Positions 1-64,000 of a stretch of DNA of 64,000 nt are shown piece after piece (position 1 is the first letter of the stretch; each line of letters opens with the position of its first letter). The translations under genes were made by a program, and so were the position numbers. Source of the DNA: Chryseobacterium sp. POL2 (GTDB lineage: Bacteria; Bacteroidota; Bacteroidia; Flavobacteriales; Weeksellaceae); assembly GCF_011058315.1 (NCBI RefSeq), contig NZ_CP049298.1, positions 2,542,001 through 2,606,000 on the forward strand, in the 5' to 3' direction. Under the pieces are notes generated by a model that worked only from the letters and a program-made list of their open reading frames with translations, was not told the origin of the DNA and searched no databases.

Positions 1-2
1 CC

Positions 3-500
3 GCGGCGCAATCCTTTTATAATGGGCAGAATAGGCTCTATCCTTTGGATAATCTCGACTTGATATATGGGGACAAAAACGTTTACACCACGCCAAGAGA
101 TTTACTGAAATTCTCAACGGCGATGTTTTCCGATGACTTTTTGAAACCTGAACTTAAAGCTAAAATCTTCGAACCTTACAGCAACGAAAAGGCAGGCGTT
201 AACAATTATGGACTAGGTTTTCGTATGAAGGTTTTTGATAATGGCGAGAAGTTGACCTACCATAACGGATGGTGGCATGGCTCCAACACGGTGTTTGTAC
301 ATCTTTTAAAATCAAAAGTCACCATTGTGGCTTTGGGGAATAAGTATTCGCAAAGAGTCTATTCAGCGATGGCTTTGTCGGGTTTGTTTGAGCCTTTTCC
401 GTTTGAGGTTGAGAAGCTTAATAAAGTCTTAAACGGTGGTAAAGCTAATGCTGGAAACGCCGATTCTGCAAATGTCAACGCCAGTCATTATTCGGAATAG
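3..500 (+). CDS. Serine hydrolase, beta-lactamase family (3' part only)
   Basis: The frame is open from the left edge, so the N-terminal part, with the catalytic SxxK, lies outside the window; 165 residues remain. The visible part resembles the C-terminal half of class C beta-lactamase-related hydrolases/esterases: 'YTTPRDLLKFSTAMF' is the usual helix after the active-site domain, and 'YHNGWWHG' near residue 90 is the position of the KTG-like triad (here HNG). The end (KANAGNADSANVNA) is low complexity. The substrate cannot be told; family members include peptidases, esterases and lactamases. A TTG at 45 is an internal codon, not a start. Confidence 0.75.
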   Translation, partial: AAQSFYNGQNRLYPLDNLDLIYGDKNVYTTPRDLLKFSTAMFSDDFLKPELKAKIFEPYSNEKAGVNNYGLGFRMKVFDNGEKLTYHNGWWHGSNTVFVHLLKSKVTIVALGNKYSQRVYSAMALSGLFEPFPFEVEKLNKVLNGGKANAGNADSANVNASHYSE

Positions 501-549
501 AAAAAAAATGATAAACATTCCTAAACATCGATAAGCACAGGCTACAAAA

Positions 550-626
550 CGGATGCGCATCCGACGATTGACGGATGCGCATAGGATGAGAGACGCGTGC
601 GCACAGACGAGATGTCCGATGCGCAC
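550..626. repeat. Short palindromic GATGCGCA repeats between convergent genes
   Basis: Positions 550-563 form a perfect 14-bp palindrome (CGGATGCGCATCCG). The core GGATGCGCAT recurs at 573-582, and CCGATGCGCAC at 616-626. The stretch is visibly richer in G+C than its surroundings. It lies between the ends of two convergent genes, so a bidirectional terminator or a protein-binding site are both possible; no T-run follows the palindrome directly. Confidence 0.5.
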
Positions 627-642
627 ACGTTGGCTGGTCTTT

Positions 643-1032
643 CTACTTGTTGTATTTCTCGTACTTTACAGTGCTTAGCATATCGCGCAGGTCAACTCCT
701 GGACGAAAGAGGATTTTGTTTGATCGTATCAGTGCAGAAGTTACTTTGGCAGCAGTGGTTGCACCCTCGCTAGAGATGGAGATCTGGAAGTTACCGAAGT
801 CGCCGAGCCTTACGATCTTACCATCTGCAAGATGACGGCTTACTGTTTTTATAAGGTCATTGAGCACTGCTAAAACATCGGTGTCGGATACCGTGGTGGA
901 GCCACCTGCGATTTCTTTAGAAAGGCTTTTTAGATTAACTTCCCCATCGGCTTTGGCGCTTGCATAGAATTTTGGAGCGGCCTGCGGATCTTGCAGGTTC
1001 TTACGCTCAATCACATTGTACTTTACTGGCAT
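643..1032 (-). CDS. HU-family DNA-binding protein, Bacteroidetes type
   Basis: A 129-residue nucleoid-type protein. It starts at the ATG whose complement is 1030-1032 (MPVKYNVIERKNL); a reading 18 codons longer would add a leucine-rich stretch not typical of the family. The order is that of the HU-related family of Bacteroidota: a short N-terminal beta segment ('KYNVIERKNLQDPQAAPKFYA'), a helix pair ('DVLAVLNDLIKTVSRHLADGK'), then 'VRLGDFGNFQISI', the HU signature region, and the DNA-binding arm. Such proteins bend DNA or coat the nucleoid. It is convergent with the serine hydrolase gene and divergent from the Ig-like lipoprotein gene. Confidence in the family is high; its specific role is unknown. 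Confidence 0.85.
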   Translation of the reverse strand: MPVKYNVIERKNLQDPQAAPKFYASAKADGEVNLKSLSKEIAGGSTTVSDTDVLAVLNDLIKTVSRHLADGKIVRLGDFGNFQISISSEGATTAAKVTSALIRSNKILFRPGVDLRDMLSTVKYEKYNK

Positions 1033-1104
1033 AATATAAATTTTTAAAAATGTGTTTTGATTTAATAAAACTAATAAAAAAAGCATTACAAATTTTAGTT
1101 TTTC

Positions 1105-1112
1105 TATTTTTG
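1105..1112 (+). promoter_or_regulatory. -7 box TATTTTTG upstream of the Ig-like lipoprotein gene
   Basis: TATTTTTG matches the Bacteroidetes -7 consensus TAnnTTTG and ends 4 nt before the ATG at 1117. No clear TTTG -33 element sits 17-23 nt upstream. With transcription starting a few nucleotides after the box, the first ATG would be at or before the mRNA start, which favours the in-frame ATG at 1129 or a leaderless message. Confidence 0.5.
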
Positions 1113-1116
1113 CACT

Positions 1117-2784
1117 ATGAATCCAAAAATGAAGAAGTTTCTTTTTCTAGTAATCATAAGTTTGTTGGTGTATTCTTGCGCGCGCGTTGGTTCGCCAATT
1201 GGTGGTGCCAAAGATAGCATTCCGCCAAAAATGTTGTCAAGTAATATTGATACAACGCGTGTCAATGTGCCCACAACAACCAAAGAATTGCGCATCGATT
1301 TTGATGAATATATCAAGCTGAAAGAGATTAACAAAAACCTAATTATCTCGCCACCCATTACTAAAATAAAAAAGATATTGCCAGCAAACCTCGGGACCAA
1401 ATTCCTATTGATCCAGTGGGAAGATACCCTGAAAGCGAATACAACCTATAACTTCAACTTTGGAAATGCAATTACCGATCTTAATGAAGCCAACACATTG
1501 CCGTATTTTAATTTCGCATTTTCTACAGGGTCAGAGATTGAGGATTATTACATCAGCGGCGAGTTGACAGATGCCTTGGGCGAGAAAAAGGCGGATGGCA
1601 AAGACGTTAATTATGTTGTTGGACTTTATCAGGTGAAAGACTCTATGGACTATCGTCAAAAGCCTTATTATATTACCAATGTCGATCCAGATGGTTATTT
1701 TGAGCTTAACTATCTGTCGCCTGGGAAGTATAAGATTTTAGCCTTCGAAGATCAAAATCAAAATTCTATTTTTGATAACGGAAAAGAGAAGTTTGCCTTC
1801 TCAAAAGATGATATTACGATAGAGGACAAAACGAATATTTCTGGGATGAAGCTAAAACTTTTCCCAAGTGTCCCGAAGGTTAAATACAAAGAATACAAGC
1901 CAACACAAGGCGGTCTTGTCTTGCTATACGAAGGCAAACCAGATAAGGTGGAGGTGACATCAACATCGGAGAATCTTAAAGATTTTATAGTGACGCATCG
2001 TCCCAAGTCGGATTCGGTTTTTGTTTGGTTTGACGCCGTTTCACAAAATATAGGAATTGAGAAAAGCGACAATATAAAGTTGGCTGCCAAAACTACTGTT
2101 AAATCAGATTCAATCTCTGCTTATTACAAATACGATCCCAAAGTAGAGATGACACTTGGCAGCATTGGCGACAAAGTTGTTGCCCCAAATAATCCGTATA
2201 AAGTACGCGCTAATTTCCCTATTTCCGAGATGGTAACGGACAATTGGGTTTTGACATCGGATAGTATTTCTCAGAGTTTTACCGCGAAAGTTTCGAAAAC
2301 CAATATTTATGATTTAGAGATTAATTCGGATTTTAAAGCAGGGAAAACCTATCAGCTTTCTATCCCAAAAGAAACGGTGAAGTCCTATTATAAAAGCATT
2401 GACAAATCGTATCGCATGGATTTTGAAATCGGAAAACCCGAGAATTACGGCTCTCTGAAGTTGGCGCTTAGCAATGTGCCACAACATTATTTTTGGATAC
2501 AAATGTTGGGTGATAAAAATGAAATCCAATACCAACAATATACCAGAGATCAGCAAATCACCTTTAAAAACTTAAAACCAGGAAACTATAAGCTAAGGAT
2601 TTTGCTAGATAATAATGATGATGGCTATTGGGAACTGGGTTCTTTTGATGAAGGGCGCTATGCCGAAGACGCTTTCTTGTTCCGAAAAGGAAAAGATACC
2701 AATCCGATGACGACGGTTAATATTCGTCCAATGTGGGAGATTAATGAAAAATGGGATTTGAATTCTGAAATACAAAACAATTGA
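1117..2784 (+). CDS. Ig-like domain lipoprotein (SbsA/Big_5 type)
   Basis: A 555-residue exported lipoprotein. The signal peptide 'KKFLFLVIISLLVYSC' ends in a lipobox with Cys21, so it should be anchored in a membrane. 'VGSPIGGAKDSIPPKMLSSNIDTT' and 'IDFDEYIKLKEINKNLIISPP' are typical of the Bacteroidota family annotated as Ig-like domain-containing protein, in which a bacterial Ig-like fold sits near the N-terminus and a beta-rich remainder follows. Its function is not established. The first ATG (1117) and ATG 1129 (MKKFLF...) both give a usable signal peptide; the promoter position favours 1129. The stop overlaps the next gene's TTG start, so the two are probably translationally coupled. 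Confidence 0.8.
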   Translation: MNPKMKKFLFLVIISLLVYSCARVGSPIGGAKDSIPPKMLSSNIDTTRVNVPTTTKELRIDFDEYIKLKEINKNLIISPPITKIKKILPANLGTKFLLIQWEDTLKANTTYNFNFGNAITDLNEANTLPYFNFAFSTGSEIEDYYISGELTDALGEKKADGKDVNYVVGLYQVKDSMDYRQKPYYITNVDPDGYFELNYLSPGKYKILAFEDQNQNSIFDNGKEKFAFSKDDITIEDKTNISGMKLKLFPSVPKVKYKEYKPTQGGLVLLYEGKPDKVEVTSTSENLKDFIVTHRPKSDSVFVWFDAVSQNIGIEKSDNIKLAAKTTVKSDSISAYYKYDPKVEMTLGSIGDKVVAPNNPYKVRANFPISEMVTDNWVLTSDSISQSFTAKVSKTNIYDLEINSDFKAGKTYQLSIPKETVKSYYKSIDKSYRMDFEIGKPENYGSLKLALSNVPQHYFWIQMLGDKNEIQYQQYTRDQQITFKNLKPGNYKLRILLDNNDDGYWELGSFDEGRYAEDAFLFRKGKDTNPMTTVNIRPMWEINEKWDLNSEIQNN

Positions 2785-3239
2785 GAAAAACGATAAAAAT
2801 TTTAATAATTGCCATTGCCGTTTTTGGGCTAATACAGTTGGTGCCAATAGACCGCAATAACGAACCTGTAAAGAAAGAGGAGAATTTTGTAGACCTCCAC
2901 AAGACCAATCCGCAAGTTGTTACATTGCTTCGTGCTGCTTGTTACGATTGCCACTCCAACGAGGTTAATTATCCCGATTATGCTTTTGTAGCGCCTATTT
3001 CGTGGTTGGTGAAAGACCATGTCAGAGAAGGTCGAGATCGGCTCAATTTTTCGAAATGGGGCACTTACAACTTATTTCAAAAACAAGGTATGCTGGAAAG
3101 AAGTATTTCAACAACCCAAAACTATACAATGCCAATGCCTGTTTATATCCAAAAGCACCCGGAAGCTAATCTTAGTAAAGCCCAACGTGAGCTTTTAGTA
3201 GATTATTTCCGAGAAATTTTGAATGCAGAAAAGCCTTAA
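2781..3239 (+). CDS. Haem-binding domain protein (c-type CxxCH)
   Basis: A 152-residue protein with an N-terminal hydrophobic segment (residues 3-21), hence exported or membrane-anchored, and one haem-attachment motif CYDCH at residues 54-58. It matches the short haem_bd domain proteins of Bacteroidota, in which 'W..V..H..E.R..LNFS.W' follows the haem motif. The start is a TTG at 2781-2783 that overlaps the upstream TGA (2782-2784); no better ATG lies near the signal segment. The tight coupling to the Ig-like lipoprotein suggests a shared envelope function, possibly electron transfer or haem handling. That is inference only. Confidence 0.8.
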   Translation: MRKTIKILIIAIAVFGLIQLVPIDRNNEPVKKEENFVDLHKTNPQVVTLLRAACYDCHSNEVNYPDYAFVAPISWLVKDHVREGRDRLNFSKWGTYNLFQKQGMLERSISTTQNYTMPMPVYIQKHPEANLSKAQRELLVDYFREILNAEKP

Positions 3240-3288
3240 GCTTTTAAACTTTTCATTGTAAAACTTGTCAACTATCAATACCTAAACT

Positions 3289-4359
3289 ATGAATTTTGAA
3301 GATTTTATCATCGCTCCCAAATCTATAAAAACCGAAGACTGGCAATTGGGCGCACACTTTTCCAACGAGATTTTGGAAGACAGCATTGTGTTGTTGTTTG
3401 TTTCGGATTATCGTGGCGCGCGTGGCGATGCAGAAGTTCAGGATTTTATGAATATCCGTCGCGAGTTTTACCGATTGTCAAAATTGGATTTCGAAATTCC
3501 GATGGTTGATTTGGGCGATTTGGTTTCAGGGAAAAGTTTGGAAGACACGCATTATATCCTTCAAGAGTTGTTGTCGGCTTGTCATTACAAACGTGCAATT
3601 CCTGTTGTGGTAGGCGGTTCTACAGATTTGGCATTTTCGTTATACGCGGCTTTGGACTTTCATTATAAAAAAATAAACTATACCCAGATTAACAATGTCG
3701 TGTCTTTGGAACAAGGCGATGGTATTGATGAGCGTAATTTTTTAAGTAAAATATTAGGTTCCAAAAACTTTGAAATCCAGAATTACCATCATCTAGCTTA
3801 TCAAAAACATTTGAATGAAGTAGATTCTGTAAAATTGATTAAGGAAGTGCAATTTGATGTGATCCGTTTGGCCGAAATGATGAATTCCACAGACCGAACA
3901 GAGCCTTATTTCCGAAAGACAGATTTGGTAACGATTAATTGTGATGCGATAGAAAGTGGCTATGATGCTTTCTCTATCAATCCGCAGGTTAATGGGCTCA
4001 ACAGACGAGAAGTTTGTGCTTATATGAAGGAAATTGGTCTTAGTGAAAACTTAAAATCTGTAGGGATTTTTAATTATAATATTTATTCTGATGATCGTAT
4101 GAATCATCAACTTTTGGCGCAGATGCTTTGGTATCTTATTGAAGGTATTAACATACAACGCACGCATCCAAAAGAGCGAAAATTCGAGACTTATTGGGTG
4201 ATGGTTGGCGAAGAAAGTTATGCTTTCCAGCGCGATACGTTTAGAAATCTTTGGTATTTTGGTGAGGACGAAGATGCTAATAATTTAGTTCCGTGTTCTC
4301 GATCGGATTTCGAAGATGCCAAAAGAGGTTATTTGGGCGAGCGTTTCACCAGACAATAA
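3289..4359 (+). CDS. Arginase/ureohydrolase-fold protein, probable pseudoenzyme
   Basis: A 356-residue protein with the overall arginase/formimidoylglutamase fold ('IPVVVGGSTDLAFSLYAAL', 'TDLVTINCDAIE'). Active ureohydrolases bind two Mn ions through GGxH, DAHxD and SxDxDxxDP motifs. Here these read GGST (109-112), SLEQGDGID (139-147) and NCDAIESGYD (217-226): the His and most Asp ligands are gone. Loss of hydrolase activity is therefore likely. The protein is full length and has no frameshift, so it is under selection for something else. The following glycosyltransferase starts 5 nt after the stop. Confidence 0.75.
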   Translation: MNFEDFIIAPKSIKTEDWQLGAHFSNEILEDSIVLLFVSDYRGARGDAEVQDFMNIRREFYRLSKLDFEIPMVDLGDLVSGKSLEDTHYILQELLSACHYKRAIPVVVGGSTDLAFSLYAALDFHYKKINYTQINNVVSLEQGDGIDERNFLSKILGSKNFEIQNYHHLAYQKHLNEVDSVKLIKEVQFDVIRLAEMMNSTDRTEPYFRKTDLVTINCDAIESGYDAFSINPQVNGLNRREVCAYMKEIGLSENLKSVGIFNYNIYSDDRMNHQLLAQMLWYLIEGINIQRTHPKERKFETYWVMVGEESYAFQRDTFRNLWYFGEDEDANNLVPCSRSDFEDAKRGYLGERFTRQ

Positions 4360-4364
4360 AACCT

Positions 4365-5372
4365 ATGCGTCCAAAAGTTTCTATAATCGTTCCTGTTTAT
4401 AATGTCGAAAGTTATTTAGAAAAATGTTTGAATTCTTTGGTGAATCAGACGTTAGACTCTATTGAAATTATTGTCGTTAATGATGGTAGCCAAGATCAAT
4501 CTCAACAAATAATTGATGTTTTTGCGCAAAATTTTCCTGAGAAGATAAAAGCTTTTTCTAAAGAAAATGGTGGGCTTAGCGATGCCAGAAATTTTGGTTT
4601 AGACCGTTGTGCAGGCGAATATATTGGTTTTGTGGATAGCGATGATTATGTTGCCCACGAAATGTTTGATGAGATGTATCAATTGTCTCAAAAACATGAT
4701 GCTGATATGGTGATTTGCAATCTGCAGAAAGTGGATGAGTGTGGGAATGTTACCCAAAAGCTGACGCAAATCCCAAATATGGAGGAGAAGGTCGAGCTTG
4801 AGAAACATTTTTCTGTGTTTTCGGATCTGAGTTATTTTGCGTGTAATAAGCTTTTCAAAGCCGAATTGTTTGCTTTAAAACGATTTAAGAAAGGGATTCA
4901 TTTTGAAGATATCCAGTTGATTCCGCAATTGTTATTGGATTGTAAAATCCTTGCTCAGACGCAGGCGTTTCATTACCAATATCTGGAGCGGACAGATTCG
5001 ATCTCCAAAACACATACGTTGAAAGGTCTTGATATTTTGAATGCTGTGGAAGATGTTGAAGTGTATTTTAATAATTCGTCTTTTTCAAATTTTAAAACCG
5101 AATTGAAAGCGTTCCAAATTTTGGAAGGCGTTTTTACTTTTTTAGCCTATTTGGCTTTTGTAAAAGATAAAGCGACTTATTTACAAATGCGTTATGCGCT
5201 TTCTGATTTTATGCAAATGCGGGATATTTCTCGTAAAGATGTGATGGGGTATCAACGTTTTGGCGCAAATTATTTTTCGAGTCTTGGGCTAGCAAAGCGA
5301 GTGTATTATCTGATACAGTTTTTTGTTCCGATTCGTTTTCATCATTTTTTACTTTCAAAATTGGCAAAATAA
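4365..5372 (+). CDS. Glycosyltransferase family 2
   Basis: A 335-residue cytoplasmic GT-A enzyme that would transfer a sugar from a nucleotide donor. It starts at ATG 4365 (MRPKVSIIVPVYN), 5 nt after the previous stop. The N-terminal nucleotide-binding strand is 'KVSIIVPVYN', followed by 'VVNDGSQD' (38-44) and the metal-binding 'VDSDD' (90-94). The region after residue 100 resembles WcaA/EpsJ-like transferases. It lies directly upstream of an initiating transferase and an export pair, so polysaccharide or glycan assembly is likely. Donor and acceptor are unknown. Confidence 0.85.
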   Translation: MRPKVSIIVPVYNVESYLEKCLNSLVNQTLDSIEIIVVNDGSQDQSQQIIDVFAQNFPEKIKAFSKENGGLSDARNFGLDRCAGEYIGFVDSDDYVAHEMFDEMYQLSQKHDADMVICNLQKVDECGNVTQKLTQIPNMEEKVELEKHFSVFSDLSYFACNKLFKAELFALKRFKKGIHFEDIQLIPQLLLDCKILAQTQAFHYQYLERTDSISKTHTLKGLDILNAVEDVEVYFNNSSFSNFKTELKAFQILEGVFTFLAYLAFVKDKATYLQMRYALSDFMQMRDISRKDVMGYQRFGANYFSSLGLAKRVYYLIQFFVPIRFHHFLLSKLAK

Positions 5373-5452
5373 GTTTTTGAATTTTTAAGTTTTCAAGTGA
5401 TTTTTTTTTGTTTAAAACTATTGTAAATATATTAATGTATTGTTAATTTTTT

Positions 5453-6673
5453 TTGATAACGATACGGATATATATGGTTTTTATTAGTATTTTTGCGATG
5501 TTTATGGTTTTTACCGAGACAAAAACACAAAAATATGACGAAAAATTATTATCTCAGCCTATGGACAAGTTAGGTTTGTTACAAGACTTGGATTCTAAAA
5601 CAATCTTTTATATTAAGGGAATATTAGGTTTTACAATTTCTTTTTTGCTAACCTATATTACTATTCCTGCAATAATTAAAATTTCCCGAAGAAAAAATCT
5701 AATGGATGAGCCGACCATTAGAAGTTCTCATGAGCGCAAAATCCCTAATTTGGGAGGTATTGCTATTTTCTTTTCCTTGGGTGTCTGCGCACCTATTTTT
5801 GCGTATGAACTTTTTGAACAGTATAAGTTTTTGTTCGCTTCTTTGGTGATTTTGTTTTATGTTGGCGTTACAGATGATATTGTTGTGATGCGCGCTTATA
5901 AAAAATTGTTGGTGCAGATAGCGGTTTCGGTGTTAATGGTGGTAGGTTCTGATGTTAGAATAAGAAGTTTTTTTGGACTTTTTGGTATAGAAGAACTCAA
6001 TTATTATTTTAGCGTATTTTTTAGTATTCTGACGTTTATAATTCTGATAAATGCCTTTAATCTAATTGACGGTATCGATGGTCTAGCTGGTAGTTATAGC
6101 GTCTTGTCGAGTGCTGTTTTTGCTATAAGCTTTTACAGGTTAGGCGAATATAATTATCCTTTGGTTGTTTTTTGCATCATTATTATTGGTGCCGTTTTAG
6201 GCTTTTTAAAATTCAATCTTTCAAAAGAAAGGAGCCATAGGATATTTATGGGAGATACAGGATCTATGATCTTGGGGTTTTTATTGGCTTTCACCGCGAT
6301 ACAATTTATTGACGTTTTTATAGATAAAGACGATATTATGATACCTCGTTATCATCTGTTATCTGCACCAGTTATTGCTTTGTCTATTTTGATTTTACCA
6401 GTAATAGATACGTTTTCCGTGATATTAATTAGATTGTTTAAAAAGCAGTCCCTCTTTAAGCCCGACCGAAATCACTTGCACCATAGGGTTTTGGATTTGG
6501 GTTTAACACATAAGCAAGCCACTTTAGTAATATGTTTTATTTATGTTTTGGTAATTATCTTAGTCTATTTTTTAAGACATCTTGACCTTAACCTACTTTT
6601 TTTTGTGGTATTTTTGCTGGGCATGTTTCTTTCAATTTTGCCTATAATTTTAAAAAAAATATTAATTAAATAG
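5453..6673 (+). CDS. MraY/WecA/TagO-like undecaprenyl-phosphate sugar-1-phosphate transferase
   Basis: A polytopic membrane enzyme (about 10 helices) of the polyprenyl-phosphate HexNAc-1-phosphate transferase family; it would load the first sugar phosphate onto undecaprenyl phosphate. Visible family motifs are 'HERKIPNLGGIAIF', 'GVTDDIVVM', 'NAFNLIDGIDGLAG', 'FMGDTGSMILGF' and the cytoplasmic His loop 'PDRNHLHHRVLDLGLTHKQ'. The start is uncertain: TTG 5453 is the longest, and ATGs at 5474 and 5498 and one before 'MDKLGLLQ' also precede the first clear helix. It heads the wza-wzc block. WecA-like and TagO-like substrates cannot be separated by eye. Confidence 0.85.
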   Translation: MITIRIYMVFISIFAMFMVFTETKTQKYDEKLLSQPMDKLGLLQDLDSKTIFYIKGILGFTISFLLTYITIPAIIKISRRKNLMDEPTIRSSHERKIPNLGGIAIFFSLGVCAPIFAYELFEQYKFLFASLVILFYVGVTDDIVVMRAYKKLLVQIAVSVLMVVGSDVRIRSFFGLFGIEELNYYFSVFFSILTFIILINAFNLIDGIDGLAGSYSVLSSAVFAISFYRLGEYNYPLVVFCIIIIGAVLGFLKFNLSKERSHRIFMGDTGSMILGFLLAFTAIQFIDVFIDKDDIMIPRYHLLSAPVIALSILILPVIDTFSVILIRLFKKQSLFKPDRNHLHHRVLDLGLTHKQATLVICFIYVLVIILVYFLRHLDLNLLFFVVFLLGMFLSILPIILKKILIK

Positions 6674-6691
6674 TTTACAGATTATAAGATA

Positions 6692-7558
6692 ATGATACGA
6701 AAGTTTTATATAGTCGCCATCCTTTTACTAGTGTTTTCATCGTGTATTTCTCGAAAAGATATTACTTATCTGCAACCAAGTGAGAGTCTTACGCTTAACG
6801 AGGAAGGCTTGGTTCCTTACAATATTCAAGAATACAGAGTTACAAAAAATGATATTTTGGGTCTTAATATTATAACGACGCCCAAAGGAGATGCTGCACA
6901 ATTTTATTCTAATTATAATGTGACGCCTTCTGGGGAATCTGGCGGCGGCGGCGGGCAAAACCCTACAATATCAACAGGTGGTGTGGGTAGTGGCGGACAA
7001 GGTTTAGGAAATACCAGATTTTATTTTAATGGTATAAAAGTAGATTCTAAAGGTGATATTTACGTTTTTGGAATTGGTTTTATAAAAGCTGAGGGCAGAA
7101 CTTTGGAAGATATTTCACAAGAAATACAAACCAAGGTTAACGAAAACTTTCTGGATGGTAAGTCGGAAGTACGTCTTAATATTGATGGAATCAATTATTA
7201 CATCTTGGGCGACATGGAAAGTGTGAATATGACGGGCGTAAAAAAAGCGCACGTTCAACAACTTAATATCCTTGAAGCTTTGTCCGCCAACGGTGGGCTC
7301 AACAGGACTGTTGATAGAAAAAATGTCGTGCTTCAGCGTAAATATCCAGAAGGTATAAAACGCGTGAAACTCGATCTTACAAGAGAAGATATCATGAACT
7401 CACCCTACTTTTGGATTCAGAATGGTGATATGATTTTGCTAAGTACCAACAAGAAAAGTATTTCTGGATTTGGGAAAGAGCCACTACAAAGTTTAACGAC
7501 AGGGGTTTCGTTGTTAACAACGGTCTTGTCTATTTATTTGATTTTTACAAAGCTGTAA
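6692..7558 (+). CDS. Wza-like polysaccharide export lipoprotein
   Basis: A 288-residue outer-membrane export lipoprotein. The lipobox FSSC places the lipidated Cys at residue 18. A Poly_export domain follows ('YRVTKNDILGLNI'), then an SLBB-like part ('YYILGDMESVNMTGVKKAH... NILEALSANGGL'), and a C-terminal hydrophobic helix (about 268-286), the segment that forms the Wza translocon barrel. Between residues 80 and 110 there is a Gly/Ser-rich insert including five glycines coded by a GGC run. It is followed 3 nt later by the autokinase gene, the standard partner for chain-length control and export. Confidence 0.9.
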   Translation: MIRKFYIVAILLLVFSSCISRKDITYLQPSESLTLNEEGLVPYNIQEYRVTKNDILGLNIITTPKGDAAQFYSNYNVTPSGESGGGGGQNPTISTGGVGSGGQGLGNTRFYFNGIKVDSKGDIYVFGIGFIKAEGRTLEDISQEIQTKVNENFLDGKSEVRLNIDGINYYILGDMESVNMTGVKKAHVQQLNILEALSANGGLNRTVDRKNVVLQRKYPEGIKRVKLDLTREDIMNSPYFWIQNGDMILLSTNKKSISGFGKEPLQSLTTGVSLLTTVLSIYLIFTKL

Positions 7559-7561
7559 AAT

Positions 7562-10054
7562 ATGATTCCAGATAATAATAAAAAAACAACATATCTTGAA
7601 GATGAGGTTAAAACCAAGTCTTTTAGTTTGTTTGATCCTATGCATTTTGTACATAGGTTACTTAAAAATTGGTATTGGTTTGTAATTCTAGGACTTATAG
7701 GTTATGCTATTGCTTTCTTGTATAGTAAATATTATGCGCAAAGAGTCTATGAGTCGAGTTTGTCGCTGAGTATTTCTAATAATACAGCAAGTTATTTTAC
7801 ACCCAATCAATCTATTAATTTTATTTGGGGACAAGGGGGCAATCAAGATGGGGTCTATATTAAAAAGATTTTACTTTCCAGAAGTCTTAACGAATATTTG
7901 GTTAACAAGCTGGATCTTTATACCAATTACACCACAAAAGGGTTAATAAAGCAGACTTACTTGGACCAAGATGATTCTCCAGTGATTTTAAAATTGGACA
8001 AAAGTCATGCTCAACAAGTTAATTATCAGATTACACTTATCCCAAAAGGAAATGATAAATATGAAGTTGTGCTTCCAGAAGATGGCAAGTCAACAACGCT
8101 TTATAATTATCAAACAGAAAGTTATGAAACGATACCCGATTATCCACAGCCTCAAAATAAAATTATAGGTATTGATGAATGGTATACCTCTCCGAATTTA
8201 AGATTTAAGCTAGAAAAAAATCCGAATCCTTCTTCGATTAAATTCGATAATATTAATATAACATTATTGGCTATTAATACCGCAGTTAATGGTATTGTAT
8301 CAACACTTTCTGTACGTTTTGATCAAGAATTGCCATCTATTATGATTATCAGCAAAAAAGGATATAATCTTAATGGGACCGTTAGGTTTCTAAATATTGC
8401 TGTCGATGAGCTTATCAAAAAAAGACTAGAAGATACGAATACCGTTGACAAAAACACATTAGAATACCTAGCTAAAAATATCGATAAAGTAAGAAAAAAA
8501 TTAGACTCTAGCGCAGCCTATCTTAACCATATTAAAGTTAGTAACAGACTATATGATTTTAAAGGCTTAGATTCTAAAACCTTTGACAAACTTAAAGAAA
8601 TAGAAACGAAAAAAGCAGAGCTTTTATCCAAAGTTAAAAATCTTGATCAAGTCCGAAATGTTGTTAACTCGAACAATATTGAGAAAATTATTAACATCAG
8701 CAGTGCAGGGATAGAAGACGGCGTATTTTCTGCTACGGTTTCTGAGCTCAAAGCACTTTATGCAAAGCGTAGAGAAATGGCGAAAATCTACACGCCCAAT
8801 TCTGAGCCAATGCGTGAAATCAACAGATTGATTAACGAAGCAAAACTGAATTCAGTCGGTGGTTTACGTCAATATTATGCCACATTCGATCAACAAATGA
8901 ATGATCTAGATGTAGAATTAAATAGTCTTGAAGGAAGTCTAGCAACTTTGCCAGAAAAGCAACGTTTATATCTGGATGCCGAAAGAGGTTACAACATTAT
9001 AGAATCAACATACAATTCACTTTTGACAGAGCAAGCAAAAGCCCAAATGAGAATTGTATCAAATAAAAGTAACTTAACAATAATTGATAAAGCGAAAAAT
9101 CTAGGACAAGGGCCTATCGCTCCCAATGTCGAAATCGTGAAAAGCGCGATTATCGGTGGATTATTGATTATTCCGTTATTGCTCATTGCATTGTCAGAAG
9201 TTTTAGACAATCGCGTAAGAAATATCAAAGAAGTTGTAGGTGTAACCAAAATGCCGTTGTTAGGTGTTATTGGAAAAAATACAGATGATAGCAATCTTAG
9301 CGTTTTGGACCGTCCAAAATCTTCTATTGCAGAAGCATTCCGAGGCGTACGCGCCAATCTTAAGTTTTTATTCGATGAGGCCAAATCCAGCAAAGTTATC
9401 CTGGTAACATCCTCCATTAGTGGAGAAGGGAAAACTTATAACTCGATGAATTTGGCAACTGTCTTAGCCATAAGTGGCAAAAAAACAATATTGCTGGGAA
9501 TGGACCTTAGAAAACCAAAAATATTTGGAGATTTCAAAATCAATAATAAAAGTGGTATTTCCAATTATTTAACGGGAGAATCATCTTTAGACCAAATTGT
9601 TAATAAGACCCAGATTGCAAGTTTGGATGTTATCACTTCTGGACCTATTCCGCCTAATCCTTCGGAGCTTTTATTAAGTGAGAAAAATCAAAAATTATTG
9701 GAGGAACTTAAAAAACAGTATGAATATATTGTCATAGACTCTCCACCTGTGGGACTCGTTGCTGATGCGTTTGAGTTGATGAAGCATGCCGATGCAACCA
9801 TATACGTGGTAAGACACGAGTATACAGAAAAGTATATGCTGAATCTTATCAAAGAAAAAGTTGCAAAGAAAGAAGTTGCCCATATAGGACTTATTTATAA
9901 CGACTACGAAGCCAAACAAGGTTATGGCTACGGTTACGGCTATGGTTACGGCTACGGTTATGGCTACGGTTATTTCGAGGAAGATGTTGATTATAAAGAA
10001 CCGAAAATTATTAAAATTAGGAACCAAATGAGAAGAATCTTTAAAAGAGGATAA
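7562..10054 (+). CDS. Wzc-like polysaccharide co-polymerase and tyrosine autokinase
   Basis: An 830-residue inner-membrane protein. A Wzz-type region has a first helix near residues 37-57 and a second near 525-545, separated by a long periplasmic coiled-coil segment. The cytoplasmic BY-kinase domain carries Walker A 'SGEGKTYNSMN' (about 618-628), Walker A' 'LLGMDLRKP' (about 643) and Walker B 'YIVIDSPPVG' (about 722). The C-terminal tyrosine cluster is nine Gly-Tyr pairs (787-804). Autophosphorylation of such tails controls polymer length and export. This is the first of two such kinases in the window; the second is at 52675. Confidence 0.92.
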   Translation: MIPDNNKKTTYLEDEVKTKSFSLFDPMHFVHRLLKNWYWFVILGLIGYAIAFLYSKYYAQRVYESSLSLSISNNTASYFTPNQSINFIWGQGGNQDGVYIKKILLSRSLNEYLVNKLDLYTNYTTKGLIKQTYLDQDDSPVILKLDKSHAQQVNYQITLIPKGNDKYEVVLPEDGKSTTLYNYQTESYETIPDYPQPQNKIIGIDEWYTSPNLRFKLEKNPNPSSIKFDNINITLLAINTAVNGIVSTLSVRFDQELPSIMIISKKGYNLNGTVRFLNIAVDELIKKRLEDTNTVDKNTLEYLAKNIDKVRKKLDSSAAYLNHIKVSNRLYDFKGLDSKTFDKLKEIETKKAELLSKVKNLDQVRNVVNSNNIEKIINISSAGIEDGVFSATVSELKALYAKRREMAKIYTPNSEPMREINRLINEAKLNSVGGLRQYYATFDQQMNDLDVELNSLEGSLATLPEKQRLYLDAERGYNIIESTYNSLLTEQAKAQMRIVSNKSNLTIIDKAKNLGQGPIAPNVEIVKSAIIGGLLIIPLLLIALSEVLDNRVRNIKEVVGVTKMPLLGVIGKNTDDSNLSVLDRPKSSIAEAFRGVRANLKFLFDEAKSSKVILVTSSISGEGKTYNSMNLATVLAISGKKTILLGMDLRKPKIFGDFKINNKSGISNYLTGESSLDQIVNKTQIASLDVITSGPIPPNPSELLLSEKNQKLLEELKKQYEYIVIDSPPVGLVADAFELMKHADATIYVVRHEYTEKYMLNLIKEKVAKKEVAHIGLIYNDYEAKQGYGYGYGYGYGYGYGYGYFEEDVDYKEPKIIKIRNQMRRIFKRG
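9920..9973 (+). repeat. In-frame Gly-Tyr codon repeat (9 units)
   Basis: Nine consecutive GGY-TAY codon pairs encode (Gly-Tyr)9 in the kinase tail. The third codon positions alternate irregularly between T and C, so the DNA is not a perfect 6-mer tandem but is close enough for slippage. Unit-number changes would stay in frame and alter the number of phosphorylatable tyrosines. Confidence 0.9.
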
Positions 10055-10180
10055 TTGTTCCATTGTTGTTAGCGTTTGAAAAGAAAATTTTCACTCTGTC
10101 AATAATAATCTTACATTTTTTCGTTATTTAATTAACTTATTTTAATGTACTTCAGGTTTTTTTAACGAAACTTTAAGAAG

Positions 10181-10209
10181 TTTGTTAACCTAAAAATGTG
10201 TTATATTTG
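10181..10209 (+). promoter_or_regulatory. Bacteroidetes-type promoter before the DUF6089-UppS-BamA operon
   Basis: A TTTG -33 element (10181-10184) and a TATATTTG -7 element (10202-10209) are 17 nt apart, within the TTTG-N17-23-TAnnTTTG consensus. The first ATG of the operon is 35 nt downstream. The 10055-10180 stretch before it holds nothing else I can recognise. Confidence 0.75.
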
Positions 10210-10243
10210 CAGCAATTTTAGGGAGAATTTGTCCCGAAATAAT

Positions 10244-11005
10244 ATGAGAATTAAAACTGTTTATACTTTTTTTATACTACTTGTCAGCTTTTTTAGTGTT
10301 ACTAAAATAAGTGCACAACGTCATGAAGTGGGAGTCCAAGCTGGGCTTAGCAATTTGGTGGGAGATATTGGAAATACCAATTTCATATTGCAAAAGCCAA
10401 TTCTGGGTAAGACCCTTAGTCTAGGCGTTCCGGTATATTTTGGCGCAATTTATCGCCTCAATGTCAATCCTCAGCAATCTTTGAGATTGGGTTTGGGCTA
10501 TAGCCATATCCAGTTTAGTGATTTGCATGCCAAAGAAAATTATAGAAGACAAAGAGGATTATACGGTTCAAATTCTGTATTTCATGCAGATTTAACATTT
10601 GAGTATTATTTCTTCGATATTAATGAAGAACATAAAAGTAAAGTAAGCCCTTATGTTTTTGCAGGGATTGGAGGGATGATGTATAACGCCGTTAAGCTGA
10701 AAAATGTAGAAGTAGTAAATGGCCAGGTAGAACCTACTTACGATTCTACAAAAAAGATGAGTATGGATTTGCCCTTCGGTGTTGGAGTGAAATATAAATT
10801 TAATTATAATTGGGCGCTTTCCGCAGAAGCAACTTTTCGACAATCATTCTCAGATATGATTGATTATAGCCAAATCGAATCTAATGTTGAAGGAATTCCT
10901 AATGATTTTAGACAAATTGGAAATCCCAATTCTAATGATTGGATAAATTCTGCAACCATTATTTTATCATATTCATTTGGAAGACCACCTTGTTATTGCA
11001 AATAA
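10244..11005 (+). CDS. Outer-membrane beta-barrel protein (DUF6089-like)
   Basis: A 253-residue exported protein starting at ATG 10244 (MRIKTVYTFFILL); an upstream ATG at 10196 lies inside the promoter -7 region and can be excluded. The signal peptide ends at 'KISAQ'. 'HEVGVQAGLSNLVGDIGNTNF' followed by repeated amphipathic strands ('RLGLGYSHIQF', 'SPYVFAGIGGMMYN', 'ATIILSYSFG') is characteristic of DUF6089 outer-membrane barrels of Flavobacteriia. The function is unknown. It is 4 nt upstream of uppS and probably in the same transcript as bamA, which fits an envelope role. Confidence 0.8.
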   Translation: MRIKTVYTFFILLVSFFSVTKISAQRHEVGVQAGLSNLVGDIGNTNFILQKPILGKTLSLGVPVYFGAIYRLNVNPQQSLRLGLGYSHIQFSDLHAKENYRRQRGLYGSNSVFHADLTFEYYFFDINEEHKSKVSPYVFAGIGGMMYNAVKLKNVEVVNGQVEPTYDSTKKMSMDLPFGVGVKYKFNYNWALSAEATFRQSFSDMIDYSQIESNVEGIPNDFRQIGNPNSNDWINSATIILSYSFGRPPCYCK

Positions 11006-11009
11006 TTAC

Positions 11010-11753
11010 ATGTCAGATTTAAAACAACAAATAGATAAGACGAAATTGCCTCAACATGTTGCGATCATTATGGATGGCAATGGACGATGGGCAAAAACCC
11101 GTGGCGAGCAAAGAACCTTCGGACATCGTAATGCGATAGAAGCTGTCCGCAACGCCATCAATGCTTGTAACGAAATCGAGATACCTTATCTTACACTCTA
11201 TACCTTTTCAACAGAAAATTGGAAACGTCCTACAGATGAAGTAGATACATTGATGTCGCTGTTGTCGGAGTCATTGCTTAACGAAGCGGAGGAGATTTAT
11301 ACCAAAGGACTACGCCTGCATTTCATTGGAGATATTTCAAAACTGCCAGATTTGGTGAGAGAGCAACTCCTTAATTTGGTCGATTTAACCAAAAATAATA
11401 CAAGAGGAAATCTTATTTTGGCACTCAATTATGGCTCTCAGAATGAAATTTTAAAAGCCGTGAAAGAGATTGCCCAAGACGTTAAAGAAGGCAAAATACA
11501 ACAGGATGAGATAGATGACAAGGTTTTTGAAAAGCATCTCTATACCAAAGATTTTCCACCGGTGGATCTTATGATTCGCACCAGTGGAGAAATCAGAATC
11601 AGCAATTTTATGCTTTGGCAGATTGCGTATGCTGAGCTACAATTTTTAGATGTTTTGTGGCCAGATTTTAGTAAAGACATTTTTTTCCAATGCATATTGG
11701 ATTATCAAAATAAAGAACGACGTTACGGCATGACAAGTGAGCAAGTCCAGTAA
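11010..11753 (+). CDS. uppS: Isoprenyl transferase (undecaprenyl diphosphate synthase)
   Basis: A 247-residue cis-prenyltransferase that makes the C55 carrier lipid needed for peptidoglycan and surface polysaccharides. It starts at ATG 11010 (MSDLKQQIDK), not the upstream in-frame ATG that lies in the previous gene. Diagnostic motifs are 'IIMDGNGRWAK' with catalytic Asp22, 'FGHRNAIEAVRNA', 'TLYTFSTENWKRP' and the C-terminal 'RTSGEIRISNFMLWQ...YAEL', which binds diphosphate. The length is normal. The Gln usually found in RTSGEQR is Ile here. Confidence 0.95.
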   Translation: MSDLKQQIDKTKLPQHVAIIMDGNGRWAKTRGEQRTFGHRNAIEAVRNAINACNEIEIPYLTLYTFSTENWKRPTDEVDTLMSLLSESLLNEAEEIYTKGLRLHFIGDISKLPDLVREQLLNLVDLTKNNTRGNLILALNYGSQNEILKAVKEIAQDVKEGKIQQDEIDDKVFEKHLYTKDFPPVDLMIRTSGEIRISNFMLWQIAYAELQFLDVLWPDFSKDIFFQCILDYQNKERRYGMTSEQVQ

Positions 11754-11792
11754 CATTTTGAGATTAAGCGATTGAAGAACTCATAAGAGAAA

Positions 11793-14330
11793 ATGAAAAA
11801 ATTAATTTTACCTATCATATTTTTTGCAGCCACAACCAGCGTGGTGAATGCACAAATAACACCACAAACAGGTAATCAAACTGCAGAGGTGCAGAATGAA
11901 GATGCGAACGAGTATTATCTTAAAGACATCGTTGTCGATGGTGTTAAGAAATATAATTCTGCACAAATTCTTAGAATGGCAGGCTTGGTAAAAGGCGAAA
12001 AAATCGAAATACCAGGGCAACGCATCAGCTCTGCAATCAAAAAATTATGGGAATCACAAGCTTTTTCGAAAGTGGAGATTCTTGTAGAAAATGTAGAAGG
12101 TGACCAAGCGGTTCTTAAGTTTTCACTCCAAGATCTTAAAGAACTTGGCGAAGTGAAATTTACAGGAAAAGGAATTGGTAAGTCTAAAAACGAAAAGTTT
12201 ATAAAAGACAATAACCTTAAACCAGGAACTAAAATTAATAACAATTTAGTATCCAGTTTGCAAAACAAAATTCCGCAAGAGTACATCAAAAAAGGTTTTG
12301 CCGATGCCAAAATCACCATTGCCGACAAACCCAATGCCAACGATCCTAATATGGTCGACTGGACAATAGAAGTGGCTAAAGGAAAACGTGTGAAAATCGA
12401 TGAAATTAGCTTCAAAGGAAATGAAAATGTGTCTTCTAGAAGACTTAGAAAAAGTGGTTTCAAAGACACAAAGCAGAAAAGATTTCTTTTAGGCTTATTA
12501 AAACCGTCACGCTTTATCGAGGACAAATACGAAGAAGATAAAAAAAATCTCATCAGTTATTACAACTCGCTAGGCTTTAGAGACGCTACAATTATTTCGG
12601 ATAGTGTAACGCGTGACAACAAAGGTTATCATATCAATGTTAATCTTAACGAAGGAAAGAAATACTATATCGGAGATATCAGCTTCATCGGAAATACAAC
12701 GTTTACAACCGAGTTTTTGCAAAAAGTATTAGGTTATAAAACAGGAGATATTTACGACGCTGTTGGTTTTAATAAAAAAGTAGGTGAAGACGGCGGAAAG
12801 GAAGACGATTCTGATCTAAAATCGATCTACATGAACAATGGTTTCCTTTTCTCAAGCGTAACACCTATTGAAAAAGCGGTAAAAGGCGATTCTATCGATT
12901 TGGAAATCCGTATTAACGAGGGCGAAAAAGCAACTTGGAATCGTGTAACTTGGTCGGGAAATACCACAACACATGACCATGTTATCCTCAGGTCTTTGAG
13001 AACGCTTCCAGGCGCATTGTTTGCAAAGTCTGATATCAAAAGAACTTATTTTGAATTGGCAGGTATGCAGTTCTTCGATCCCCAGCAGATCGGGACAGAT
13101 GTAAAACCAAATCCTCAAGATAATACGGTTAATATGCATTGGACGTTGGTGGAGAAAGGTTCTTCGCAAGTACAATTACAAGCGGGTTATGGTGGTAACT
13201 CTTTTATCGGAACTTTAGGATTGACCTTCAATAATTTCTCACTTAGAAACTTCTTGAAGTTTAAAGATTTTAAACCGATTCCTCAAGGTGACGGGCAGAC
13301 TTTATCATTGCAGGCACAAGCTGGACAGTATTTTACCAACTATTCCATCTCTTTTGTGGAGCCATGGTTGTTTGGGACGCGCCCAACAGCACTTAGTGTA
13401 GGGTTTAATTATTCGCGTGTTAATTACGATTATAATAATGGTGAAGATCAAAAATTAAATATCTTCTCAGCAAATGTTGGTTTAACCAGAAGGTTGAAAT
13501 GGCCAGATGATTATTTCTCGTTCTATACAGGATTACAGTTCCAGAGTTATGATTTCAGAAACTATCCATTCCAGTTCGGCGATGCACAAGAAATGAATGG
13601 TAGTACAAAATCTTTAACAATGAACTTGGGATTAAGCCGAAACTCAGCAGGTCTGGATCCTATATTCCCAACTTATGGATCGAATTTGGATTTATCAGTG
13701 AAATTCACGCCACCGTATTCATTGTTTGAAAAGAAAGATTATTCAACAATGGCAGCTTTGGATAAGTACAAGTGGATGGAGTTCTTTAAAGTTAAATTCA
13801 AGGCAGACTTTTATAATGAAATCGTAGGAAAACTTGTTTTAAGAACAACCGCAGAAATGGGTTATCTTAGTGGTTATAATAAAGAATTGGGTGCACCGCC
13901 ATTTGAAAGATTCTATGTCGGAGGAGTTGGACTTTTTAATGGTAGATTCGACGGTAGAGAAATTGTTCCTTTGAGAGGTTACGAAAACTCATCATCTTCA
14001 GGTTTTACAAGTTCTACACCTTATGATATTACACCTTATGGTGGAGCGACAATTTATAACAGATTCGCTGCCGAATTGAGATATCCCATATCCATGAATC
14101 CAACGGCCAAAATCTTTGCTTTAACTTTTGTTGAAGGGGGTAACGCTTGGAACTCTTGGGGAAGTTATAATCCATTCCAGTTAAAACGTTCAGTAGGTAT
14201 CGGCGTTAGAGTATCGATGTCAGCATTCGGACTTATTGGATTTGACTTTGCTTACGGATTCGACAAAGGTCTTGGGCAAACAGAGCCTTCAGGATGGCAG
14301 ACACACTTCTTGATGAACCAACCATTATAA
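11793..14330 (+). CDS. bamA: BamA, outer-membrane protein assembly factor
   Basis: An 845-residue Omp85 protein that inserts beta-barrels into the outer membrane. The signal peptide ends at 'SVVNAQ'. POTRA repeats follow, from about residue 45 to 430 ('KDIVVDGVKKYNSAQILRMAG', 'GKRVKIDEISFKGNENVSSRRL', 'YYIGDISFIGNTTF'), then a C-terminal barrel from about 440. The conserved barrel loop motif appears as 'PLRGYENSS' (about 725), and the last residues end in an aromatic-rich strand. uppS precedes it and two skp genes follow, the common Bacteroidota arrangement. Confidence 0.95.
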   Translation: MKKLILPIIFFAATTSVVNAQITPQTGNQTAEVQNEDANEYYLKDIVVDGVKKYNSAQILRMAGLVKGEKIEIPGQRISSAIKKLWESQAFSKVEILVENVEGDQAVLKFSLQDLKELGEVKFTGKGIGKSKNEKFIKDNNLKPGTKINNNLVSSLQNKIPQEYIKKGFADAKITIADKPNANDPNMVDWTIEVAKGKRVKIDEISFKGNENVSSRRLRKSGFKDTKQKRFLLGLLKPSRFIEDKYEEDKKNLISYYNSLGFRDATIISDSVTRDNKGYHINVNLNEGKKYYIGDISFIGNTTFTTEFLQKVLGYKTGDIYDAVGFNKKVGEDGGKEDDSDLKSIYMNNGFLFSSVTPIEKAVKGDSIDLEIRINEGEKATWNRVTWSGNTTTHDHVILRSLRTLPGALFAKSDIKRTYFELAGMQFFDPQQIGTDVKPNPQDNTVNMHWTLVEKGSSQVQLQAGYGGNSFIGTLGLTFNNFSLRNFLKFKDFKPIPQGDGQTLSLQAQAGQYFTNYSISFVEPWLFGTRPTALSVGFNYSRVNYDYNNGEDQKLNIFSANVGLTRRLKWPDDYFSFYTGLQFQSYDFRNYPFQFGDAQEMNGSTKSLTMNLGLSRNSAGLDPIFPTYGSNLDLSVKFTPPYSLFEKKDYSTMAALDKYKWMEFFKVKFKADFYNEIVGKLVLRTTAEMGYLSGYNKELGAPPFERFYVGGVGLFNGRFDGREIVPLRGYENSSSSGFTSSTPYDITPYGGATIYNRFAAELRYPISMNPTAKIFALTFVEGGNAWNSWGSYNPFQLKRSVGIGVRVSMSAFGLIGFDFAYGFDKGLGQTEPSGWQTHFLMNQPL

Positions 14331-14348
14331 TTTTTATACATTTGTAAT

Positions 14349-15014
14349 ATGAAGAAATTAGTTTTAGCTTTTGCAGTATGTGCTTTTTCTAGCACTGCTT
14401 TCGCGCAAAAAATTGGCGTTGTCGATACTAATTATATTTTGAGCAAATTGCCACAATACAAAGAGGCTGAAACTAGACTTAATACTCAAGTTTCGCAATG
14501 GCAAGCAGATTTGCAAAGATTGCAGAATGAATACGAAACCAAAAAAGCGGCTTTCGAAAGCGAAAAAGTTTTGTTGGTAGGAGATCAATTAAAACTTAGA
14601 GAAAAAGAAATTTCAGATTTAGAAAATAATATTCGTAACTCTATCAACGGTCGCTTCGGGACAGGTGGAGAGATTGACCAGTTGCGTTCAAGTTTGGTAA
14701 AACCTTATCAGGATCAAATCTGGAATAGCATCAAAAGCATGTCGGAGAAAAATAGTTTGGGCATAGTTATTGATAAAAGCAACAACACAAGTGTGTTGTT
14801 TTTAGATAAAAAGTACGATTATACGGATGCCGTTTTAGCTTTATTAGTCAAAGATTTACCCAAAACAGATAATGCTAAACCAGATCGCAAAGTAGGTGCA
14901 CCAGTTAATAATACCAGACCTGGAGCTACGAAGTCTGCGCCAGCAAGAAGTAATAGTAGAGGTGGTGTCCGAGAGATAAAATCGGCAGACACCCAAAAAA
15001 TGGAATTAAAATAA
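14349..15014 (+). CDS. OmpH/Skp family periplasmic chaperone (first copy)
   Basis: A 221-residue exported protein; the signal peptide 'KKLVLAFAVCAFSSTAFAQ' is followed by 'KIGVVDTNYILSKLPQYKEAE', the standard start of OmpH. A long helical stretch (40-110) would form the tentacle that holds unfolded outer-membrane proteins for BamA. A Lys/Thr/Pro/Arg-rich tail (about 155-221) is longer than in the neighbouring copy. It starts 18 nt after bamA. A TACATTTG sequence at 14337-14344 resembles a -7 box but would leave almost no leader. Confidence 0.9.
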   Translation: MKKLVLAFAVCAFSSTAFAQKIGVVDTNYILSKLPQYKEAETRLNTQVSQWQADLQRLQNEYETKKAAFESEKVLLVGDQLKLREKEISDLENNIRNSINGRFGTGGEIDQLRSSLVKPYQDQIWNSIKSMSEKNSLGIVIDKSNNTSVLFLDKKYDYTDAVLALLVKDLPKTDNAKPDRKVGAPVNNTRPGATKSAPARSNSRGGVREIKSADTQKMELK

Positions 15015-15043
15015 GTAACAATTAAAATTATATATATTCAATT

Positions 15044-15541
15044 ATGAAAAAACTAAGTGTATTATTTGCAGCAGTATTCTTGTTTGTTGCAGTAGGCGTT
15101 GCAAAAGCTCAGAAAATTGCATCTCTAGATGTAGGAGCAGTACTTAGCGTTATGCCAGAAAAAATCAAATTAGATCAACAAATGAAAACTTTATCTGATG
15201 CTAAAAAAACTGAATTAGATAAGAAAAGAACATCTGCTGAGACATTGTTCGAGAAATATCAAAAAGAAGCACCTACGCAAACACAGCAAATCAACGAGCA
15301 AAGAAATGCGGAATTGCAAAAACTTCAGTCTAACTTACAACAAGAAGCTATGGCTGGTGAGAAAGATATCAGAGATAAATATGATGCTGGTCTAGAGCCA
15401 ATCGAGAAAAAAATCCAAGATGCAATCTCTAAAGTTGCTAAGGCTAAAGGTTACGACTTCATCGTTGATGCAACTGTTTTTGTTTACAAAGGAGGTCCAG
15501 ATGCGACTCAGGATGTAAAAGCTGAGTTAGGTTTGAAATAA
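15044..15541 (+). CDS. OmpH/Skp family periplasmic chaperone (second copy)
   Basis: A 165-residue exported chaperone of normal Skp length. The signal peptide ends at 'VAKAQ', and the core begins 'KIASLDVGAVLSVMPEKIKLDQQ'. The central part (about 45-110) is Lys/Gln/Glu-rich coiled coil. It is paralogous to the gene 29 nt upstream but lacks its basic tail. The operon ends here with a clear terminator. Confidence 0.9.
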   Translation: MKKLSVLFAAVFLFVAVGVAKAQKIASLDVGAVLSVMPEKIKLDQQMKTLSDAKKTELDKKRTSAETLFEKYQKEAPTQTQQINEQRNAELQKLQSNLQQEAMAGEKDIRDKYDAGLEPIEKKIQDAISKVAKAKGYDFIVDATVFVYKGGPDATQDVKAELGLK

Positions 15542-15563
15542 TCAAACTTAATTAACAAATATT

Positions 15564-15590
15564 AACCACTCTTTATGGAGTGGTTTTTTT
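15564..15590 (+). terminator. Rho-independent terminator after the bamA-skp operon
   Basis: The 8-bp stem AACCACTC / GAGTGGTT (15564-15571, 15578-15585) has a 6-nt loop and runs into seven or more T. It lies 22 nt after the second skp gene and ends just before the thioesterase start. Confidence 0.85.
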
Positions 15591-15601
15591 ATTTTTGCCC
15601 T

Positions 15602-16081
15602 ATGGAAAAAGAATTCAAAAGTATAGCCAAAATACGTTTCGGAGATTGTGACCCGATAGGACATCTTAACAACATCAACTATCTTGTGTATATGTTAAAT
15701 GCAAGAGAAGATCATGTAGAACAGCATTTTGGTTTTACTTACGAGGAATACGCTACCAAAACAGGCTTTACCTGGGTAAGTATCCAAAATGAAATCGCTT
15801 ATTTTAAAGAAGTTAGATATAATAAAAAAGTTGTTATTTCTAGTAAATTAATCGATCTTCAAGACCGCATTTCGAAAGTTGAAATTCTTATGATGAGCGA
15901 GGACGAAAAAACAATCCACGCCGTACTTTGGATGACGGTTATTCATTTTAGTATGAAGTCCCGAAAAAGCGTGGCACATCCACCAGAAACTTTAGCTTTG
16001 TTCGAGCCAACGATCATTAACTTAGAAGAAAAAGATTTTACAGACCGTACCAAAGTCCTTAGACAGCGAAATAAAAAATAA
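15602..16081 (+). CDS. Acyl-CoA thioesterase (hotdog fold, 4HBT)
   Basis: A 159-residue hotdog-fold protein starting at ATG 15602 (MEKEFKSIAKIRFGDCD); the longer reading would begin inside the terminator hairpin. 'RFGDCDPIGHLNN' is the 4HBT motif, with Asp17 as the likely catalytic residue. It would hydrolyse an acyl-CoA; the chain length is unknown. rfbD starts 5 nt downstream and may be co-transcribed. Confidence 0.85.
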   Translation: MEKEFKSIAKIRFGDCDPIGHLNNINYLVYMLNAREDHVEQHFGFTYEEYATKTGFTWVSIQNEIAYFKEVRYNKKVVISSKLIDLQDRISKVEILMMSEDEKTIHAVLWMTVIHFSMKSRKSVAHPPETLALFEPTIINLEEKDFTDRTKVLRQRNKK

Positions 16082-16086
16082 AAACT

Positions 16087-16950
16087 ATGAAAAGAATTTT
16101 AGTCATTGGCGCCAATGGTCAGCTGGGACATTGCCTGCAAAAGATTGCCCCAAAATATCATGAACTGTTCGATTTTAATTTTACAGGCTCATCCGTTTTA
16201 GACATTACAAAACATGAAGACATTGCTCGTGAGTTTCAAGACTATCAACCCGACTTTTGCATTAATGCTTCGGCTTATACCGCAGTCGATTTAGCAGAAA
16301 CCGAGCAAGAAAAAGCTTTTACCGTTAATGCTTATGCTGTGGCGGATTTGGCAGACGTTTGCGAAAGTCATGACTGTACACTTATCCATGTTTCTACAGA
16401 TTATGTGTTCGAAGGCAATACCAATATCGATTATGAAGAGGATAACTTTACCAATCCAACGGGCGTTTACGGTGCGAGCAAAAGAAAAGGGGAAGAGTTG
16501 GCTTTGGATAACAATCCTAAAACCATTATCCTGAGAACATCTTGGTTATACTCGGAGTTTAACAAGAACTTTGTGAAAACCATGCTTAGTTTATTTAAAA
16601 CCAAAGATGAGCTTGGCATTGTTGATGATCAATACGGACAACCAACCAATGCTAATGACCTTGCAGAAGCGATTATGTCAATTATCGAGAAACAAGCGAA
16701 GCATTATGGGATTTTTCACTTTTCAAATTATCCGGAAACGACTTGGTTCAAATTTGCGGAGAAAATTAAAGAATTTTCAGGTTCCGATATTAAGCTTAAT
16801 CCAATTACCACAGAGCAATTTCCGACGCCGGCAAAACGCCCTATGCGCAGCACGATGAATCTTGACAAAATCGAAAAAAAATATGGTATCGAACCGCGCC
16901 GTTGGGAACATAGTTTGGAAGAATGTGTTGATATTTTAAAACATCTTTAA
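16087..16950 (+). CDS. rfbD: dTDP-4-dehydrorhamnose reductase
   Basis: A 287-residue extended SDR that makes dTDP-L-rhamnose, the last step of dTDP-rhamnose synthesis. The NAD(P) motif GANGQLG is at 8-14, 'STDYVF' at 103-108 and the catalytic pair at Tyr128 and Lys132 (YGASK). 'RTSWLYSEFNKNFVKTML' and 'YGQPTNANDLAEAI' are typical of RfbD/RmlD. rfbA, rfbB and rfbC are not in this window. The product could feed either polysaccharide locus. Confidence 0.9.
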   Translation: MKRILVIGANGQLGHCLQKIAPKYHELFDFNFTGSSVLDITKHEDIAREFQDYQPDFCINASAYTAVDLAETEQEKAFTVNAYAVADLADVCESHDCTLIHVSTDYVFEGNTNIDYEEDNFTNPTGVYGASKRKGEELALDNNPKTIILRTSWLYSEFNKNFVKTMLSLFKTKDELGIVDDQYGQPTNANDLAEAIMSIIEKQAKHYGIFHFSNYPETTWFKFAEKIKEFSGSDIKLNPITTEQFPTPAKRPMRSTMNLDKIEKKYGIEPRRWEHSLEECVDILKHL

Positions 16951-16987
16951 TTAAATAATATTTTTACAAACATTAAGTTTACTGAAC

Positions 16988-17668
16988 ATGAGAATAGCAA
17001 AAAAAATAATTTTTGGATTAGCATTGATATTTGGTTTCATCGCTATGGCACAAAATGTTGTGTTAAGCAGCGTGGTGAAATCCAACGACAATCAGGATAA
17101 ATTCCTTTACAAAATAAATCCCGAAACGACCAAAGGAGACTATCTCGGTGAGATTTTGGTGAACGGATTTTCCAATGACGATGTTGCGGTTTTTGATGCT
17201 GTTTATAAAAAAGCAAAACAAGTGGGCGCCAACACATTTTCTTGGAAAAAACCCGACGGAATGGAAGATGAGGCCTTCAATCCCAATCATTATTTTTTGA
17301 GTTTGTATTATACGCCAGCTTCAGAAATTCCGCAAGAATATAACACGATTTATTTGGTAGCATCCTCCAAGAATGACCAAAAAATTAGCATTAACAAAGA
17401 TAAAATGAATTTAAAAGAAAGACATTTTATCAGAAAAACATTTAGTCCAGGACAAGAAATTACGGTTTCTACAAGACAATTTTTAGGAAGCGGAATAAAA
17501 GTCACAGGAAAAGAAGAACACCCAGCACAGTATTTCCAAATCTCCAATTTCAAAGTCAAGGAAAACCAGAGCATGTACGGCGGCATTAATATAAAATCCA
17601 GCGACATTATCGGGTTAGAGCGTTCTTACGGTGATTTTTTAACAACGATCTATACAGAACAGAAATAA
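16988..17668 (+). CDS. Exported protein of unknown function
   Basis: A 226-residue protein with a clear signal peptide (MRIAKKIIFGLALIFGFIAMAQ). The mature part is rich in beta-type sequence and has no domain I can name. 'DVAVFDAVYKKAKQVGANTFSW' looks like a mixed alpha/beta segment. There is no Cys, no lipobox and no T9SS tail, so a periplasmic location is most likely. It ends at a shared terminator with the convergent helicase gene. Confidence 0.6.
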   Translation: MRIAKKIIFGLALIFGFIAMAQNVVLSSVVKSNDNQDKFLYKINPETTKGDYLGEILVNGFSNDDVAVFDAVYKKAKQVGANTFSWKKPDGMEDEAFNPNHYFLSLYYTPASEIPQEYNTIYLVASSKNDQKISINKDKMNLKERHFIRKTFSPGQEITVSTRQFLGSGIKVTGKEEHPAQYFQISNFKVKENQSMYGGINIKSSDIIGLERSYGDFLTTIYTEQK

Positions 17669-17670
17669 TC

Positions 17671-17698
17671 AAAAAAACATCTCAATCGAGATGTTTTT
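17671..17698. terminator. Bidirectional terminator between the exported protein and helicase genes
   Basis: The stem ACATCTC / GAGATGT (17677-17683, 17688-17694) has a 4-nt loop and is flanked by an A-run on the left and a T-run on the right, so it works in both directions. The hairpin overlaps the last codons of the minus-strand helicase gene. Confidence 0.85.
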
Positions 17699-19829
17699 CG
17701 TTTTTTATATTTAAAAAAAAGTTCCAAAGCAATCGTATTTCATTGTACTCGAATTCCGGTGGAAGCACCGCTTTCCAATCGTTGAGATTGTCTTGTGGAT
17801 TTTCCTTGAAAACCTTTTCAAAATCATTAAATTTTTCTTTTGGGTAAATTCTCAACATGTCTTTTTTATCCAAAATACCTTGCTCAGCAAATTTTCCTAA
17901 ATGGCCATACACCGTTGACACGACCAATCCGCGTTCTTTAGCCACTTCTGCCAAAGTTTTTCCTTCTTGGAACATCTGGAAACTTAAGATATGCGTTGGG
18001 ACTTTTTTAATTTTTGAAGAAATTTCGACATCCTTGCTTTTATCAAACAAATCGACATTTAGCAATTGTGCGTCTTTGATATCATTGAGATATTCTTGCA
18101 TATCATCAACCCAAATTTTAAAATCTTCGTTGTAGGCTTTTAGCCCTTTTACGCCTTTGGTTGTTGCATAGAAATCTTTTAAAGGAACAAATATTTTCTC
18201 ATTAACATTGCTAAAAAAGAAATTAACGGCGCCTTTAGCTTTTTCCTCAACTTGTTGCCAATCACTTTCCTGACTGATGAATTTTTGAGTCAGTTGTTTT
18301 AAAACTTTTTCAAACTTATTGAAGATTTGTACCAGATTTTGGATTTCGGGTTTTAGACTTTGGTAAAGATTTTTCTTTTGTTCGCGGTCCAGATAACGAC
18401 TATCTTTTCCACTATTAAACCAAATTTCCAATGTCGGTGCAAACCAAGTGCAGTCCAATCTTCGGATCACTTTTTCGATGCTGTAATCGTATTTTTCGGC
18501 TTCCAAAATTGCCTCCATTCTGTCATTCGCATTCGTGGAGGTCTGGAACTGTGCGACACGATGGTCTTTAAAAATAACATCGGGCGTGATTCGGGATTTT
18601 AAAACAATACCTTCCAAAGTTCGGCAACGCGACAACGCCACATAAACTTGGCCAGAAGCAAAACTTTTTCCAGCATCGATAATCAAACGGTCAAAGGTTA
18701 AACCTTGACTTTTATGAATGGTAACCGCCCAAGCCAAACGTATTGGATATTGTTTGAAACTACCCAAAACCTCTTCGGTAATATTTTTTTCAGAATCGAG
18801 GCTGTATTTTTTTTGTTCCCAAATTTCAGGTTTTATAGTAAATTCTTCCTGACTGCCGTCCAAAACAACACTTATCTCGTCTCCGTTGATGTAGGTGATT
18901 TCTGCTAATTTTCCATTGTAATATAGCTTATCTGGCGAGGTGTCATTTCTGATAAACATGATTTGAGCGCCTACTTTTAGTTCAAGTGTTTGCTCATTTG
19001 GATATTGACTTTCTTTAAAATCGCCAACAATTTCAGCATCGAAATAATGAGAACGATTGCCAAGCTCTTTTAATTTGCGTTGGTTAATTTCGTCGGCTTG
19101 TCGATTGTGAGAACATAGATAGACGTAAGATTCTTCTTTTGGCTCAAAATCGGGATCGTAGCGAGCGTTTAGTTCGTTAAAATCAATGTTTTCAGTATCT
19201 CCATTTCGGATGGCGTTTAGTATCTCAAGGAATTTTTCATCGCTTTGTCGATATACTTTGCGAAGTTCAATGGTGATAATGGGATAGTTTTCTAAAGCTT
19301 TTGCGTGGAAAAAAAATGGCGAAGCATAATATTGATTCAATAAATATTCGTCCCGAACAACAGGCGGTAATTGGTAAAGATCACCAATGAACAGCATCTG
19401 CACACCACCAAATTTTAGTGGATTACGTCGAATATGACGTAGCGCAAAATCCATCATGTCCAAGACATCTGCGCGCAACATTGACACTTCGTCGATGATG
19501 ATAACTTCTATCTCGCGAAGTAGTTTTAATTTATCTTTTCGATATTTGAAATGAGGCATCAGATCCGCAATGTTGTTAGCAAGATTTTGGTCGATACGCT
19601 CTGTCGTAGGGATAAAAGTCCGAAGTGGTAATCCAAACATCGAGTGGATGGTGACGCCACCAGCATTGATTGCCGCAATACCTGTTGGCGCGATAATGAT
19701 ATGTTTTTTCTGAGTTTTCTTTACGAAATTATTTAGGAAAGTTGTTTTTCCCGTTCCTGCTTTTCCTGTTAAAAAAATACTGCGATTGGTATGTTCAATC
19801 AAGTCAAATAAAGCCTCATTCTGTTCCAT
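17682..19829 (-). CDS. Pif1/RecD-like SF1 helicase with C-terminal helix-turn-helix region
   Basis: A 715-residue superfamily 1 DNA helicase. Walker A GKAGTGKTT is at 22-30, Walker B 'IIIDEVSML' at about 110-118, 'GDLYQLPPV' near 149-157, and motif VI-type 'WAVTIHKSQGLTFDR' near 372-386. The C-terminal third has no helicase motifs; it includes 'KTLAEVAKERGLVVSTVYGHLGKFAEQG', a helix-turn-helix resembling the HTH found at the end of RecQ-like proteins. It starts 11 nt after ruvC, so both are probably one operon, suggesting work on branched DNA. Such helicases are common in Bacteroidota; the precise role is not known. Confidence 0.88.
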   Translation of the reverse strand: MEQNEALFDLIEHTNRSIFLTGKAGTGKTTFLNNFVKKTQKKHIIIAPTGIAAINAGGVTIHSMFGLPLRTFIPTTERIDQNLANNIADLMPHFKYRKDKLKLLREIEVIIIDEVSMLRADVLDMMDFALRHIRRNPLKFGGVQMLFIGDLYQLPPVVRDEYLLNQYYASPFFFHAKALENYPIITIELRKVYRQSDEKFLEILNAIRNGDTENIDFNELNARYDPDFEPKEESYVYLCSHNRQADEINQRKLKELGNRSHYFDAEIVGDFKESQYPNEQTLELKVGAQIMFIRNDTSPDKLYYNGKLAEITYINGDEISVVLDGSQEEFTIKPEIWEQKKYSLDSEKNITEEVLGSFKQYPIRLAWAVTIHKSQGLTFDRLIIDAGKSFASGQVYVALSRCRTLEGIVLKSRITPDVIFKDHRVAQFQTSTNANDRMEAILEAEKYDYSIEKVIRRLDCTWFAPTLEIWFNSGKDSRYLDREQKKNLYQSLKPEIQNLVQIFNKFEKVLKQLTQKFISQESDWQQVEEKAKGAVNFFFSNVNEKIFVPLKDFYATTKGVKGLKAYNEDFKIWVDDMQEYLNDIKDAQLLNVDLFDKSKDVEISSKIKKVPTHILSFQMFQEGKTLAEVAKERGLVVSTVYGHLGKFAEQGILDKKDMLRIYPKEKFNDFEKVFKENPQDNLNDWKAVLPPEFEYNEIRLLWNFFLNIKNEKHLD

Positions 19830-19840
19830 AAAAAATAAGT

Positions 19841-20395
19841 TTATTTAATTCGATTAGGATTTTGTTTTAGAAAACTGTCCCAACCAGAGTAGGATTTTTC
19901 TGTCGAAAGATTTCCAGAATTAAAATGATGACAAACCGCCACAGCCAGACCGTCCGAAGCATCCAGATATTTGGTCGGAAATTCTTTTAGGTTCAAAAGT
20001 TTTTGCAACATTCCTGCAACTTGTTCTTTGCTGGCATTTCCATTTCCGGTGATGGCCATTTTAATTTTCTTAGGAGAATATTCAACAATTGGAACATCGC
20101 GATGCAAACTTGCGGCCATTGCCACGCCTTGTGCGCGACCTAATTTCAACATACTTTGGACATTTTTCCCAAAGAAAGGTGCTTCCAAAGCAACTTCATC
20201 AGGATGATATTCATCAATCAAAGAAAGGGTGCGGTCGAAGATGTGTTTTAGTTTTATTTCGTGGGTTTCATATTTCTTAAGAATAAGTTCATGAATGGCT
20301 AGTAGCGACATTTTGCCACCTTTTATGGTGATAATTCCAAAGCCCATTACGGCGGTTCCTGGGTCGATTCCTAAGATGATTTTTTCGGTTTGCAT
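19841..20395 (-). CDS. ruvC: Holliday junction resolvase RuvC
   Basis: A 184-residue crossover junction endonuclease of the usual length. The RNase H-like core is 'LGIDPGTAVMGFGI' (catalytic Asp11), 'EVALEAPFFGKNVQS' (catalytic Glu), and 'DASDGLAVAVCHHF' with the C-terminal Asp residues. It cuts Holliday junctions with RuvAB. It leads a two-gene operon with the downstream Pif1-like helicase. Confidence 0.95.
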   Translation of the reverse strand: MQTEKIILGIDPGTAVMGFGIITIKGGKMSLLAIHELILKKYETHEIKLKHIFDRTLSLIDEYHPDEVALEAPFFGKNVQSMLKLGRAQGVAMAASLHRDVPIVEYSPKKIKMAITGNGNASKEQVAGMLQKLLNLKEFPTKYLDASDGLAVAVCHHFNSGNLSTEKSYSGWDSFLKQNPNRIK

Positions 20396-20400
20396 TAGCG

Positions 20401-20408
20401 CAAAGTTA
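20401..20408 (-). promoter_or_regulatory. -7 box TAACTTTG for ruvC
   Basis: On the minus strand this reads TAACTTTG, matching TAnnTTTG, 6 nt before the ruvC ATG. A TTTG lies about 25 nt further upstream, slightly beyond the usual spacing. The ruvC leader would be very short. Confidence 0.5.
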
Positions 20409-20497
20409 CGTTAAGATTTTTAAAATATTAAATCAAAATGAGCATTGAATTAAATAAAAGCTTACTTTTAATAATCACAAAATATCACTAATTAATT

Positions 20498-23239
20498 ATG
20501 AAAAAACTTTTACTAGCCTCGGCTTTTAGCTTTGGATTTGGTGTAATGCCAATTGCTATTTATGCGCAAAAAAGTGCTGTAGAATCGCCAGTTTACGTTA
20601 GTAATACTGAAGGAATTAAGGAGTATAATCTTAAAAATGGTCTTAAAATATTATTAATTCCAGATGCTTCACAAAGTAATATGGTTGTTAATATTATCTA
20701 CAATGTTGGTTCTCGACACGAAGGTTATGGTGAGAAAGGTATGGCCCATTTGCTGGAACACATGCTTTTCAAAAGCACCAAAAAATTAGGTGACATCAAA
20801 AAACAATTGTCGGATAAAGGAGGTGCTGCCAACGGTACAACGTGGTATGACAGGACCAATTATTACGAAGTTTTCCCTTCTAGTGACGAGAATCTTCGTT
20901 GGGCTTTGGAGATGGAAGCCGATAGAATGATAAATGCAACAATTCTTCAGTCAGATTTGGATAAAGAATTTTCTGTGGTAAGAAACGAGTTCGAGATTGG
21001 AGAAAATAACCCAGGCAGTGTGTTGCAAGAACGTATTGTCTCAACGGCTTATTTGTGGCACAACTACGGAAACTCAACCATCGGTAGCAAAGAAGATATC
21101 GAACGTGTTAAAGCACCGACATTGAGAAAGTTTTATGAAAAATTTTATCAACCCGATAATGCAACATTGATTGTTGCTGGTAAATTCGATGAGAAAAAAG
21201 CTTTGGATTATGTATCACAATATTTTGCACCTATCCCGAAGCCGACAAGAGTTATTGATCCAACATACACCGTAGAACCAGCACAGGACGGAGAACGTTT
21301 TATCGAATTGAAGCGATCTGGTGACAGCAAAGTTGTCGGAGCATTATACCATACCGCGCCTTTTGCGGATAAAGATTACGCGGCTTTGGACGCACTAAGT
21401 GAAATTTTAACTTCGGATCCTTCGGGGTATTTGTATAAAGCATTTATTGACACGCACAAGGCCGCTTCTGTGTACGGGTGGCAACCAACGGTTCGTGATG
21501 CGAGTTATTTATATTTTGGCCTAGAAGTTCCGAATGATAAAGATGTTAAAGCGACACAAGAAGAGTTTAGAAAAGAGTTGGATAAAGTGGCCAATATCAA
21601 ATATACCGATGATGATGTAAAACGTGCCAAAGCCAAACTTCTAAAACAAGTTGAAAATATTAAAAACAATACCATCAATTATGCTATTAGCTTAACCGAA
21701 GTTATTGGTGCTGGCAATCACAAACTTTTTATGCTGTATCGTGATAATGTTGAACAATTAACCAAAGCCGATATCCAACGCGTTGCAGAAAAATATTTTA
21801 GAAGTAATAACCGTACAATAGGCGCTTTTATACCAACAAAAGATGAAGTTCGTGTTAAAAACACCGAATATTCTGACAGCCAAATTGCAAGTTTAACCAA
21901 AGATTATAAAGGTAAAGCATTAGAAAAAGAAGCCGCAGCTTTTGAAGCTTCCATCAAAAATTTAAAAGCCAATCTTACAGTGTCTACATTAAATAATGGC
22001 CTTAAATATGGCCTAATTAAAAAAGAAATAAAAGGAAACAAAATGCTGGCGAGTTTTCGTTTTCCAATTGGCAATGTAAAGGATTTAACAGGTAAGTCAG
22101 ACGTTGGATCATTAATGGCTCAAGTGCTTAAAACGGGAACGAAATCCCATACCAAAGAGCAGATCCAAGACATGTTGGACGAGTGGAAGACCAATCTTAA
22201 CTTCGGATTTAGCGGTCAGACTTTATTTGTAAACATTAATACCTACAAAGAAAATTTCCCTAAGGTGATGAATTTGGTGAAAGAAATTTTAACTGAATCT
22301 ACTTTCCCAGAAGCGGAATTGGTGAAAACTGTTAACGAATATAATACTTACCTAGAATCTTCGTTGAACGATCCACAGGCTTTAGCTTTTACAGAGATTG
22401 AGCGTCAAAGTACAGCTTATCCGAAAGAAAGCATCTATTACACGCCATCAACAAAAGAACAAATAGAAAATAACAAAAAAGTGACGCGTCAACAACTCTT
22501 AGATTTTTATTCAAATATGCTAGGTGCTAATAATGGCGTAGGTTCTGTAGTCGGCGATTTGGACGGAAAAACAGTTTCTGGATTGATAGAGTCAACCTTC
22601 GGAAATTGGAATTCTAAATCGAAATACGAGTATATCAAACCAGAATTATTCGGAACTAAAAAATTAGATAAAGATTATTTGACGCCAGATAAAGAGAATG
22701 GCGCAGCGGTTGGCCGTATCAATTTTGCTATGAATCGTAATAGTGCAGATTATCCTGCAATGATGATGGCGAACGAAATTCTTGGAAGTGGCGGTTTCTT
22801 GTCTGCGCGTATTCCGATGCGTTTGCGCGAGAAAGACGGCATTAGTTATGGTGCGGGTTCTTTCATGAATATTCCGGTGAATAACGACGTTGCGTCTTGG
22901 TCTTGGTATGCACTTTTTAATCCGACAAAAAAAGAGGCTGTTAACAAAGCTGTGAAAGAGGAAATTGCAAAAGCGCTTAAAGATGGTTTCACAGCAGAAG
23001 AATTGAAATCTAATTTGACATCGTGGCTTAACTCTAGAAAAACTGGATTGGGGAACGATAATACTTTAATGAATCTTGTCAATACGCAATTGCAATATGG
23101 CGTTTCACTAGATGAATATGACAAGTTGGAAAAAGAAGTTTCTACGTTGAAGTTGGATCAAGTCAACGCTGTTTTAAGAAAATATATTTCTGAAGACAGG
23201 TTAACTTCTGTCTATGCAGGTGATTTTAATAAAAAATAA
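20498..23239 (+). CDS. M16 family zinc metallopeptidase (two-domain, exported)
   Basis: A 913-residue exported peptidase. The signal peptide ends at about 'AIYAQ'. The N-terminal M16 unit has the inverted zinc motif HLLEH (84-88) with Glu164 in 'VRNEFE' as third ligand. The second unit, from about residue 480 ('TVSTLNNGLKYGLIKKEIKGNK'), lacks HxxEH but keeps the substrate-binding 'LREKDGISYGAGSF' motif. This layout is that of pitrilysin/insulinase-like periplasmic peptidases of Bacteroidota. The substrate is unknown. It is transcribed divergently from ruvC and ends at a strong terminator. Confidence 0.92.
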   Translation: MKKLLLASAFSFGFGVMPIAIYAQKSAVESPVYVSNTEGIKEYNLKNGLKILLIPDASQSNMVVNIIYNVGSRHEGYGEKGMAHLLEHMLFKSTKKLGDIKKQLSDKGGAANGTTWYDRTNYYEVFPSSDENLRWALEMEADRMINATILQSDLDKEFSVVRNEFEIGENNPGSVLQERIVSTAYLWHNYGNSTIGSKEDIERVKAPTLRKFYEKFYQPDNATLIVAGKFDEKKALDYVSQYFAPIPKPTRVIDPTYTVEPAQDGERFIELKRSGDSKVVGALYHTAPFADKDYAALDALSEILTSDPSGYLYKAFIDTHKAASVYGWQPTVRDASYLYFGLEVPNDKDVKATQEEFRKELDKVANIKYTDDDVKRAKAKLLKQVENIKNNTINYAISLTEVIGAGNHKLFMLYRDNVEQLTKADIQRVAEKYFRSNNRTIGAFIPTKDEVRVKNTEYSDSQIASLTKDYKGKALEKEAAAFEASIKNLKANLTVSTLNNGLKYGLIKKEIKGNKMLASFRFPIGNVKDLTGKSDVGSLMAQVLKTGTKSHTKEQIQDMLDEWKTNLNFGFSGQTLFVNINTYKENFPKVMNLVKEILTESTFPEAELVKTVNEYNTYLESSLNDPQALAFTEIERQSTAYPKESIYYTPSTKEQIENNKKVTRQQLLDFYSNMLGANNGVGSVVGDLDGKTVSGLIESTFGNWNSKSKYEYIKPELFGTKKLDKDYLTPDKENGAAVGRINFAMNRNSADYPAMMMANEILGSGGFLSARIPMRLREKDGISYGAGSFMNIPVNNDVASWSWYALFNPTKKEAVNKAVKEEIAKALKDGFTAEELKSNLTSWLNSRKTGLGNDNTLMNLVNTQLQYGVSLDEYDKLEKEVSTLKLDQVNAVLRKYISEDRLTSVYAGDFNKK

Positions 23240-23261
23240 AAAGCATTAAATAATTTTAAAC

Positions 23262-23292
23262 AAAAAGTCCAAGTATTTCGCTTGGACTTTTT
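23262..23292. terminator. Bidirectional terminator between M16 peptidase and hemH
   Basis: A perfect 12-bp stem (AAAAAGTCCAAG with CTTGGACTTTTT) with a 7-nt loop lies between two convergent genes. A-rich and T-rich flanks make it work in both directions. Confidence 0.9.
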
Positions 23293-23321
23293 ATTTATTT
23301 TTGAAAAGCTTGAACAGATTT

Positions 23322-24380
23322 TTAAACCAAATAAAACTCGTTCAGTCTTTCCTCGCAAAGAGTTTTTACGACATTAATCCATTGGTCTTCGTCGTTAAGA
23401 CAAGGGATGTAGTGGAAGTTTTCGCCACCTGCATGGAGGAATTCTTCTTTACCTTCGACCGATATTTCTTCTAAAGTTTCTAGACAATCGGATACAAAAG
23501 CAGGACAAACCACAGCGATATTTTTGATTCCTTTTTTCGGGATCGATTCAAAAGTTTCATCGGTATAAGGCTCAACCCATTTGTCTTTTCCAAGTCGAGA
23601 TTGGAAAGAAACAATCACCTTTTCTTTTGGAATGCCCAATTTTGCAATGACTAGTTCTGTCGTTTTGTAGCATTGATGTCTGTAACAATAGGCGTTGTGT
23701 GTTTCCACTTGGCTGTTGATACAGTTAGCATCATCGATTTTACAAGTCTTAGAAGGATCGGTTTTATAAAGGTGCCTTTCCGGAACGCCATGATACGAAA
23801 ACTGTAAAGCATCAAAATTTCTAGGTAATTTTTCCTTAATACTTTCAGCTAAACAATCGATATAATCTTCTCGATCGTAAAATGGCTGAACATAATTAAT
23901 TTTAACTTCCGGGAATTTTTTCTTGCGTACAGCTTCTGCTTTTTCTATAACTGTTTCTGTCGTACTCATCGCATATTGCGGATAGAGTGGGAACAAAACA
24001 ATCTCTGTAACGCCTTGTTCAACGAGTTTTTTAATTCCTGTTTCTATGCTAGGTTCTGCATAGCGCATTCCGATTTCTACCGGGACATCAACCAGCTTTT
24101 GAAGTTTCTCTTGGATTTGTTGTGTTATGACAATCAGCGGAGAACCTTTTTCTGTCCAAACTGTTTTGTACGCTTCTGCAGATTTTGCGGGGCGTGTTTT
24201 CAAAATAATGCCTTGCACAAGAAGCGCACGACCAATCCAGCGATAATCGATAACTCTTTCGTCCATCAAAAATTCGTCAAGATAATCTTTAACATCTTCC
24301 ACAGATGTCGATTTGGGCGAACCTAGATTAACGAGTAAAATGCCTTTTCGTTGCTTAGCGTGTAGCTTGTTGGTATCCAA
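23322..24380 (-). CDS. hemH: Ferrochelatase
   Basis: A 352-residue enzyme that inserts Fe2+ into a porphyrin in haem synthesis. The family start is 'KGILLVNLGSPKSTSVEDVKDYLDEFL', with 'LFPLYPQYAMSTT', the catalytic-His region 'FSYHGVPERHLY' and 'SFQSRLGKDKWVEPYTDE' following. Clustered Cys residues between 'SKTCKIDDANC' and 'YCYRHQC' resemble the insert seen in many bacterial ferrochelatases. It lies 59 nt downstream of an Fe-S carrier gene, linking two iron-cofactor functions. Confidence 0.95.
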   Translation of the reverse strand: MDTNKLHAKQRKGILLVNLGSPKSTSVEDVKDYLDEFLMDERVIDYRWIGRALLVQGIILKTRPAKSAEAYKTVWTEKGSPLIVITQQIQEKLQKLVDVPVEIGMRYAEPSIETGIKKLVEQGVTEIVLFPLYPQYAMSTTETVIEKAEAVRKKKFPEVKINYVQPFYDREDYIDCLAESIKEKLPRNFDALQFSYHGVPERHLYKTDPSKTCKIDDANCINSQVETHNAYCYRHQCYKTTELVIAKLGIPKEKVIVSFQSRLGKDKWVEPYTDETFESIPKKGIKNIAVVCPAFVSDCLETLEEISVEGKEEFLHAGGENFHYIPCLNDEDQWINVVKTLCEERLNEFYLV

Positions 24381-24439
24381 TGTTTGATTTTAAATTTGAG
24401 TAAAGTTCTGATGTTTTCCATCAACGATTACAAAAGTGA

Positions 24440-25318
24440 TTAGCCATTAACAGCTTCTACTTTGTCCACTAAATCTGGTACAAATTGTTTTAAAATATTT
24501 TCGATGCCATTTTTAAGGGTTGCAGTGGAAGAAGGACAACCGCTACATGCGCCTTGTAAAAGCATTTTAGCTGTTTTGCTCTCTTCATCATATTCCATCA
24601 AGGAGATTTTTCCACCATCGTTTTCTACAGCTGGAGCAACATATTCCATGAGGATATCGCTGATTTTTTGCTCGTTATCGGTATAGTCACGATTTAAAAT
24701 TTTCTGAACTGGATTCTCATGCGGATGAGGCTCGATGTTTGAAACTTCGCCTCCTGCCTGAAGATAATCAGCAACTTTGGAACGAACTTGCGTCATAATC
24801 TGGTGCCATTCGTATTGATTGTCTTTGGTGACAGCCACAAAATTATCACTGATGAAAATTTCTTTTACAAAATCGAATTCGTCGAAAAGCGCTTTTGCTA
24901 AAGGTACAAGCTCTGCGTCTTGTGCATTTTTGCATTCGAGAAAGCCGTCCAAAAGCAATTTGTTAGAAACGAATTTCATCACCGCTGGATTGGGCGTCAT
25001 CTCCGAATAGATTTGGTACAATTCTTTTTTCTTTTGAAGGTAAATTCTTGGATTTGCCAAAAGTTCGTCTTCAATAACATTTTTAAGACTTTCCGTAATA
25101 TGTTCCCATTCTACAGAATCTTCTTTGGCTACCGCGATGAAGTTAGCCGTGATAAAAATACGACTTACAAAAGGGTAGTTAAACAATTCTTGAGCTAATG
25201 GAATTTCCGAAATGTCGGAGTCTCTATCGAGTTCTAAAGATCCTGGAACAAGGTTGTAATCGGCTACAAACTTTAGGACTTTAGGATTTTCTGTTGGTTC
25301 TATTAAAATTTGTCTCAT
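24440..25318 (-). CDS. Nfu-type Fe-S cluster scaffold with duplicated N-terminal domain
   Basis: A 292-residue protein starting at the ATG complementary to 25316-25318 (MRQILIEPTENPKVLKF). A 64-codon upstream extension would run through a promoter and into a repeat element and is rejected. Two Nfu N-terminal domains occur in tandem ('PTENPKVLKFVADYNL' and 'MTPNPAVMKFVSNKLL', each ending in an 'EW..I' helix), followed by the NifU C-terminal domain with the cluster-binding 'CSGC' motif. It would carry 4Fe-4S clusters to apoproteins. Confidence 0.92.
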   Translation of the reverse strand: MRQILIEPTENPKVLKFVADYNLVPGSLELDRDSDISEIPLAQELFNYPFVSRIFITANFIAVAKEDSVEWEHITESLKNVIEDELLANPRIYLQKKKELYQIYSEMTPNPAVMKFVSNKLLLDGFLECKNAQDAELVPLAKALFDEFDFVKEIFISDNFVAVTKDNQYEWHQIMTQVRSKVADYLQAGGEVSNIEPHPHENPVQKILNRDYTDNEQKISDILMEYVAPAVENDGGKISLMEYDEESKTAKMLLQGACSGCPSSTATLKNGIENILKQFVPDLVDKVEAVNG

Positions 25319-25337
25319 TGACTGATTTTTTCTCTTA

Positions 25338-25345
25338 CAAAAATA
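25338..25345 (-). promoter_or_regulatory. -7 box TATTTTTG for the nfu gene
   Basis: The minus strand reads TATTTTTG, matching TAnnTTTG, 20 nt before the chosen nfu start. No convincing -33 element was found. It supports the shorter nfu start. Confidence 0.45.
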
Positions 25346-25467
25346 TCGTAATTTGGTGGAAGAAAAAAATGTGGCAGGATAAGCTATTTCTCGAAAGCTT
25401 GAAGAATAGGGTTTTAGGTGTTTTTGATTTTTTCTATATAGCTTATTTGTAATAGAATGACAAAATT

Positions 25468-25560
25468 CTAGCCCCGATTGTAGCATTTGTTTGAGCTCTT
25501 TGCAAAACAAGGCATAAGCTATGGCTTTGCAAAAGCGAGTGCGGAAAGCGGGAATAGCTT
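25468..25560 (-). repeat. Dispersed hairpin repeat, copy D
   Basis: On the minus strand it begins with a GCTATTCCCGCTTTCCGC-type end, has a Y-rich arm (CTTTTGC), a near-palindromic centre (CATAGCTTATG), a GCAAAGAGCT arm and a CAATCGGGGCTAG end. These ends match copies at 35386, 42485 and 50021. It sits between divergent nfu and gamma-carbonic anhydrase genes. The rest of the 283-nt gap shows only the nfu -7 box. Confidence 0.65.
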
Positions 25561-25602
25561 CAAAAAAGAATAAAATAATTAGCTGATAATAAATTTATAA
25601 AA

Positions 25603-26118
25603 ATGGCAATAGTTAAAGAACTTTTGGGGAAAACGCCCAAAATAGGTGAAAATACGTGGCTTGCAGAGACGGCAACTATCGTAGGAGATGTGGAGATGGG
25701 AAAAGATTGCAGCGTTTGGTTCAATGCGGTGATAAGAGGGGATGTACATTACATCAAAATAGGTGATCGTGTAAATATCCAAGACAACGCGATGGTGCAT
25801 TGTACTTACCAAAAAAGTCCAACAGTTATTGGAAATAACGTGTCCATAGGACATAACGCTATTGTGCATGGTTGTACTTTGAAAGATAATGTGTTGATAG
25901 GGATGGGGGCTATTGTAATGGATGATTGCGTTATAGAAAGTAATTCTATTGTCGCGGCTGGCGCGGTTGTAACGGCAAATACCCATATTAGCGAAGGTGA
26001 AATTTGGGCAGGCGTTCCTGCAAAAAAAGTGAAAGATGTGTCGCAACAATTAATAGAAGGCGAAATCAACCGAATTGCCAATAATTACATGAAATATTCT
26101 AGTTGGTATAAAGAATAA
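25603..26118 (+). CDS. Gamma-carbonic-anhydrase-like hexapeptide protein
   Basis: A 171-residue left-handed beta-helix protein with hexapeptide repeats ('TIVGDVEMGKDCSVWFNAVIRGD', 'NNVSIGHNAIVHG', 'DNVLIGMGAIVMD'). Three His at 66, 84 and 89 fit the zinc ligands of gamma-class carbonic anhydrases, without the acidic loop of archaeal Cam. 'EIWAGVPAKKVKDV' is the usual end. Carbonic anhydrase activity varies in this group, so the function is only probable. A terminator follows. Confidence 0.85.
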   Translation: MAIVKELLGKTPKIGENTWLAETATIVGDVEMGKDCSVWFNAVIRGDVHYIKIGDRVNIQDNAMVHCTYQKSPTVIGNNVSIGHNAIVHGCTLKDNVLIGMGAIVMDDCVIESNSIVAAGAVVTANTHISEGEIWAGVPAKKVKDVSQQLIEGEINRIANNYMKYSSWYKE

Positions 26119-26145
26119 TATTGGTGGTTCATATCATTTTATTAG

Positions 26146-26187
26146 ACTCTTTTCTCGAGATATTTTTTAATGAGAAAAGAGTTTTTT
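26146..26187 (+). terminator. Terminator after the gamma-carbonic anhydrase gene
   Basis: A perfect 11-bp stem (ACTCTTTTCTC with GAGAAAAGAGT), a 15-nt loop and a T-run. The following stretch to 26351 is AT-rich and shows no recognisable feature. Confidence 0.8.
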
Positions 26188-26351
26188 GTTTATAATACCG
26201 GCGTTGGTGTTATTTTGTAAAAATAAATTTCAAATTTAAAATTAGGATAATTGTCTTGGCATATTTTTCGCTACTTGGCAAAGCCTATTACTATTTGTAA
26301 CAATATATAGTTTTAAATGACAAATTGTAATATCTAAAAAATGAAATAAAC

Positions 26352-27419
26352 ATGAATTGGTTACAACATTTTCTTATACTTTGCTCGGGCGCGAATGTTC
26401 ATATATTGAAAAAAACACCTTCCGAATGGAACAAATTTGCAGGTATTGGTGGTATCGTTTTGTTCACTGCTGTTTTTGCAAGCTTGTCTGCAGGATATGC
26501 TATTTTTACGGTGTTTGATGATGTTTGGATTTCCGTCGGCTTTGGACTTTTATGGGGTTTGATGATTTTCAATCTCGACCGGTACATTGTGTCTTCCATT
26601 AAAAAAACTGTTGGCTGGTGGCATCAACTTTTGATGACTTTGCCGCGTTTGGCTTTGGCTACTTTTCTAGGTATTATCATTGCAAAACCTTTGGAACTTA
26701 AGATTTTTGAGAAAGAAGTTAATAAGCAACTTAACACGATTATCCAGAGAAATAAAAAACAATTACAAGCCGAGATGAGTGGGCGCATTCTTCAACAATC
26801 TGGCCCTTTTGACACCGAGAAAAAAGAAATTGCCGATAAATTAAAAACCTATCAAATCGCTTATGATTCTGCGGCTGTAGAATTGGAGAAAGAAATCCTC
26901 GGAACAAAAACTGGGCTTACCAGCGGAAAAGAAGGTTATGGACCTAATGCCAAGCGAAAAGCAGAGTTGAAAGAGCAACGCCGCCAAGATCTTGAAAATT
27001 ATCAAAAACAAATGGCGCCAAGATTGGATTATCTGGACAAAGAAATTTCGAAAGTCTATACGAATCTAGAAACTGAACGAAAAAGTACCGAAACCTTTGA
27101 GGATAAATTCAATGGTTTTGCAGCGCGGTTACAAGCTTTGGATGAGCTGGGGAAAAACTCAGCAATTATCGCTTTAGCAGCCAGTTTTATTATGGGAATG
27201 TTTATCTGTCTGGAAATTTCGCCAGTTTTGATAAAGCTGATTTCGAATGTTGGACCTTACGACTATCTTTTAGAAAAAACTGAAAATGAGTTTAAACTCT
27301 ATGCTAAAGAAAAAATTGAAAAAGGAAATTCTTTGACCGATCATAGAATCCGTGATTTTAAAGAAGAATTGGATGAGAAAAAAGTAAAACCACAAAATGA
27401 TAATTCTCCCGAAGCTTAA
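26352..27419 (+). CDS. DUF4407 membrane protein
   Basis: A 355-residue protein. Three hydrophobic helices lie in the first 115 residues ('IGGIVLFTAVFASLSAGYAIF', 'VWISVGFGLLWGLMIF', 'LALATFLGIIIAKPL'), a Lys/Glu-rich coiled-coil segment spans about 120-260, and a fourth helix lies near 268-290 ('SAIIALAASFIMGMFICLEI'). A charged tail follows. This is the DUF4407 pattern, whose function is unknown. 'NLDRYIVSSIKK' is conserved in the family. It stands alone between a terminator and the T9SS gene. Confidence 0.85.
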   Translation: MNWLQHFLILCSGANVHILKKTPSEWNKFAGIGGIVLFTAVFASLSAGYAIFTVFDDVWISVGFGLLWGLMIFNLDRYIVSSIKKTVGWWHQLLMTLPRLALATFLGIIIAKPLELKIFEKEVNKQLNTIIQRNKKQLQAEMSGRILQQSGPFDTEKKEIADKLKTYQIAYDSAAVELEKEILGTKTGLTSGKEGYGPNAKRKAELKEQRRQDLENYQKQMAPRLDYLDKEISKVYTNLETERKSTETFEDKFNGFAARLQALDELGKNSAIIALAASFIMGMFICLEISPVLIKLISNVGPYDYLLEKTENEFKLYAKEKIEKGNSLTDHRIRDFKEELDEKKVKPQNDNSPEA

Positions 27420-27494
27420 TCTATTTAAAATATAAAATAATTTGAAAATTATCAAGAAGAATTAAAAAGATTCTAGGTTCTATAAATAAAACTA

Positions 27495-27502
27495 TATATT
27501 TG
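27495..27502 (+). promoter_or_regulatory. -7 box TATATTTG before the T9SS cargo gene
   Basis: TATATTTG matches TAnnTTTG and lies 27 nt before the ATG at 27530. No TTTG occurs at the proper -33 distance. Confidence 0.5.
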
Positions 27503-27529
27503 TCTTCCTAATTTTAAAAATTTATACTT

Positions 27530-28429
27530 ATGAAAAGAATTTTATCTTTTTCTTTAACAGCCGTTATGGCATTTACTGCTTACTCACAGGAATTATGGAG
27601 CGATAATTTCGAGTCTTACAATATCGGAAATCTCGGTACACAAGGAGGCTGGCAAAATGATGGCGTTACCGCAAGTTGGACAAAAGTTGCAAATATTGAT
27701 GCAGCACACGGAAAGTCTTTTCAGTTAGCTAGTCCATCTTCTAACTCGGATGGTGCTTGGAAATTTCGAGAATTTGATCCTGCTGCAAGAACAGAAGGTA
27801 ATGATATTTTTGTTGTAGAATATGACTATTACACAGGAACTAACGGAACAGATGCTGTTGGAGCTGTACAAATTTATAATACTGATGACGGGTATGCTAC
27901 TCTCATGGAAATAGGTTATAGTGATGGCGCTTTGTATTTGGCTGATTCTTTTGACGGAATTTATTTAGATGAAAATGCAAGTCCTAATACTTGGTATCAC
28001 ATCAAAGTTGCTTTTGATTCTAGTACAGGAGAAATTAAAGCACGTGTAAACAATGGTGAAGTGTTGACTTATGATGGTTATAGTGCTGGTTATTATCCAA
28101 ACGAATTCGATGTTTTAATGGTTGGTGCGACTACTGCAGGTTTTGATAATATTTCTGTAACAGCAACTGCAACAGATCCTTTCTTAGCTGTATCTAATGT
28201 TTCTAAAAAATCTTTTGTAAGCGTTTATCCAAATCCTACAGCAGATGTTGTTAACATTAAATCTGATAAAAAAGTAGCATCTGTTTCTATCTATGATGCT
28301 GCTGGAAAAGTTGTGAAAACGACCGTAGAAACTTCTATCAACGTAGAAAACTTAGCTAATGGTTCTTATATTGTTAATATTAATTATGTTGACGGTTCTA
28401 AAGAATCTACTAAAGTTATCAAAAAATAA
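27530..28429 (+). CDS. Type IX secretion system cargo protein (T9SS type A sorting domain)
   Basis: A 299-residue secreted protein. The signal peptide ends at 'AYSQ'. The central domain (about 22-215) is a beta-rich jelly-roll-like module ('DNFESYNIGNLGTQGGW', 'NTWYHIKVAFDSSTGEIKARVN'), similar to concanavalin-like or carbohydrate-binding folds; this assignment is tentative. The C-terminal sorting domain begins at about residue 230 ('VYPNPTADVVNIKSD') and ends with the 'GSYIV.....GS.......IKK' pattern, which directs export through the type IX system and surface attachment or release. The catalytic function, if any, is unknown. Confidence 0.9.
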   Translation: MKRILSFSLTAVMAFTAYSQELWSDNFESYNIGNLGTQGGWQNDGVTASWTKVANIDAAHGKSFQLASPSSNSDGAWKFREFDPAARTEGNDIFVVEYDYYTGTNGTDAVGAVQIYNTDDGYATLMEIGYSDGALYLADSFDGIYLDENASPNTWYHIKVAFDSSTGEIKARVNNGEVLTYDGYSAGYYPNEFDVLMVGATTAGFDNISVTATATDPFLAVSNVSKKSFVSVYPNPTADVVNIKSDKKVASVSIYDAAGKVVKTTVETSINVENLANGSYIVNINYVDGSKESTKVIKK

Positions 28430-28529
28430 TTTTTTAGAATTGTAGATATTAAGAGGTTATTTCAGAAGTTGAAAATCATTGGATTTTGTCATTACCACAA
28501 TCTCTTTTTATCATTTTTTAAACAAATAA

Positions 28530-28565
28530 AAACTCCGAAGTTTCTAAAAGCTTCGGAGTTTGTTT
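28530..28565. terminator. Bidirectional terminator between T9SS cargo and guaB
   Basis: An 11-bp stem (AAACTCCGAAG with CTTCGGAGTTT) encloses a 10-nt loop, with A-rich sequence on the left and T-rich on the right. It lies between two convergent genes. Confidence 0.85.
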
Positions 28566-28579
28566 TATAAGAAATTCTT

Positions 28580-30040
28580 TTATAAAGAATAGTTAGGCGC
28601 TTCTTGCGTAATAATCACATCATGAGGATGAGATTCTTTCAATCCACTTCCTGTGATCATTACCATTTTTGAATCTTTCTGTAAGGCTTCAATATCTTTC
28701 GCGCCACAATAACCCATTCCAGCTCGAAGACCTCCCGTTAATTGGAAGATAACATCTTCTAATTTTCCTTTGTAAGGTACGCGTCCTTCGATACCTTCTG
28801 GAACAAATTTTTTAGCTTCACTTTGGAAATAACGTTCTTTACCACCACGCTTCATTGCTGAAAGACTTCCCATACCTTGATAAGATTTGAAGGTTCTGCC
28901 CTGGAAGATGATTTCTTCGCCTGGTGCTTCTTCAGTTCCTGCCAAAAGAGATCCTAGCATTACAGCACTTGCGCCACTTGCGATGGCTTTTACAATATCA
29001 CCCGAAAGTTTGATACCGCCATCAGCGATAACCGCAACATTTTTCTTTTTAGCATATTCATATACATTGTAAATTGCAGACAATTGAGGTACACCTACGC
29101 CAGCAACAACTCGTGTTGTACAGATTGATCCTGGACCAACGCCAACTTTTAGAACATTAGCACCTGCTTTAATTAGATCTTTAGCAGCTTCAGCGGTTAC
29201 GATATTTCCGCCAACGATGTCCAGAGTAGGATAGGCTTTTCTAATTTCAGCAATCTTGTCCAAAACACCTTTAGAATGTCCGTGTGCCGAATCTATGGCA
29301 ACAATGTCAACGCCTGCAGCAACCAATGCTTTTACGCGATCCATTGTATCTTCGCCAACGCCAACGCCCGCACCTACGATAAGACGTCCATTTTCATCTT
29401 TGTTGGCATTAGGATATTCCATTTGGTTGTCAATATCTTTGATGGTGATAAGACCAACCAATTTATTTTTCTGGTCAACAATCGGTAATTTTTCAACACG
29501 ATTTTTAAGAAGTATCTCTTTCGCTTTTTCTAAATTAGTGTCTTTGTCGGATGTGATAAGATTTTCACTTGTCATGATCTCAGCGACTTTCATATCAAGG
29601 TTTTCCTGATATTTAACATCACGATTGGTAATAATCCCGATAAGGATACCGTCTGCGTCAACAACGGGAAGTCCAGAGATTTTATATTTGTTCATTAAAT
29701 CCTTAGCCTGACCTAAAGTATGATCTTTGGAAAGTGTAACGGGATCGGAAATCATGCCATTTTCTGAACGTTTTACGCGGTTAACTTGTCCCGCTTGTTC
29801 GGCGATTGTCATATTTTTGTGGATGAAGCCAAGACCGCCAACACGAGCAATGGCAATTGCTAAATCGGCTTCTGTAACCGTGTCCATCGCCGCGGAAACG
29901 ATTGGCGCATTAAGCGTGATTTTGTCTGTAAGTCTTGATTTTAAAGATACCTGATTCGGTAAGACTTCGGAGTACGAAGGGATGAGAAGAACATCATCAA
30001 AAGTGATAGCTTGTTCTACAATTTTGTTGTGAATAGACAT
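28580..30040 (-). CDS. guaB: IMP dehydrogenase
   Basis: A 486-residue enzyme oxidising IMP to XMP in GMP synthesis. The N-terminal barrel part is '[26 protein letters not shown]', followed by a CBS pair at about 95-205 ('[21 protein letters not shown]', '[21 protein letters not shown]') and the catalytic Cys loop '[19 protein letters not shown]'. The flap and K+ site region '[18 protein letters not shown]' is intact. The length and all key motifs are normal. Confidence 0.97.
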
Positions 30041-30053
30041 TTTTACTTTCTTG

Positions 30054-30061
30054 CAAAATTA
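30054..30061 (-). promoter_or_regulatory. -7 box TAATTTTG for guaB
   Basis: The minus strand reads TAATTTTG, matching TAnnTTTG, 13 nt before the guaB ATG. The leader has room only for the A-rich sequence AAAGTAAAA. Confidence 0.5.
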
Positions 30062-30173
30062 AAGTTTTTTGCTGAATTCTGAAAATCAAGGAATTGATAT
30101 TAACTAAATTTAATTTTCAATCTGTAAATCAGTCGTCTATATGTTTTTTATCGAATTAATGATCCCTGAGGCT

Positions 30174-31382
30174 TTATAGATCCCAACGCTTTTCGATGCC
30201 TAGATTGTTATAGATAATTTTCAAATGATATTTGACGGTATTTTCGGAAATGAAAAGTTCTGCAGCAATTTCTTTATTTGTTTTTCCTTGTTTTACAAGG
30301 TTGATGATGTTTATTTGTCTTTCGGAAAAGTTATAGTTTTCAATGTATTTTTCTTCTTTAGTTTTGGTATTGCTTGCAATTAATTCCAGCTCGTGTCGCA
30401 TTCGGTTGTTTTCAGACTCAATGAATTTTTTTCGTTGTTTATTAGAAAGATAGAGTCTATAAAGCACGAATGCCAACGCAATTGCAAAAACAAATAGTAA
30501 AATAAATAAGAATTTTATTCGCTTTTCGAATTCGATTTCTTTGGTTTTTCTGTTGTCAAGAAGATTTTTGTCTAGGATTGTAAGTTTTCCTCGATAGTTG
30601 TTAGCATCGTATTTTGTTGTAATTTCGAGTGCTTTACTTTGGTAGATGTAGGCTTTTTCGTAATCGCCCGATTCGCCGTAAAAGCGGCTTATGGTGTAGT
30701 ACAAATAATTTTCGTAGATCAACATATTGTATTTCTGCGCATAATACAATCCATTTTGGAAGGCTTCTTCAGCCTTTTTTTTGTCTTTGGTTTGACGCGC
30801 AATTTCGAGTGCTTTGATGTAGATGGCGGGAAGATGCTTCGGGCTTTCTTTTTTTAATATCGCGATGGTATTGTTGAGAATGTCTTCGGCGCCTTGCACA
30901 TCATTATCGCGCATTTTCCATATCGCGAGAACGTTGTTGTAAAAAGCTTTAGTTTCTGGTTCTAAGATAGATACGTCTTTTTTTTCTATTTGTTTTAAGT
31001 AAATGTCGGCTTCCTCAAATTTTGAAGTGTCAAAATAGACGAACATCTTTTCGACAAGAATTCTTACTTCTACCAAATCCCGCTCCGCTTGTGTCTTGCT
31101 TTCTTTGCCAAAGCTATGCGCCAATTCCAGGTTGCTAAGTATTTCGGGATAGTTGTAGAGTCTTTTTTGCGTAAGTGCTTTTTGCAGATAAGCATTATAT
31201 TTATCAAAGTTTGTTGATTTACGATCGGTAATTATTTTTTCTAATCTAATAAAAGATTCTTCATAATTAAATTTATCATTAAGACTAGAGATTTCATTAT
31301 TCAGTTTGGAAGCATCAATGTTATTGGATTTTGAAAACTGAAAGACAACAAGAAAAATAATGAAATATAGAAATTTTGACAT
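30174..31382 (-). CDS. Membrane-anchored TPR protein with LuxR-type HTH (copy 1)
   Basis: A 402-residue putative transcription factor that spans the membrane. The N-terminal signal-like helix is at 2-18. Helical TPR-like repeats span about 30-265 ('NYEESFIRLEKI', 'GDYEKAYIYQSKALEI'), a transmembrane helix lies at 290-311, a short coiled coil at 315-340, and a LuxR/GerE helix-turn-helix at 350-398 ('NLVKQGKTNKEIAAELFISENTVKYHLK'). There is no receiver or kinase domain. The topology suggests that an extracytoplasmic TPR domain senses something and controls a cytoplasmic HTH. A close paralog lies next upstream on the same strand. The ligand and targets are unknown. Confidence 0.85.
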   Translation of the reverse strand: MSKFLYFIIFLVVFQFSKSNNIDASKLNNEISSLNDKFNYEESFIRLEKIITDRKSTNFDKYNAYLQKALTQKRLYNYPEILSNLELAHSFGKESKTQAERDLVEVRILVEKMFVYFDTSKFEEADIYLKQIEKKDVSILEPETKAFYNNVLAIWKMRDNDVQGAEDILNNTIAILKKESPKHLPAIYIKALEIARQTKDKKKAEEAFQNGLYYAQKYNMLIYENYLYYTISRFYGESGDYEKAYIYQSKALEITTKYDANNYRGKLTILDKNLLDNRKTKEIEFEKRIKFLFILLFVFAIALAFVLYRLYLSNKQRKKFIESENNRMRHELELIASNTKTKEEKYIENYNFSERQINIINLVKQGKTNKEIAAELFISENTVKYHLKIIYNNLGIEKRWDL

Positions 31383-31564
31383 GTTTATATTTTTAAACCG
31401 GTTGGGGTCAGTAGCTTGATTTTAATGTTTTATTTATTGGATGTTTTGGACCTTTGTATTGGCTGTTAATTTTGCCACTGTTACAATACGAAATGGGTTT
31501 GCAATAATACAATCTATTTTTTAGAGCCATAACTTTTATACTGTTGATATATCTGGAAATGTTT

Positions 31565-32782
31565 TTATATAGCAGGTTGTAATTCGCTTCGGTTATCAAT
31601 TTCCAGAATGTTATAAATAATTTTAAGATGGTATTTGACAGTGTTTTCAGAAATATGAAGTTGCAAACCAATTTCTTTATTTGTTTTTCCTTTTTTTACA
31701 AGCTCGATGATGTCCAATTGTCGCTGACTAAGATTGTAATTGTCAAGGCTGATTTTCTGCTCGCCTTTTTCGTCAAGCGCTTTGGTCAGTTTTTCTAGTT
31801 CGCCACGCATGCGGGTGTTTTCTCGTTGTATTAGCTTGTTTTTTTGCTTATTAGATTTGTGTAGTTTGATGAGTACAATTATAAAAGCTGACAAAATAAC
31901 GATAGAAAACGCAAGAAAATATTGGAGCTTTTTTTGATAATCGCGTTCTAAATTATTACGTTTGTTAATCAAATTTTTTTCTAAAACAGCGAGTTTACCA
32001 CTCTGGAAAGTTGCATTATATTGTGAAGAAATCTCAACGCCTTGGTTTTCGTAGAGGTAAGCGTTTTTATAATCTTCAAGTGTAAGAAAAAAGTGACTCA
32101 TCGTGTAATACATCGATATTTTGTAGATAGCCATATTGTATTTATTGGCATAAGCAATTCCTTCATCAAAAGCTTTTTGCGCCATGTCTTTATCTTTGAA
32201 ATGTTCGGCAAGTCCTATCATTTTGGTGTAGATTAAAGGAAGATGTTTAGGACTTTCAACTTTCAAAATTTTTATAGCATCATCTAGCGTGGCTTTTGCA
32301 AGCGTGTATTCTTTATTGATGATTTGCGTTACCGCAACAGCGCTGAGGTAAAATGCATGCGTTTCTGGGTCTAATAGATTGAGGTTTTTTGTGGCTAAAA
32401 TGTTGATGAGTTTTTCAGCTTGAGCATAAGATCGAGAATCAAATTCAACAAACATTTTTTCAGTCAATATTCGTACTTCAGCTGCTTCTTCGAAATCGGT
32501 ATTTTTGGCTTCTTCCATCGCGTAGCCAAGATTTTCTAAAACTTCGGGATAATTATACAATCTTTTATAAGTTAAAGCTTTCTGCAAATGAGCATTGTAC
32601 AAATCCTGTTGGCTTGCTTTTTTATTATTAAGAATATTTTCGAGCTTTACAATAGATTCTTCATATTTGTATCGATCATTAAGCTCTGATATTTCATGAT
32701 GAAGCTTAATAGGATCAACCAGTTGCGCATGAATATTAAAACTAAAATTAAAGAGAAATAGAATGAATAGAAATTTATTCAT
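31565..32782 (-). CDS. Membrane-anchored TPR protein with LuxR-type HTH (copy 2)
   Basis: A 405-residue paralog of the downstream gene. It starts at the ATG complementary to 32780-32782 (MNKFLFILFLF), which gives a clean signal peptide ending at 'HAQ'; a 21-codon longer reading would bury it. The layout is the same: TPR-like repeats, a transmembrane helix ('YFLAFSIVILSAFIIVLIKL') near residue 290-310, and a C-terminal HTH containing 'KKGKTNKEIGLQLHISENTVKYHLK'. 'LHHEISELNDRYKYEESIVKLENIL' aligns with 'LNNEISSLNDKFNYEESFIRLEKII' in copy 1. The 181-nt gap between the copies holds no gene I can support. Confidence 0.85.
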   Translation of the reverse strand: MNKFLFILFLFNFSFNIHAQLVDPIKLHHEISELNDRYKYEESIVKLENILNNKKASQQDLYNAHLQKALTYKRLYNYPEVLENLGYAMEEAKNTDFEEAAEVRILTEKMFVEFDSRSYAQAEKLINILATKNLNLLDPETHAFYLSAVAVTQIINKEYTLAKATLDDAIKILKVESPKHLPLIYTKMIGLAEHFKDKDMAQKAFDEGIAYANKYNMAIYKISMYYTMSHFFLTLEDYKNAYLYENQGVEISSQYNATFQSGKLAVLEKNLINKRNNLERDYQKKLQYFLAFSIVILSAFIIVLIKLHKSNKQKNKLIQRENTRMRGELEKLTKALDEKGEQKISLDNYNLSQRQLDIIELVKKGKTNKEIGLQLHISENTVKYHLKIIYNILEIDNRSELQPAI

Positions 32783-32828
32783 TTTAAAAGTTTTCGAATT
32801 AGTTAATTTTTTTTGATTTGAACACGTT

Positions 32829-32904
32829 AATAATTTCATTATCATGAAATTATTCGCTAAAATAAAAAATTATAATTAAAAGATTTATATAATCATATAT
32901 GATT
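32829..32904. promoter_or_regulatory. Two perfect palindromes upstream of the TPR-LuxR gene
   Basis: Positions 32829-32839 and 32844-32854 form a perfect 11-bp inverted repeat (AATAATTTCAT / ATGAAATTATT) with a 4-nt spacer. A separate perfect 14-bp palindrome, AATCATATATGATT, is at 32891-32904 and ends at the stop codon of the upstream barrel gene. Neither is followed by a T-run on the minus strand, so operator sites are at least as likely as a terminator. Confidence 0.5.
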
Positions 32905-34514
32905 TAAAACCGACTAACAATTCCCCAATGGATTTTGGTTTCTGCAAATTTGAAAGGAACCCCGAATTGGCTACCATTTGAGATTTGAAAACTCATTAGC
33001 CCAACAGGCAAAAAGAAGTTGAAGCCAAGTCCAAAACTATACAGACTCGGACTGACATTTAAGGCCTTGTTCGACATGCTTCCATATTGCGCGAAAATAT
33101 CAAAAAACGCTTGGTCGTTCACGAGATATCGGTATTCTGCGCCAGCAAAAGCATAAAAATCGCTAATCAAACTTAGTTCGTTAAAACCCCGAAAAGAATT
33201 CCATCCTCCAAATCTAAAAAGCTCATTGACCGATAAATCATTCTTGGCAGAAAGTAAGGCCGATTCTGCTTTTAAATTAAGATAATGGTTGCCACTTAGA
33301 TGCAAGTTGTGTTTGCCAGTTACAAAATATCTTAGTTGATTAACGGACAAATTGGTCTTGTCATAAGTGCTTTTAATAAAGTCAAATTCCGCACGAATAT
33401 GGGTGTTGTACAAAAACAACGGAATCTCACTTCCTGTTTGATATTGGTACCAAAGTCCAACGCCTTTCTTGGTGAAATCCTGCGCCTGTGTGTACAAAGA
33501 ATCCAAAACTGCAGAACTTTCAAACGTGCCACGAAGACCTATTTTTTGATTTTGTGAAAGATGCAAATACAACGACGGACGGAATTTTACACTGGCAAAA
33601 GTCGAGTCTTGTCGGTAAATATTAACCCCAAAATTAACCCCAACATTCGAGTTGAAAACATACGGAATATCGGTTTGCAAATCAAAAGTCTGTCCACGAT
33701 CTGGATTGCGCTGCCAATAAAGACCAATGCTTTCAAAACCATTAAACATATTGCGAAGCGCTACATTAATCGTTCCGTTGAAGGTGAATTTATCGGATTT
33801 GTCATTCCCAAATCCCAGCATGCCGTCAAAATTATTCACTTTTTTCTTTTGTAAAAACAAAAAAATCTGCGTCGAATCTTTCGTGAATAAAGTCTGCGGT
33901 GGCTTTTCCAAACTTACAAAATTGTGACCTTGTAAATCTCTGTTAATCGACACAAGGTTGTTGTCATCGTAAATTTTGTTGAGGTAAGTTTTTTCTAGAT
34001 TTTTAATAAAACGTTTTGGCACGCGCTCGTAACCACGCACCACAAAAGAGTTGATACGGCGCTGTTGCGAGGTATTTACAGAGATTTGGACAGTTGCAAC
34101 ATTGTTTTTAAAATCGACAAACTTGGTTTTAACACGATTGAAGGCAAAACCTTTATTTCTATAATTCTGATTAATCTTTTGTCTTAAAGAATCAAGATTT
34201 TTCACGAAAGTTTCTTTTGGATAATTAAGCTCTTTTTGAAGACTATCCGAAAACTTGACTTGCGCTTGGTTAAAGTTTGGACCTTTGTCATAAACGATTT
34301 CGGTGCGGTTGTCTTTCTTCTCCACCGATTCTAATTTTGCAAAAAAGTAAGATGTCTGTGCTAGGCTATCCAGAAATTTGACTGCGGCAGTAGAATCTTT
34401 CACCATGTTTTTTTTCTGAGAATCTTTGTCAATTAGCCAAAAGTCTTTTTGCTGCGCTTGTAAAAAGGCAGTAGAAAAAATCATGACAAGGTAAAGAATC
34501 GCTTTCAACATCAA
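32904..34514 (-). CDS. Omp85-superfamily outer-membrane protein (BamA/TamA-like)
   Basis: A 536-residue exported protein. The signal peptide ends at 'FLQAQ'. About 200 residues follow with two POTRA-like units ('ELNYPKETFVKNLDSLRQKINQNYRNKGFAF', 'RRINSFVVRGYERVPKRFIKNLEKTY'), then a C-terminal beta-barrel from about residue 220. 'RFGGWNSFRGFNE' is the Omp85 barrel signature, and the chain ends in an aromatic residue. It is much shorter than BamA (845 residues, at 11793) and closer to TamA-like or two-partner transporters in length. The cargo is unknown. ATGs at 34514 and 34511 are both possible. Confidence 0.8.
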   Translation of the reverse strand: MMLKAILYLVMIFSTAFLQAQQKDFWLIDKDSQKKNMVKDSTAAVKFLDSLAQTSYFFAKLESVEKKDNRTEIVYDKGPNFNQAQVKFSDSLQKELNYPKETFVKNLDSLRQKINQNYRNKGFAFNRVKTKFVDFKNNVATVQISVNTSQQRRINSFVVRGYERVPKRFIKNLEKTYLNKIYDDNNLVSINRDLQGHNFVSLEKPPQTLFTKDSTQIFLFLQKKKVNNFDGMLGFGNDKSDKFTFNGTINVALRNMFNGFESIGLYWQRNPDRGQTFDLQTDIPYVFNSNVGVNFGVNIYRQDSTFASVKFRPSLYLHLSQNQKIGLRGTFESSAVLDSLYTQAQDFTKKGVGLWYQYQTGSEIPLFLYNTHIRAEFDFIKSTYDKTNLSVNQLRYFVTGKHNLHLSGNHYLNLKAESALLSAKNDLSVNELFRFGGWNSFRGFNELSLISDFYAFAGAEYRYLVNDQAFFDIFAQYGSMSNKALNVSPSLYSFGLGFNFFLPVGLMSFQISNGSQFGVPFKFAETKIHWGIVSRF

Positions 34515-34541
34515 TAGTGTCCGACATTAATGTAACAGAAA

Positions 34542-35336
34542 TTACTTTAGATTATTGTATTTCTTCATCAGATGTTCATAGATGTTTTGTGGAAGAATCC
34601 ACTTCAGCGGAACACCTATTTTTTGTCCAAATGCGCCAAAATAATAATGGGCTTTCCATCTATTTTTTTTTAGAAGTTGGTCGATATATTCGGCCACTTC
34701 TTGCGGGTCGTTACCTTGGTCAACATGCGCATTCATCAAAGAATAAACTTTTTCAAAAATCCCTTGATATGGTGTGGATACATTGGTTTTGATACGATTG
34801 TCAGCGATATTGGTTTTAATATCACCAAGGTGTAGACTGCAAACTTGGACGTTCCATTGGTCAACTTCGTAACGCATCGCTTCCGTCACTTTATCGAGCG
34901 CTGCTTTTGATGCCGAATAAAATCCTCGAAAAGGCAATCCCATTTCGCTGCCAATACTCGATATATTAATGATTTGTCCAGATTTTTGATGACGCATACT
35001 AGGCATTATGGCACTCATCATTTGGACGCTTCCCACAAGATTTAGGTTAAAAAGCTTTAGGATTTCCTCTTGGTTAGAATCTTCTACAGCGCCCACCATG
35101 CCCATTCCAGCATTGTTAATCAAAACGTCAATTTTGTTCTCGACTTCCAGGATTTTTGCAACTGCAGATTTCACCGCGTCATTATCTGTCACATTTGTTG
35201 GGATACATTCAAAATAAGGGCTTTCGGTCAATTTTCGGCTAAGTCCAAAAACCCGATGTCCTTGTTTTCCGAAATATTCCGCAAGCGCCCAGCCAATACC
35301 TGTTGAGCTTCCTGTGATGACGATTGTATTTTTCAT
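34542..35336 (-). CDS. Short-chain dehydrogenase/reductase
   Basis: A 264-residue classical SDR. The cofactor motif TGSSTGIG is at 8-15, 'NNAGMG' at about 74-79, the catalytic Ser in 'NISSIGS' (about 124-130), and Tyr140 and Lys144 in YSASK. The substrate is unknown; 'FRGFYSASKAALDKVTEAMRYEV' resembles SDRs acting on lipid or steroid-like alcohols. It is probably co-transcribed with the Omp85-like gene 27 nt downstream. Confidence 0.88.
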   Translation of the reverse strand: MKNTIVITGSSTGIGWALAEYFGKQGHRVFGLSRKLTESPYFECIPTNVTDNDAVKSAVAKILEVENKIDVLINNAGMGMVGAVEDSNQEEILKLFNLNLVGSVQMMSAIMPSMRHQKSGQIINISSIGSEMGLPFRGFYSASKAALDKVTEAMRYEVDQWNVQVCSLHLGDIKTNIADNRIKTNVSTPYQGIFEKVYSLMNAHVDQGNDPQEVAEYIDQLLKKNRWKAHYYFGAFGQKIGVPLKWILPQNIYEHLMKKYNNLK

Positions 35337-35385
35337 TTTTAAAAATTCATTTTTTTGAAGCAGGAAAAATTCCCATTCTTAGAAG

Positions 35386-35490
35386 ATATACGCCCGCTGT
35401 CCGCTGTATCTTTATTGTTCGCTCGGTCGGCTCCGCTATCGCTCCGCCGCCTCACTCACAACAAAGGATGTCGCTTCCATCGGGGCTAGG
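35386..35490 (+). repeat. Dispersed hairpin repeat, copy C
   Basis: It begins with ATACGCCCGCTGTCCGCTGT, has the arm CTTTATTGT (35410-35418) matched by ACAACAAAG (35458-35466, one mismatch), a G+C-rich centre and the end TCGCTTCCATCGGGGCTAGG. The ends match copies at 25468 (reverse), 42485 and 50021. It fills most of the gap between aroA and the SDR gene. Confidence 0.65.
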
Positions 35491-35513
35491 TTATAGTTTC
35501 TAGCTTTGTTGGA

Positions 35514-36734
35514 CTATATTTTTCGCGTTACTTTAGCAAAATCCAGCCAAAATTCAGGATAGGATTTTTCAACCACTTGCTCGTCTAGGATTTCAATATC
35601 GCGATCCAAAGCAACGGGCGCAAAAGCCATTGCCATACGATGATCGTTGTAGGTTTCTATCACAGGCAATTCCTCAACATCTGAGAAAGAAATAGACTGT
35701 ATGCTATCTTCTTCAATCTCGGTTTCAACGCCAATTTTACGAAGTTCGTTTTGTAAAGCAACCAGGCGGTCTGTTTCTTTAACCTTCAATGTCTGCAGTC
35801 CCGAAACATAAAATGGAATTTTCAAAACCGAAGCGGTCACACAAAGTGTTTGTGCAATGTCTGGACAATCGTTCATGTCGAGCGAAATTAGTTCAGGTTT
35901 TTTATAATGCACATCTGGCATCAAAGTAATGCTGTTTTCTGCAAAATCCGAAAGTGTGTCGATTCCAAAATGTTTCCAGTACAATTCTTTTATATGACTG
36001 TCGCCTTGCAAAGACAAGGTTTTAAAACTTTTAAGGTGAATGGTTTTGCGACCAATTGCTGCCAAAGCATAAAAATAGGATGCCGATGACCAATCGCTTT
36101 CCACTTCATAATATTCTGTTCTTAAGCTACCAGAATGGTGATCGATAGAAATTATTTGTCCTTTTATAGAAGCTTCAATTCCGATACTTCGCAGGATCGA
36201 TAAGGTCATCTCCAGATAAGGCCGCGATGTTATTTCTCCAACGAGATTTATATGAAGACCATGTTGTAATTTGGAACCAATTAACATCAAAGAGGTGATG
36301 AATTGACTTGAGATGTTGGCAGGGATTTCAACCGTATTTTTGCTTAAGTTTTGTCCTGTAATTTTTAAAGGTGGAAAACCATATTCTTCCAAATAGTCAA
36401 TCTCAGCGCCAAGACTTTGCAAAGCAGCAACCAAATCTTTTATAGGACGTTGTTTCATTCTGCTAGATCCTGTCAACGTCACTGTTCTTCCTGCTTGGAT
36501 TGAAAAGTAAGACGTCAAAAAGCGCATGGCAGTTCCCGCATGATGAATGTCGATAAGATTGTTTGCGCTGTTAAGAGCGGTTTTCAGAAGTTGTGTGTCT
36601 TGGGAGTTCGACAAGTTGAGAATATCAATATTATTGAACAGTTGGGCTAAAATCAAAAGACGGTTCGAAATGCTTTTCGAACCGGTAATTTGTATCTGTT
36701 GCCCATCAATAAGTTGAGACTTTTTTAATAGCAT
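35514..36734 (-). CDS. aroA: 3-phosphoshikimate 1-carboxyvinyltransferase (EPSP synthase)
   Basis: A 406-residue shikimate-pathway enzyme, slightly shorter than the E. coli protein (427). Substrate-binding motifs are 'ITGSKSISNRLLILAQL' near the N-terminus, 'HAGTAMRFLTSYF' near 65-77, 'RMKQRPI' and the C-terminal 'VKETDRLVALQNELRKIG' and 'YNDHRMAMAFAP'. It starts 6 nt after the MazG-like gene and appears to be the third gene of an operon. Confidence 0.93.
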   Translation of the reverse strand: MLLKKSQLIDGQQIQITGSKSISNRLLILAQLFNNIDILNLSNSQDTQLLKTALNSANNLIDIHHAGTAMRFLTSYFSIQAGRTVTLTGSSRMKQRPIKDLVAALQSLGAEIDYLEEYGFPPLKITGQNLSKNTVEIPANISSQFITSLMLIGSKLQHGLHINLVGEITSRPYLEMTLSILRSIGIEASIKGQIISIDHHSGSLRTEYYEVESDWSSASYFYALAAIGRKTIHLKSFKTLSLQGDSHIKELYWKHFGIDTLSDFAENSITLMPDVHYKKPELISLDMNDCPDIAQTLCVTASVLKIPFYVSGLQTLKVKETDRLVALQNELRKIGVETEIEEDSIQSISFSDVEELPVIETYNDHRMAMAFAPVALDRDIEILDEQVVEKSYPEFWLDFAKVTRKI

Positions 36735-36740
36735 AAAAGC

Positions 36741-37067
36741 TTATTTTAATTTATCATTTTGCGCGTGACGTTCCGCGTCGCGCTCGGTTTTTATTTTCAT
36801 TTTTTTATCAAAAGCAGATTGCAAGTCAACACCCGTTTGGTTGGCCAAACATAAGGTTACAAACAATACATCTGCCAGCTCTTCGCCAAGATCTTTGGAT
36901 TTGTCGGATTCTTTTTCACTTTGTTCACCGTAACGTCGGGCAATAATTCTCGCGACTTCGCCAACTTCTTCGGTCAGCATCGCCATATTGGTTAGCTCAT
37001 TGAAATAACGAACGCCAACAGTTTTTATCCAAGCATCAACTTCTTGTTGAAGTGTTGTGATTTCCAT
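36741..37067 (-). CDS. MazG-like nucleotide pyrophosphohydrolase
   Basis: A 108-residue all-alpha NTP pyrophosphatase. The metal-binding pattern is EEVGE (about 33-37) followed by 'DLGEELADVLF' (about 59-69), the EExxE...ExxD arrangement of MazG/dUTPase-like proteins. It probably removes pyrophosphate from non-canonical nucleotides. It sits between a lipoprotein gene and aroA with gaps of 14 and 6 nt. Confidence 0.88.
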   Translation of the reverse strand: MEITTLQQEVDAWIKTVGVRYFNELTNMAMLTEEVGEVARIIARRYGEQSEKESDKSKDLGEELADVLFVTLCLANQTGVDLQSAFDKKMKIKTERDAERHAQNDKLK

Positions 37068-37081
37068 TTTGGTCTTAACAT

Positions 37082-38479
37082 TTAAAATTCGTAAGCGCCG
37101 ATGGTTGACGGATTTTTTCTTGCTACGCCTACAATATCCATGGTGTTTCCAGGAATTGAAACGCCTTTTCCGATTGCGCCAGAACCTTCTTTAACTCTTA
37201 AATTCATTTTTTGGATGTAATAATTTGCGAATTTTGGTTCGATATTTTTTATGGAATTTTGGATTTTGTTATTATTCTCAAATGTATATCCCGCGTTGTC
37301 ACCATATTTTATCAAACAGTTTGAAATGTTGTAATCGAAAATCTGTCCTGGTTTTGGCGCAAATAATATTGCATTTATATTGTCATTGTAAGCGATAGAA
37401 TTGGTCATTTTAAAATTAAGCGGTCCTTCGTAGTTTTGTCCGCCATTGCTCCAAGAGTTGCTCGCATAAATGCTGTATGCAGATAATGCACCATTAAGAT
37501 CCCAATAATTAGCAAATGTGCTATAGGTTAAATTATAATTTCCTCCTTTGAAAATTGCTAAATCTGCTTCTCCACAATTGTTCATCACAAGATTATTGGT
37601 TGTTAAATTGGCGCCAATAGCATATATCCCGAAACTTTGGAACGTGTGAATGATCGTATTTGTTATCGTGGCATCGTTATCTTGTAATTGCAAACCAACA
37701 TTTCCGCCATAGACTTTGGCGTAATTCATGTGTAATTGGGAGGACTCTTCCATACGTATTCCGTTCCAGTTGGCAGGTAGTGTGTCGTATCGTGCATCGT
37801 TGCGATCGCCTCGGAAAGTCACTTCATGGTTTAGTTCGCCCTTCACTTCTAGCGTTGCGCTTTTAGAAATATTAAGTCCACTTTTTTTATGGAAATATAC
37901 TTTTGTTCCTTTTTCTACAGTCAGTTTTTTTCCTTCGGCAAGCGTTAAATCACCAAATATAATTTTAGCTTTATTATTGTTCCATGTGGTGTCGTCGCTG
38001 AGAATATTTGGGTTGCTATCTGACTGGATAAAATATTCAGCATCTTGAACGACCGAGAAAAGTGTAACTTTCTGTTCGCCTGCAGCGGTCTGGAAAACCA
38101 CTTTGTCTTCAGCAATGGCTTCTGGCGCGTTGGCAACGGGTGCAATTTCCACGAAAACATAAAGGCTATCGTTTTTTCGCAAAGGGACATTTTTAAAATC
38201 TGTGCCCGGACGCCCATCTACATTGATTCGGTATAAAGAAGCATTCCCACTTTCTAGATAGATTCTTGGGATTTGGACATCTTTGTTTTCTTTGTTATAA
38301 ACTTTAACAGCATAGGTTTCGGACCGCATTTGGTTGTACACAGTATCACAGAATACAGTATCAGCAGAAAATCTTAAAGATTGTGCAGGTTCTTCGAAAG
38401 AAATATCATCATTTTTACAAGAAAATAAAAATAAAGCAGACCAAAAGGCTAATCCCAAAAGTACTCGTAGTTTCATCAA
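37082..38479 (-). CDS. Lipoprotein with beta-helix-like region
   Basis: A 465-residue lipoprotein; the lipobox FLFSC puts the modified Cys at residue 21. Residues about 25-150 are beta-rich ('DTVYNQMRSETYAVKVYNKENKDVQIP'). From about 200 a repeating pattern suggests a right-handed parallel beta-helix ('NWNGIRMEESSQLHMNYAKVYGG', 'NVGLQLQDNDATITNTIIHTF', 'NNLVMNNCGEADLAIF'). The end 'TIGAYEF' is common in such Bacteroidota proteins. No catalytic residues are evident. It may bind polysaccharide; the function is not known. Confidence 0.75.
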   Translation of the reverse strand: MMKLRVLLGLAFWSALFLFSCKNDDISFEEPAQSLRFSADTVFCDTVYNQMRSETYAVKVYNKENKDVQIPRIYLESGNASLYRINVDGRPGTDFKNVPLRKNDSLYVFVEIAPVANAPEAIAEDKVVFQTAAGEQKVTLFSVVQDAEYFIQSDSNPNILSDDTTWNNNKAKIIFGDLTLAEGKKLTVEKGTKVYFHKKSGLNISKSATLEVKGELNHEVTFRGDRNDARYDTLPANWNGIRMEESSQLHMNYAKVYGGNVGLQLQDNDATITNTIIHTFQSFGIYAIGANLTTNNLVMNNCGEADLAIFKGGNYNLTYSTFANYWDLNGALSAYSIYASNSWSNGGQNYEGPLNFKMTNSIAYNDNINAILFAPKPGQIFDYNISNCLIKYGDNAGYTFENNNKIQNSIKNIEPKFANYYIQKMNLRVKEGSGAIGKGVSIPGNTMDIVGVARKNPSTIGAYEF

Positions 38480-38495
38480 TTTTTTTTAAGTGTTT

Positions 38496-38526
38496 CAAAA
38501 CTACAATATTTTTTTATTTCATTCAA
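38496..38526 (-). promoter_or_regulatory. Promoter for the beta-helix lipoprotein-mazG-aroA operon
   Basis: On the minus strand TTG (38524-38526) and TAGTTTTG (38496-38503) are separated by 20 nt, matching the Bacteroidetes promoter pattern. The lipoprotein ATG is 16 nt further on. Confidence 0.65.
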
Positions 38527-38568
38527 TGCTAATTGTCTTAAAAGTGTAATATTGACCAAAATCACTAA

Positions 38569-38605
38569 CTAACGTTTGTTAGCGTCGTCGATTTTTTTAT
38601 ATTTG
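38569..38605 (+). promoter_or_regulatory. Promoter with overlapping palindromic operator before the paa cluster
   Basis: The perfect inverted repeat CTAAC-GTTT-GTTAG spans 38569-38582. A -33 TTTG (38575-38578) lies inside it, and a -7 TATATTTG (38598-38605) follows with 19-nt spacing. A repressor bound to the palindrome would cover the -33 box. The TetR gene two positions downstream is the obvious candidate. No other copy of this palindrome was seen in the cluster. The leader to the E1 ATG at 38717 is about 105 nt. Confidence 0.65.
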
Positions 38606-38716
38606 TAATAACCTAATCACAAGATGCTTTTTTGGGGAATGGCCTTTAGCATTTATCTTTTTTATTGCTTTCCCAAAATCATCTTAACCAATCGAAATAT
38701 ATAGCAGACCGTAAAA

Positions 38717-40798
38717 ATGGAAGTTACTCAGCCAAAAAGAAATATCAATGAAAGCAACTTAGAAGATTTTCTTAAAAACGCATACAAGTTAATGTTTACC
38801 GCAAAAAGCTTGTCGGATTTGTATGAAGAAGAAAAAAGAATTGCTTCAAAATATGTACATGCAACCTCTCGCGGTCACGAAGCTATCCAGTTAGCCCTTG
38901 GTCTTCAGTTGTTGCCTCAGGATTTTTTAAGCGCTTATTACCGCGACGACAGTATTTTGTTGGGCATCGGGATTACACCTTACGAGTTGATGTTGCAACT
39001 TCTTGCAAAACGAGACGATCCTTTTTCTGGAGGAAGAACTTACTATTCTCACCCAAGTCTTAACCGAGATGACATGCCAAAAATTCCACACCAAAGTAGT
39101 GCGACAGGTATGCAGGCGATTCCTACAACAGGCGTTGCAATGGGACTTAAGTACAAAGAAGAACTAGGACTTACAAAAGATTTTAAAGACAAACCAATTG
39201 CTGTGTGTTCTTTGGGAGATGCGAGTTGCACCGAAGGTGAAGTTGCAGAAGCTTTCCAAATGGCAGCGCTTAAGCAGCTTCCTATTTTGTATTTGGTGCA
39301 AGATAATGAATGGGATATTTCCGCGCACGCTTCAGAAATCCGCGCGCAAGATATGTCAAAATATATCCAAGGTTTCGAAGGAATTGAAGCGAGAACTATT
39401 GACGGAACAGATTTTATTAAATCTTACGAAACAGTAAAAGAATGTATCCGCATCATTCGTGAAGAACGTCGCCCGATGTTGATACATGCCAAAGTTCCAT
39501 TGTTAAATCACCATACTTCTGGCGTAAGAAAAGAGTGGTATCGCGATGATCTTGAAGAAGCAGCAACAAGAGATCCACTTCCTAAATTAAGAGCAAAACT
39601 TTCAGAATTCGGTATTGAAGATTCTGAAGTTGAGATATTAGAACAAGAAATTCAAAAATCTGTTCGCGAAGATTACGAACGTGCTTTATTGGCAGAAGAT
39701 CCGCGACCAGAAGATTTGTTTACGCATGATTTTGTGCCAACGCCAATTACCGAAGAAAAAGGAATTCGTGAGCCCGAAGGTAAAATCCCAACCGTGATGG
39801 TGGATTGCGCATTGTTTGCCATTCGAGAATTGATGTCAAAACATCCCGAAGCCTTGTTGTATGGACAAGATGTAGGGGCAAGATTGGGCGGTGTTTTCCG
39901 TGAAGCCATTACATTGGCGGGACAATTTGGAGACAAAAGAGTTTTCAATACACCGATTCAAGAGGCCTTTATCATTGGTTCTACTGTTGGGATGAGCGCA
40001 GTTGGACTTAAGCCAATTGTTGAGGTTCAGTTTGCTGATTATATTTGGCCAGGACTTAACCAGTTATTTACTGAAGTGGCAAGAAGTTGTTATTTGTCCA
40101 ACGGAAAATGGCCTGTGTCAATGATTCTTCGTGTGCCTATTGGTGCTTATGGAAGTGGAGGGCCTTATCACTCGAGTTCGGTGGAAAGTGTTTTAACAAA
40201 TATTAAAGGTATAAAAATAGCGTATCCCTCAACAGGAGCCGATCTTAAAGCTTTGATAAAAGCAGCTTATTACGACCCGAATCCTGTGGTGATGCTAGAG
40301 CACAAAGGTCTTTATTGGTCCAAAATTGAAGGAACCGAAGAAGCTAAAACTATTGAGCCAGACGAAGATTACATCATTCCATTTGGGAAAGCGCGCGAAG
40401 TTCTTTTGGCAGAAGCCAATGATAACGAATCTACTTTAACGATTATCACCTACGGAATGGGTGTTTATTGGGCGAGCAATGCCGCAAAAAGTTTCGACCG
40501 TCGCGTAGAAATTATCGATCTTAGAACTTTGGCACCGCTTGACGAAAACCGAATTTTTGAAAGCGTTAAAAAACATAATCGTTGTATGGTTTTAACAGAA
40601 GAACCTGTTAATAATTCTTTTGCACAAAGTATTGCAGCGAGAATTTCTGACGAATGTTTCCGATTTTTAGATGCGCCTGTTAAAGTAATTGGTGCCGAAA
40701 ATATGCCGGCCATTCCACTTAATTCAGTTTTGGAAGAACGCATGCTTCCCAATGCGGAGAAAGTGAAATTGGAAATCGAAAAGCTTTTAAATTATTAA
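38717..40798 (+). CDS. Fused alpha/beta 2-oxoacid dehydrogenase E1 component
   Basis: A 693-residue thiamine-diphosphate enzyme in which the E1 alpha (about 1-330) and beta (about 355-690) subunits are joined. The ThDP motif is 'GDASCTEGEVAEAFQMA' near 165; the beta half has 'EVQFADYIWPGLNQLFTE' and 'GAYGSGGPYHSSSVES'. It resembles branched-chain E1 enzymes of Bacteroidota, which decarboxylate a 2-oxoacid and pass the acyl group to E2. It heads the paa cluster behind the candidate TetR operator and is 1 nt from the regulator gene, so phenylpyruvate or another aromatic oxoacid is a plausible substrate. E2 and E3 are not in the window. Confidence 0.88.
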   Translation: MEVTQPKRNINESNLEDFLKNAYKLMFTAKSLSDLYEEEKRIASKYVHATSRGHEAIQLALGLQLLPQDFLSAYYRDDSILLGIGITPYELMLQLLAKRDDPFSGGRTYYSHPSLNRDDMPKIPHQSSATGMQAIPTTGVAMGLKYKEELGLTKDFKDKPIAVCSLGDASCTEGEVAEAFQMAALKQLPILYLVQDNEWDISAHASEIRAQDMSKYIQGFEGIEARTIDGTDFIKSYETVKECIRIIREERRPMLIHAKVPLLNHHTSGVRKEWYRDDLEEAATRDPLPKLRAKLSEFGIEDSEVEILEQEIQKSVREDYERALLAEDPRPEDLFTHDFVPTPITEEKGIREPEGKIPTVMVDCALFAIRELMSKHPEALLYGQDVGARLGGVFREAITLAGQFGDKRVFNTPIQEAFIIGSTVGMSAVGLKPIVEVQFADYIWPGLNQLFTEVARSCYLSNGKWPVSMILRVPIGAYGSGGPYHSSSVESVLTNIKGIKIAYPSTGADLKALIKAAYYDPNPVVMLEHKGLYWSKIEGTEEAKTIEPDEDYIIPFGKAREVLLAEANDNESTLTIITYGMGVYWASNAAKSFDRRVEIIDLRTLAPLDENRIFESVKKHNRCMVLTEEPVNNSFAQSIAARISDECFRFLDAPVKVIGAENMPAIPLNSVLEERMLPNAEKVKLEIEKLLNY

Positions 40799-40799
40799 A

Positions 40800-41384
40800 A
40801 TGGCTCCGCTAAGAACTAAAATAAATAAAAAAGAACTCATACTCACAGAGGCTGCGAAGCTTTTTAAAGATCGGGGTTTTGGAGGAACGGGTATGCGTGA
40901 TATTGCCGAAAAAGTAGGTATGGAAGCGGCATCAATGTACAATCACATCAAATCAAAAGATGAGATTTTAGAACTGATTTGTTTTAAAATTGCAGATGCT
41001 TATACCACACAATTGTCCGAGATTGAAGCTTTGGAAGAAAGTTTTCAGGACAAACTGAAAATGATTATAAAACTTCACGTCGAATTAATAATAAACGATG
41101 CCGCAGCGGTTTCGGTAGCCAATAACGATTGGAAATACCTTCGTGACGAGAAAAAACAAGAATACAAAAGCATCAGAAAATCTTACGAAAGAAGTTTTGC
41201 AAATGTTTTGGAACAAGGGATGGAAACAAGCGAATTCAAAACCATCAATGTTTCTGTCGCTTTGTTCACGATTTTATCATCATTGCGCTGGATAGAGCTT
41301 TGGTACAAGCCAAGCCGTAACATCAGCGCCGACGAGTTGGAAGAAGAGCTTTCAACTATATTACTTAACGGAATTAATATTTAA
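40800..41384 (+). CDS. TetR/AcrR-family regulator, PaaR-like by context
   Basis: A 194-residue one-component repressor. The N-terminal helix-turn-helix is 'ILTEAAKLFKDRGFGGTGMRDIAEKVGMEAASMYNHIKSK' (about 14-53, shown here in part), followed by a TetR_C-type helical ligand domain ('SVALFTILSSLRWIELWYKP'). In other bacteria PaaR binds phenylacetyl-CoA and releases the paa promoters. Its position between the E1 gene and paaE suggests the same job here. It starts 1 nt after the E1 stop, and paaE follows 5 nt later. Confidence 0.85.
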   Translation: MAPLRTKINKKELILTEAAKLFKDRGFGGTGMRDIAEKVGMEAASMYNHIKSKDEILELICFKIADAYTTQLSEIEALEESFQDKLKMIIKLHVELIINDAAAVSVANNDWKYLRDEKKQEYKSIRKSYERSFANVLEQGMETSEFKTINVSVALFTILSSLRWIELWYKPSRNISADELEEELSTILLNGINI

Positions 41385-41389
41385 TTATA

Positions 41390-42472
41390 ATGTCAACAAC
41401 TTTTCATCCTCTTAAAATCAAAAAAATAAAACGCGAAACGCCAGAATGTGTGTCGGTGAGTTTTGACGTGCCGGAGGACTTAAAAGACACTTTCAAATTC
41501 ACACAAGGTCAATATTTAACCTTCAAAGGTCAAAGCAATGGTGAAGAAATTAGACGCTCTTATTCCATTTGTGCCAGCCCTTGTGAAAACGAATTAAAAG
41601 TGGCGGTGAAGAAGATTGCTGATGGCGCTTTTTCCACTTACATCAACGACGCAGCAAAAGAAGGTGATGTGTTGGAAGTCATGACGCCACAAGGTACTTT
41701 TTTTACAACACTAAATTCTGACCATGAAAAGACTTATGTCGCTTTTGCAGCAGGAAGTGGTATTACACCCGTAATGTCGATTATAAAATCGGTGCTAAAA
41801 AACGAACCTAATAGCCAATTTGTGTTAGTGTATGGCAATCGTAACAAAGCCAATATCATTTTCAAAGAGGACATTGAAGCGCTCAAAAATATCTATATGG
41901 AGCGTCTTAGTGTTTATCATATTCTAAGTCGTGAGATTGCAGATGCCGACTTGTTAGCTGGAAGAATCAATGCAGAAAAAGCGCAACTGTTTTTGGATAA
42001 CATCATTCCAGCAAATACAATAGATGAGGTCTTTTTGTGTGGGCCAGAAGAGATGATCCTTAGTGTGAGAGATACGCTGAAAAACGCAGGTGTTGACGCT
42101 AAGAAAATTCACTTCGAGTTATTCTACAGCGCAACATCCGAGCAAAAGAAGAAAGAACATGCACAGGCAGTTAATCATGCAGATGATCAATACAGCAAAG
42201 TCACTGTTAAGCTGGATGCATCAGCGCTCAATTTGGACTTGGCTTATCATGGACAGACAATTCTCGATGCCGCTTTACAAAATGGAGCAGACCTTCCTTT
42301 TGCATGTAAAGGTGGCGTTTGTGCAACATGTAAGTGCAAGCTAGAAAAGGGAGAAGTAGAGATGGATATCAACTACTCGCTAGAACAAGACGAGCTGGAT
42401 GCAGGATTTATTTTGTCCTGCCAGGCGCATCCACGTTCGGAAGAAGTCGTTGTTAATTTCGATATTAAATAA
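41390..42472 (+). CDS. paaE: Phenylacetyl-CoA epoxidase reductase subunit PaaE
   Basis: A 360-residue electron-transfer protein. The FAD domain ('RRSYSICASP' near 52-61), the NAD-binding part ('AFAAGSGITPVMSIIKS', 'FLCGPEEMI') and a C-terminal plant-type 2Fe-2S domain with Cys cluster 'CKGGVCATCKC' near 305 and a fourth Cys in 'LSCQAHP' are all present. It passes electrons from NAD(P)H to the PaaA di-iron centre. The domain order is as in E. coli PaaE. Confidence 0.93.
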   Translation: MSTTFHPLKIKKIKRETPECVSVSFDVPEDLKDTFKFTQGQYLTFKGQSNGEEIRRSYSICASPCENELKVAVKKIADGAFSTYINDAAKEGDVLEVMTPQGTFFTTLNSDHEKTYVAFAAGSGITPVMSIIKSVLKNEPNSQFVLVYGNRNKANIIFKEDIEALKNIYMERLSVYHILSREIADADLLAGRINAEKAQLFLDNIIPANTIDEVFLCGPEEMILSVRDTLKNAGVDAKKIHFELFYSATSEQKKKEHAQAVNHADDQYSKVTVKLDASALNLDLAYHGQTILDAALQNGADLPFACKGGVCATCKCKLEKGEVEMDINYSLEQDELDAGFILSCQAHPRSEEVVVNFDIK

Positions 42473-42484
42473 AATAAAAATTAT

Positions 42485-42580
42485 GGCAGCTGTATCCGCC
42501 TTCCGCTCCCAATCTTTTTGGAGATATCTTCGCTTTCGCTCGGGCATCTCCAAAAAGGATTTCCGCTCAAGTCGGGCTGC
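42485..42580 (+). repeat. Dispersed hairpin repeat, copy A (between paaE and paaA)
   Basis: It begins GGCAGCTGTATCCGCCTTCC and ends with GCTCAAGTCGGGCTGC; GCAGC (42486-42490) and GCTGC (42576-42580) are terminal inverted repeats. Inside, a perfect 12-bp stem CTTTTTGGAGAT / ATCTCCAAAAAG (42514-42525, 42546-42557) has a 20-nt loop. It lies in the 146-nt paaE-paaA gap and closely resembles copy B at 50021. Confidence 0.8.
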
Positions 42581-42618
42581 AACAACCAAGCTGTACAACT
42601 TCTGTTAAATTATAACTT

Positions 42619-43560
42619 ATGGACACAACAGAAATCAATTTGGAACAACATTTCCAAAGCAAAATAGACAAAGAAATTCGCATCGAGCCAAAAGATTGGA
42701 TGCCCGATGCATATCGCAAAACCTTGATTCGTCAGATATCGCAACACGCCCATTCCGAGATTGTCGGGATGTTACCCGAAGCCAATTGGATTACACGTGC
42801 ACCGAGCCTTAATCGTAAAAAGATACTTTTAGCAAAAGTCCAAGACGAAGGAGGACACGGCTTATATCTGTATTGTGCTGCCGAAACCTTAGGCGTTTCT
42901 CGCGATCAAATGTTGGCAGATCTGCACTCAGGCAAAGCCAAATATTCTAGTATCTTCAACTATCCCACTTTAACATGGGCAGATATGGGCGCTATTGGCT
43001 GGCTGGTAGATGGCGCTGCCATCCTTAACCAAGTGCCTTTGTGTAGAGCATCTTACGGCCCTTATGCCAGAGCCATGGTAAGGATTTGTAAAGAAGAATC
43101 CTTTCACCAAAGGCAAGGCTACGAGTTGATGATGAAACTAGCACAAGGCACGCCAGCGCAAAAAGCAATGGCGCAAGATGCCTTCAACCGTTGGTGGTGG
43201 CCAACTTTGATGATGTTTGGACCTCGTGATGCGGAATCTGGAAATACCGAGACTTCGATGAACTGGAGAATCAAACGTTTTACCAATGACGAATTAAGAC
43301 AACGTTTCGTTGATATGACAGTTCCTCAAGCCGAATATTTAGGTTTGACAATTCCAGATCCAGAGCTTAGGTTTAATGAAGAAACCGGCCATTATGAATT
43401 CGGTGAAATCGACTGGGACGAGTTCTGGAAAGTGGTGAAAGGTAATGGCATGTGCAACAAAGAAAGATTGGACACACGCCGTACAGCTTTTGACGAAGGC
43501 GCTTGGGTGAGAGATGCTGCTACAGCTTATCACGAAAAAAGAAAAAGAAAAACAGTTTAA
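42619..43560 (+). CDS. paaA: Phenylacetyl-CoA epoxidase catalytic subunit PaaA
   Basis: A 313-residue di-iron monooxygenase subunit that forms ring-1,2-epoxyphenylacetyl-CoA. Iron-ligand motifs are visible as '[13 protein letters not shown]' (about 74-86) and '[14 protein letters not shown]' (about 155-168). '[20 protein letters not shown]' near the N-terminus and '[13 protein letters not shown]' are PaaA signatures. Full length. It works with PaaB, PaaC and PaaE, all coded nearby. Confidence 0.96.
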
Positions 43561-43580
43561 AAATAAGTACAAAGATTAAA

Positions 43581-43616
43581 GTCTATTATCTCTAGTCTTT
43601 TTGTCTCAAATCTAAC
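43581..43616 (+). repeat. Degenerate heptamer array between paaA and paaB
   Basis: Five units of core RTCT: GTCTATT (43581), ATCTCTA (43588), GTCTTTT (43595), GTCTCAA (43603) and ATCTAAC (43610), in register except for one extra T at 43602. They end 7 nt before the paaB ATG. The 62-nt gap contains little else. Confidence 0.6.
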
Positions 43617-43622
43617 AATATT

Positions 43623-43910
43623 ATGCAAAATAAAGAATGGCCACTTTGGGAAGTTTTCATTAGAAGCCGCCAAGGTTTAGATCACAAACACGTAGGAAGT
43701 CTTCATGCTGCAGATGCGGAGATGGCTATCCAAAACGCAAGAGATGTTTACACAAGACGATTGGAAGGTGTAAGTATTTGGGTGGTAGAGTCCAAGCATA
43801 TTACGGCTTCTAGTCCAGATGATGCTGGTGCTTTTTATGAACCCTCGGAAGATAAAGTCTACAGACACCCGACTTTTTATCACGTTCCGGAGGAAATCAA
43901 AAATATGTAA
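43623..43910 (+). CDS. paaB: Phenylacetyl-CoA epoxidase subunit PaaB
   Basis: A 95-residue bridging subunit of the PaaABCE epoxidase, of normal length. 'WPLWEVFIRSRQGLDHKHVGSLHAAD' and 'EMAIQNARDVYTRRLEGVSIWVV' are the family hallmarks. It is needed for assembly of PaaA with PaaC in other bacteria. Confidence 0.96.
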   Translation: MQNKEWPLWEVFIRSRQGLDHKHVGSLHAADAEMAIQNARDVYTRRLEGVSIWVVESKHITASSPDDAGAFYEPSEDKVYRHPTFYHVPEEIKNM

Positions 43911-43948
43911 AAAGAGTCTTTGCAAACCTGCATGGGTAAGGCTTTAAA

Positions 43949-44004
43949 AAAGTACGCCTAGACTTGAATTTCACACGTACTTTGGACGAACTTCACACGT
44001 GCTT
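43949..44004 (+). repeat. Inverted and direct repeats in the paaB-paaC gap
   Basis: AAAGTACG (43949-43956) and CGTACTTT (43976-43983) form an 8-bp inverted repeat. TTCACACGTACTT (43970-43982) is repeated as TTCACACGTGCTT (43992-44004), with start points 22 nt apart, about two helical turns. The 133-nt gap contains no other structure I can see. Confidence 0.5.
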
Positions 44005-44043
44005 CAAATCTACGGCTGATTTGATAACAAAAATTAAGTATAA

Positions 44044-44805
44044 ATGACAACAAATAATAATACAATCGCTTACCTGCTACAGCTTGCAGACACCAGCATG
44101 ATTTTGGGACAACGTCTGTCAGAGTGGTGTGGCAAAGGTCCCGTATTGGAGCAAGATATTGCTTTGTCCAATATCGCTTTGGATCTTTTGGGAGAAGCTT
44201 CTCATTATTACCAATATGCGGCAGAATTTCAGGGAGAAGGAAAGACCGAAGATGATTTGGCTTTTCTCCGCAACGAAAGAGAATTTAGAAATCTATTGTT
44301 AGTAGAACGGCCTAATGGCCATTTCGGTGATACTATTGCACGTCAGTTCTATTTTGATGTTTACCATGTTTTGTTGCTAAGTGAGTTGAAGAATTCATCA
44401 GATATTAATATAGCTTCTATCGCCGAAAAATCTCTTAAAGAAGCAACTTATCATGCCAAATGGAGTGGCGAGTGGATCATTCGTCTTGGAGATGGCACCG
44501 AAGAAAGTCATGCTAAAATTCAGAAGTCGGTTCAGGACTTTATCGATTATACAGACGAAATGTTTATTCCAACCTCTTGGGAGCTAGAATTGATAGAAGC
44601 TGGGCAAATACCAGATATTCGCTTATTGCAAGAGAAATGGATGACTCGCGTTAATGCGGTTTTAGATGAAGCGACTTTATCTGTTGATGTTTCAAAATCC
44701 CGCGTCTTAACAGGGGGCAAAAATGGTGAACATACCGAAGCTTTGGGATATATATTGGCCGAAATGCAATATATGCAACGCATGTATCCAGGGATGGAAT
44801 GGTAA
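44044..44805 (+). CDS. paaC: Phenylacetyl-CoA epoxidase structural subunit PaaC
   Basis: A 253-residue four-helix-bundle partner of PaaA in the epoxidase core. 'NIALDLLGEASHYYQYAAEFQGEGKTEDDLAFLRNEREFRN' (residues near 40-80, quoted in part as a helix landmark) and 'EATYHAKWSGEWIIRLGDGTEESH' are PaaC signatures. The sequence ends 'QYMQRMYPGMEW'. paaD follows 49 nt later. Confidence 0.95.
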   Translation: MTTNNNTIAYLLQLADTSMILGQRLSEWCGKGPVLEQDIALSNIALDLLGEASHYYQYAAEFQGEGKTEDDLAFLRNEREFRNLLLVERPNGHFGDTIARQFYFDVYHVLLLSELKNSSDINIASIAEKSLKEATYHAKWSGEWIIRLGDGTEESHAKIQKSVQDFIDYTDEMFIPTSWELELIEAGQIPDIRLLQEKWMTRVNAVLDEATLSVDVSKSRVLTGGKNGEHTEALGYILAEMQYMQRMYPGMEW

Positions 44806-44854
44806 ACTTATTGAACCCCATCGGAGTAGATTCGTAAACATAATTAAAGAAGAA

Positions 44855-45343
44855 ATGACAATCACAGAACAAGATATTTGGCAATATTTAGGAGAAGTAC
44901 AAGATCCTGAAGTGCCCGTTCTCAATATATTAGATTTGGGAATTGTTCGTGATGTTATTTGGGATGGTGCAGACGTCGAGGTTGTTGTAACGCCAACCTA
45001 TTCTGGTTGTCCAGCAACATCTATGATTAACATGTCTATTCGATTAAAGCTTGCTGAAAAGGGCTTTGAAAACATAAAAATCACCAACCGATTGAGTCCT
45101 GCGTGGACGACAGCTTGGATGACCGATGAAGCCAAAGAGAAGCTGAAAGCTTATGGTATTGCACCGCCTGTATATTCCAAAACCAATCAAGATGATTTGT
45201 TTGCAAAGCCCGATGAGGTCGCTTGCCCACATTGCGGATCGACGCATACATCTTTGATTAGTCAGTTTGGGTCAACAGCTTGCAAAGCTTTGTATCAATG
45301 CGAAGATTGTCGAGAACCTTTTGATTATTTTAAATGTCATTAA
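44855..45343 (+). CDS. paaD: PaaD, Fe-S assembly-like protein for the epoxidase
   Basis: A 162-residue protein starting at ATG 44855 (MTITEQDIWQYLGEVQDPEV); a longer reading from 44723 would overlap paaC and lacks family similarity. The N-terminal DUF59/MIP18 domain is 'DPEVPVLNILDLGIVRDV' with 'TYSGCPATSMI'. A C-terminal zinc-ribbon-like part has Cys pairs CPHC and CEDC, ending 'YFKCH'. PaaD is thought to help mature the PaaE Fe-S cluster. Confidence 0.94.
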   Translation: MTITEQDIWQYLGEVQDPEVPVLNILDLGIVRDVIWDGADVEVVVTPTYSGCPATSMINMSIRLKLAEKGFENIKITNRLSPAWTTAWMTDEAKEKLKAYGIAPPVYSKTNQDDLFAKPDEVACPHCGSTHTSLISQFGSTACKALYQCEDCREPFDYFKCH

Positions 45344-45386
45344 CTCAGTTTGACGATGTGTTGATAAATTAATTTGACAATGAAAA

Positions 45387-45458
45387 CTTTGCGCTCTTTG
45401 CGTTAAAAATTAAACAAATAAAAATCTAATATCTGATGTCTAACATCTAATATCTAAA
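45387..45458 (+). repeat. CTTTGCG pair and heptamer array between paaD and paaH
   Basis: CTTTGCG occurs at 45387-45393 and 45396-45402. Then five exactly in-register heptamers run from 45424 to 45458: ATCTAAT, ATCTGAT, GTCTAAC, ATCTAAT, ATCTAAA. The paaH ATG is 2 nt after the last unit. Confidence 0.7.
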
Positions 45459-45460
45459 GA

Positions 45461-46618
45461 ATGAAAATAGGAATTGTAGGAAGTGGTGCTATGGGAAGCG
45501 GAATTGCGCAAGTTATTGCAAGTGCAGGTAACCAGGTTTCTCTTTATGATAGCAATCCCCTTGCATTAGAAAAAGCAGGTGCCAATCTTGAAGCGACTTT
45601 CCAAAAGCTAGCCCAAAAAGGCAAAATGTCTTATGAAGAGGCTGGCATTTATTTTAATAATATCCGTTTGGTTAATGAGCTGAAAGATTTGGCGAATTCC
45701 GAACTTATTATTGAAGCCATTATCGAAGATCTTGAGATTAAAAAAGAGTTGTTTCAAAAATTAGAAGCTTTGGTAAGTCAGGATTGTATCTTGGCGAGTA
45801 ATACCTCTTCTTTATCCATGGCTTCTATAGCGGCATCTTGCCAGAATCCTCGTCGTGTGATTGGGATTCATTTTTTTAATCCAGCACCTTTGATGGCTTT
45901 GGTCGAAATTATCCCGGCTGTGCAAACGGACTCTGATTTGGTTTTAAAAACGAAAGAATTAGTCGAAACTTGGAAAAAACTGCCTGCAATAGCGAAAGAC
46001 ACGCCTGGTTTTATTGTCAACCGTGTAGCCAGACCTTTCTACGGCGAAGCAATCCGAATCTTGGAAGAAGGCGTTGCGGATTGTGCGACGATCGATTTTG
46101 CAATGACCAGTCTTGGAGGATTCAGGATGGGACCTTTTCAGTTGATGGATTTTATTGGGCACGATGTTAATTATCGTGTAACCGAAAGTGTTTTCAAAGA
46201 ATTTTTCTATGATCCAAAATTCAAACCTTCATTTACTCAAAAACGTTTGTTTGAAGCTGGTTTTTATGGAAGAAAATCGGGACGTGGCTTTTATGACTAT
46301 TCGGAAAATGCCATTCAGCCACAGCCTACTACAGATTCTGCTTTATTGGAAAGTATCTTTAAAAGAATTCTTGTGATGTTGATGAACGAAGCGGCCGATG
46401 CTTATTATCTGAATATTGCTTCGGTAAAAGATATCGATATAGCGATGACCAAAGGTGTTAATTATCCCAAAGGTCTTTTGGCTTGGGCAGACGAATTTGG
46501 TTTAGAAAACTTAGAAAAAGAATTGGATGCTTTGTATAATTTATACCACGAAGACCGTTACCGATGCAGTCCAGTTATCCGTCGTTTGGTAAAAGAAAAC
46601 AAAAATTTTTATAATTAA
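45461..46618 (+). CDS. paaH: 3-hydroxyacyl-CoA dehydrogenase PaaH
   Basis: A 385-residue NAD-dependent dehydrogenase that would oxidise 3-hydroxyadipyl-CoA to 3-oxoadipyl-CoA. The Rossmann motif is 'GIVGSGAMGSGIAQVIA' (about 3-19), the catalytic His lies in 'GIHFFNPAPLMALVEI', and the helical dimerisation domain follows ('DTPGFIVNRVARPFYGEA'). It is shorter than the two-domain E. coli PaaH (475), as in many other bacteria. Confidence 0.92.
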   Translation: MKIGIVGSGAMGSGIAQVIASAGNQVSLYDSNPLALEKAGANLEATFQKLAQKGKMSYEEAGIYFNNIRLVNELKDLANSELIIEAIIEDLEIKKELFQKLEALVSQDCILASNTSSLSMASIAASCQNPRRVIGIHFFNPAPLMALVEIIPAVQTDSDLVLKTKELVETWKKLPAIAKDTPGFIVNRVARPFYGEAIRILEEGVADCATIDFAMTSLGGFRMGPFQLMDFIGHDVNYRVTESVFKEFFYDPKFKPSFTQKRLFEAGFYGRKSGRGFYDYSENAIQPQPTTDSALLESIFKRILVMLMNEAADAYYLNIASVKDIDIAMTKGVNYPKGLLAWADEFGLENLEKELDALYNLYHEDRYRCSPVIRRLVKENKNFYN

Positions 46619-46645
46619 TTTTAATGATTTAGATTCAAATATTAA

Positions 46646-46673
46646 ATCTAAAATCTGATGTCTAATATCTAAA
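46646..46673 (+). repeat. Heptamer array between paaH and paaJ
   Basis: Four in-register heptamers: ATCTAAA, ATCTGAT, GTCTAAT and ATCTAAA, ending 3 nt before the paaJ ATG. The order repeats that of the paaD-paaH array, with one change in the first unit and one in the third. Confidence 0.7.
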
Positions 46674-46676
46674 AAA

Positions 46677-47882
46677 ATGAATCAAGTATATCTAATTGAT
46701 GGTGTGCGTACGCCAATCGGAAAACTAAAAGGAAGCTTAGCCTCAATGCGTCCCGACGATATGGCTGCTTTTGTTATAAAAAAATTGTTGGAACGTAATC
46801 CAAATATCGACCAAAAGAGGATTTATGATGTTGTTTTAGGTTGCGCCAATCAAGCTGGCGAAGATAACAGAAACGTCGCAAGAATGGCGGGTTTGCTTTC
46901 TGGCTTGGATTATCATGTTCCTGGCGAGACGGTGAACCGACTTTGTGCTTCTGGATTGTCTGCAGCGATTAATGCTTCGAGAGCTATTCAGGTTGGTGAT
47001 GCCGATTTGATGATTTCTGGCGGCGTGGAAAATATGACGCGTGGGCCTTTGGTCATTTCAAAATCCGAAAACCCTTTTGGTGGCGATGCTAAAATTTATG
47101 ACACAACTTTCGGGTGGCGATTTGTCAACCCCAAAATGAAAGAAATGTATGGTGTAGATGCCATGGGCGAAACAGCAGAAAACCTGGCAGCACGTGATAA
47201 TATTTCGCGTGAAGATCAAGATCTATTTGCCTTTAATTCTCAAATGAAAACCAAGGCAGCACAAGAAAATGGGAGATTGGCGCAAGAGATTGTTACGGTT
47301 AATATTCCACAAAGAAAAGCGGATGATTTGATTTTTGATAAAGACGAATTTGCTAAAAACGATACCACTTTAGAAGGTCTTGCTCAATTGAGAACAGCTT
47401 TCAAAAAAGATGGAACGGTTACGGCAGGTAATGCTTCTGGACTTAATGACGGTGCAGCAGTTAATCTTTTGGCTTCAGAACAAGCGATTAAAGAATTTGG
47501 TTTGATGCCCAAAGCCAGAATTGTGTCAAGTGCTGTGGTTGGTGTAGAACCAAGAATCATGGGGATTGGCCCTGTGAAAGCCGCAGAATTAGCATTGAAA
47601 AAAGCTGGTCTTAGTTTTAATGATATTGATATTATTGAACTGAATGAAGCTTTTGCCGCACAAGGTTTAGCATGCATCAGAGCTTGGGGGCTTGCCGATG
47701 ATGATCCGCGCATCAACCCCAATGGCGGTGCGATTGCATTAGGACATCCACTAGGGATGAGTGGCGCAAGAATCCTAAACTCCGCTATGTATGAACTTCA
47801 TAACCAAAATAAAAAATATGCTTTGGCAACGATGTGTGTAGGTCTTGGACAAGGTTTCGCCGTAATTATTGAAAAAGTTTAA
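46677..47882 (+). CDS. paaJ: 3-oxoadipyl-CoA thiolase (PaaJ/PcaF type)
   Basis: A 401-residue thiolase. The acyl-enzyme Cys lies in 'VNRLCASGLSAAI' (about residue 88-92), the His in 'GGAIALGHPLGMSGAR', and the C-terminal Cys in 'ATMCVGLGQG'. The length and 'NEAFAAQGLACIRAWGL' fit the PaaJ/PcaF group, which cleaves 3-oxoadipyl-CoA to acetyl-CoA and succinyl-CoA. Its position between paaH and paaZ supports the specific assignment. Confidence 0.93.
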   Translation: MNQVYLIDGVRTPIGKLKGSLASMRPDDMAAFVIKKLLERNPNIDQKRIYDVVLGCANQAGEDNRNVARMAGLLSGLDYHVPGETVNRLCASGLSAAINASRAIQVGDADLMISGGVENMTRGPLVISKSENPFGGDAKIYDTTFGWRFVNPKMKEMYGVDAMGETAENLAARDNISREDQDLFAFNSQMKTKAAQENGRLAQEIVTVNIPQRKADDLIFDKDEFAKNDTTLEGLAQLRTAFKKDGTVTAGNASGLNDGAAVNLLASEQAIKEFGLMPKARIVSSAVVGVEPRIMGIGPVKAAELALKKAGLSFNDIDIIELNEAFAAQGLACIRAWGLADDDPRINPNGGAIALGHPLGMSGARILNSAMYELHNQNKKYALATMCVGLGQGFAVIIEKV

Positions 47883-47920
47883 ATCAGACGAATAGAAAAG
47901 AGACATCAGTACAGTTTATC

Positions 47921-47950
47921 ATCTATCGGTCTATTATCTAATTGTCTAAA
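47921..47950 (+). repeat. Degenerate heptamer array between paaJ and paaZ
   Basis: ATCTATC (47921), GTCTATT (47929), ATCTAAT (47936) and GTCTAAA (47944), with single extra bases between units 1-2 and 3-4. The phasing is looser than in the two preceding arrays. The array ends 14 nt before the paaZ ATG. Confidence 0.5.
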
Positions 47951-47964
47951 AAAATCTATATAAA

Positions 47965-50013
47965 ATGATGCAACTAAAAAATTATGCTTTAGGGCAATGG
48001 ACCAAAGGGTCTTCCGAAGGGCAGATGTTATATAACGCCATTACAGGAGATGAGATTGCAACCGCTTCATCGGCAGGATTGGATTTCGGGGCGATGATGG
48101 ATTATGCACGTACAGTTGGTGGTCCAAAACTTCGCAAAATGACATTCCAAGAAAGAGGTTTGATGCTAAAAAAACTAGCCTTATATCTTATGGAGCGCAA
48201 GGAAGAGTTTTATAGCATTTCTTGGGCAACAGGAGCAACGCGTGCAGATTCTTGGGTGGACATCGAAGGCGGTATTGGTAACCTTTTTGCTAATGCCTCT
48301 TTGCGCCGTCAGTTTGGCGATCAGCCTTTTTATGTAGAAGGAGAAACGCATAAGTTATCCAAGAACGGAACGTTTATCGGGACACATATTATGACCCCGA
48401 AGCGCGGTGTTGCCATTCATATCAATGCATTCAATTTTCCAGTGTGGGGCATGTTAGAAAAAATTGCGGTTAACTTTTTAGCAGGCGTTCCAGCGATTGT
48501 TAAACCCGCAACCATCACTTCCTTTTTAACGGAAGCCGTTGTGCGCGCGATTATCGAATCTAATATTTTACCTGAAGGTGCGCTGCAATTAATTACAGGT
48601 TCGGCTAACGGAATTTTAGAATGTGTTGAGTCCGAAGATGTGGTAACGTTTACAGGTTCTGCTTCGACAGGTCAAATGTTAAAAGCGCATCCAAGAATTA
48701 CTTCGGAAGGTGTTCCTTTCAACTTGGAAGCCGATTCTCTTAATGCTTGTGTTCTTGGCGAAGATGTGAAGCCTGGTTCTGTAGAATTTGATATTTTCAT
48801 TAAAGAAGTAACGCGCGAAATGACCACCAAAGCGGGTCAAAAATGTACAGCGGTGCGTCGTGCTATTGTTCCAGCTAATTTGGTAGAAGACGTTCAGATT
48901 GCTTTAGGACAACGTTTAGCAACGACAACAATCGGTGATCCCAATGTTGAAGGTGTCCGTATGGGCGCGTTAGCTGGTGCTGCGCAAGTTAAAGAAGTTC
49001 GTGAGAAAGTTGAAGAACTTGCCAAATCTCAAGAGATTGTTTTCGGAAACTTAGATAATTTCGAAGTGAAAGGAGCGGATAAAAACAAAGGCGCATTTAT
49101 TTCACCTATTTTATTTTTAAACAAGGATCCGTTCAACAAAACGGATGTTCACAATATCGAAGCATTTGGCCCAGTTTCTACCATTATTCCTTACAACGGA
49201 ATGGCTGAAGCGGTTGAATTAGTTCGTATGGGTAAAGGCTCATTGGTGTGTTCAATAGTTACTTCGGATAACGATATCGCAACAGAATTTGTACTGAATG
49301 CAGGATCACTTCATGGACGTATTGTTGTTTTGGATGCCGAGTGTATCAAAGAATCTACAGGTCACGGTTCGCCATTGCCTTTATTGGTTCATGGTGGTCC
49401 AGGTCGCGCAGGTGGCGGCGAAGAGATGGGCGGCAAGCGTGGTGTGATGCATTATATGCAACGTACAGCGGTGCAAGGCTCTCCTAACACATTGACGGCC
49501 GTTACGCAACAATACCAATACGGCGCGGATTATATCGAAGATGACAAACATCCTTTCGCTAAATATTTCGAAGAAATAAAAGTCGGTGATACTCTAATTA
49601 CCGCAAAACATACACTTCAACAATCGGACATCAATGCTTTTGCGGCCTTGTCTGGGGATAATTTTTACGCGCATGTGGATGCGACATCTTTGGAAGGTAC
49701 CATCTTCGAGCGCAATGTGGCACATGGCTATTATCTGTTGTCAAAAGCGGCGGGCTTATTTGTTCAAGCCAAGAAAGGTCCCGTATTATTAAACTACGGA
49801 TTGGACGAATGTCGTTTTGTGAAGCCCGTTTATCCAGGTTCTACAATTGGCGTTCGTTTCACTTGTAAAGAAAAAATAACACAAGAGAAAAAGGACGACA
49901 ACGACGTGGCGAAAGGCATTGTGCGTTGGTTGGTCGATATCTATGACGAAACTGGCGAAACCGTTGCTATCGCTACAATTTTAACCATGGTAAAAATGTT
50001 ACATCAAGACTAA
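47965..50013 (+). CDS. paaZ: PaaZ, oxepin-CoA hydrolase / semialdehyde dehydrogenase
   Basis: A 682-residue bifunctional enzyme, of normal length, that opens the oxepin ring and oxidises the resulting aldehyde. The N-terminal aldehyde dehydrogenase (about 1-515) has 'TFTGSASTGQML', the Glu region 'NLEADSLNA' and the catalytic Cys in 'AGQKCTAVRRAI'. The C-terminal MaoC-like hydratase (about 530-682) has 'DINAFAALSGDNFYAHVD' with the Asp/His pair. Start ATG 47965 or 47968. Confidence 0.96.
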   Translation: MMQLKNYALGQWTKGSSEGQMLYNAITGDEIATASSAGLDFGAMMDYARTVGGPKLRKMTFQERGLMLKKLALYLMERKEEFYSISWATGATRADSWVDIEGGIGNLFANASLRRQFGDQPFYVEGETHKLSKNGTFIGTHIMTPKRGVAIHINAFNFPVWGMLEKIAVNFLAGVPAIVKPATITSFLTEAVVRAIIESNILPEGALQLITGSANGILECVESEDVVTFTGSASTGQMLKAHPRITSEGVPFNLEADSLNACVLGEDVKPGSVEFDIFIKEVTREMTTKAGQKCTAVRRAIVPANLVEDVQIALGQRLATTTIGDPNVEGVRMGALAGAAQVKEVREKVEELAKSQEIVFGNLDNFEVKGADKNKGAFISPILFLNKDPFNKTDVHNIEAFGPVSTIIPYNGMAEAVELVRMGKGSLVCSIVTSDNDIATEFVLNAGSLHGRIVVLDAECIKESTGHGSPLPLLVHGGPGRAGGGEEMGGKRGVMHYMQRTAVQGSPNTLTAVTQQYQYGADYIEDDKHPFAKYFEEIKVGDTLITAKHTLQQSDINAFAALSGDNFYAHVDATSLEGTIFERNVAHGYYLLSKAAGLFVQAKKGPVLLNYGLDECRFVKPVYPGSTIGVRFTCKEKITQEKKDDNDVAKGIVRWLVDIYDETGETVAIATILTMVKMLHQD

Positions 50014-50020
50014 TTTTTTG

Positions 50021-50099
50021 GGCAGCTATTTCCGTCCTCCGTTCCCGCTTTTTTGTTCCGCTTTGCTACACAAAAAGAGCTCCACTCAGGCCGGGCTGC
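50021..50099 (+). repeat. Dispersed hairpin repeat, copy B (between paaZ and the hydratase)
   Basis: It begins GGCAGCTATTTCCGTCCTCC and ends with CTCAGGCCGGGCTGC. Arms CTTTTTTG (50048-50055) and CAAAAAG (50071-50077) enclose a short loop. The same ends occur in copy A, about 7.5 kb away in the same orientation. It fills most of the 122-nt gap. Confidence 0.8.
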
Positions 50100-50135
50100 A
50101 AAAGTTGTCAGTCAATTAAAAATTCAAAATAAATT

Positions 50136-50894
50136 ATGGAAGCATACGTAAAATCAAATATAGAAAACGGCATAGGGACAATCGAGTTTTTCCATCCACA
50201 AAGCAACTCAATGCCAGGAAGCCAACTTAGAAGTTTGGCTGAGGAAATTGACAATTTAGGAAAAGATAAAGAGGTCAACGTCATTGTTTTAAAAAGCTTT
50301 GGTGAAAAGGCTTTCTGCGCAGGTGCATCTTTTGATGAGTTAATCTCAATCAAAGATTTCGAAACAGGGAAAGCATTTTTCTCAGGATTCTCCAATGTTA
50401 TCAATGCGATGCGAAAATCACCAAAGCTGATTATCGCAAGGATTCATGGTAAAGCCGTAGGTGGTGGCGTTGGTATTGCCTGCGCTGCGGACTATACCTT
50501 TGCTACAGAAAATGCCGCGGTTAAGCTCAGCGAATTAGCAGTCGGGATTGGCCCTTTCGTCATCGGTCCTGTTGTAGAAAAGAAAATCGGAACGGCCGCT
50601 TTCGCACAATTGGCAATCAATGCCACTGAGTTTTATTCGGCGGAGTGGGCGCGCGAGAAAAATATGTTCCAAGACGTGTACGAAACAACGGAAGAAATGG
50701 ATGCCGAAATTGAAATTCTAGCAAACAAATTAGCGAAGTCTAATCCCCAAGCCATGTTCCAACTAAAAGAAATCTTCTGGAAAGGCACAGAACATTGGGA
50801 TCAGCTCTTGACGGAACGTGCTGCTGTTAGCGGACAACTGGTATTGTCAGCGTTTACGGTGAATGCGATTAATCAGTTTAAAAGTAAGAGTTAG
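50136..50894 (+). CDS. Enoyl-CoA hydratase/isomerase (PaaF/PaaG-like)
   Basis: A 252-residue crotonase-fold enzyme. The oxyanion-hole motifs are 'KAFCAGASFDELISI' (about 60-74) and 'HGKAVGGGVGIACAADYTFAT' (about 105-124, quoted in part). The cluster needs two crotonases: PaaG for the epoxide-to-oxepin step and PaaF for hydration. Only this one is present, and I cannot tell which role it has. Its stop codon marks the start of a 20-unit heptamer array. Confidence 0.85.
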   Translation: MEAYVKSNIENGIGTIEFFHPQSNSMPGSQLRSLAEEIDNLGKDKEVNVIVLKSFGEKAFCAGASFDELISIKDFETGKAFFSGFSNVINAMRKSPKLIIARIHGKAVGGGVGIACAADYTFATENAAVKLSELAVGIGPFVIGPVVEKKIGTAAFAQLAINATEFYSAEWAREKNMFQDVYETTEEMDAEIEILANKLAKSNPQAMFQLKEIFWKGTEHWDQLLTERAAVSGQLVLSAFTVNAINQFKSKS

Positions 50895-51033
50895 GGATTG
50901 GAGACTAGGGACTGGGGACTAGAGATTGGAGACGGGAGATTGGGGACTGGAGACTAGGGATTGGAGACGGGAGATTGGAGATTGGAGACTAGGGACTGGA
51001 GACTAGAGATTGGAGATTGGAGATTGGAGATTG
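50894..51033. repeat. Twenty-unit in-register heptanucleotide array
   Basis: The array begins on the G of the TAG stop of the hydratase gene and has 20 consecutive 7-mers of consensus GRGAYTR (variants GAGATTG, GAGACTA, GGGACTG, GGGATTG, GAGACGG) without a single insertion or deletion. Its reverse complement gives RTCTCYA-type units sharing the RTCT core with the arrays inside the paa operon. From 51034 to 51226 I see no gene and no clear promoter. Confidence 0.9.
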
Positions 51034-51226
51034 GGGCGTGTGTTTGTGGACACTGCTGGATATCCGAGTCTATAAAAAAATATGTTAAAAATTCTTGGGT
51101 GAGATATTGCGGAATCATGCGTATGGGAGGTGCTTGAGGTGGCATGGGAAATGAGGGATATGAAAAATTATTAGTTTATATTCGCGAAAAAATTCTTACT
51201 TTCGTCAAATAATTAAGAAATAAACT

Positions 51227-51847
51227 ATGAAAAGAGTTGTAGGAATACTTTTTTTGTTTTGTATAGGAATGTTGTCAGCCCAAAGTTATAAAATGGGGGT
51301 CACAGGGAATGTTCATAGAAGTAGTATTGTAAACATTCATGATGTTTCTAAGCCTTCCTGGGGCGGCGGCGTTGGCGTTTTTGCTCAATTTGCTTTGGTG
51401 GAGAATGATGTTTTTGACTCTGCCTGGCTTTATTTAATGCCTCAGTTGGAGTTTAGTATGCAAGGAGAAAATGCAGAACCTGAGCAGGGTAAGCAGCAAT
51501 TTCCTAATCATTATATCGGCTTGCCTATTTATATCAAATACTTTTTTCATAAAGGTAATATGAAGCGTGACGTGTTTCTTATAGCGGGTCCACGTTTGGA
51601 GTATCTTGTGTCGCATGATCGCAAAGGCCCAGAAGTTTATCCTATGTTTGTTGATCAAGAAAAGAAGATTAATAGTTTTGGATTTGGATTGTCAGTAGGA
51701 GCAGGTTTGAAACTTTCCGACAATATGGAAGCTTTTATCCGTTTTGACAGAGGCTTCAGCAAAATTTATCCAGACTATACCCATAAGTCTAATACTTATA
51801 ATCGATTATTAGGTATCGGCGTTAATTATTATATTAAAACTGAATAA
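51227..51847 (+). CDS. Outer-membrane beta-barrel protein (PorT-like family)
   Basis: A 206-residue exported protein with signal peptide 'KRVVGILFLFCIGMLSAQ'. Strand-rich segments ('YKMGVTGNVHRSS', 'NHYIGLPIYIKYFF', 'FLIAGPRLEYLVSHD', 'FGFGLSVGAGLKLSDNMEAFIRFDRG') fit the OMP_b-brl_2/PorT-like barrels of Bacteroidota. It is 24 nt upstream of the second wza-like gene and is probably part of that locus. A direct role in polysaccharide export is only inferred from position. Confidence 0.75.
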   Translation: MKRVVGILFLFCIGMLSAQSYKMGVTGNVHRSSIVNIHDVSKPSWGGGVGVFAQFALVENDVFDSAWLYLMPQLEFSMQGENAEPEQGKQQFPNHYIGLPIYIKYFFHKGNMKRDVFLIAGPRLEYLVSHDRKGPEVYPMFVDQEKKINSFGFGLSVGAGLKLSDNMEAFIRFDRGFSKIYPDYTHKSNTYNRLLGIGVNYYIKTE

Positions 51848-51871
51848 TCAGCTTTTAATCAGAAATTTGGA

Positions 51872-52669
51872 ATGAAGAAGGTACAAAGGGTCTTATTTTG
51901 GATGCTTATCGTGGCGTTCGGTGTTATTGTTTCGTGTAAGCCAAAAGAGAATATGGTTTATATGAAGAATCATAATTTTGAACAAGAGGTTTCCGAAGCG
52001 CGCTATCATGGACTGCGCCTCCAAGAAGGTGATGTTTTGGATATTCTGGTGTCTGCCTACGATGATATTGCTGTGAAGCCTTTTAACCTTAGTACGATGG
52101 AGCAGACCAATAGTGGTGTTGATAAATCCACAGGAGGTATTGCCAAGGCTAATGAATATGTCGTAAGTGCTGATGGTTTTATTACGATGCCCGTTCTGGG
52201 GCAGGTTTTCTGTATAGGCATGACCAAGCAACAATTAAAAACCGATCTTGAAAGCCGTTTAAAAACCTATCTTACCGATCCGCTGGTCAGCATAAAGCTG
52301 GTTAACTTCAATGTTAGCATTCTTGGAGAGGTGAAAAGCCCAGGTCAAAAGACGAGCAGTACAGAGCGTCTTACTATTTTCCAAGCTCTCGCTTTGGCAG
52401 GCGATATGACCGATGGTGGTGACCGTACCAATGTTAAGCTCATCCGTTATTCTGAGGTCTTAAAAAAAGATGAGGTTGTTGCTCTGAACTTGTCTGAATC
52501 TAATATCGTTAATTCGCCGTATTATTATCTTCAACAAAATGATATTGTTTATGTTGAGCCGGATAAGAATAAGCAGATTATTGCTAATAACAATCCTAAC
52601 AAAGGTTTGTATTTTCAGATTGGTGCTATATTACTCGCAACCATCGGTTTACTCATTAGATTTAAATAA
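51872..52669 (+). CDS. Wza-like polysaccharide export lipoprotein (second locus)
   Basis: A 265-residue outer-membrane lipoprotein. The lipobox VIVSC places the lipidated Cys at residue 22. A poly-export domain ('LQEGDVLDILVSAYDDIAVKPF', 'NEYVVSADGFITMPVLGQV') and an SLBB-like domain ('NVSILGEVKSPGQKTSSTERLTIFQALALAGDMTDGG') follow, in part quoted as landmarks. A C-terminal hydrophobic helix (about 246-262) ends the chain. It lacks the Gly-rich insert of the first copy at 6692. Confidence 0.9.
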   Translation: MKKVQRVLFWMLIVAFGVIVSCKPKENMVYMKNHNFEQEVSEARYHGLRLQEGDVLDILVSAYDDIAVKPFNLSTMEQTNSGVDKSTGGIAKANEYVVSADGFITMPVLGQVFCIGMTKQQLKTDLESRLKTYLTDPLVSIKLVNFNVSILGEVKSPGQKTSSTERLTIFQALALAGDMTDGGDRTNVKLIRYSEVLKKDEVVALNLSESNIVNSPYYYLQQNDIVYVEPDKNKQIIANNNPNKGLYFQIGAILLATIGLLIRFK

Positions 52670-52674
52670 GCGTC

Positions 52675-54996
52675 ATGGAGTTATTGGATACGCAAACGAA
52701 ACAAACTAAACATAGACTAGACCTAGAAAAGGAGTTCCGTAAGGCATTAAAGTTTTGGCCTTTGTTTATTGTTCTACCTTTATTGTTTTATGCTGGTGCC
52801 AAGATCTACATGCGCTATGCACAGCCACAATATTTTAGCAAGACTACTTTAAAATTTGAGCAGGCTTCGCCTAAACCTTCCACGCAGGCTCTTAATGATC
52901 TTAAGAATCTGGGTGTGGGATTTTCTAATGATGAGTTGGACGCTGAAACTGTTGTTATGGTTTCGAAACCTATCTTGGGGAAAGTCGTTAAAAACCTTAA
53001 TCTTAATGTTAAATACTATTCTGTTGGAAAAATTAAGGAGGTTGAATATTATGATGAGTTACCCATACGCGCAGAGGTTGTTAGTCTAAAGAATCCTGAT
53101 CAATTTGGGGGTGCTAGTTTTATTTTGGATTCTGGTACGGGGAATAGTTTTAGCTTGTCCTCAGTAGATGGCAGCCATCTTAAGACGTATCAGTTTGGTA
53201 GCTTGGTTGATTTAGGATTTGGAAGTGTTATTTTTGAAAAGCAGCCGATTTCGCAGGCTGTTCATCATATCAAAGTCGTCTTCACGAATCCCAAATATGT
53301 TGTTTCGGGATTAGAAGGGGCTCTCAATGTTAGAATTTACAAAAGCCTGTTGATGGACATCAACATGGTGAGTCCTACTTATAAGAAATCTGAAGCAATC
53401 TTGGCTGAACTTGTAAAAGTTTATAATGATGAAGGGATTAAAGATAAGAACCAGGAGTCGCAGTTTACCGCTGATTTTATTGATAGACGTTTGCAGATTA
53501 TCACTGATGAGCTAGCGGGCATTGAAAATCAAAAAGAAGGTGTCAAGCGCGACTACCAAATTACGGATCTCGCTACGCAGGCACAGCTTGCCCTTACGAA
53601 TGTTAATGCTAATACCAAAGAAGTTTTGGGCTATGCCACGCAGTTGGATTTGGTAAGTTCTGTATATCAATTGGCCAATGCAGGAGGCCAAAGCCTTTTG
53701 CCTACTGGTTTGGGTTTGTCGGGTGCTATCGATGCGCAGATTAGCCAGTATAATGACTTGGTGCTTACGCGCAATCGTGTGCTAAAACAGGCCACTAATG
53801 CCAATCCTGCTGTTATCGAGATGAACAAGCAGATTGGTATTTTGAAGGATGCTATCCGTGGGAATCTTGCCGATGTGCGTCGTAGCTTGCAAGATAATAT
53901 CTCTCGTTTGCAGGGTGATATCAACCAGGATAAAGGCAAGATTGACCGTTATCCCACGCAGGAGAAAGTTTTCCGAAGTATTGACCGTCAACAAAATTTA
54001 AAAGAAGCCTTGTATCTCTTTTTGTTGCAAAAACGAGAAGAAAATGCCATTAACTTAGCTGTGGCATTGCCTAAGGCGAAGGTTATCAATCCGCCCTATA
54101 CCTCTGGTGTTGTGGCGCCAAAGGGACAGTTGATTATCTGGGGTTCTACCTTGCTGGGTTTTGTCTTGGCGCTAGGCTTTGTGGTTGTGCGAGGCTTAAT
54201 GGATACTAAGGTGTATAGCAAGGCCGATATACTTAATCTTGTGGATAATGCCACCTTGATTGGTGAAATACCCGAGAGTAAGGCCGATGCGGTTTTGGTA
54301 GGTGCTAATGATTTCTCTATGTTTGCTGAATCTTTTAGAATATTGTCTTCTAACCTAAAGTATATTTTAAAGACTAGAAAAACGACGGATGATGCTGCTG
54401 TTATCCTTGTTACTTCCTCGGTAAAAGGGGAGGGCAAGACTACGCTATCTATGAATCTGGCGATGAGTCTGGCAGGTAGTTCTAAGGTGTTGATTATAGG
54501 GGCAGATATAAGGAATCCCCAGTTGCATCGTTTTGTACCGAGACAAAAATTGGGATTAACGGATTATCTTATCTCGAATGATGCACAAGCTGATGCATAT
54601 ATTTTCTCTTCTGGCTTATCGGAGCATTTGGATGTGATGTTTAGTGGTGCCAAAGCCCCTAATCCTAATGACTTGTTGGATATGGCTAAGTTTGATGAGA
54701 TGATTGATACACTAAAGGTACATTATCAATACATCATCCTGGACTCGGCCCCTGTTATGCTGGTGTCGGATACTATCCATCTTGTTGATTTGTCGGATGT
54801 CATTTTGTATGTTGCTAAAGCGGGTTATACAGAAAAGAGTATGATGCATTTTGCTGATGATTTTAGAAAAGAACATCATATTGACAAGCTCTCTTTTGTA
54901 CTCAATAGCGTAAAGCCAGAGTTTTCCCGTTATGGGAATAAGTATGGCTATGGGTATTATCATGTGGAATCGAAAAAGGCATTTTTTAAGAAATAA
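52675..54996 (+). CDS. Wzc-like tyrosine autokinase (second locus)
   Basis: A 773-residue co-polymerase. A first helix lies near 29-46, a periplasmic coiled-coil region with several Gln/Asn-rich helices follows, and a second helix is near 487-505. The BY-kinase domain has Walker A 'SVKGEGKTTLSMN' (about 581-593), Walker A' 'IGADIRNPQL' and Walker B 'YIILDSAPVML' (about 683-693). The tyrosine tail 'YGNKYGYGYY' is short and irregular compared with the (GY)9 tail of the other kinase. It starts 5 nt after wza. Confidence 0.92.
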   Translation: MELLDTQTKQTKHRLDLEKEFRKALKFWPLFIVLPLLFYAGAKIYMRYAQPQYFSKTTLKFEQASPKPSTQALNDLKNLGVGFSNDELDAETVVMVSKPILGKVVKNLNLNVKYYSVGKIKEVEYYDELPIRAEVVSLKNPDQFGGASFILDSGTGNSFSLSSVDGSHLKTYQFGSLVDLGFGSVIFEKQPISQAVHHIKVVFTNPKYVVSGLEGALNVRIYKSLLMDINMVSPTYKKSEAILAELVKVYNDEGIKDKNQESQFTADFIDRRLQIITDELAGIENQKEGVKRDYQITDLATQAQLALTNVNANTKEVLGYATQLDLVSSVYQLANAGGQSLLPTGLGLSGAIDAQISQYNDLVLTRNRVLKQATNANPAVIEMNKQIGILKDAIRGNLADVRRSLQDNISRLQGDINQDKGKIDRYPTQEKVFRSIDRQQNLKEALYLFLLQKREENAINLAVALPKAKVINPPYTSGVVAPKGQLIIWGSTLLGFVLALGFVVVRGLMDTKVYSKADILNLVDNATLIGEIPESKADAVLVGANDFSMFAESFRILSSNLKYILKTRKTTDDAAVILVTSSVKGEGKTTLSMNLAMSLAGSSKVLIIGADIRNPQLHRFVPRQKLGLTDYLISNDAQADAYIFSSGLSEHLDVMFSGAKAPNPNDLLDMAKFDEMIDTLKVHYQYIILDSAPVMLVSDTIHLVDLSDVILYVAKAGYTEKSMMHFADDFRKEHHIDKLSFVLNSVKPEFSRYGNKYGYGYYHVESKKAFFKK

Positions 54997-55049
54997 TCCT
55001 TGTACTTTCTTAAGGCTTTACTTTTATATAGTAATAAACTCATTTTAAT

Positions 55050-56561
55050 TTGTCTAGCAATAAAACCATAGCTAAAAACACCCTGTTTTTGTACTTCCGT
55101 ATGTTTCTTACAATGGGCGTCGGGCTATATACCTCCAGATTGGTATTGCAAGCATTAGGTGTAGAAGATTATGGAATCTATGGACTGGTTGGCGGTATCG
55201 TTAGCATGTTTTCTTTTCTTAATTCTGCTATGTCTGCTGCTACCCAGCGCTATTTGTCTTTTGATATTGGTAAAGGCGATTGTGAGAGATTAAAAAAAAC
55301 CTTTAATGCAACACTTAATATCCATATTCTTATAGCAGCAATTATTTTGGTATTGGCTGAGACTATAGGGCTATGGTTTGTTAACTATCAACTAAATATC
55401 CCTGCGGAGCGTATGTATGCTGCTAATTGGGTGTATCAGTTTTCTATTTTCACATTTATCTTGGGTGTTATACAAGTTCCTTACAATGCCCTGTTGATTG
55501 CGCGCGAGCATATGAATGTGTATGCCTATATGAGTATATTGGAGTCTGTGCTGAAACTTGTTACTGTATTGATTTTGGTTAGGTTTGGTAATGATAAATT
55601 GATATTGTATGCCGTACTCACCTTTGTTGTCTCCTTTCTTATCCGCATGCTGTATAAAATTTATTGTAAAAAATATTTTAAGGAATCCGAATATGAATTC
55701 TATTATGATAAAAGTTATTATAAAGAATTATTAAGCTATTCTGGATGGAATCTTTTTGGGAATATTGCTGCTATTGCACGAGGGCAAGGAAGTAATATTT
55801 TACTCAATCTTTTCTTTGGACCTATTGCGAATGCAGCTTATAGCTTGACACTAATGGTACAAGGTATTATAGGGAGTTTTGTCAGTAATTTTCAAACAGC
55901 ACTCAATCCACAAATTACCAAAAAATATGCGAAAGGAGAAATAGATACCTCATTGAATTTGATATTTAAAAGCTCGAAGTATTCATTTTTTGCGATGTTT
56001 ATAATCGTTGTGCCATTTCTTTATAATATAGATTATATCATGCAATTATGGTTAGGTAAAGTACCTACTTATGCTATTCAGTTTATTCAATTGGCGTTGA
56101 TTTATTCTTTAATTGAAACCATTTCTAACCCTTTGATGGTCGGTGCACAAGCCACAGGGAAAATAAAATGGTACCAAATCATTATTGGTAGTTTTATATT
56201 TTTAACTCTTCCTATTATATGGTTGGTTTTCAAAATTAATCCTGACCCTAACGCTGTATATTATGTATTGATTGTTAATTCTCTAATTGCATTAATCTTT
56301 AGGGTACTCTTTCTAAAAAACATGATAAGTTTAAAAGTTACAGACTACTTAAAAGAAGTTATATTACCAATAAGTGGAGTAAGTGGTTTGACTTTGGCAT
56401 TATTATATTTTGTAAAATTAAATTTTAATTTTGAGTTAGCAGCATTCTTTTTGATGCTATTAAGTACTATAGTAATTATAATAGCAATATTATTAATAAT
56501 TTGGACAGTAGGATTAATGAGGTCAGAAAGAGCCTATATAATGAAAAAAATAAGTTTTTAA
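55050..56561 (+). CDS. Oligosaccharide flippase (Wzx-like, MATE/MOP superfamily)
   Basis: A 503-residue polytopic membrane protein with about 12-14 helices. The family start 'SSNKTIAKNTLFLYFRMFLTMGVGLYTSRLVLQALG' (quoted in part) shows that the start codon is TTG at 55050. 'MSAATQRYLSFDIGKGD' is typical of flippases that move lipid-linked repeat units across the inner membrane. Base composition falls visibly after about 56000, so the 3' part looks more AT-rich than the 5' part. Confidence 0.85.
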   Translation: MSSNKTIAKNTLFLYFRMFLTMGVGLYTSRLVLQALGVEDYGIYGLVGGIVSMFSFLNSAMSAATQRYLSFDIGKGDCERLKKTFNATLNIHILIAAIILVLAETIGLWFVNYQLNIPAERMYAANWVYQFSIFTFILGVIQVPYNALLIAREHMNVYAYMSILESVLKLVTVLILVRFGNDKLILYAVLTFVVSFLIRMLYKIYCKKYFKESEYEFYYDKSYYKELLSYSGWNLFGNIAAIARGQGSNILLNLFFGPIANAAYSLTLMVQGIIGSFVSNFQTALNPQITKKYAKGEIDTSLNLIFKSSKYSFFAMFIIVVPFLYNIDYIMQLWLGKVPTYAIQFIQLALIYSLIETISNPLMVGAQATGKIKWYQIIIGSFIFLTLPIIWLVFKINPDPNAVYYVLIVNSLIALIFRVLFLKNMISLKVTDYLKEVILPISGVSGLTLALLYFVKLNFNFELAAFFLMLLSTIVIIIAILLIIWTVGLMRSERAYIMKKISF

Positions 56562-56570
56562 ATAATATTT

Positions 56571-57722
56571 ATGAAAATAGCAATCTTTGGACCTCATGAT
56601 AGAAATAATTATGGTGATTTATTATTTCCAATAATGATAGAATATGCGATCAATGTTGTGAATAGCAAAGATTATGAGTTCATAAAATATTCTATTGTTG
56701 ATTCTGATTTAACAAATGTTGGTGCATACAAATCGTATGGATATAAAAAATTTATAAATCAAATTAATGAAGGAGAAATAGATACTATTATTGTAGCTGG
56801 AGGAGAAAGTTTAGGCGCAACATGGGGCAGGTTATATTCATATATAAGTCCAATTTATTCATATTTATATGAAAATACTCGATATGCAACATCAAAATAT
56901 ATCTATCCCATAGTATATAAAGTATTGGGAGCACAATCTGAATTTCCTTTTTTTATAAATAAAAAAGATTTTAAAAAGGAAATTAAGGTAATTTATAATT
57001 CAGTTGGAGGGATACCGAACGATATAAAATCTAATGAAAGATTTAACCATGCAGATTATTTTGCAATAAGAATAAATTATAATTGTGCTGATAATAATAT
57101 TTTAATATATCCAGATTCAGCAATAATAATGTCTGATATTTTTGAAAAAGAAAAGTTAATCCAGACAAAGTATAAGGGAATATCCAATTATGTTTTTTTT
57201 CAAGTATCTAAGTATAAAATTCAAAATGATATTGAGGATACAATTGCTGAGTTATGCAAAATTTTGGATAATACAAAATACAATATTGTATTATGTCCAA
57301 TTGGATTGGCAAAAGGACATGATGACCCAGTTATTTTAAAAAAAATTTTTTTATTACTGAAGCATAGTTATAAAAACAGAGTTTCCCTTATAGAACAACC
57401 AACTATTTTTGATATTATGGGATTTATATCAAACTCTGCATTTTACATTGGTACAAGTCTACATGGTGTAATTACTGCTATGAGTTATGGTGTTAAATAT
57501 TTGGCTTTAAATCCAAATCAAAGCAAGATTGTTAACTATATTTTAACTTGGACAGACTTTGAAATAACAAATTTTGTATCCAATACTAATGATTTTTATA
57601 AAAATTTTAAAATTATTGATGCATGTGATGAAATACATTCTAAAATATTAAAATCAACCAATGAGCAGAAAATGAAATATTATGAAAGTATAAAAAATAT
57701 AATTAGAATAATTGAAAAATAA
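56571..57722 (+). CDS. Polysaccharide pyruvyl transferase family protein
   Basis: A 383-residue enzyme of the PS_pyruv_trans family, which adds a pyruvate ketal to a sugar or acts as a related transferase. Landmarks are 'IFGPHDRNNYGDLLFPIM' at the N-terminus, 'IIVAGGESLG' and, near residue 300, 'YIGTSLHGVITAMSYGVK', the conserved SLHG region. The gene is strongly AT-rich (39 G+C in 180 bases counted at 56941-57120), unlike its neighbours, suggesting horizontal acquisition. The stop overlaps the next start by 1 nt. Confidence 0.8.
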   Translation: MKIAIFGPHDRNNYGDLLFPIMIEYAINVVNSKDYEFIKYSIVDSDLTNVGAYKSYGYKKFINQINEGEIDTIIVAGGESLGATWGRLYSYISPIYSYLYENTRYATSKYIYPIVYKVLGAQSEFPFFINKKDFKKEIKVIYNSVGGIPNDIKSNERFNHADYFAIRINYNCADNNILIYPDSAIIMSDIFEKEKLIQTKYKGISNYVFFQVSKYKIQNDIEDTIAELCKILDNTKYNIVLCPIGLAKGHDDPVILKKIFLLLKHSYKNRVSLIEQPTIFDIMGFISNSAFYIGTSLHGVITAMSYGVKYLALNPNQSKIVNYILTWTDFEITNFVSNTNDFYKNFKIIDACDEIHSKILKSTNEQKMKYYESIKNIIRIIEK

Positions 57723-58579
57723 TGAAAATTTTAGCTACTATAATTTCATTTAATTCTGAAAAATGGATTTCTAAAAATATACAGTCATTATATAAAAATT
57801 CAAAGGATTGTATTGTTGATGTTTTAGTTATTGATAATGGATCAACAGACAAAACATGCCAAATTATACAGCAAAAATTTCCATTTGTTAATTTAATTAG
57901 AAATAATGAAAATTTAGGCTTTGGAAAAGCAAATAATATCGCATTTGAATATGCATTAGAGAAACAATATAATTATATTTTTCTAGTTAATCATGATGGT
58001 TGGTTAATGTCTGGATTTTGGGAAAAATGTGTTCCTGTTTTAACAAACAATAAAAATTTCGGATTATTATCTCCTTATCATTATGATTCTACAGAAAAAG
58101 AATATGATTATAGTTTTAAGCGATATTTACAAACAGTTAAAATGACAGCGGAAACTGAAATAAGAGAAGTTGAATTAATAAATGGTGCATTTTTATTTAT
58201 ATCTAGAGAGTGTTTATTAAAAACGAAAGGTTTTGATCCACTTTTCTTTTTTTATGGAGAAGATATAGATTTATGTCTAAGAGCCAAAGCGCAAGGTTAT
58301 AAGATAGGAATTATTGAAGGAGCAAATGTCGTACATGATCGTAAAGAAAGATTAATGTCAAAAGAACGGTTGTATTATCATTTAATTGCTAATCATTTAA
58401 TACAATTTAAGTCTATAAAAACTGGCTTTTATAGTAGTTTTTGTAAAACTATATATAGTGCTATGATTAGTATGTTATCAAAGAATAGAATTACAAGTAG
58501 AAAAGATTACATTAAATTAGTATTATATATGTTTGAAAATCGTACAACACTTAAAAAATCCTATGATAGTTTTAAGTAA
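57722..58579 (+). CDS. Glycosyltransferase family 2 (rhamnosyltransferase-like)
   Basis: A 285-residue GT-A enzyme. 'KILATIISFNSEKWISKNIQSL', 'VLVIDNGSTDKT' and 'VNHDGWLMSGFW' form the nucleotide-sugar site, and 'FFFYGEDIDLCLRAKAQGYKIG' is the C-terminal motif common in rhamnosyl- or related transferases. It is also AT-rich like the preceding gene, with overlapping start and stop on both sides. Donor and acceptor are unknown. Confidence 0.82.
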   Translation: MKILATIISFNSEKWISKNIQSLYKNSKDCIVDVLVIDNGSTDKTCQIIQQKFPFVNLIRNNENLGFGKANNIAFEYALEKQYNYIFLVNHDGWLMSGFWEKCVPVLTNNKNFGLLSPYHYDSTEKEYDYSFKRYLQTVKMTAETEIREVELINGAFLFISRECLLKTKGFDPLFFFYGEDIDLCLRAKAQGYKIGIIEGANVVHDRKERLMSKERLYYHLIANHLIQFKSIKTGFYSSFCKTIYSAMISMLSKNRITSRKDYIKLVLYMFENRTTLKKSYDSFK

Positions 58580-59478
58580 TGACAGGCTCTATAATAATTA
58601 CAACCTACAATCGTCCCAAATTTCTTAAAAGAGCAATTGACAGTTGTCTGCAGCAAGATACAGATTTTGCATACGAAATTATTGTTGTCGATGACAATGG
58701 TCTTGGTACGCCCCAGCAGTTAGAAACCCAACAGCTAGTAGAATCTTACGAAATACTACGTTATTTACCGCTAGAAGTTAATAGTGGTGCTTGCATGGCT
58801 CGTAATAAAGGAGTTAATATTGCACAGGGCGATTATATTTTTTTCTTGGATGATGATGATGAGTTTTTACCGATGAAAGTCCAAACACAAATCTTGTTTT
58901 TAGAAATTAATAATCATCTTGACGGCTGTTTGGCCGCTTTTAAAAGGATTGATGGCACTACTAGGCAAGAAATTATCGCAACTTCTAATTTTCCAAATAT
59001 TGGTGATTACAAAAATTTTGTAATACATGGTAATTTTTTCACGCCAATGCTTTGCATACGCAAAGATGCTTTGATAAGAATTGGAGGATTTGATATCATA
59101 GATCGATTTCAAGATCGGTTTTTGATGTTGAAAGCGCTTAAAAATGATTTGTCTTTTGCGATAATTGATGTGCCTTTACATATTATGTATGAGCATAACG
59201 ATTTTAGAATCACAGGTACAAATAGTAAAAAATCCATTATGGCCTTAGATATAATACAAAAAAATATTATTGCAAATAAAGCCGTATTTACTCAGGAAGA
59301 GTGGAAACAATATTTGATCAAAGATAATCGCATGCGTGCCGTGATTTATTATAATGCGCCATTATACCATGAAAGATTGAAGGCCATCCCATTATTTTAC
59401 AAGTCTTTTAGATTAAGTAAAGACACAAAAGATATCAAAATGCTTTTAAAATCTCTTGTTAAATTTAATAGGTTATGA
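58579..59478 (+). CDS. Glycosyltransferase family 2
   Basis: A 299-residue GT-A enzyme. 'GSIIITTYNRPKFLKRAIDSCLQQ', 'EIIVVDDNGLGT', 'ARNKGVNIAQGDYIFFLDDDDEFLP' (DxD near 93-97) are shown as landmarks in part. A C-terminal helical tail follows. Base composition returns towards the level of the rest of the locus here. The start overlaps the upstream stop (TAATG), and the TGA overlaps the next start. Confidence 0.85.
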   Translation: MTGSIIITTYNRPKFLKRAIDSCLQQDTDFAYEIIVVDDNGLGTPQQLETQQLVESYEILRYLPLEVNSGACMARNKGVNIAQGDYIFFLDDDDEFLPMKVQTQILFLEINNHLDGCLAAFKRIDGTTRQEIIATSNFPNIGDYKNFVIHGNFFTPMLCIRKDALIRIGGFDIIDRFQDRFLMLKALKNDLSFAIIDVPLHIMYEHNDFRITGTNSKKSIMALDIIQKNIIANKAVFTQEEWKQYLIKDNRMRAVIYYNAPLYHERLKAIPLFYKSFRLSKDTKDIKMLLKSLVKFNRL

Positions 59479-60551
59479 AACTCCTCTACATCACGAACGG
59501 CATTAATGGTTCTGGCGGCCTCGAAAGGGTGCTGTCTATTAAAGCATCTTATTTTGCCGAGCAAATGAATTATGAAGTTCATGTGTTGGTGCTTAATAAT
59601 ACACACGAAAGTCGTTTTTATGATTTTAGCTCAAACATTAAGTTTCATTCCATAGAGGTAAAAGGAAATCCGTTTTCTTATTTTTTAAATTATAAAAAAG
59701 GAGTGCAGGAGGTTGTTCGTCTTGTAAATCCGGATATTATCTTGGTTTGTGATGATGGTTTGAAAGGTTTTTTTCTTCCAAGTCTTATCACGACTAAAGC
59801 CAAATGGATCTATGAGCGACATGTTTCCAAATTAATCGAAATGAGAGATGATTTTGGCTTTGGTAAACGTTTGATAATTCACTTGAAATGGTGGTTGATG
59901 GAAAATTTAGCTAAAACCTACGACTGTTTTATTGTATTAACCGAAGGAAACAAAAAAGAGTGGACTTCTTTACAAAACATGCAGGTTATTGCGAATCCGC
60001 TCTCTTTTTATCCTGATCGTTCTAGTTCACTTGATCAAAAAGTTGTGATTTGTGTAGGCAAAATATCGTATCAAAAAGGGCAGGATCTTTTGGTCAAAGC
60101 CTGGGAAAAAGTACATCAAGCACATCCGGATTGGCAATTGCATTTGTACGGAAAAGAAAATCTTTCGTTTTTAGATACCAATAAACTAACCCATAATATC
60201 AAATATTTTCCACCTGAAAAAAATATAAAAGAAAAGTATTTGGAAAGTTCCATTTATGTGATGTCATCACGTTTTGAAGGTTTTGGCATGGTACTAATTG
60301 AAGCTATGGCCTGTGGCCTTCCTTGTGTTTCTTTTGATTGTGATTATGGACCTTCAGATATAATTGTTAATCAAGAAGATGGCTATATTATTCCTAAAAA
60401 CAATATAATTGAGTTTTCTGAGCAATTAATACTATTAATAGAAGATTCTGACTTAAGAAAATCCTTTGGTAATAAAGCTAAACAGGATGTTCGCCGTTAT
60501 GCTATTGAGAATATATCTCAGAAATGGAACCAATTGTTTAAATCCTTATAA
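59475..60551 (+). CDS. Glycosyltransferase family 4 (GT-B)
   Basis: A 358-residue GT-B enzyme. The N-terminal acceptor domain is 'LLYITNGINGSGGLERVLSIKASYF', and the C-terminal donor domain has 'VVICVGKISYQKGQDLLVKAW' and the E-x7-E region 'FEGFGMVLIEAMACGLP'. It resembles the next gene throughout ('GGLERVLSIKA' versus 'GGIEKVMATKA'), so the pair probably arose by duplication. The sugar specificity is unknown. Confidence 0.88.
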   Translation: MKLLYITNGINGSGGLERVLSIKASYFAEQMNYEVHVLVLNNTHESRFYDFSSNIKFHSIEVKGNPFSYFLNYKKGVQEVVRLVNPDIILVCDDGLKGFFLPSLITTKAKWIYERHVSKLIEMRDDFGFGKRLIIHLKWWLMENLAKTYDCFIVLTEGNKKEWTSLQNMQVIANPLSFYPDRSSSLDQKVVICVGKISYQKGQDLLVKAWEKVHQAHPDWQLHLYGKENLSFLDTNKLTHNIKYFPPEKNIKEKYLESSIYVMSSRFEGFGMVLIEAMACGLPCVSFDCDYGPSDIIVNQEDGYIIPKNNIIEFSEQLILLIEDSDLRKSFGNKAKQDVRRYAIENISQKWNQLFKSL

Positions 60552-61667
60552 ATGAAAATAATCTTCAATACTGACCAAATCCATTTGCACGGTGGCATCG
60601 AAAAGGTCATGGCGACGAAGGCTAATTATTTTGCAGCTTTGCCAGAGGTTGAGGTCTATGTGGTAACCACCGAGCAGAAGAATCTACCACCGCGTTATGC
60701 ATTAGATTCTCGGATAAAGTTGGTGGATTTAGGAGTTGATTATGATCGTACAAAATCTTATTTTTCGATAAAAAATTTAAAGAGAGCAAAACGTCATTAT
60801 AAAAAGCAAAAGGCTTTATTTAAAAGTTTGAAGCCCGATGTTATTATTTCTCCCAATTTTAATTTTGATCATTATTGGTTGCCTTTTATAAAAGGAAATG
60901 CAAAACTTATTAAAGAACGTCACAGCTCCCGTTATCAGGAGGAAGAACAAAGGCAATCGGCATCGTTTCTAAAAAGATTAAAATATAAATTGAGCGATTG
61001 GGTGGAGCGACACTATAATCATATTGTTGTTTTAAATGCTGATGAAGCCCACTATGTTAAAACGGGGAATGCTGTTGTTATCCCCAACCCGATAGCATTG
61101 TCCCATTTATCCGCAGATATACATTCTAAAAAAGTAGTTGCAGCAGGACGCATTTCACCTGTTAAGAATTTCGGAGATTTAATAAAAGCCTGGGTATTTG
61201 TAAAAGCTGAGTTTCCTGATTGGCAGTTGGACATTCATGGCGAAGATTATTTGGGAACCCAAGCAACTTTAGAATCTCAAATTCGTGAAAATGGATTAGA
61301 GGATGTTATCAATTTCAAGGGAAGTTCAGACCAGATGCTAGAAGATATGTCGAAGTACAGTATTTATGCGATGACATCAGAAACCGAGTGTTTCCCTATG
61401 GTGTTGTTAGAAGCTTTATCGATTGGTCTGCCAACAGTGAGTTATGATTGTCCTAATGGACCTCGTAACATTATTGATAATGGCGAAGATGGCTATCTGG
61501 TGAAGCATCACGATGCTGAATCTTTTTCTATGGAGCTTAAAAGTCTTATGCGGAATTTATCGGAGCGTGAAAGATTACAAAAAAATGCGAAACATAATGT
61601 GTTGCGTTTTAGTTGTGCCAGCGTTATGAAACAATGGCAGGAATTATTAAATTTACCGCATGTTTGA
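60552..61667 (+). CDS. Glycosyltransferase family 4 (GT-B)
   Basis: A 371-residue GT-B enzyme starting directly after the upstream stop. 'TDQIHLHGGIEKVMATKANYF' opens the acceptor domain; the donor domain contains 'VVAAGRISPVKNFGDLIKAW' and 'SETECFPMVLLEALSIGLP' with the conserved Glu pair. It is a paralog of the preceding gene. Its last 8 nt overlap the polymerase gene. Confidence 0.88.
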   Translation: MKIIFNTDQIHLHGGIEKVMATKANYFAALPEVEVYVVTTEQKNLPPRYALDSRIKLVDLGVDYDRTKSYFSIKNLKRAKRHYKKQKALFKSLKPDVIISPNFNFDHYWLPFIKGNAKLIKERHSSRYQEEEQRQSASFLKRLKYKLSDWVERHYNHIVVLNADEAHYVKTGNAVVIPNPIALSHLSADIHSKKVVAAGRISPVKNFGDLIKAWVFVKAEFPDWQLDIHGEDYLGTQATLESQIRENGLEDVINFKGSSDQMLEDMSKYSIYAMTSETECFPMVLLEALSIGLPTVSYDCPNGPRNIIDNGEDGYLVKHHDAESFSMELKSLMRNLSERERLQKNAKHNVLRFSCASVMKQWQELLNLPHV

Positions 61668-62757
61668 TTGGATTCCTGTAGAACTGTATACATCCTTGCA
61701 TTATCACGTTTTGTTGCTTGTGATGCTTATTATTTTGGCGCATGCTTTTGTCTATGATGTAAGCGATCAGCAGAGTATTCAGTTTTTCCAAGTATTAGGA
61801 GGAATATTGACTTTTTTGCTAGTTCTTTATATGGGGCAGCGGCAGATTAGTGGGCGGTATTTTGGTGATACCTATAATTACGACAAGGCATATAAGCTTT
61901 TGCAATCTGGGGAGAGCATTAAAATAGAAAAAGATTTTCTTTTCAATTATATGATGGTCTATTCCAGTAAGATAATGGACATACATGGTTTTCTACAGCT
62001 TTGTGTTGTGCTGTACATTGTGCCATGTTATTTTTTTTCTAAGAAGTACTTTGGGAATTATTGGTTTTTCGCTATGTTTATGTTCATGGTGTCATATTCC
62101 TTCTGGGCATACGGTGTCAATGGTGTGCGCAATGGATTGGCAACGTCATTGTTTTTGTTGGCTTTGTGCTTATATCATCGAAAATGGCTGATGTATGCCT
62201 TGTTAATAATGTCTTATTTTATGCATGCCTCTTTGGTTATCCCCATAGCGGCTTTTGTGGTGTCTGGTCTTTACAAGAATCCTAAAGCTTATTTGGCTAT
62301 TTGGTTGTTGGCAATTCCTTTGTCGTTAGCTGGAGGTTCTGCGTGGAGCAGCTTCTTTGCAAATTTAGGATTTGCTGAAGATCGGACGCAAGGTTATTTG
62401 ACTGGAGGTTCGGAGGAGTATAATGATCAATTTTCGCAGAGTGGTTTTCGGTGGGATTTTTTAGCTTACAGTGCTTCTGCTGTATTTGCAGGATGGTATT
62501 TTATATTTAAAAAGAAAATTACAGATAAGTTTTATATCCATCTTTTTGGGACTTATTGTATTGCCAATGCCTTTTGGATCTTGGTGATTAACGCTGCTTT
62601 TAGTAATCGTTTTGCCTATTTGTCGTGGTTTTTGATGCCCGCCGTGATTGCCTATCCAATGTTTCGGTATAAGCTGTGGGATAATCAATATCGGGTATTT
62701 GGGATTATTTTGTTTTTGTATTTTATGTTTACTTATATAATGAATGTCATGTTATAA
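61660..62757 (+). CDS. EpsG/Wzy-like polysaccharide polymerase
   Basis: A 365-residue membrane protein with about 10 hydrophobic helices. 'GVNGVRNGLATSLFLLALCLYHRKWLMY' followed by 'YFMHASLVIPI' is the Arg...His signature of EpsG-type polymerases. In Wzx/Wzy pathways this protein joins lipid-linked repeat units in the periplasm. It completes the set with the flippase, Wza and Wzc. It starts inside the end of the upstream glycosyltransferase gene. Confidence 0.8.
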   Translation: MFDWIPVELYTSLHYHVLLLVMLIILAHAFVYDVSDQQSIQFFQVLGGILTFLLVLYMGQRQISGRYFGDTYNYDKAYKLLQSGESIKIEKDFLFNYMMVYSSKIMDIHGFLQLCVVLYIVPCYFFSKKYFGNYWFFAMFMFMVSYSFWAYGVNGVRNGLATSLFLLALCLYHRKWLMYALLIMSYFMHASLVIPIAAFVVSGLYKNPKAYLAIWLLAIPLSLAGGSAWSSFFANLGFAEDRTQGYLTGGSEEYNDQFSQSGFRWDFLAYSASAVFAGWYFIFKKKITDKFYIHLFGTYCIANAFWILVINAAFSNRFAYLSWFLMPAVIAYPMFRYKLWDNQYRVFGIILFLYFMFTYIMNVML

Positions 62758-63644
62758 TGAAATCGATTACTGTTTTTACACCAACTTTTAATAGAGCACA
62801 TCTGCTTCCTAGACTTTACGAAAGTTTGAAAAACCAAACCTCAAAGGATTTCGTTTGGATGATTATTGACGATGGTTCGGTTGATGATACGAAAAGCTTA
62901 ATAGCACAATGGAGGGAAGAAGCTGATTTTGAAATCCAGTACCATTACAAAGAGAATGGCGGTATGCATACTGCTCATAATCTCGCGTATTCTTTAACAG
63001 AAACCGAGTTGAATGTCTGTATCGACTCAGACGATGCAATGACAAAGGATGCTATTGAACTAATCGTAAAGCTTTGGGAATCCATTGATAATAAATCCAA
63101 TGTCGCAGGAATCATTGGGTTAGATGTTGATAGAGAAGGGAAGATAATCGGAACGAAAATCCCCGAACATTTAGAGAAAGGTAGTTTACACGATTTATAT
63201 CATCTTCATAATGTTAAAGGTGACAAAAAATTAGTTTTAAGAACTGATGTTGTGAGAAGCTATCCACCTTACCCTGAATATGAAGGTGAAAAATTAGTGC
63301 CTTTGGGGATTTTGTATTTAATGATTGGCAAAGATTATAATCTTTTGTATGCCAATGATGTATACTGCATTGTTGAATATCAGGATGGCGGCTCTACGAA
63401 TTCCATCTTAAAACAGTACAAACAATCACCAAGAGGATTTGCATATAGTAGGAAACTTCAAATTAAACACGGTGATGGCATCTCAAACGAAATCAAGAAT
63501 TATGTACATTTAATTTCTTCTTCTATTTTTGCAAAAGATATTCCCCTAGCATTTAAAGGCGTTAATCCACTAAAAAGTTTATTCATTTATCCTTTTGGTA
63601 TCCTACTACATATCTATATTCTATTAAAAATTAAAAGTTCATGA
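62757..63644 (+). CDS. Glycosyltransferase family 2
   Basis: A 295-residue GT-A enzyme. 'SITVFTPTFNRAHLLPRLYESL', 'WMIIDDGSVDDTKSL', 'NGGMHTAHNLAYS' and the metal site 'CIDSDDAM' (about 85-92) are visible. The tail 'FIYPFGILLHIYILLKIK' is hydrophobic, suggesting membrane association. Its start overlaps the polymerase stop by 1 nt, and its stop overlaps the start of the next gene. Confidence 0.88.
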   Translation: MKSITVFTPTFNRAHLLPRLYESLKNQTSKDFVWMIIDDGSVDDTKSLIAQWREEADFEIQYHYKENGGMHTAHNLAYSLTETELNVCIDSDDAMTKDAIELIVKLWESIDNKSNVAGIIGLDVDREGKIIGTKIPEHLEKGSLHDLYHLHNVKGDKKLVLRTDVVRSYPPYPEYEGEKLVPLGILYLMIGKDYNLLYANDVYCIVEYQDGGSTNSILKQYKQSPRGFAYSRKLQIKHGDGISNEIKNYVHLISSSIFAKDIPLAFKGVNPLKSLFIYPFGILLHIYILLKIKSS

Positions 63645-64000
63645 CCCAACCCATTCGAATCCTACAAGTTGTTACTATTATGAATTTAGGCGGATTAGAA
63701 AGTTTTCTAATGACCATTTATAGGAATATTGATCGATCTAAAGTTCAGTTTGACTTTTTAGTCCACAGACAAGAAAGAGGAGCTTTTGATGATGAGATTG
63801 AAAATTTAGGTGGTAAGATTTTTAGATTGAATCCTATTCGGCCCGCACGGTTTTTTCAATATCAAAAAGAACTCAAATCATTTTTCTTAGACCATAAAGA
63901 ATATAAAATTATTCATTCTCATCTCAATGAAAATAGCGCCATAGTATTAAATGTCGCCAAAAGATTAAATATCCCAATACGTATAGCCCATTCACATGCA
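63641..64000 (+). CDS. Glycosyltransferase, GT-B family (5' part only)
   Basis: The frame from ATG 63641 is open to the right edge (120 codons) and overlaps the preceding TGA by 4 nt. It begins 'IRILQVVTIMNLGGLESFLMTIYRNID' (quoted in part) and contains 'FDFLVHRQERGAFDDEIENLGGKI' and 'IIHSHLNENSAIVLNVAKRL', typical of the acceptor domain of GT1/GT4-type capsular glycosyltransferases such as those annotated EpsF. The donor domain lies outside the window. Confidence 0.8.
   Translation, partial: MTQPIRILQVVTIMNLGGLESFLMTIYRNIDRSKVQFDFLVHRQERGAFDDEIENLGGKIFRLNPIRPARFFQYQKELKSFFLDHKEYKIIHSHLNENSAIVLNVAKRLNIPIRIAHSHA

Follow-up and report, generated by a model that had tools for sequence, protein, structure and literature searches.

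A heptanucleotide array at a stop codon in Chryseobacterium sp. POL2 and the direction of such arrays relative to genes

Introduction

How did twenty heptamers come to stand in perfect register on the stop codon of an enoyl-CoA hydratase gene, and does the array serve that gene? The question was raised by a 64,000-nt stretch of the chromosome of Chryseobacterium sp. POL2 (NZ_CP049298.1, positions 2,542,001 to 2,606,000; hereafter the window), in which the first-pass annotation had read the array as the possible 3′ region of the paa operon or as a slippage locus. The features concerned, in window coordinates, are as follows.

50136..50894, plus strand: gene of an enoyl-CoA hydratase/isomerase (PF00378), 252 aa, upstream of the array
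50892..50894, plus strand: stop codon (TAG) of the hydratase gene; the array begins on its third base
50894..51033, plus strand: heptad array of 20 units in register, 18 of 20 reading GRGAYTR; the G-richer strand is the plus strand, which is the sense strand of the hydratase gene
50883..51162, no strand: stretch without detected homology to the sampled contigs of the sister species; it holds the array and lies between two homologous blocks found on different contigs of that species
51227..51847, plus strand: gene of an outer-membrane beta-barrel protein (PF13568), the first gene downstream; a polysaccharide export gene (PF02563) is next

Heptamer repeats have been described in other bacteria. 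In the parts of Rehm et al. (2015; PMC4692102) drawn on throughout this paper, GGGAATC repeats are reported for Xanthomonas and GGGGA(C/T)T repeats for Nostoc PCC 7120. For these repeats the ORF on the 5′ side is the closer neighbour irrespective of its orientation, and overlap with stop codons occurs; 70 and 75 convergent pairs are reported for them, and the class is linked to G-quadruplexes with its function left open. MacGregor (2015; PMC4679880, likewise used in part) describes TAACTGA repeats in Beggiatoaceae, cyanobacteria and five Bacteroidetes, and, in Elizabethkingia anophelis, assemblages of heptamers. Mrazek et al. (2007) reported heptanucleotide long simple sequence repeats, with no strand polarity described where that study is cited in the portions of PMC4679880 and PMC4692102 used here, and three heptanucleotide STRR repeats of Calothrix are cited in PMC4692102. 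A literature search, made mostly among non-subscription papers and not aimed at quadruplex-free polarity, found none naming the words described below as repeats of this family.

Materials and methods

The POL2 genome (G000) was compared with its sister species (G001) and with the further relatives G132 (genus g21, which its size within the family suggests to be Chryseobacterium) and G009. The forward strand of an array was defined as the strand with more G than C. The pool used for strand polarity comprised 155 intergenic heptad arrays from the POL2 genome, G001, G132, G009, 30 loci of the host's family and 80 loci from named genomes (the named set); its G001 part includes 14 stretches picked for ATGAATT arrays, and 29 of the 30 family loci come from genus g21. 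Left out of the pool were 48 arrays inside predicted ORFs and the arrays without an ORF on both sides. Genes in the polarity counts are mechanical ORFs of at least 100 codons, and several of the sets were sampled by a G-rich pattern.

Results

Structure of the array

On re-reading, the run of 20 heptamers without an indel at 50894-51033, with base 1 on the last base of the TAG, proved exact. The formula first given for it, GRGAYTR x20 with substitutions at three of seven positions, described 18 of the 20 units; units 6 and 11 read GAGACGG, so that a fourth position varies as well. The period-7 score of the array was 38, compared with a maximum of 12 in 100 first-order Markov sequences of 64 kb each, which excludes chance as its origin. 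Tandem 7-nt units this far beyond chance fall under the broad definition of a heptanucleotide simple sequence repeat, and the array is clearly a member of that class, a known kind. Moreover, an assembly artefact would be an unlikely source, given the single 3.24-Mb contig, the non-identical units and the other loci that carry this unit with mostly unrelated flanks.

Higher-order repeats of 35 nt and 49 nt were detected at the array by TRF, and the order of units repeated at lags of five (p = 0.02) and seven (p = 0.007) units when ten lags were compared with shuffled order. These multi-unit copies and unit-order lags indicated growth by groups of units as well; the early suggestion of a slippage locus agrees with this, since slippage-type growth fits multi-unit duplications. 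The array is single, with no paired partner array. It follows the stop codon, with homology ahead of the next gene restarting 129 nt past it. The remark that a 7-nt period does not match the helical repeat was incomplete, as three units make 21 bp, about two turns. A promoter scan gave three candidates against a mean of 4.4 in shuffles, that is, none above shuffles; three terminator-like sites were found, none of them inside the array; and the two Rfam matches were both below their gathering scores, neither lying within the array.

The same place in the sister species

G001 is 83% identical at the hydratase gene, and there too the aldehyde dehydrogenase gene precedes it; downstream, unrelated sequence comes first and then a peptidase-like gene (a name read from its translation). 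The 450 nt after the hydratase gene in G001 contained no heptad array and no direct repeat of 20 nt or longer. The proposal of a conserved role as paa operon 3′ region was therefore not sustained, because the same gene pair in G001 is followed by sequence without a heptad array.

Homology to G001 ends at genome position 2592882 (window 50882) and restarts at 2593163 (window 51163) on another contig. In G001 a ribosomal L31-like gene (L31 being a reading of the translation) adjoins the outer-membrane gene, and no heptad array was found in the intergenic region upstream of the outer-membrane gene. As a separate observation, the same G001 region carries a 93-nt tandem repeat of about four copies (L042, 886-1238). 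In the POL2 genome the L31-like gene is located 53 kb from the outer-membrane gene, beside the array at 2646226 (gene region 2646519), so that arrays stand at both edges of a rearranged block holding polysaccharide genes. At the array at genome position 2618858, synteny is kept, yet G001 has no heptad array there; consequently, the arrays at the edges are not assignable as cause or effect of the rearrangement.

Presence and absence were also compared at one locus of genus g21 (query positions 61-142 being the array). Eight genomes picked with the array matched through or into it, and all 22 genomes picked without GRGAYTR x4 had a best match starting at, or no more than 13 nt from, the gene side of the array (match starts at query positions 130-143).

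Other copies in the genome and variation of the unit

The unit recurs elsewhere in the genome, where the first-pass annotation had proposed to search for it. A search for GRGAYTR x3 returned 67 forward and 7 reverse matches in the POL2 genome and none with the reversed control, and the matches group into eight loci (genome positions 1205708, 1228394, 2592894, which is the window array, 2618858, 2631042, 2633006, 2639299 and 2646226). Such a reversed-pattern control is not a fair one in the family-wide scan, where GGGATTA arrays also match the reversed pattern. The flanks of the eight loci are mostly unrelated to one another. GC skew of the sampled stretches placed the origin at about 2.19 Mb and the terminus at about 0.45 Mb, and the G-richer strand is the leading strand at all eight loci, whereas the Xanthomonas repeats are without strand preference in the part of PMC4692102 used; with six of the eight loci within 54 kb of each other, this placement is weak evidence.

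Among 106 units, positions 1, 3, 4 and 6 were conserved at 92-99%, and positions 2, 5 and 7 varied almost only by transitions, near-evenly at positions 5 and 7 and with 68 A to 36 G at position 2. Positions 5 and 7 were linked (odds ratio 5.9, p = 6e-5, 104 units), as expected if the units descend from a few founder units. Most simply, the three polymorphic positions are a few old transitions that were reshuffled and spread by duplications. A GRGAYTR signature common to all phyla was rejected, because the units of other phyla vary elsewhere outside the core (A at position 1, C at position 7), indicating that the near-even transition pattern belongs to this genome. A heptad phase running across all intergenic DNA of this genome was rejected as well: the lag-7 excess of 8.1 per mille is close to the lag-8 excess of 8.0, and the arrays are thus discrete.

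An RNA hairpin was considered as the cause of the R/Y/R positions, since the motif YURG self-pairs through wobble and seven of the eight arrays had a negative z against dinucleotide shuffles. When the transitions were moved to random positions, at least 85% of the controls folded at least as stably in five of the eight arrays, including the window array (-20.0 vs. a control mean of -24.2), and in the remaining three arrays only 6%, 9% and 23% of the controls did so. The arrays are therefore not consistently tuned for folding, and the hairpin was rejected.

At genome positions 1205605-1205842, a space between two genes of a polysaccharide locus holds two convergent G-rich heptad arrays. The left array appears to overlap the part of its gene predicted to encode the N-terminus, and the gene beside the right array takes its TAG stop from that array.

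Constant period and changing word

Period 7 accounted for 17 of 30 tandem arrays, and periods 2-6 for none, in a 1.378-Mb sample of the POL2 genome made up of 58 segments, some of them picked for holding arrays. The corresponding figures were 8 of 21 in G001 (398 kb, two contigs having been picked for orthologous genes), 14 of 19 in G132 (400 kb, with two of 20 stretches picked for known arrays) and only 3 of 8 in G009 (400 kb). Heptanucleotides form the largest class of tandem repeat in this genome and in the three sampled relatives, and the class is found in many phyla.

The word itself does not follow the period. GRGAYTR x3 had no match in G001; there, ATGAATT x3 had 146 matches, on at least 10 contigs among the matches listed, and ATGAATT x3 had none in the POL2 genome. 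The initial reading that unit length is more constant than sequence was thus borne out at the level of two species of the genus, both with period 7. Across 320 genomes of the host's family, GRGAYTR x4 occurred in 43, this genome included, and in the other genomes the places read mostly GGGATTA or GAGATTA among the matches listed. In named genomes, the pattern GAGACTR(GRGAYTR)3 gave at least 118 stretches, of which 80 were taken as loci; the matches listed came from Chloroflexota, Cyanobacteria, Vibrionaceae, Bacteroidota, Planctomycetota, Methylococcaceae, Clostridium and others. In 591 kb of these named loci, 115 of 145 arrays had period 7, and 40 of the 115 were without two adjoining exact units of the pattern. 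A species-specific word stands at many unlinked places while the period stays 7.

Several loci of G001, including one on contig C9, are intergenic composites of an ATGAATT array, a short linker and a second heptad array. In several of them the linker reads like TAnnTTTG, which we take to be the Bacteroidetes -7 promoter motif.

Direction of heptad arrays relative to genes

In the pool of 155 arrays, a predicted gene was located no more than 25 nt from the forward 5′ end 75 times and from the 3′ end 18 times (67 vs. 18 of 147 once one orthologous position is counted once). Within this distance the 5′ side adjoined a stop in 49 of the 155 and a start in 26, and the 3′ side a stop in 11 and a start in 7; most of the nine g21 arrays immediately preceding a start codon represent a single orthologous locus. 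The near-gene position met most often in the pool is at a stop codon, as in the window array. By set, the 5′ end was the nearer one in 24/28 arrays of G001, 9/11 of G132, 1/2 of G009, 31/32 of the family loci and 45/68 of the named set; the arrays of the POL2 genome alone showed no positional bias (6/13).

The contribution of start codons is removed between convergent genes, where the 5′ end prevailed by 14 to 1 within 25 nt; there it was merely nearer in 20 of 31 (p = 0.15) and in none of four in the POL2 genome. Between divergent genes, the 5′ end was nearer in 11 of 16, and the count within 25 nt was 0 vs. 1. Neighbouring arrays of opposite orientation were convergent in 44 cases and divergent in 3, with 34 of the 44 and all three coming from the named set; 12 pairs had equal orientation. 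Convergence held for opposite pairs inside ORFs or more than 60 nt from the predicted genes of the locus (18 vs. 1), and likewise for pairs with at least three differences between their words (18 vs. 1). In addition, arrays without any GG kept the polarity (31 vs. 8), indicating that G-quadruplexes are not needed for it, and pairs without GGG in either arm were convergent by 23 to 2. In arrays able to form a canonical quadruplex the count within 25 nt was 17 vs. 0.

Arrays with periods other than multiples of 7 had a weak 5′ excess (15 vs. 7 within 25 nt; 17 vs. 13 by nearness), so the polarity is not claimable as confined to heptads. Ordinary gene-flanking windows lean the same way in at most about 62%: starts by 60-61% in three of four sets and stops by 57-62% in three of four sets, with no lean at the stops of the POL2 genome (216 vs. 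231) or at the starts of the named set (95 vs. 92). Background base skew was rejected as the cause, being too weak. Together, these counts suggest a preferred orientation of heptad arrays with respect to genes.

The window holds a further array that agrees with this rule, its G-richer strand being the minus strand with the 5′ end at the gene; it is below the score threshold and was left out of the polarity counts.

45424..45457, minus strand: weak array of about five ATCTAAT-type heptads, the second in this window; it stops 3 nt short of the ATG of the ORF at 45461-46618

Discussion

Relation to known heptamer repeats

The unit had been called different from the cyanobacterial heptamers. This holds in part: 14 of 20 units have GAG, and the five that read GGGACTG or GGGATTG are the Nostoc units GGGGACT and GGGGATT rotated. 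The unit of the quadruplex-forming repeats of Rehm et al. (2015) is GGGGA(C/T)T or GGGANTN. The Calothrix STRR1 word, CCCCA(A/G)T, gives a rotation of GGGAYTG when reverse-complemented; the present repeats differ from those of Calothrix in belonging to another phylum and in their GAG units, which that word lacks. Compared with the Nostoc and Xanthomonas repeats as treated in PMC4692102, unit position 2 often has A instead of G here, so that no canonical quadruplex results, and the window array is single where those repeats are paired; like their overlap with stop codons, it starts at the last base of one, on the sense strand. The present arrays resemble the TAACTGA repeats in being intergenic heptamers in Bacteroidetes and missing from the close relatives compared in the portion of PMC4679880 used. 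They differ in word, and the copies in the Beggiatoaceae genome of that study lie mostly just upstream of start codons, with translational regulation proposed there.

Polarity has been published for quadruplex-forming repeats; here it extends to words without GG and to pairs of unlike words. These arrays and head-to-head pairs remove the quadruplex and the hairpin as necessary causes. The polarity of such arrays points to how the repeats are made. A step that is always 7 nt, a word particular to the species and a constant direction form a testable pattern.

Origin of the window array

On balance, we favour the reading that the window array is a lineage-specific heptanucleotide repeat, grown by 7-nt duplication next to a stop codon and without conserved paa function. 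The array would have arisen in this lineage at the junction of two gene blocks and may have grown by repeated duplication of 7-nt units and unit groups, through polymerase slippage or unequal exchange. Leftward growth would have been stopped by selection on the coding sequence, with the TAG of the array itself now acting as the stop codon, and the array would carry no conserved function for the paa genes. Plain slippage leaves the period of 7, the presence of one word at many unlinked loci and the strand polarity without account. The leading-strand placement of the G-richer strand at 8/8 loci and the low share of period 7 in G009 (3/8) were also counted against this reading.

The alternative that survives best, and which we still consider unlikely, starts from a break or gap in intergenic DNA. 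Templated synthesis in repeated 7-nt steps would lengthen the 3′ end there, and the lengthened end would then be joined to the opposite one, the joining step being a proposed part only. Each unit would be copied from the preceding one, with errors; the G-richer strand would be the growing one, its 5′ end remaining at the gene, and extensions from two ends would meet head to head. Stated for heptad arrays at large, this tentative proposal holds that they are written by strand-polar 7-nt extension at gene edges, with the word inherited by species and not by place, and without need for G-quadruplexes, complementary arms, Ku or a recognisable RVT_1. One rule would then cover stops and starts alike, and the proposal accords with the 5′ excess within 25 nt before and after deduplication (75 vs. 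18 and 67 vs. 18), with its persistence between convergent genes (14 vs. 1), with the convergence of opposite neighbours (44 vs. 3), of unlike-word pairs and of pairs in ORFs or away from genes (18 vs. 1 each), and with the position of the window array between two blocks that are not adjacent in G001. Against it, unit uniformity showed no gradient along the arrays (33 vs. 29 of 105, 43 being equal), and a telomere-like age gradient was rejected on the same counts. The 6/13 of the POL2 genome, its 0/4 between convergent genes, the overall 20/31 by nearness there and the weak 5′ excess at other periods also stand against it. Furthermore, no candidate enzyme emerged among Y1_Tnp, Ku and RVT_1. 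As generators, Ku was rejected because it is absent from G000, G001 and G237, all of which have heptad arrays; the RVT_1 reverse transcriptase because eight of nine genomes, G000 included, gave no match; and Y1_Tnp, present in G000 and G001, because it is absent from G237, which has GRGAYTR arrays, and does not track the arrays in eight genomes.

Selection at the RNA level, by which G-rich transcripts would be tolerated only after stops and C-rich ones only before starts, the array possibly acting as a 3′ or 5′ untranslated element, appears improbable to us. Arrays near stops are indeed mostly G-rich in sense and those near starts mostly C-rich, and the weak lean of ordinary gene flanks goes the same way. 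That lean is far weaker than the polarity of the arrays, however, and is absent at the stops of this genome and at the starts of the named set; the polarity persists in opposite pairs away from genes (18 vs. 1), and G001 has no array at the same gene.

A G-quadruplex element of the sort suggested for the heptamers of Nostoc and Xanthomonas is, in our view, very improbable. Five of the 20 window units are the Nostoc unit, and polarity is complete (17 vs. 0) in arrays capable of a canonical quadruplex. The window array, judged by its letters, would nevertheless fall outside the quadruplex-forming subclass of Rehm et al. (2015), which has four intact G tracts: it has no canonical G3N1-7 pattern, with a G4Hunter score of 0.95, though it does hold 15 overlapping two-tier G2 patterns. 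Moreover, the quadruplex option left the RNA fold energy of the array unchanged, and position and polarity hold without any GG (31 vs. 8).

Carriage of the array between places by a mobile or REP-linked element has an equally slight chance: the arrays at genome positions 1228394, 2639299 and 2646226 adjoin REP-like palindromes, with a right flank common to 2639299 and 2646226 and a left flank common to 1228394 and 2646226, and three ATGAATT arrays of G001 (L360, L364 and contig C9) have common flanks, but by eye the window array and four other loci are without such a flank and the remaining inspected ATGAATT arrays of G001 have unrelated ones. No REP-like palindrome was seen beside the window array, which thus falls outside the REP/RAYT definition.

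Minor observations

The REP-like palindromes are of the TTCGACAAGCTCAG / CTGAGCTTGTCGAA type at genome positions 1228340-1228600 and 2646180-2646390, the arrays there being 1.4 Mb apart. Elsewhere in the window, a tandem repeat of period 22 lies at 549-625, periods 22 and 23 being the commonest after 7 in the sampled part of this genome. A weak Rfam match to the Flavo-1 RNA (25.7 bits vs. a gathering score of 42) is located at window 50025-50101 on the minus strand, in the gap between the dehydrogenase and hydratase genes. Finally, a period-12 repeat, GGTTATGGCTAC, was observed at window 9920-9973, and a similar repeat occurs in the sister species.
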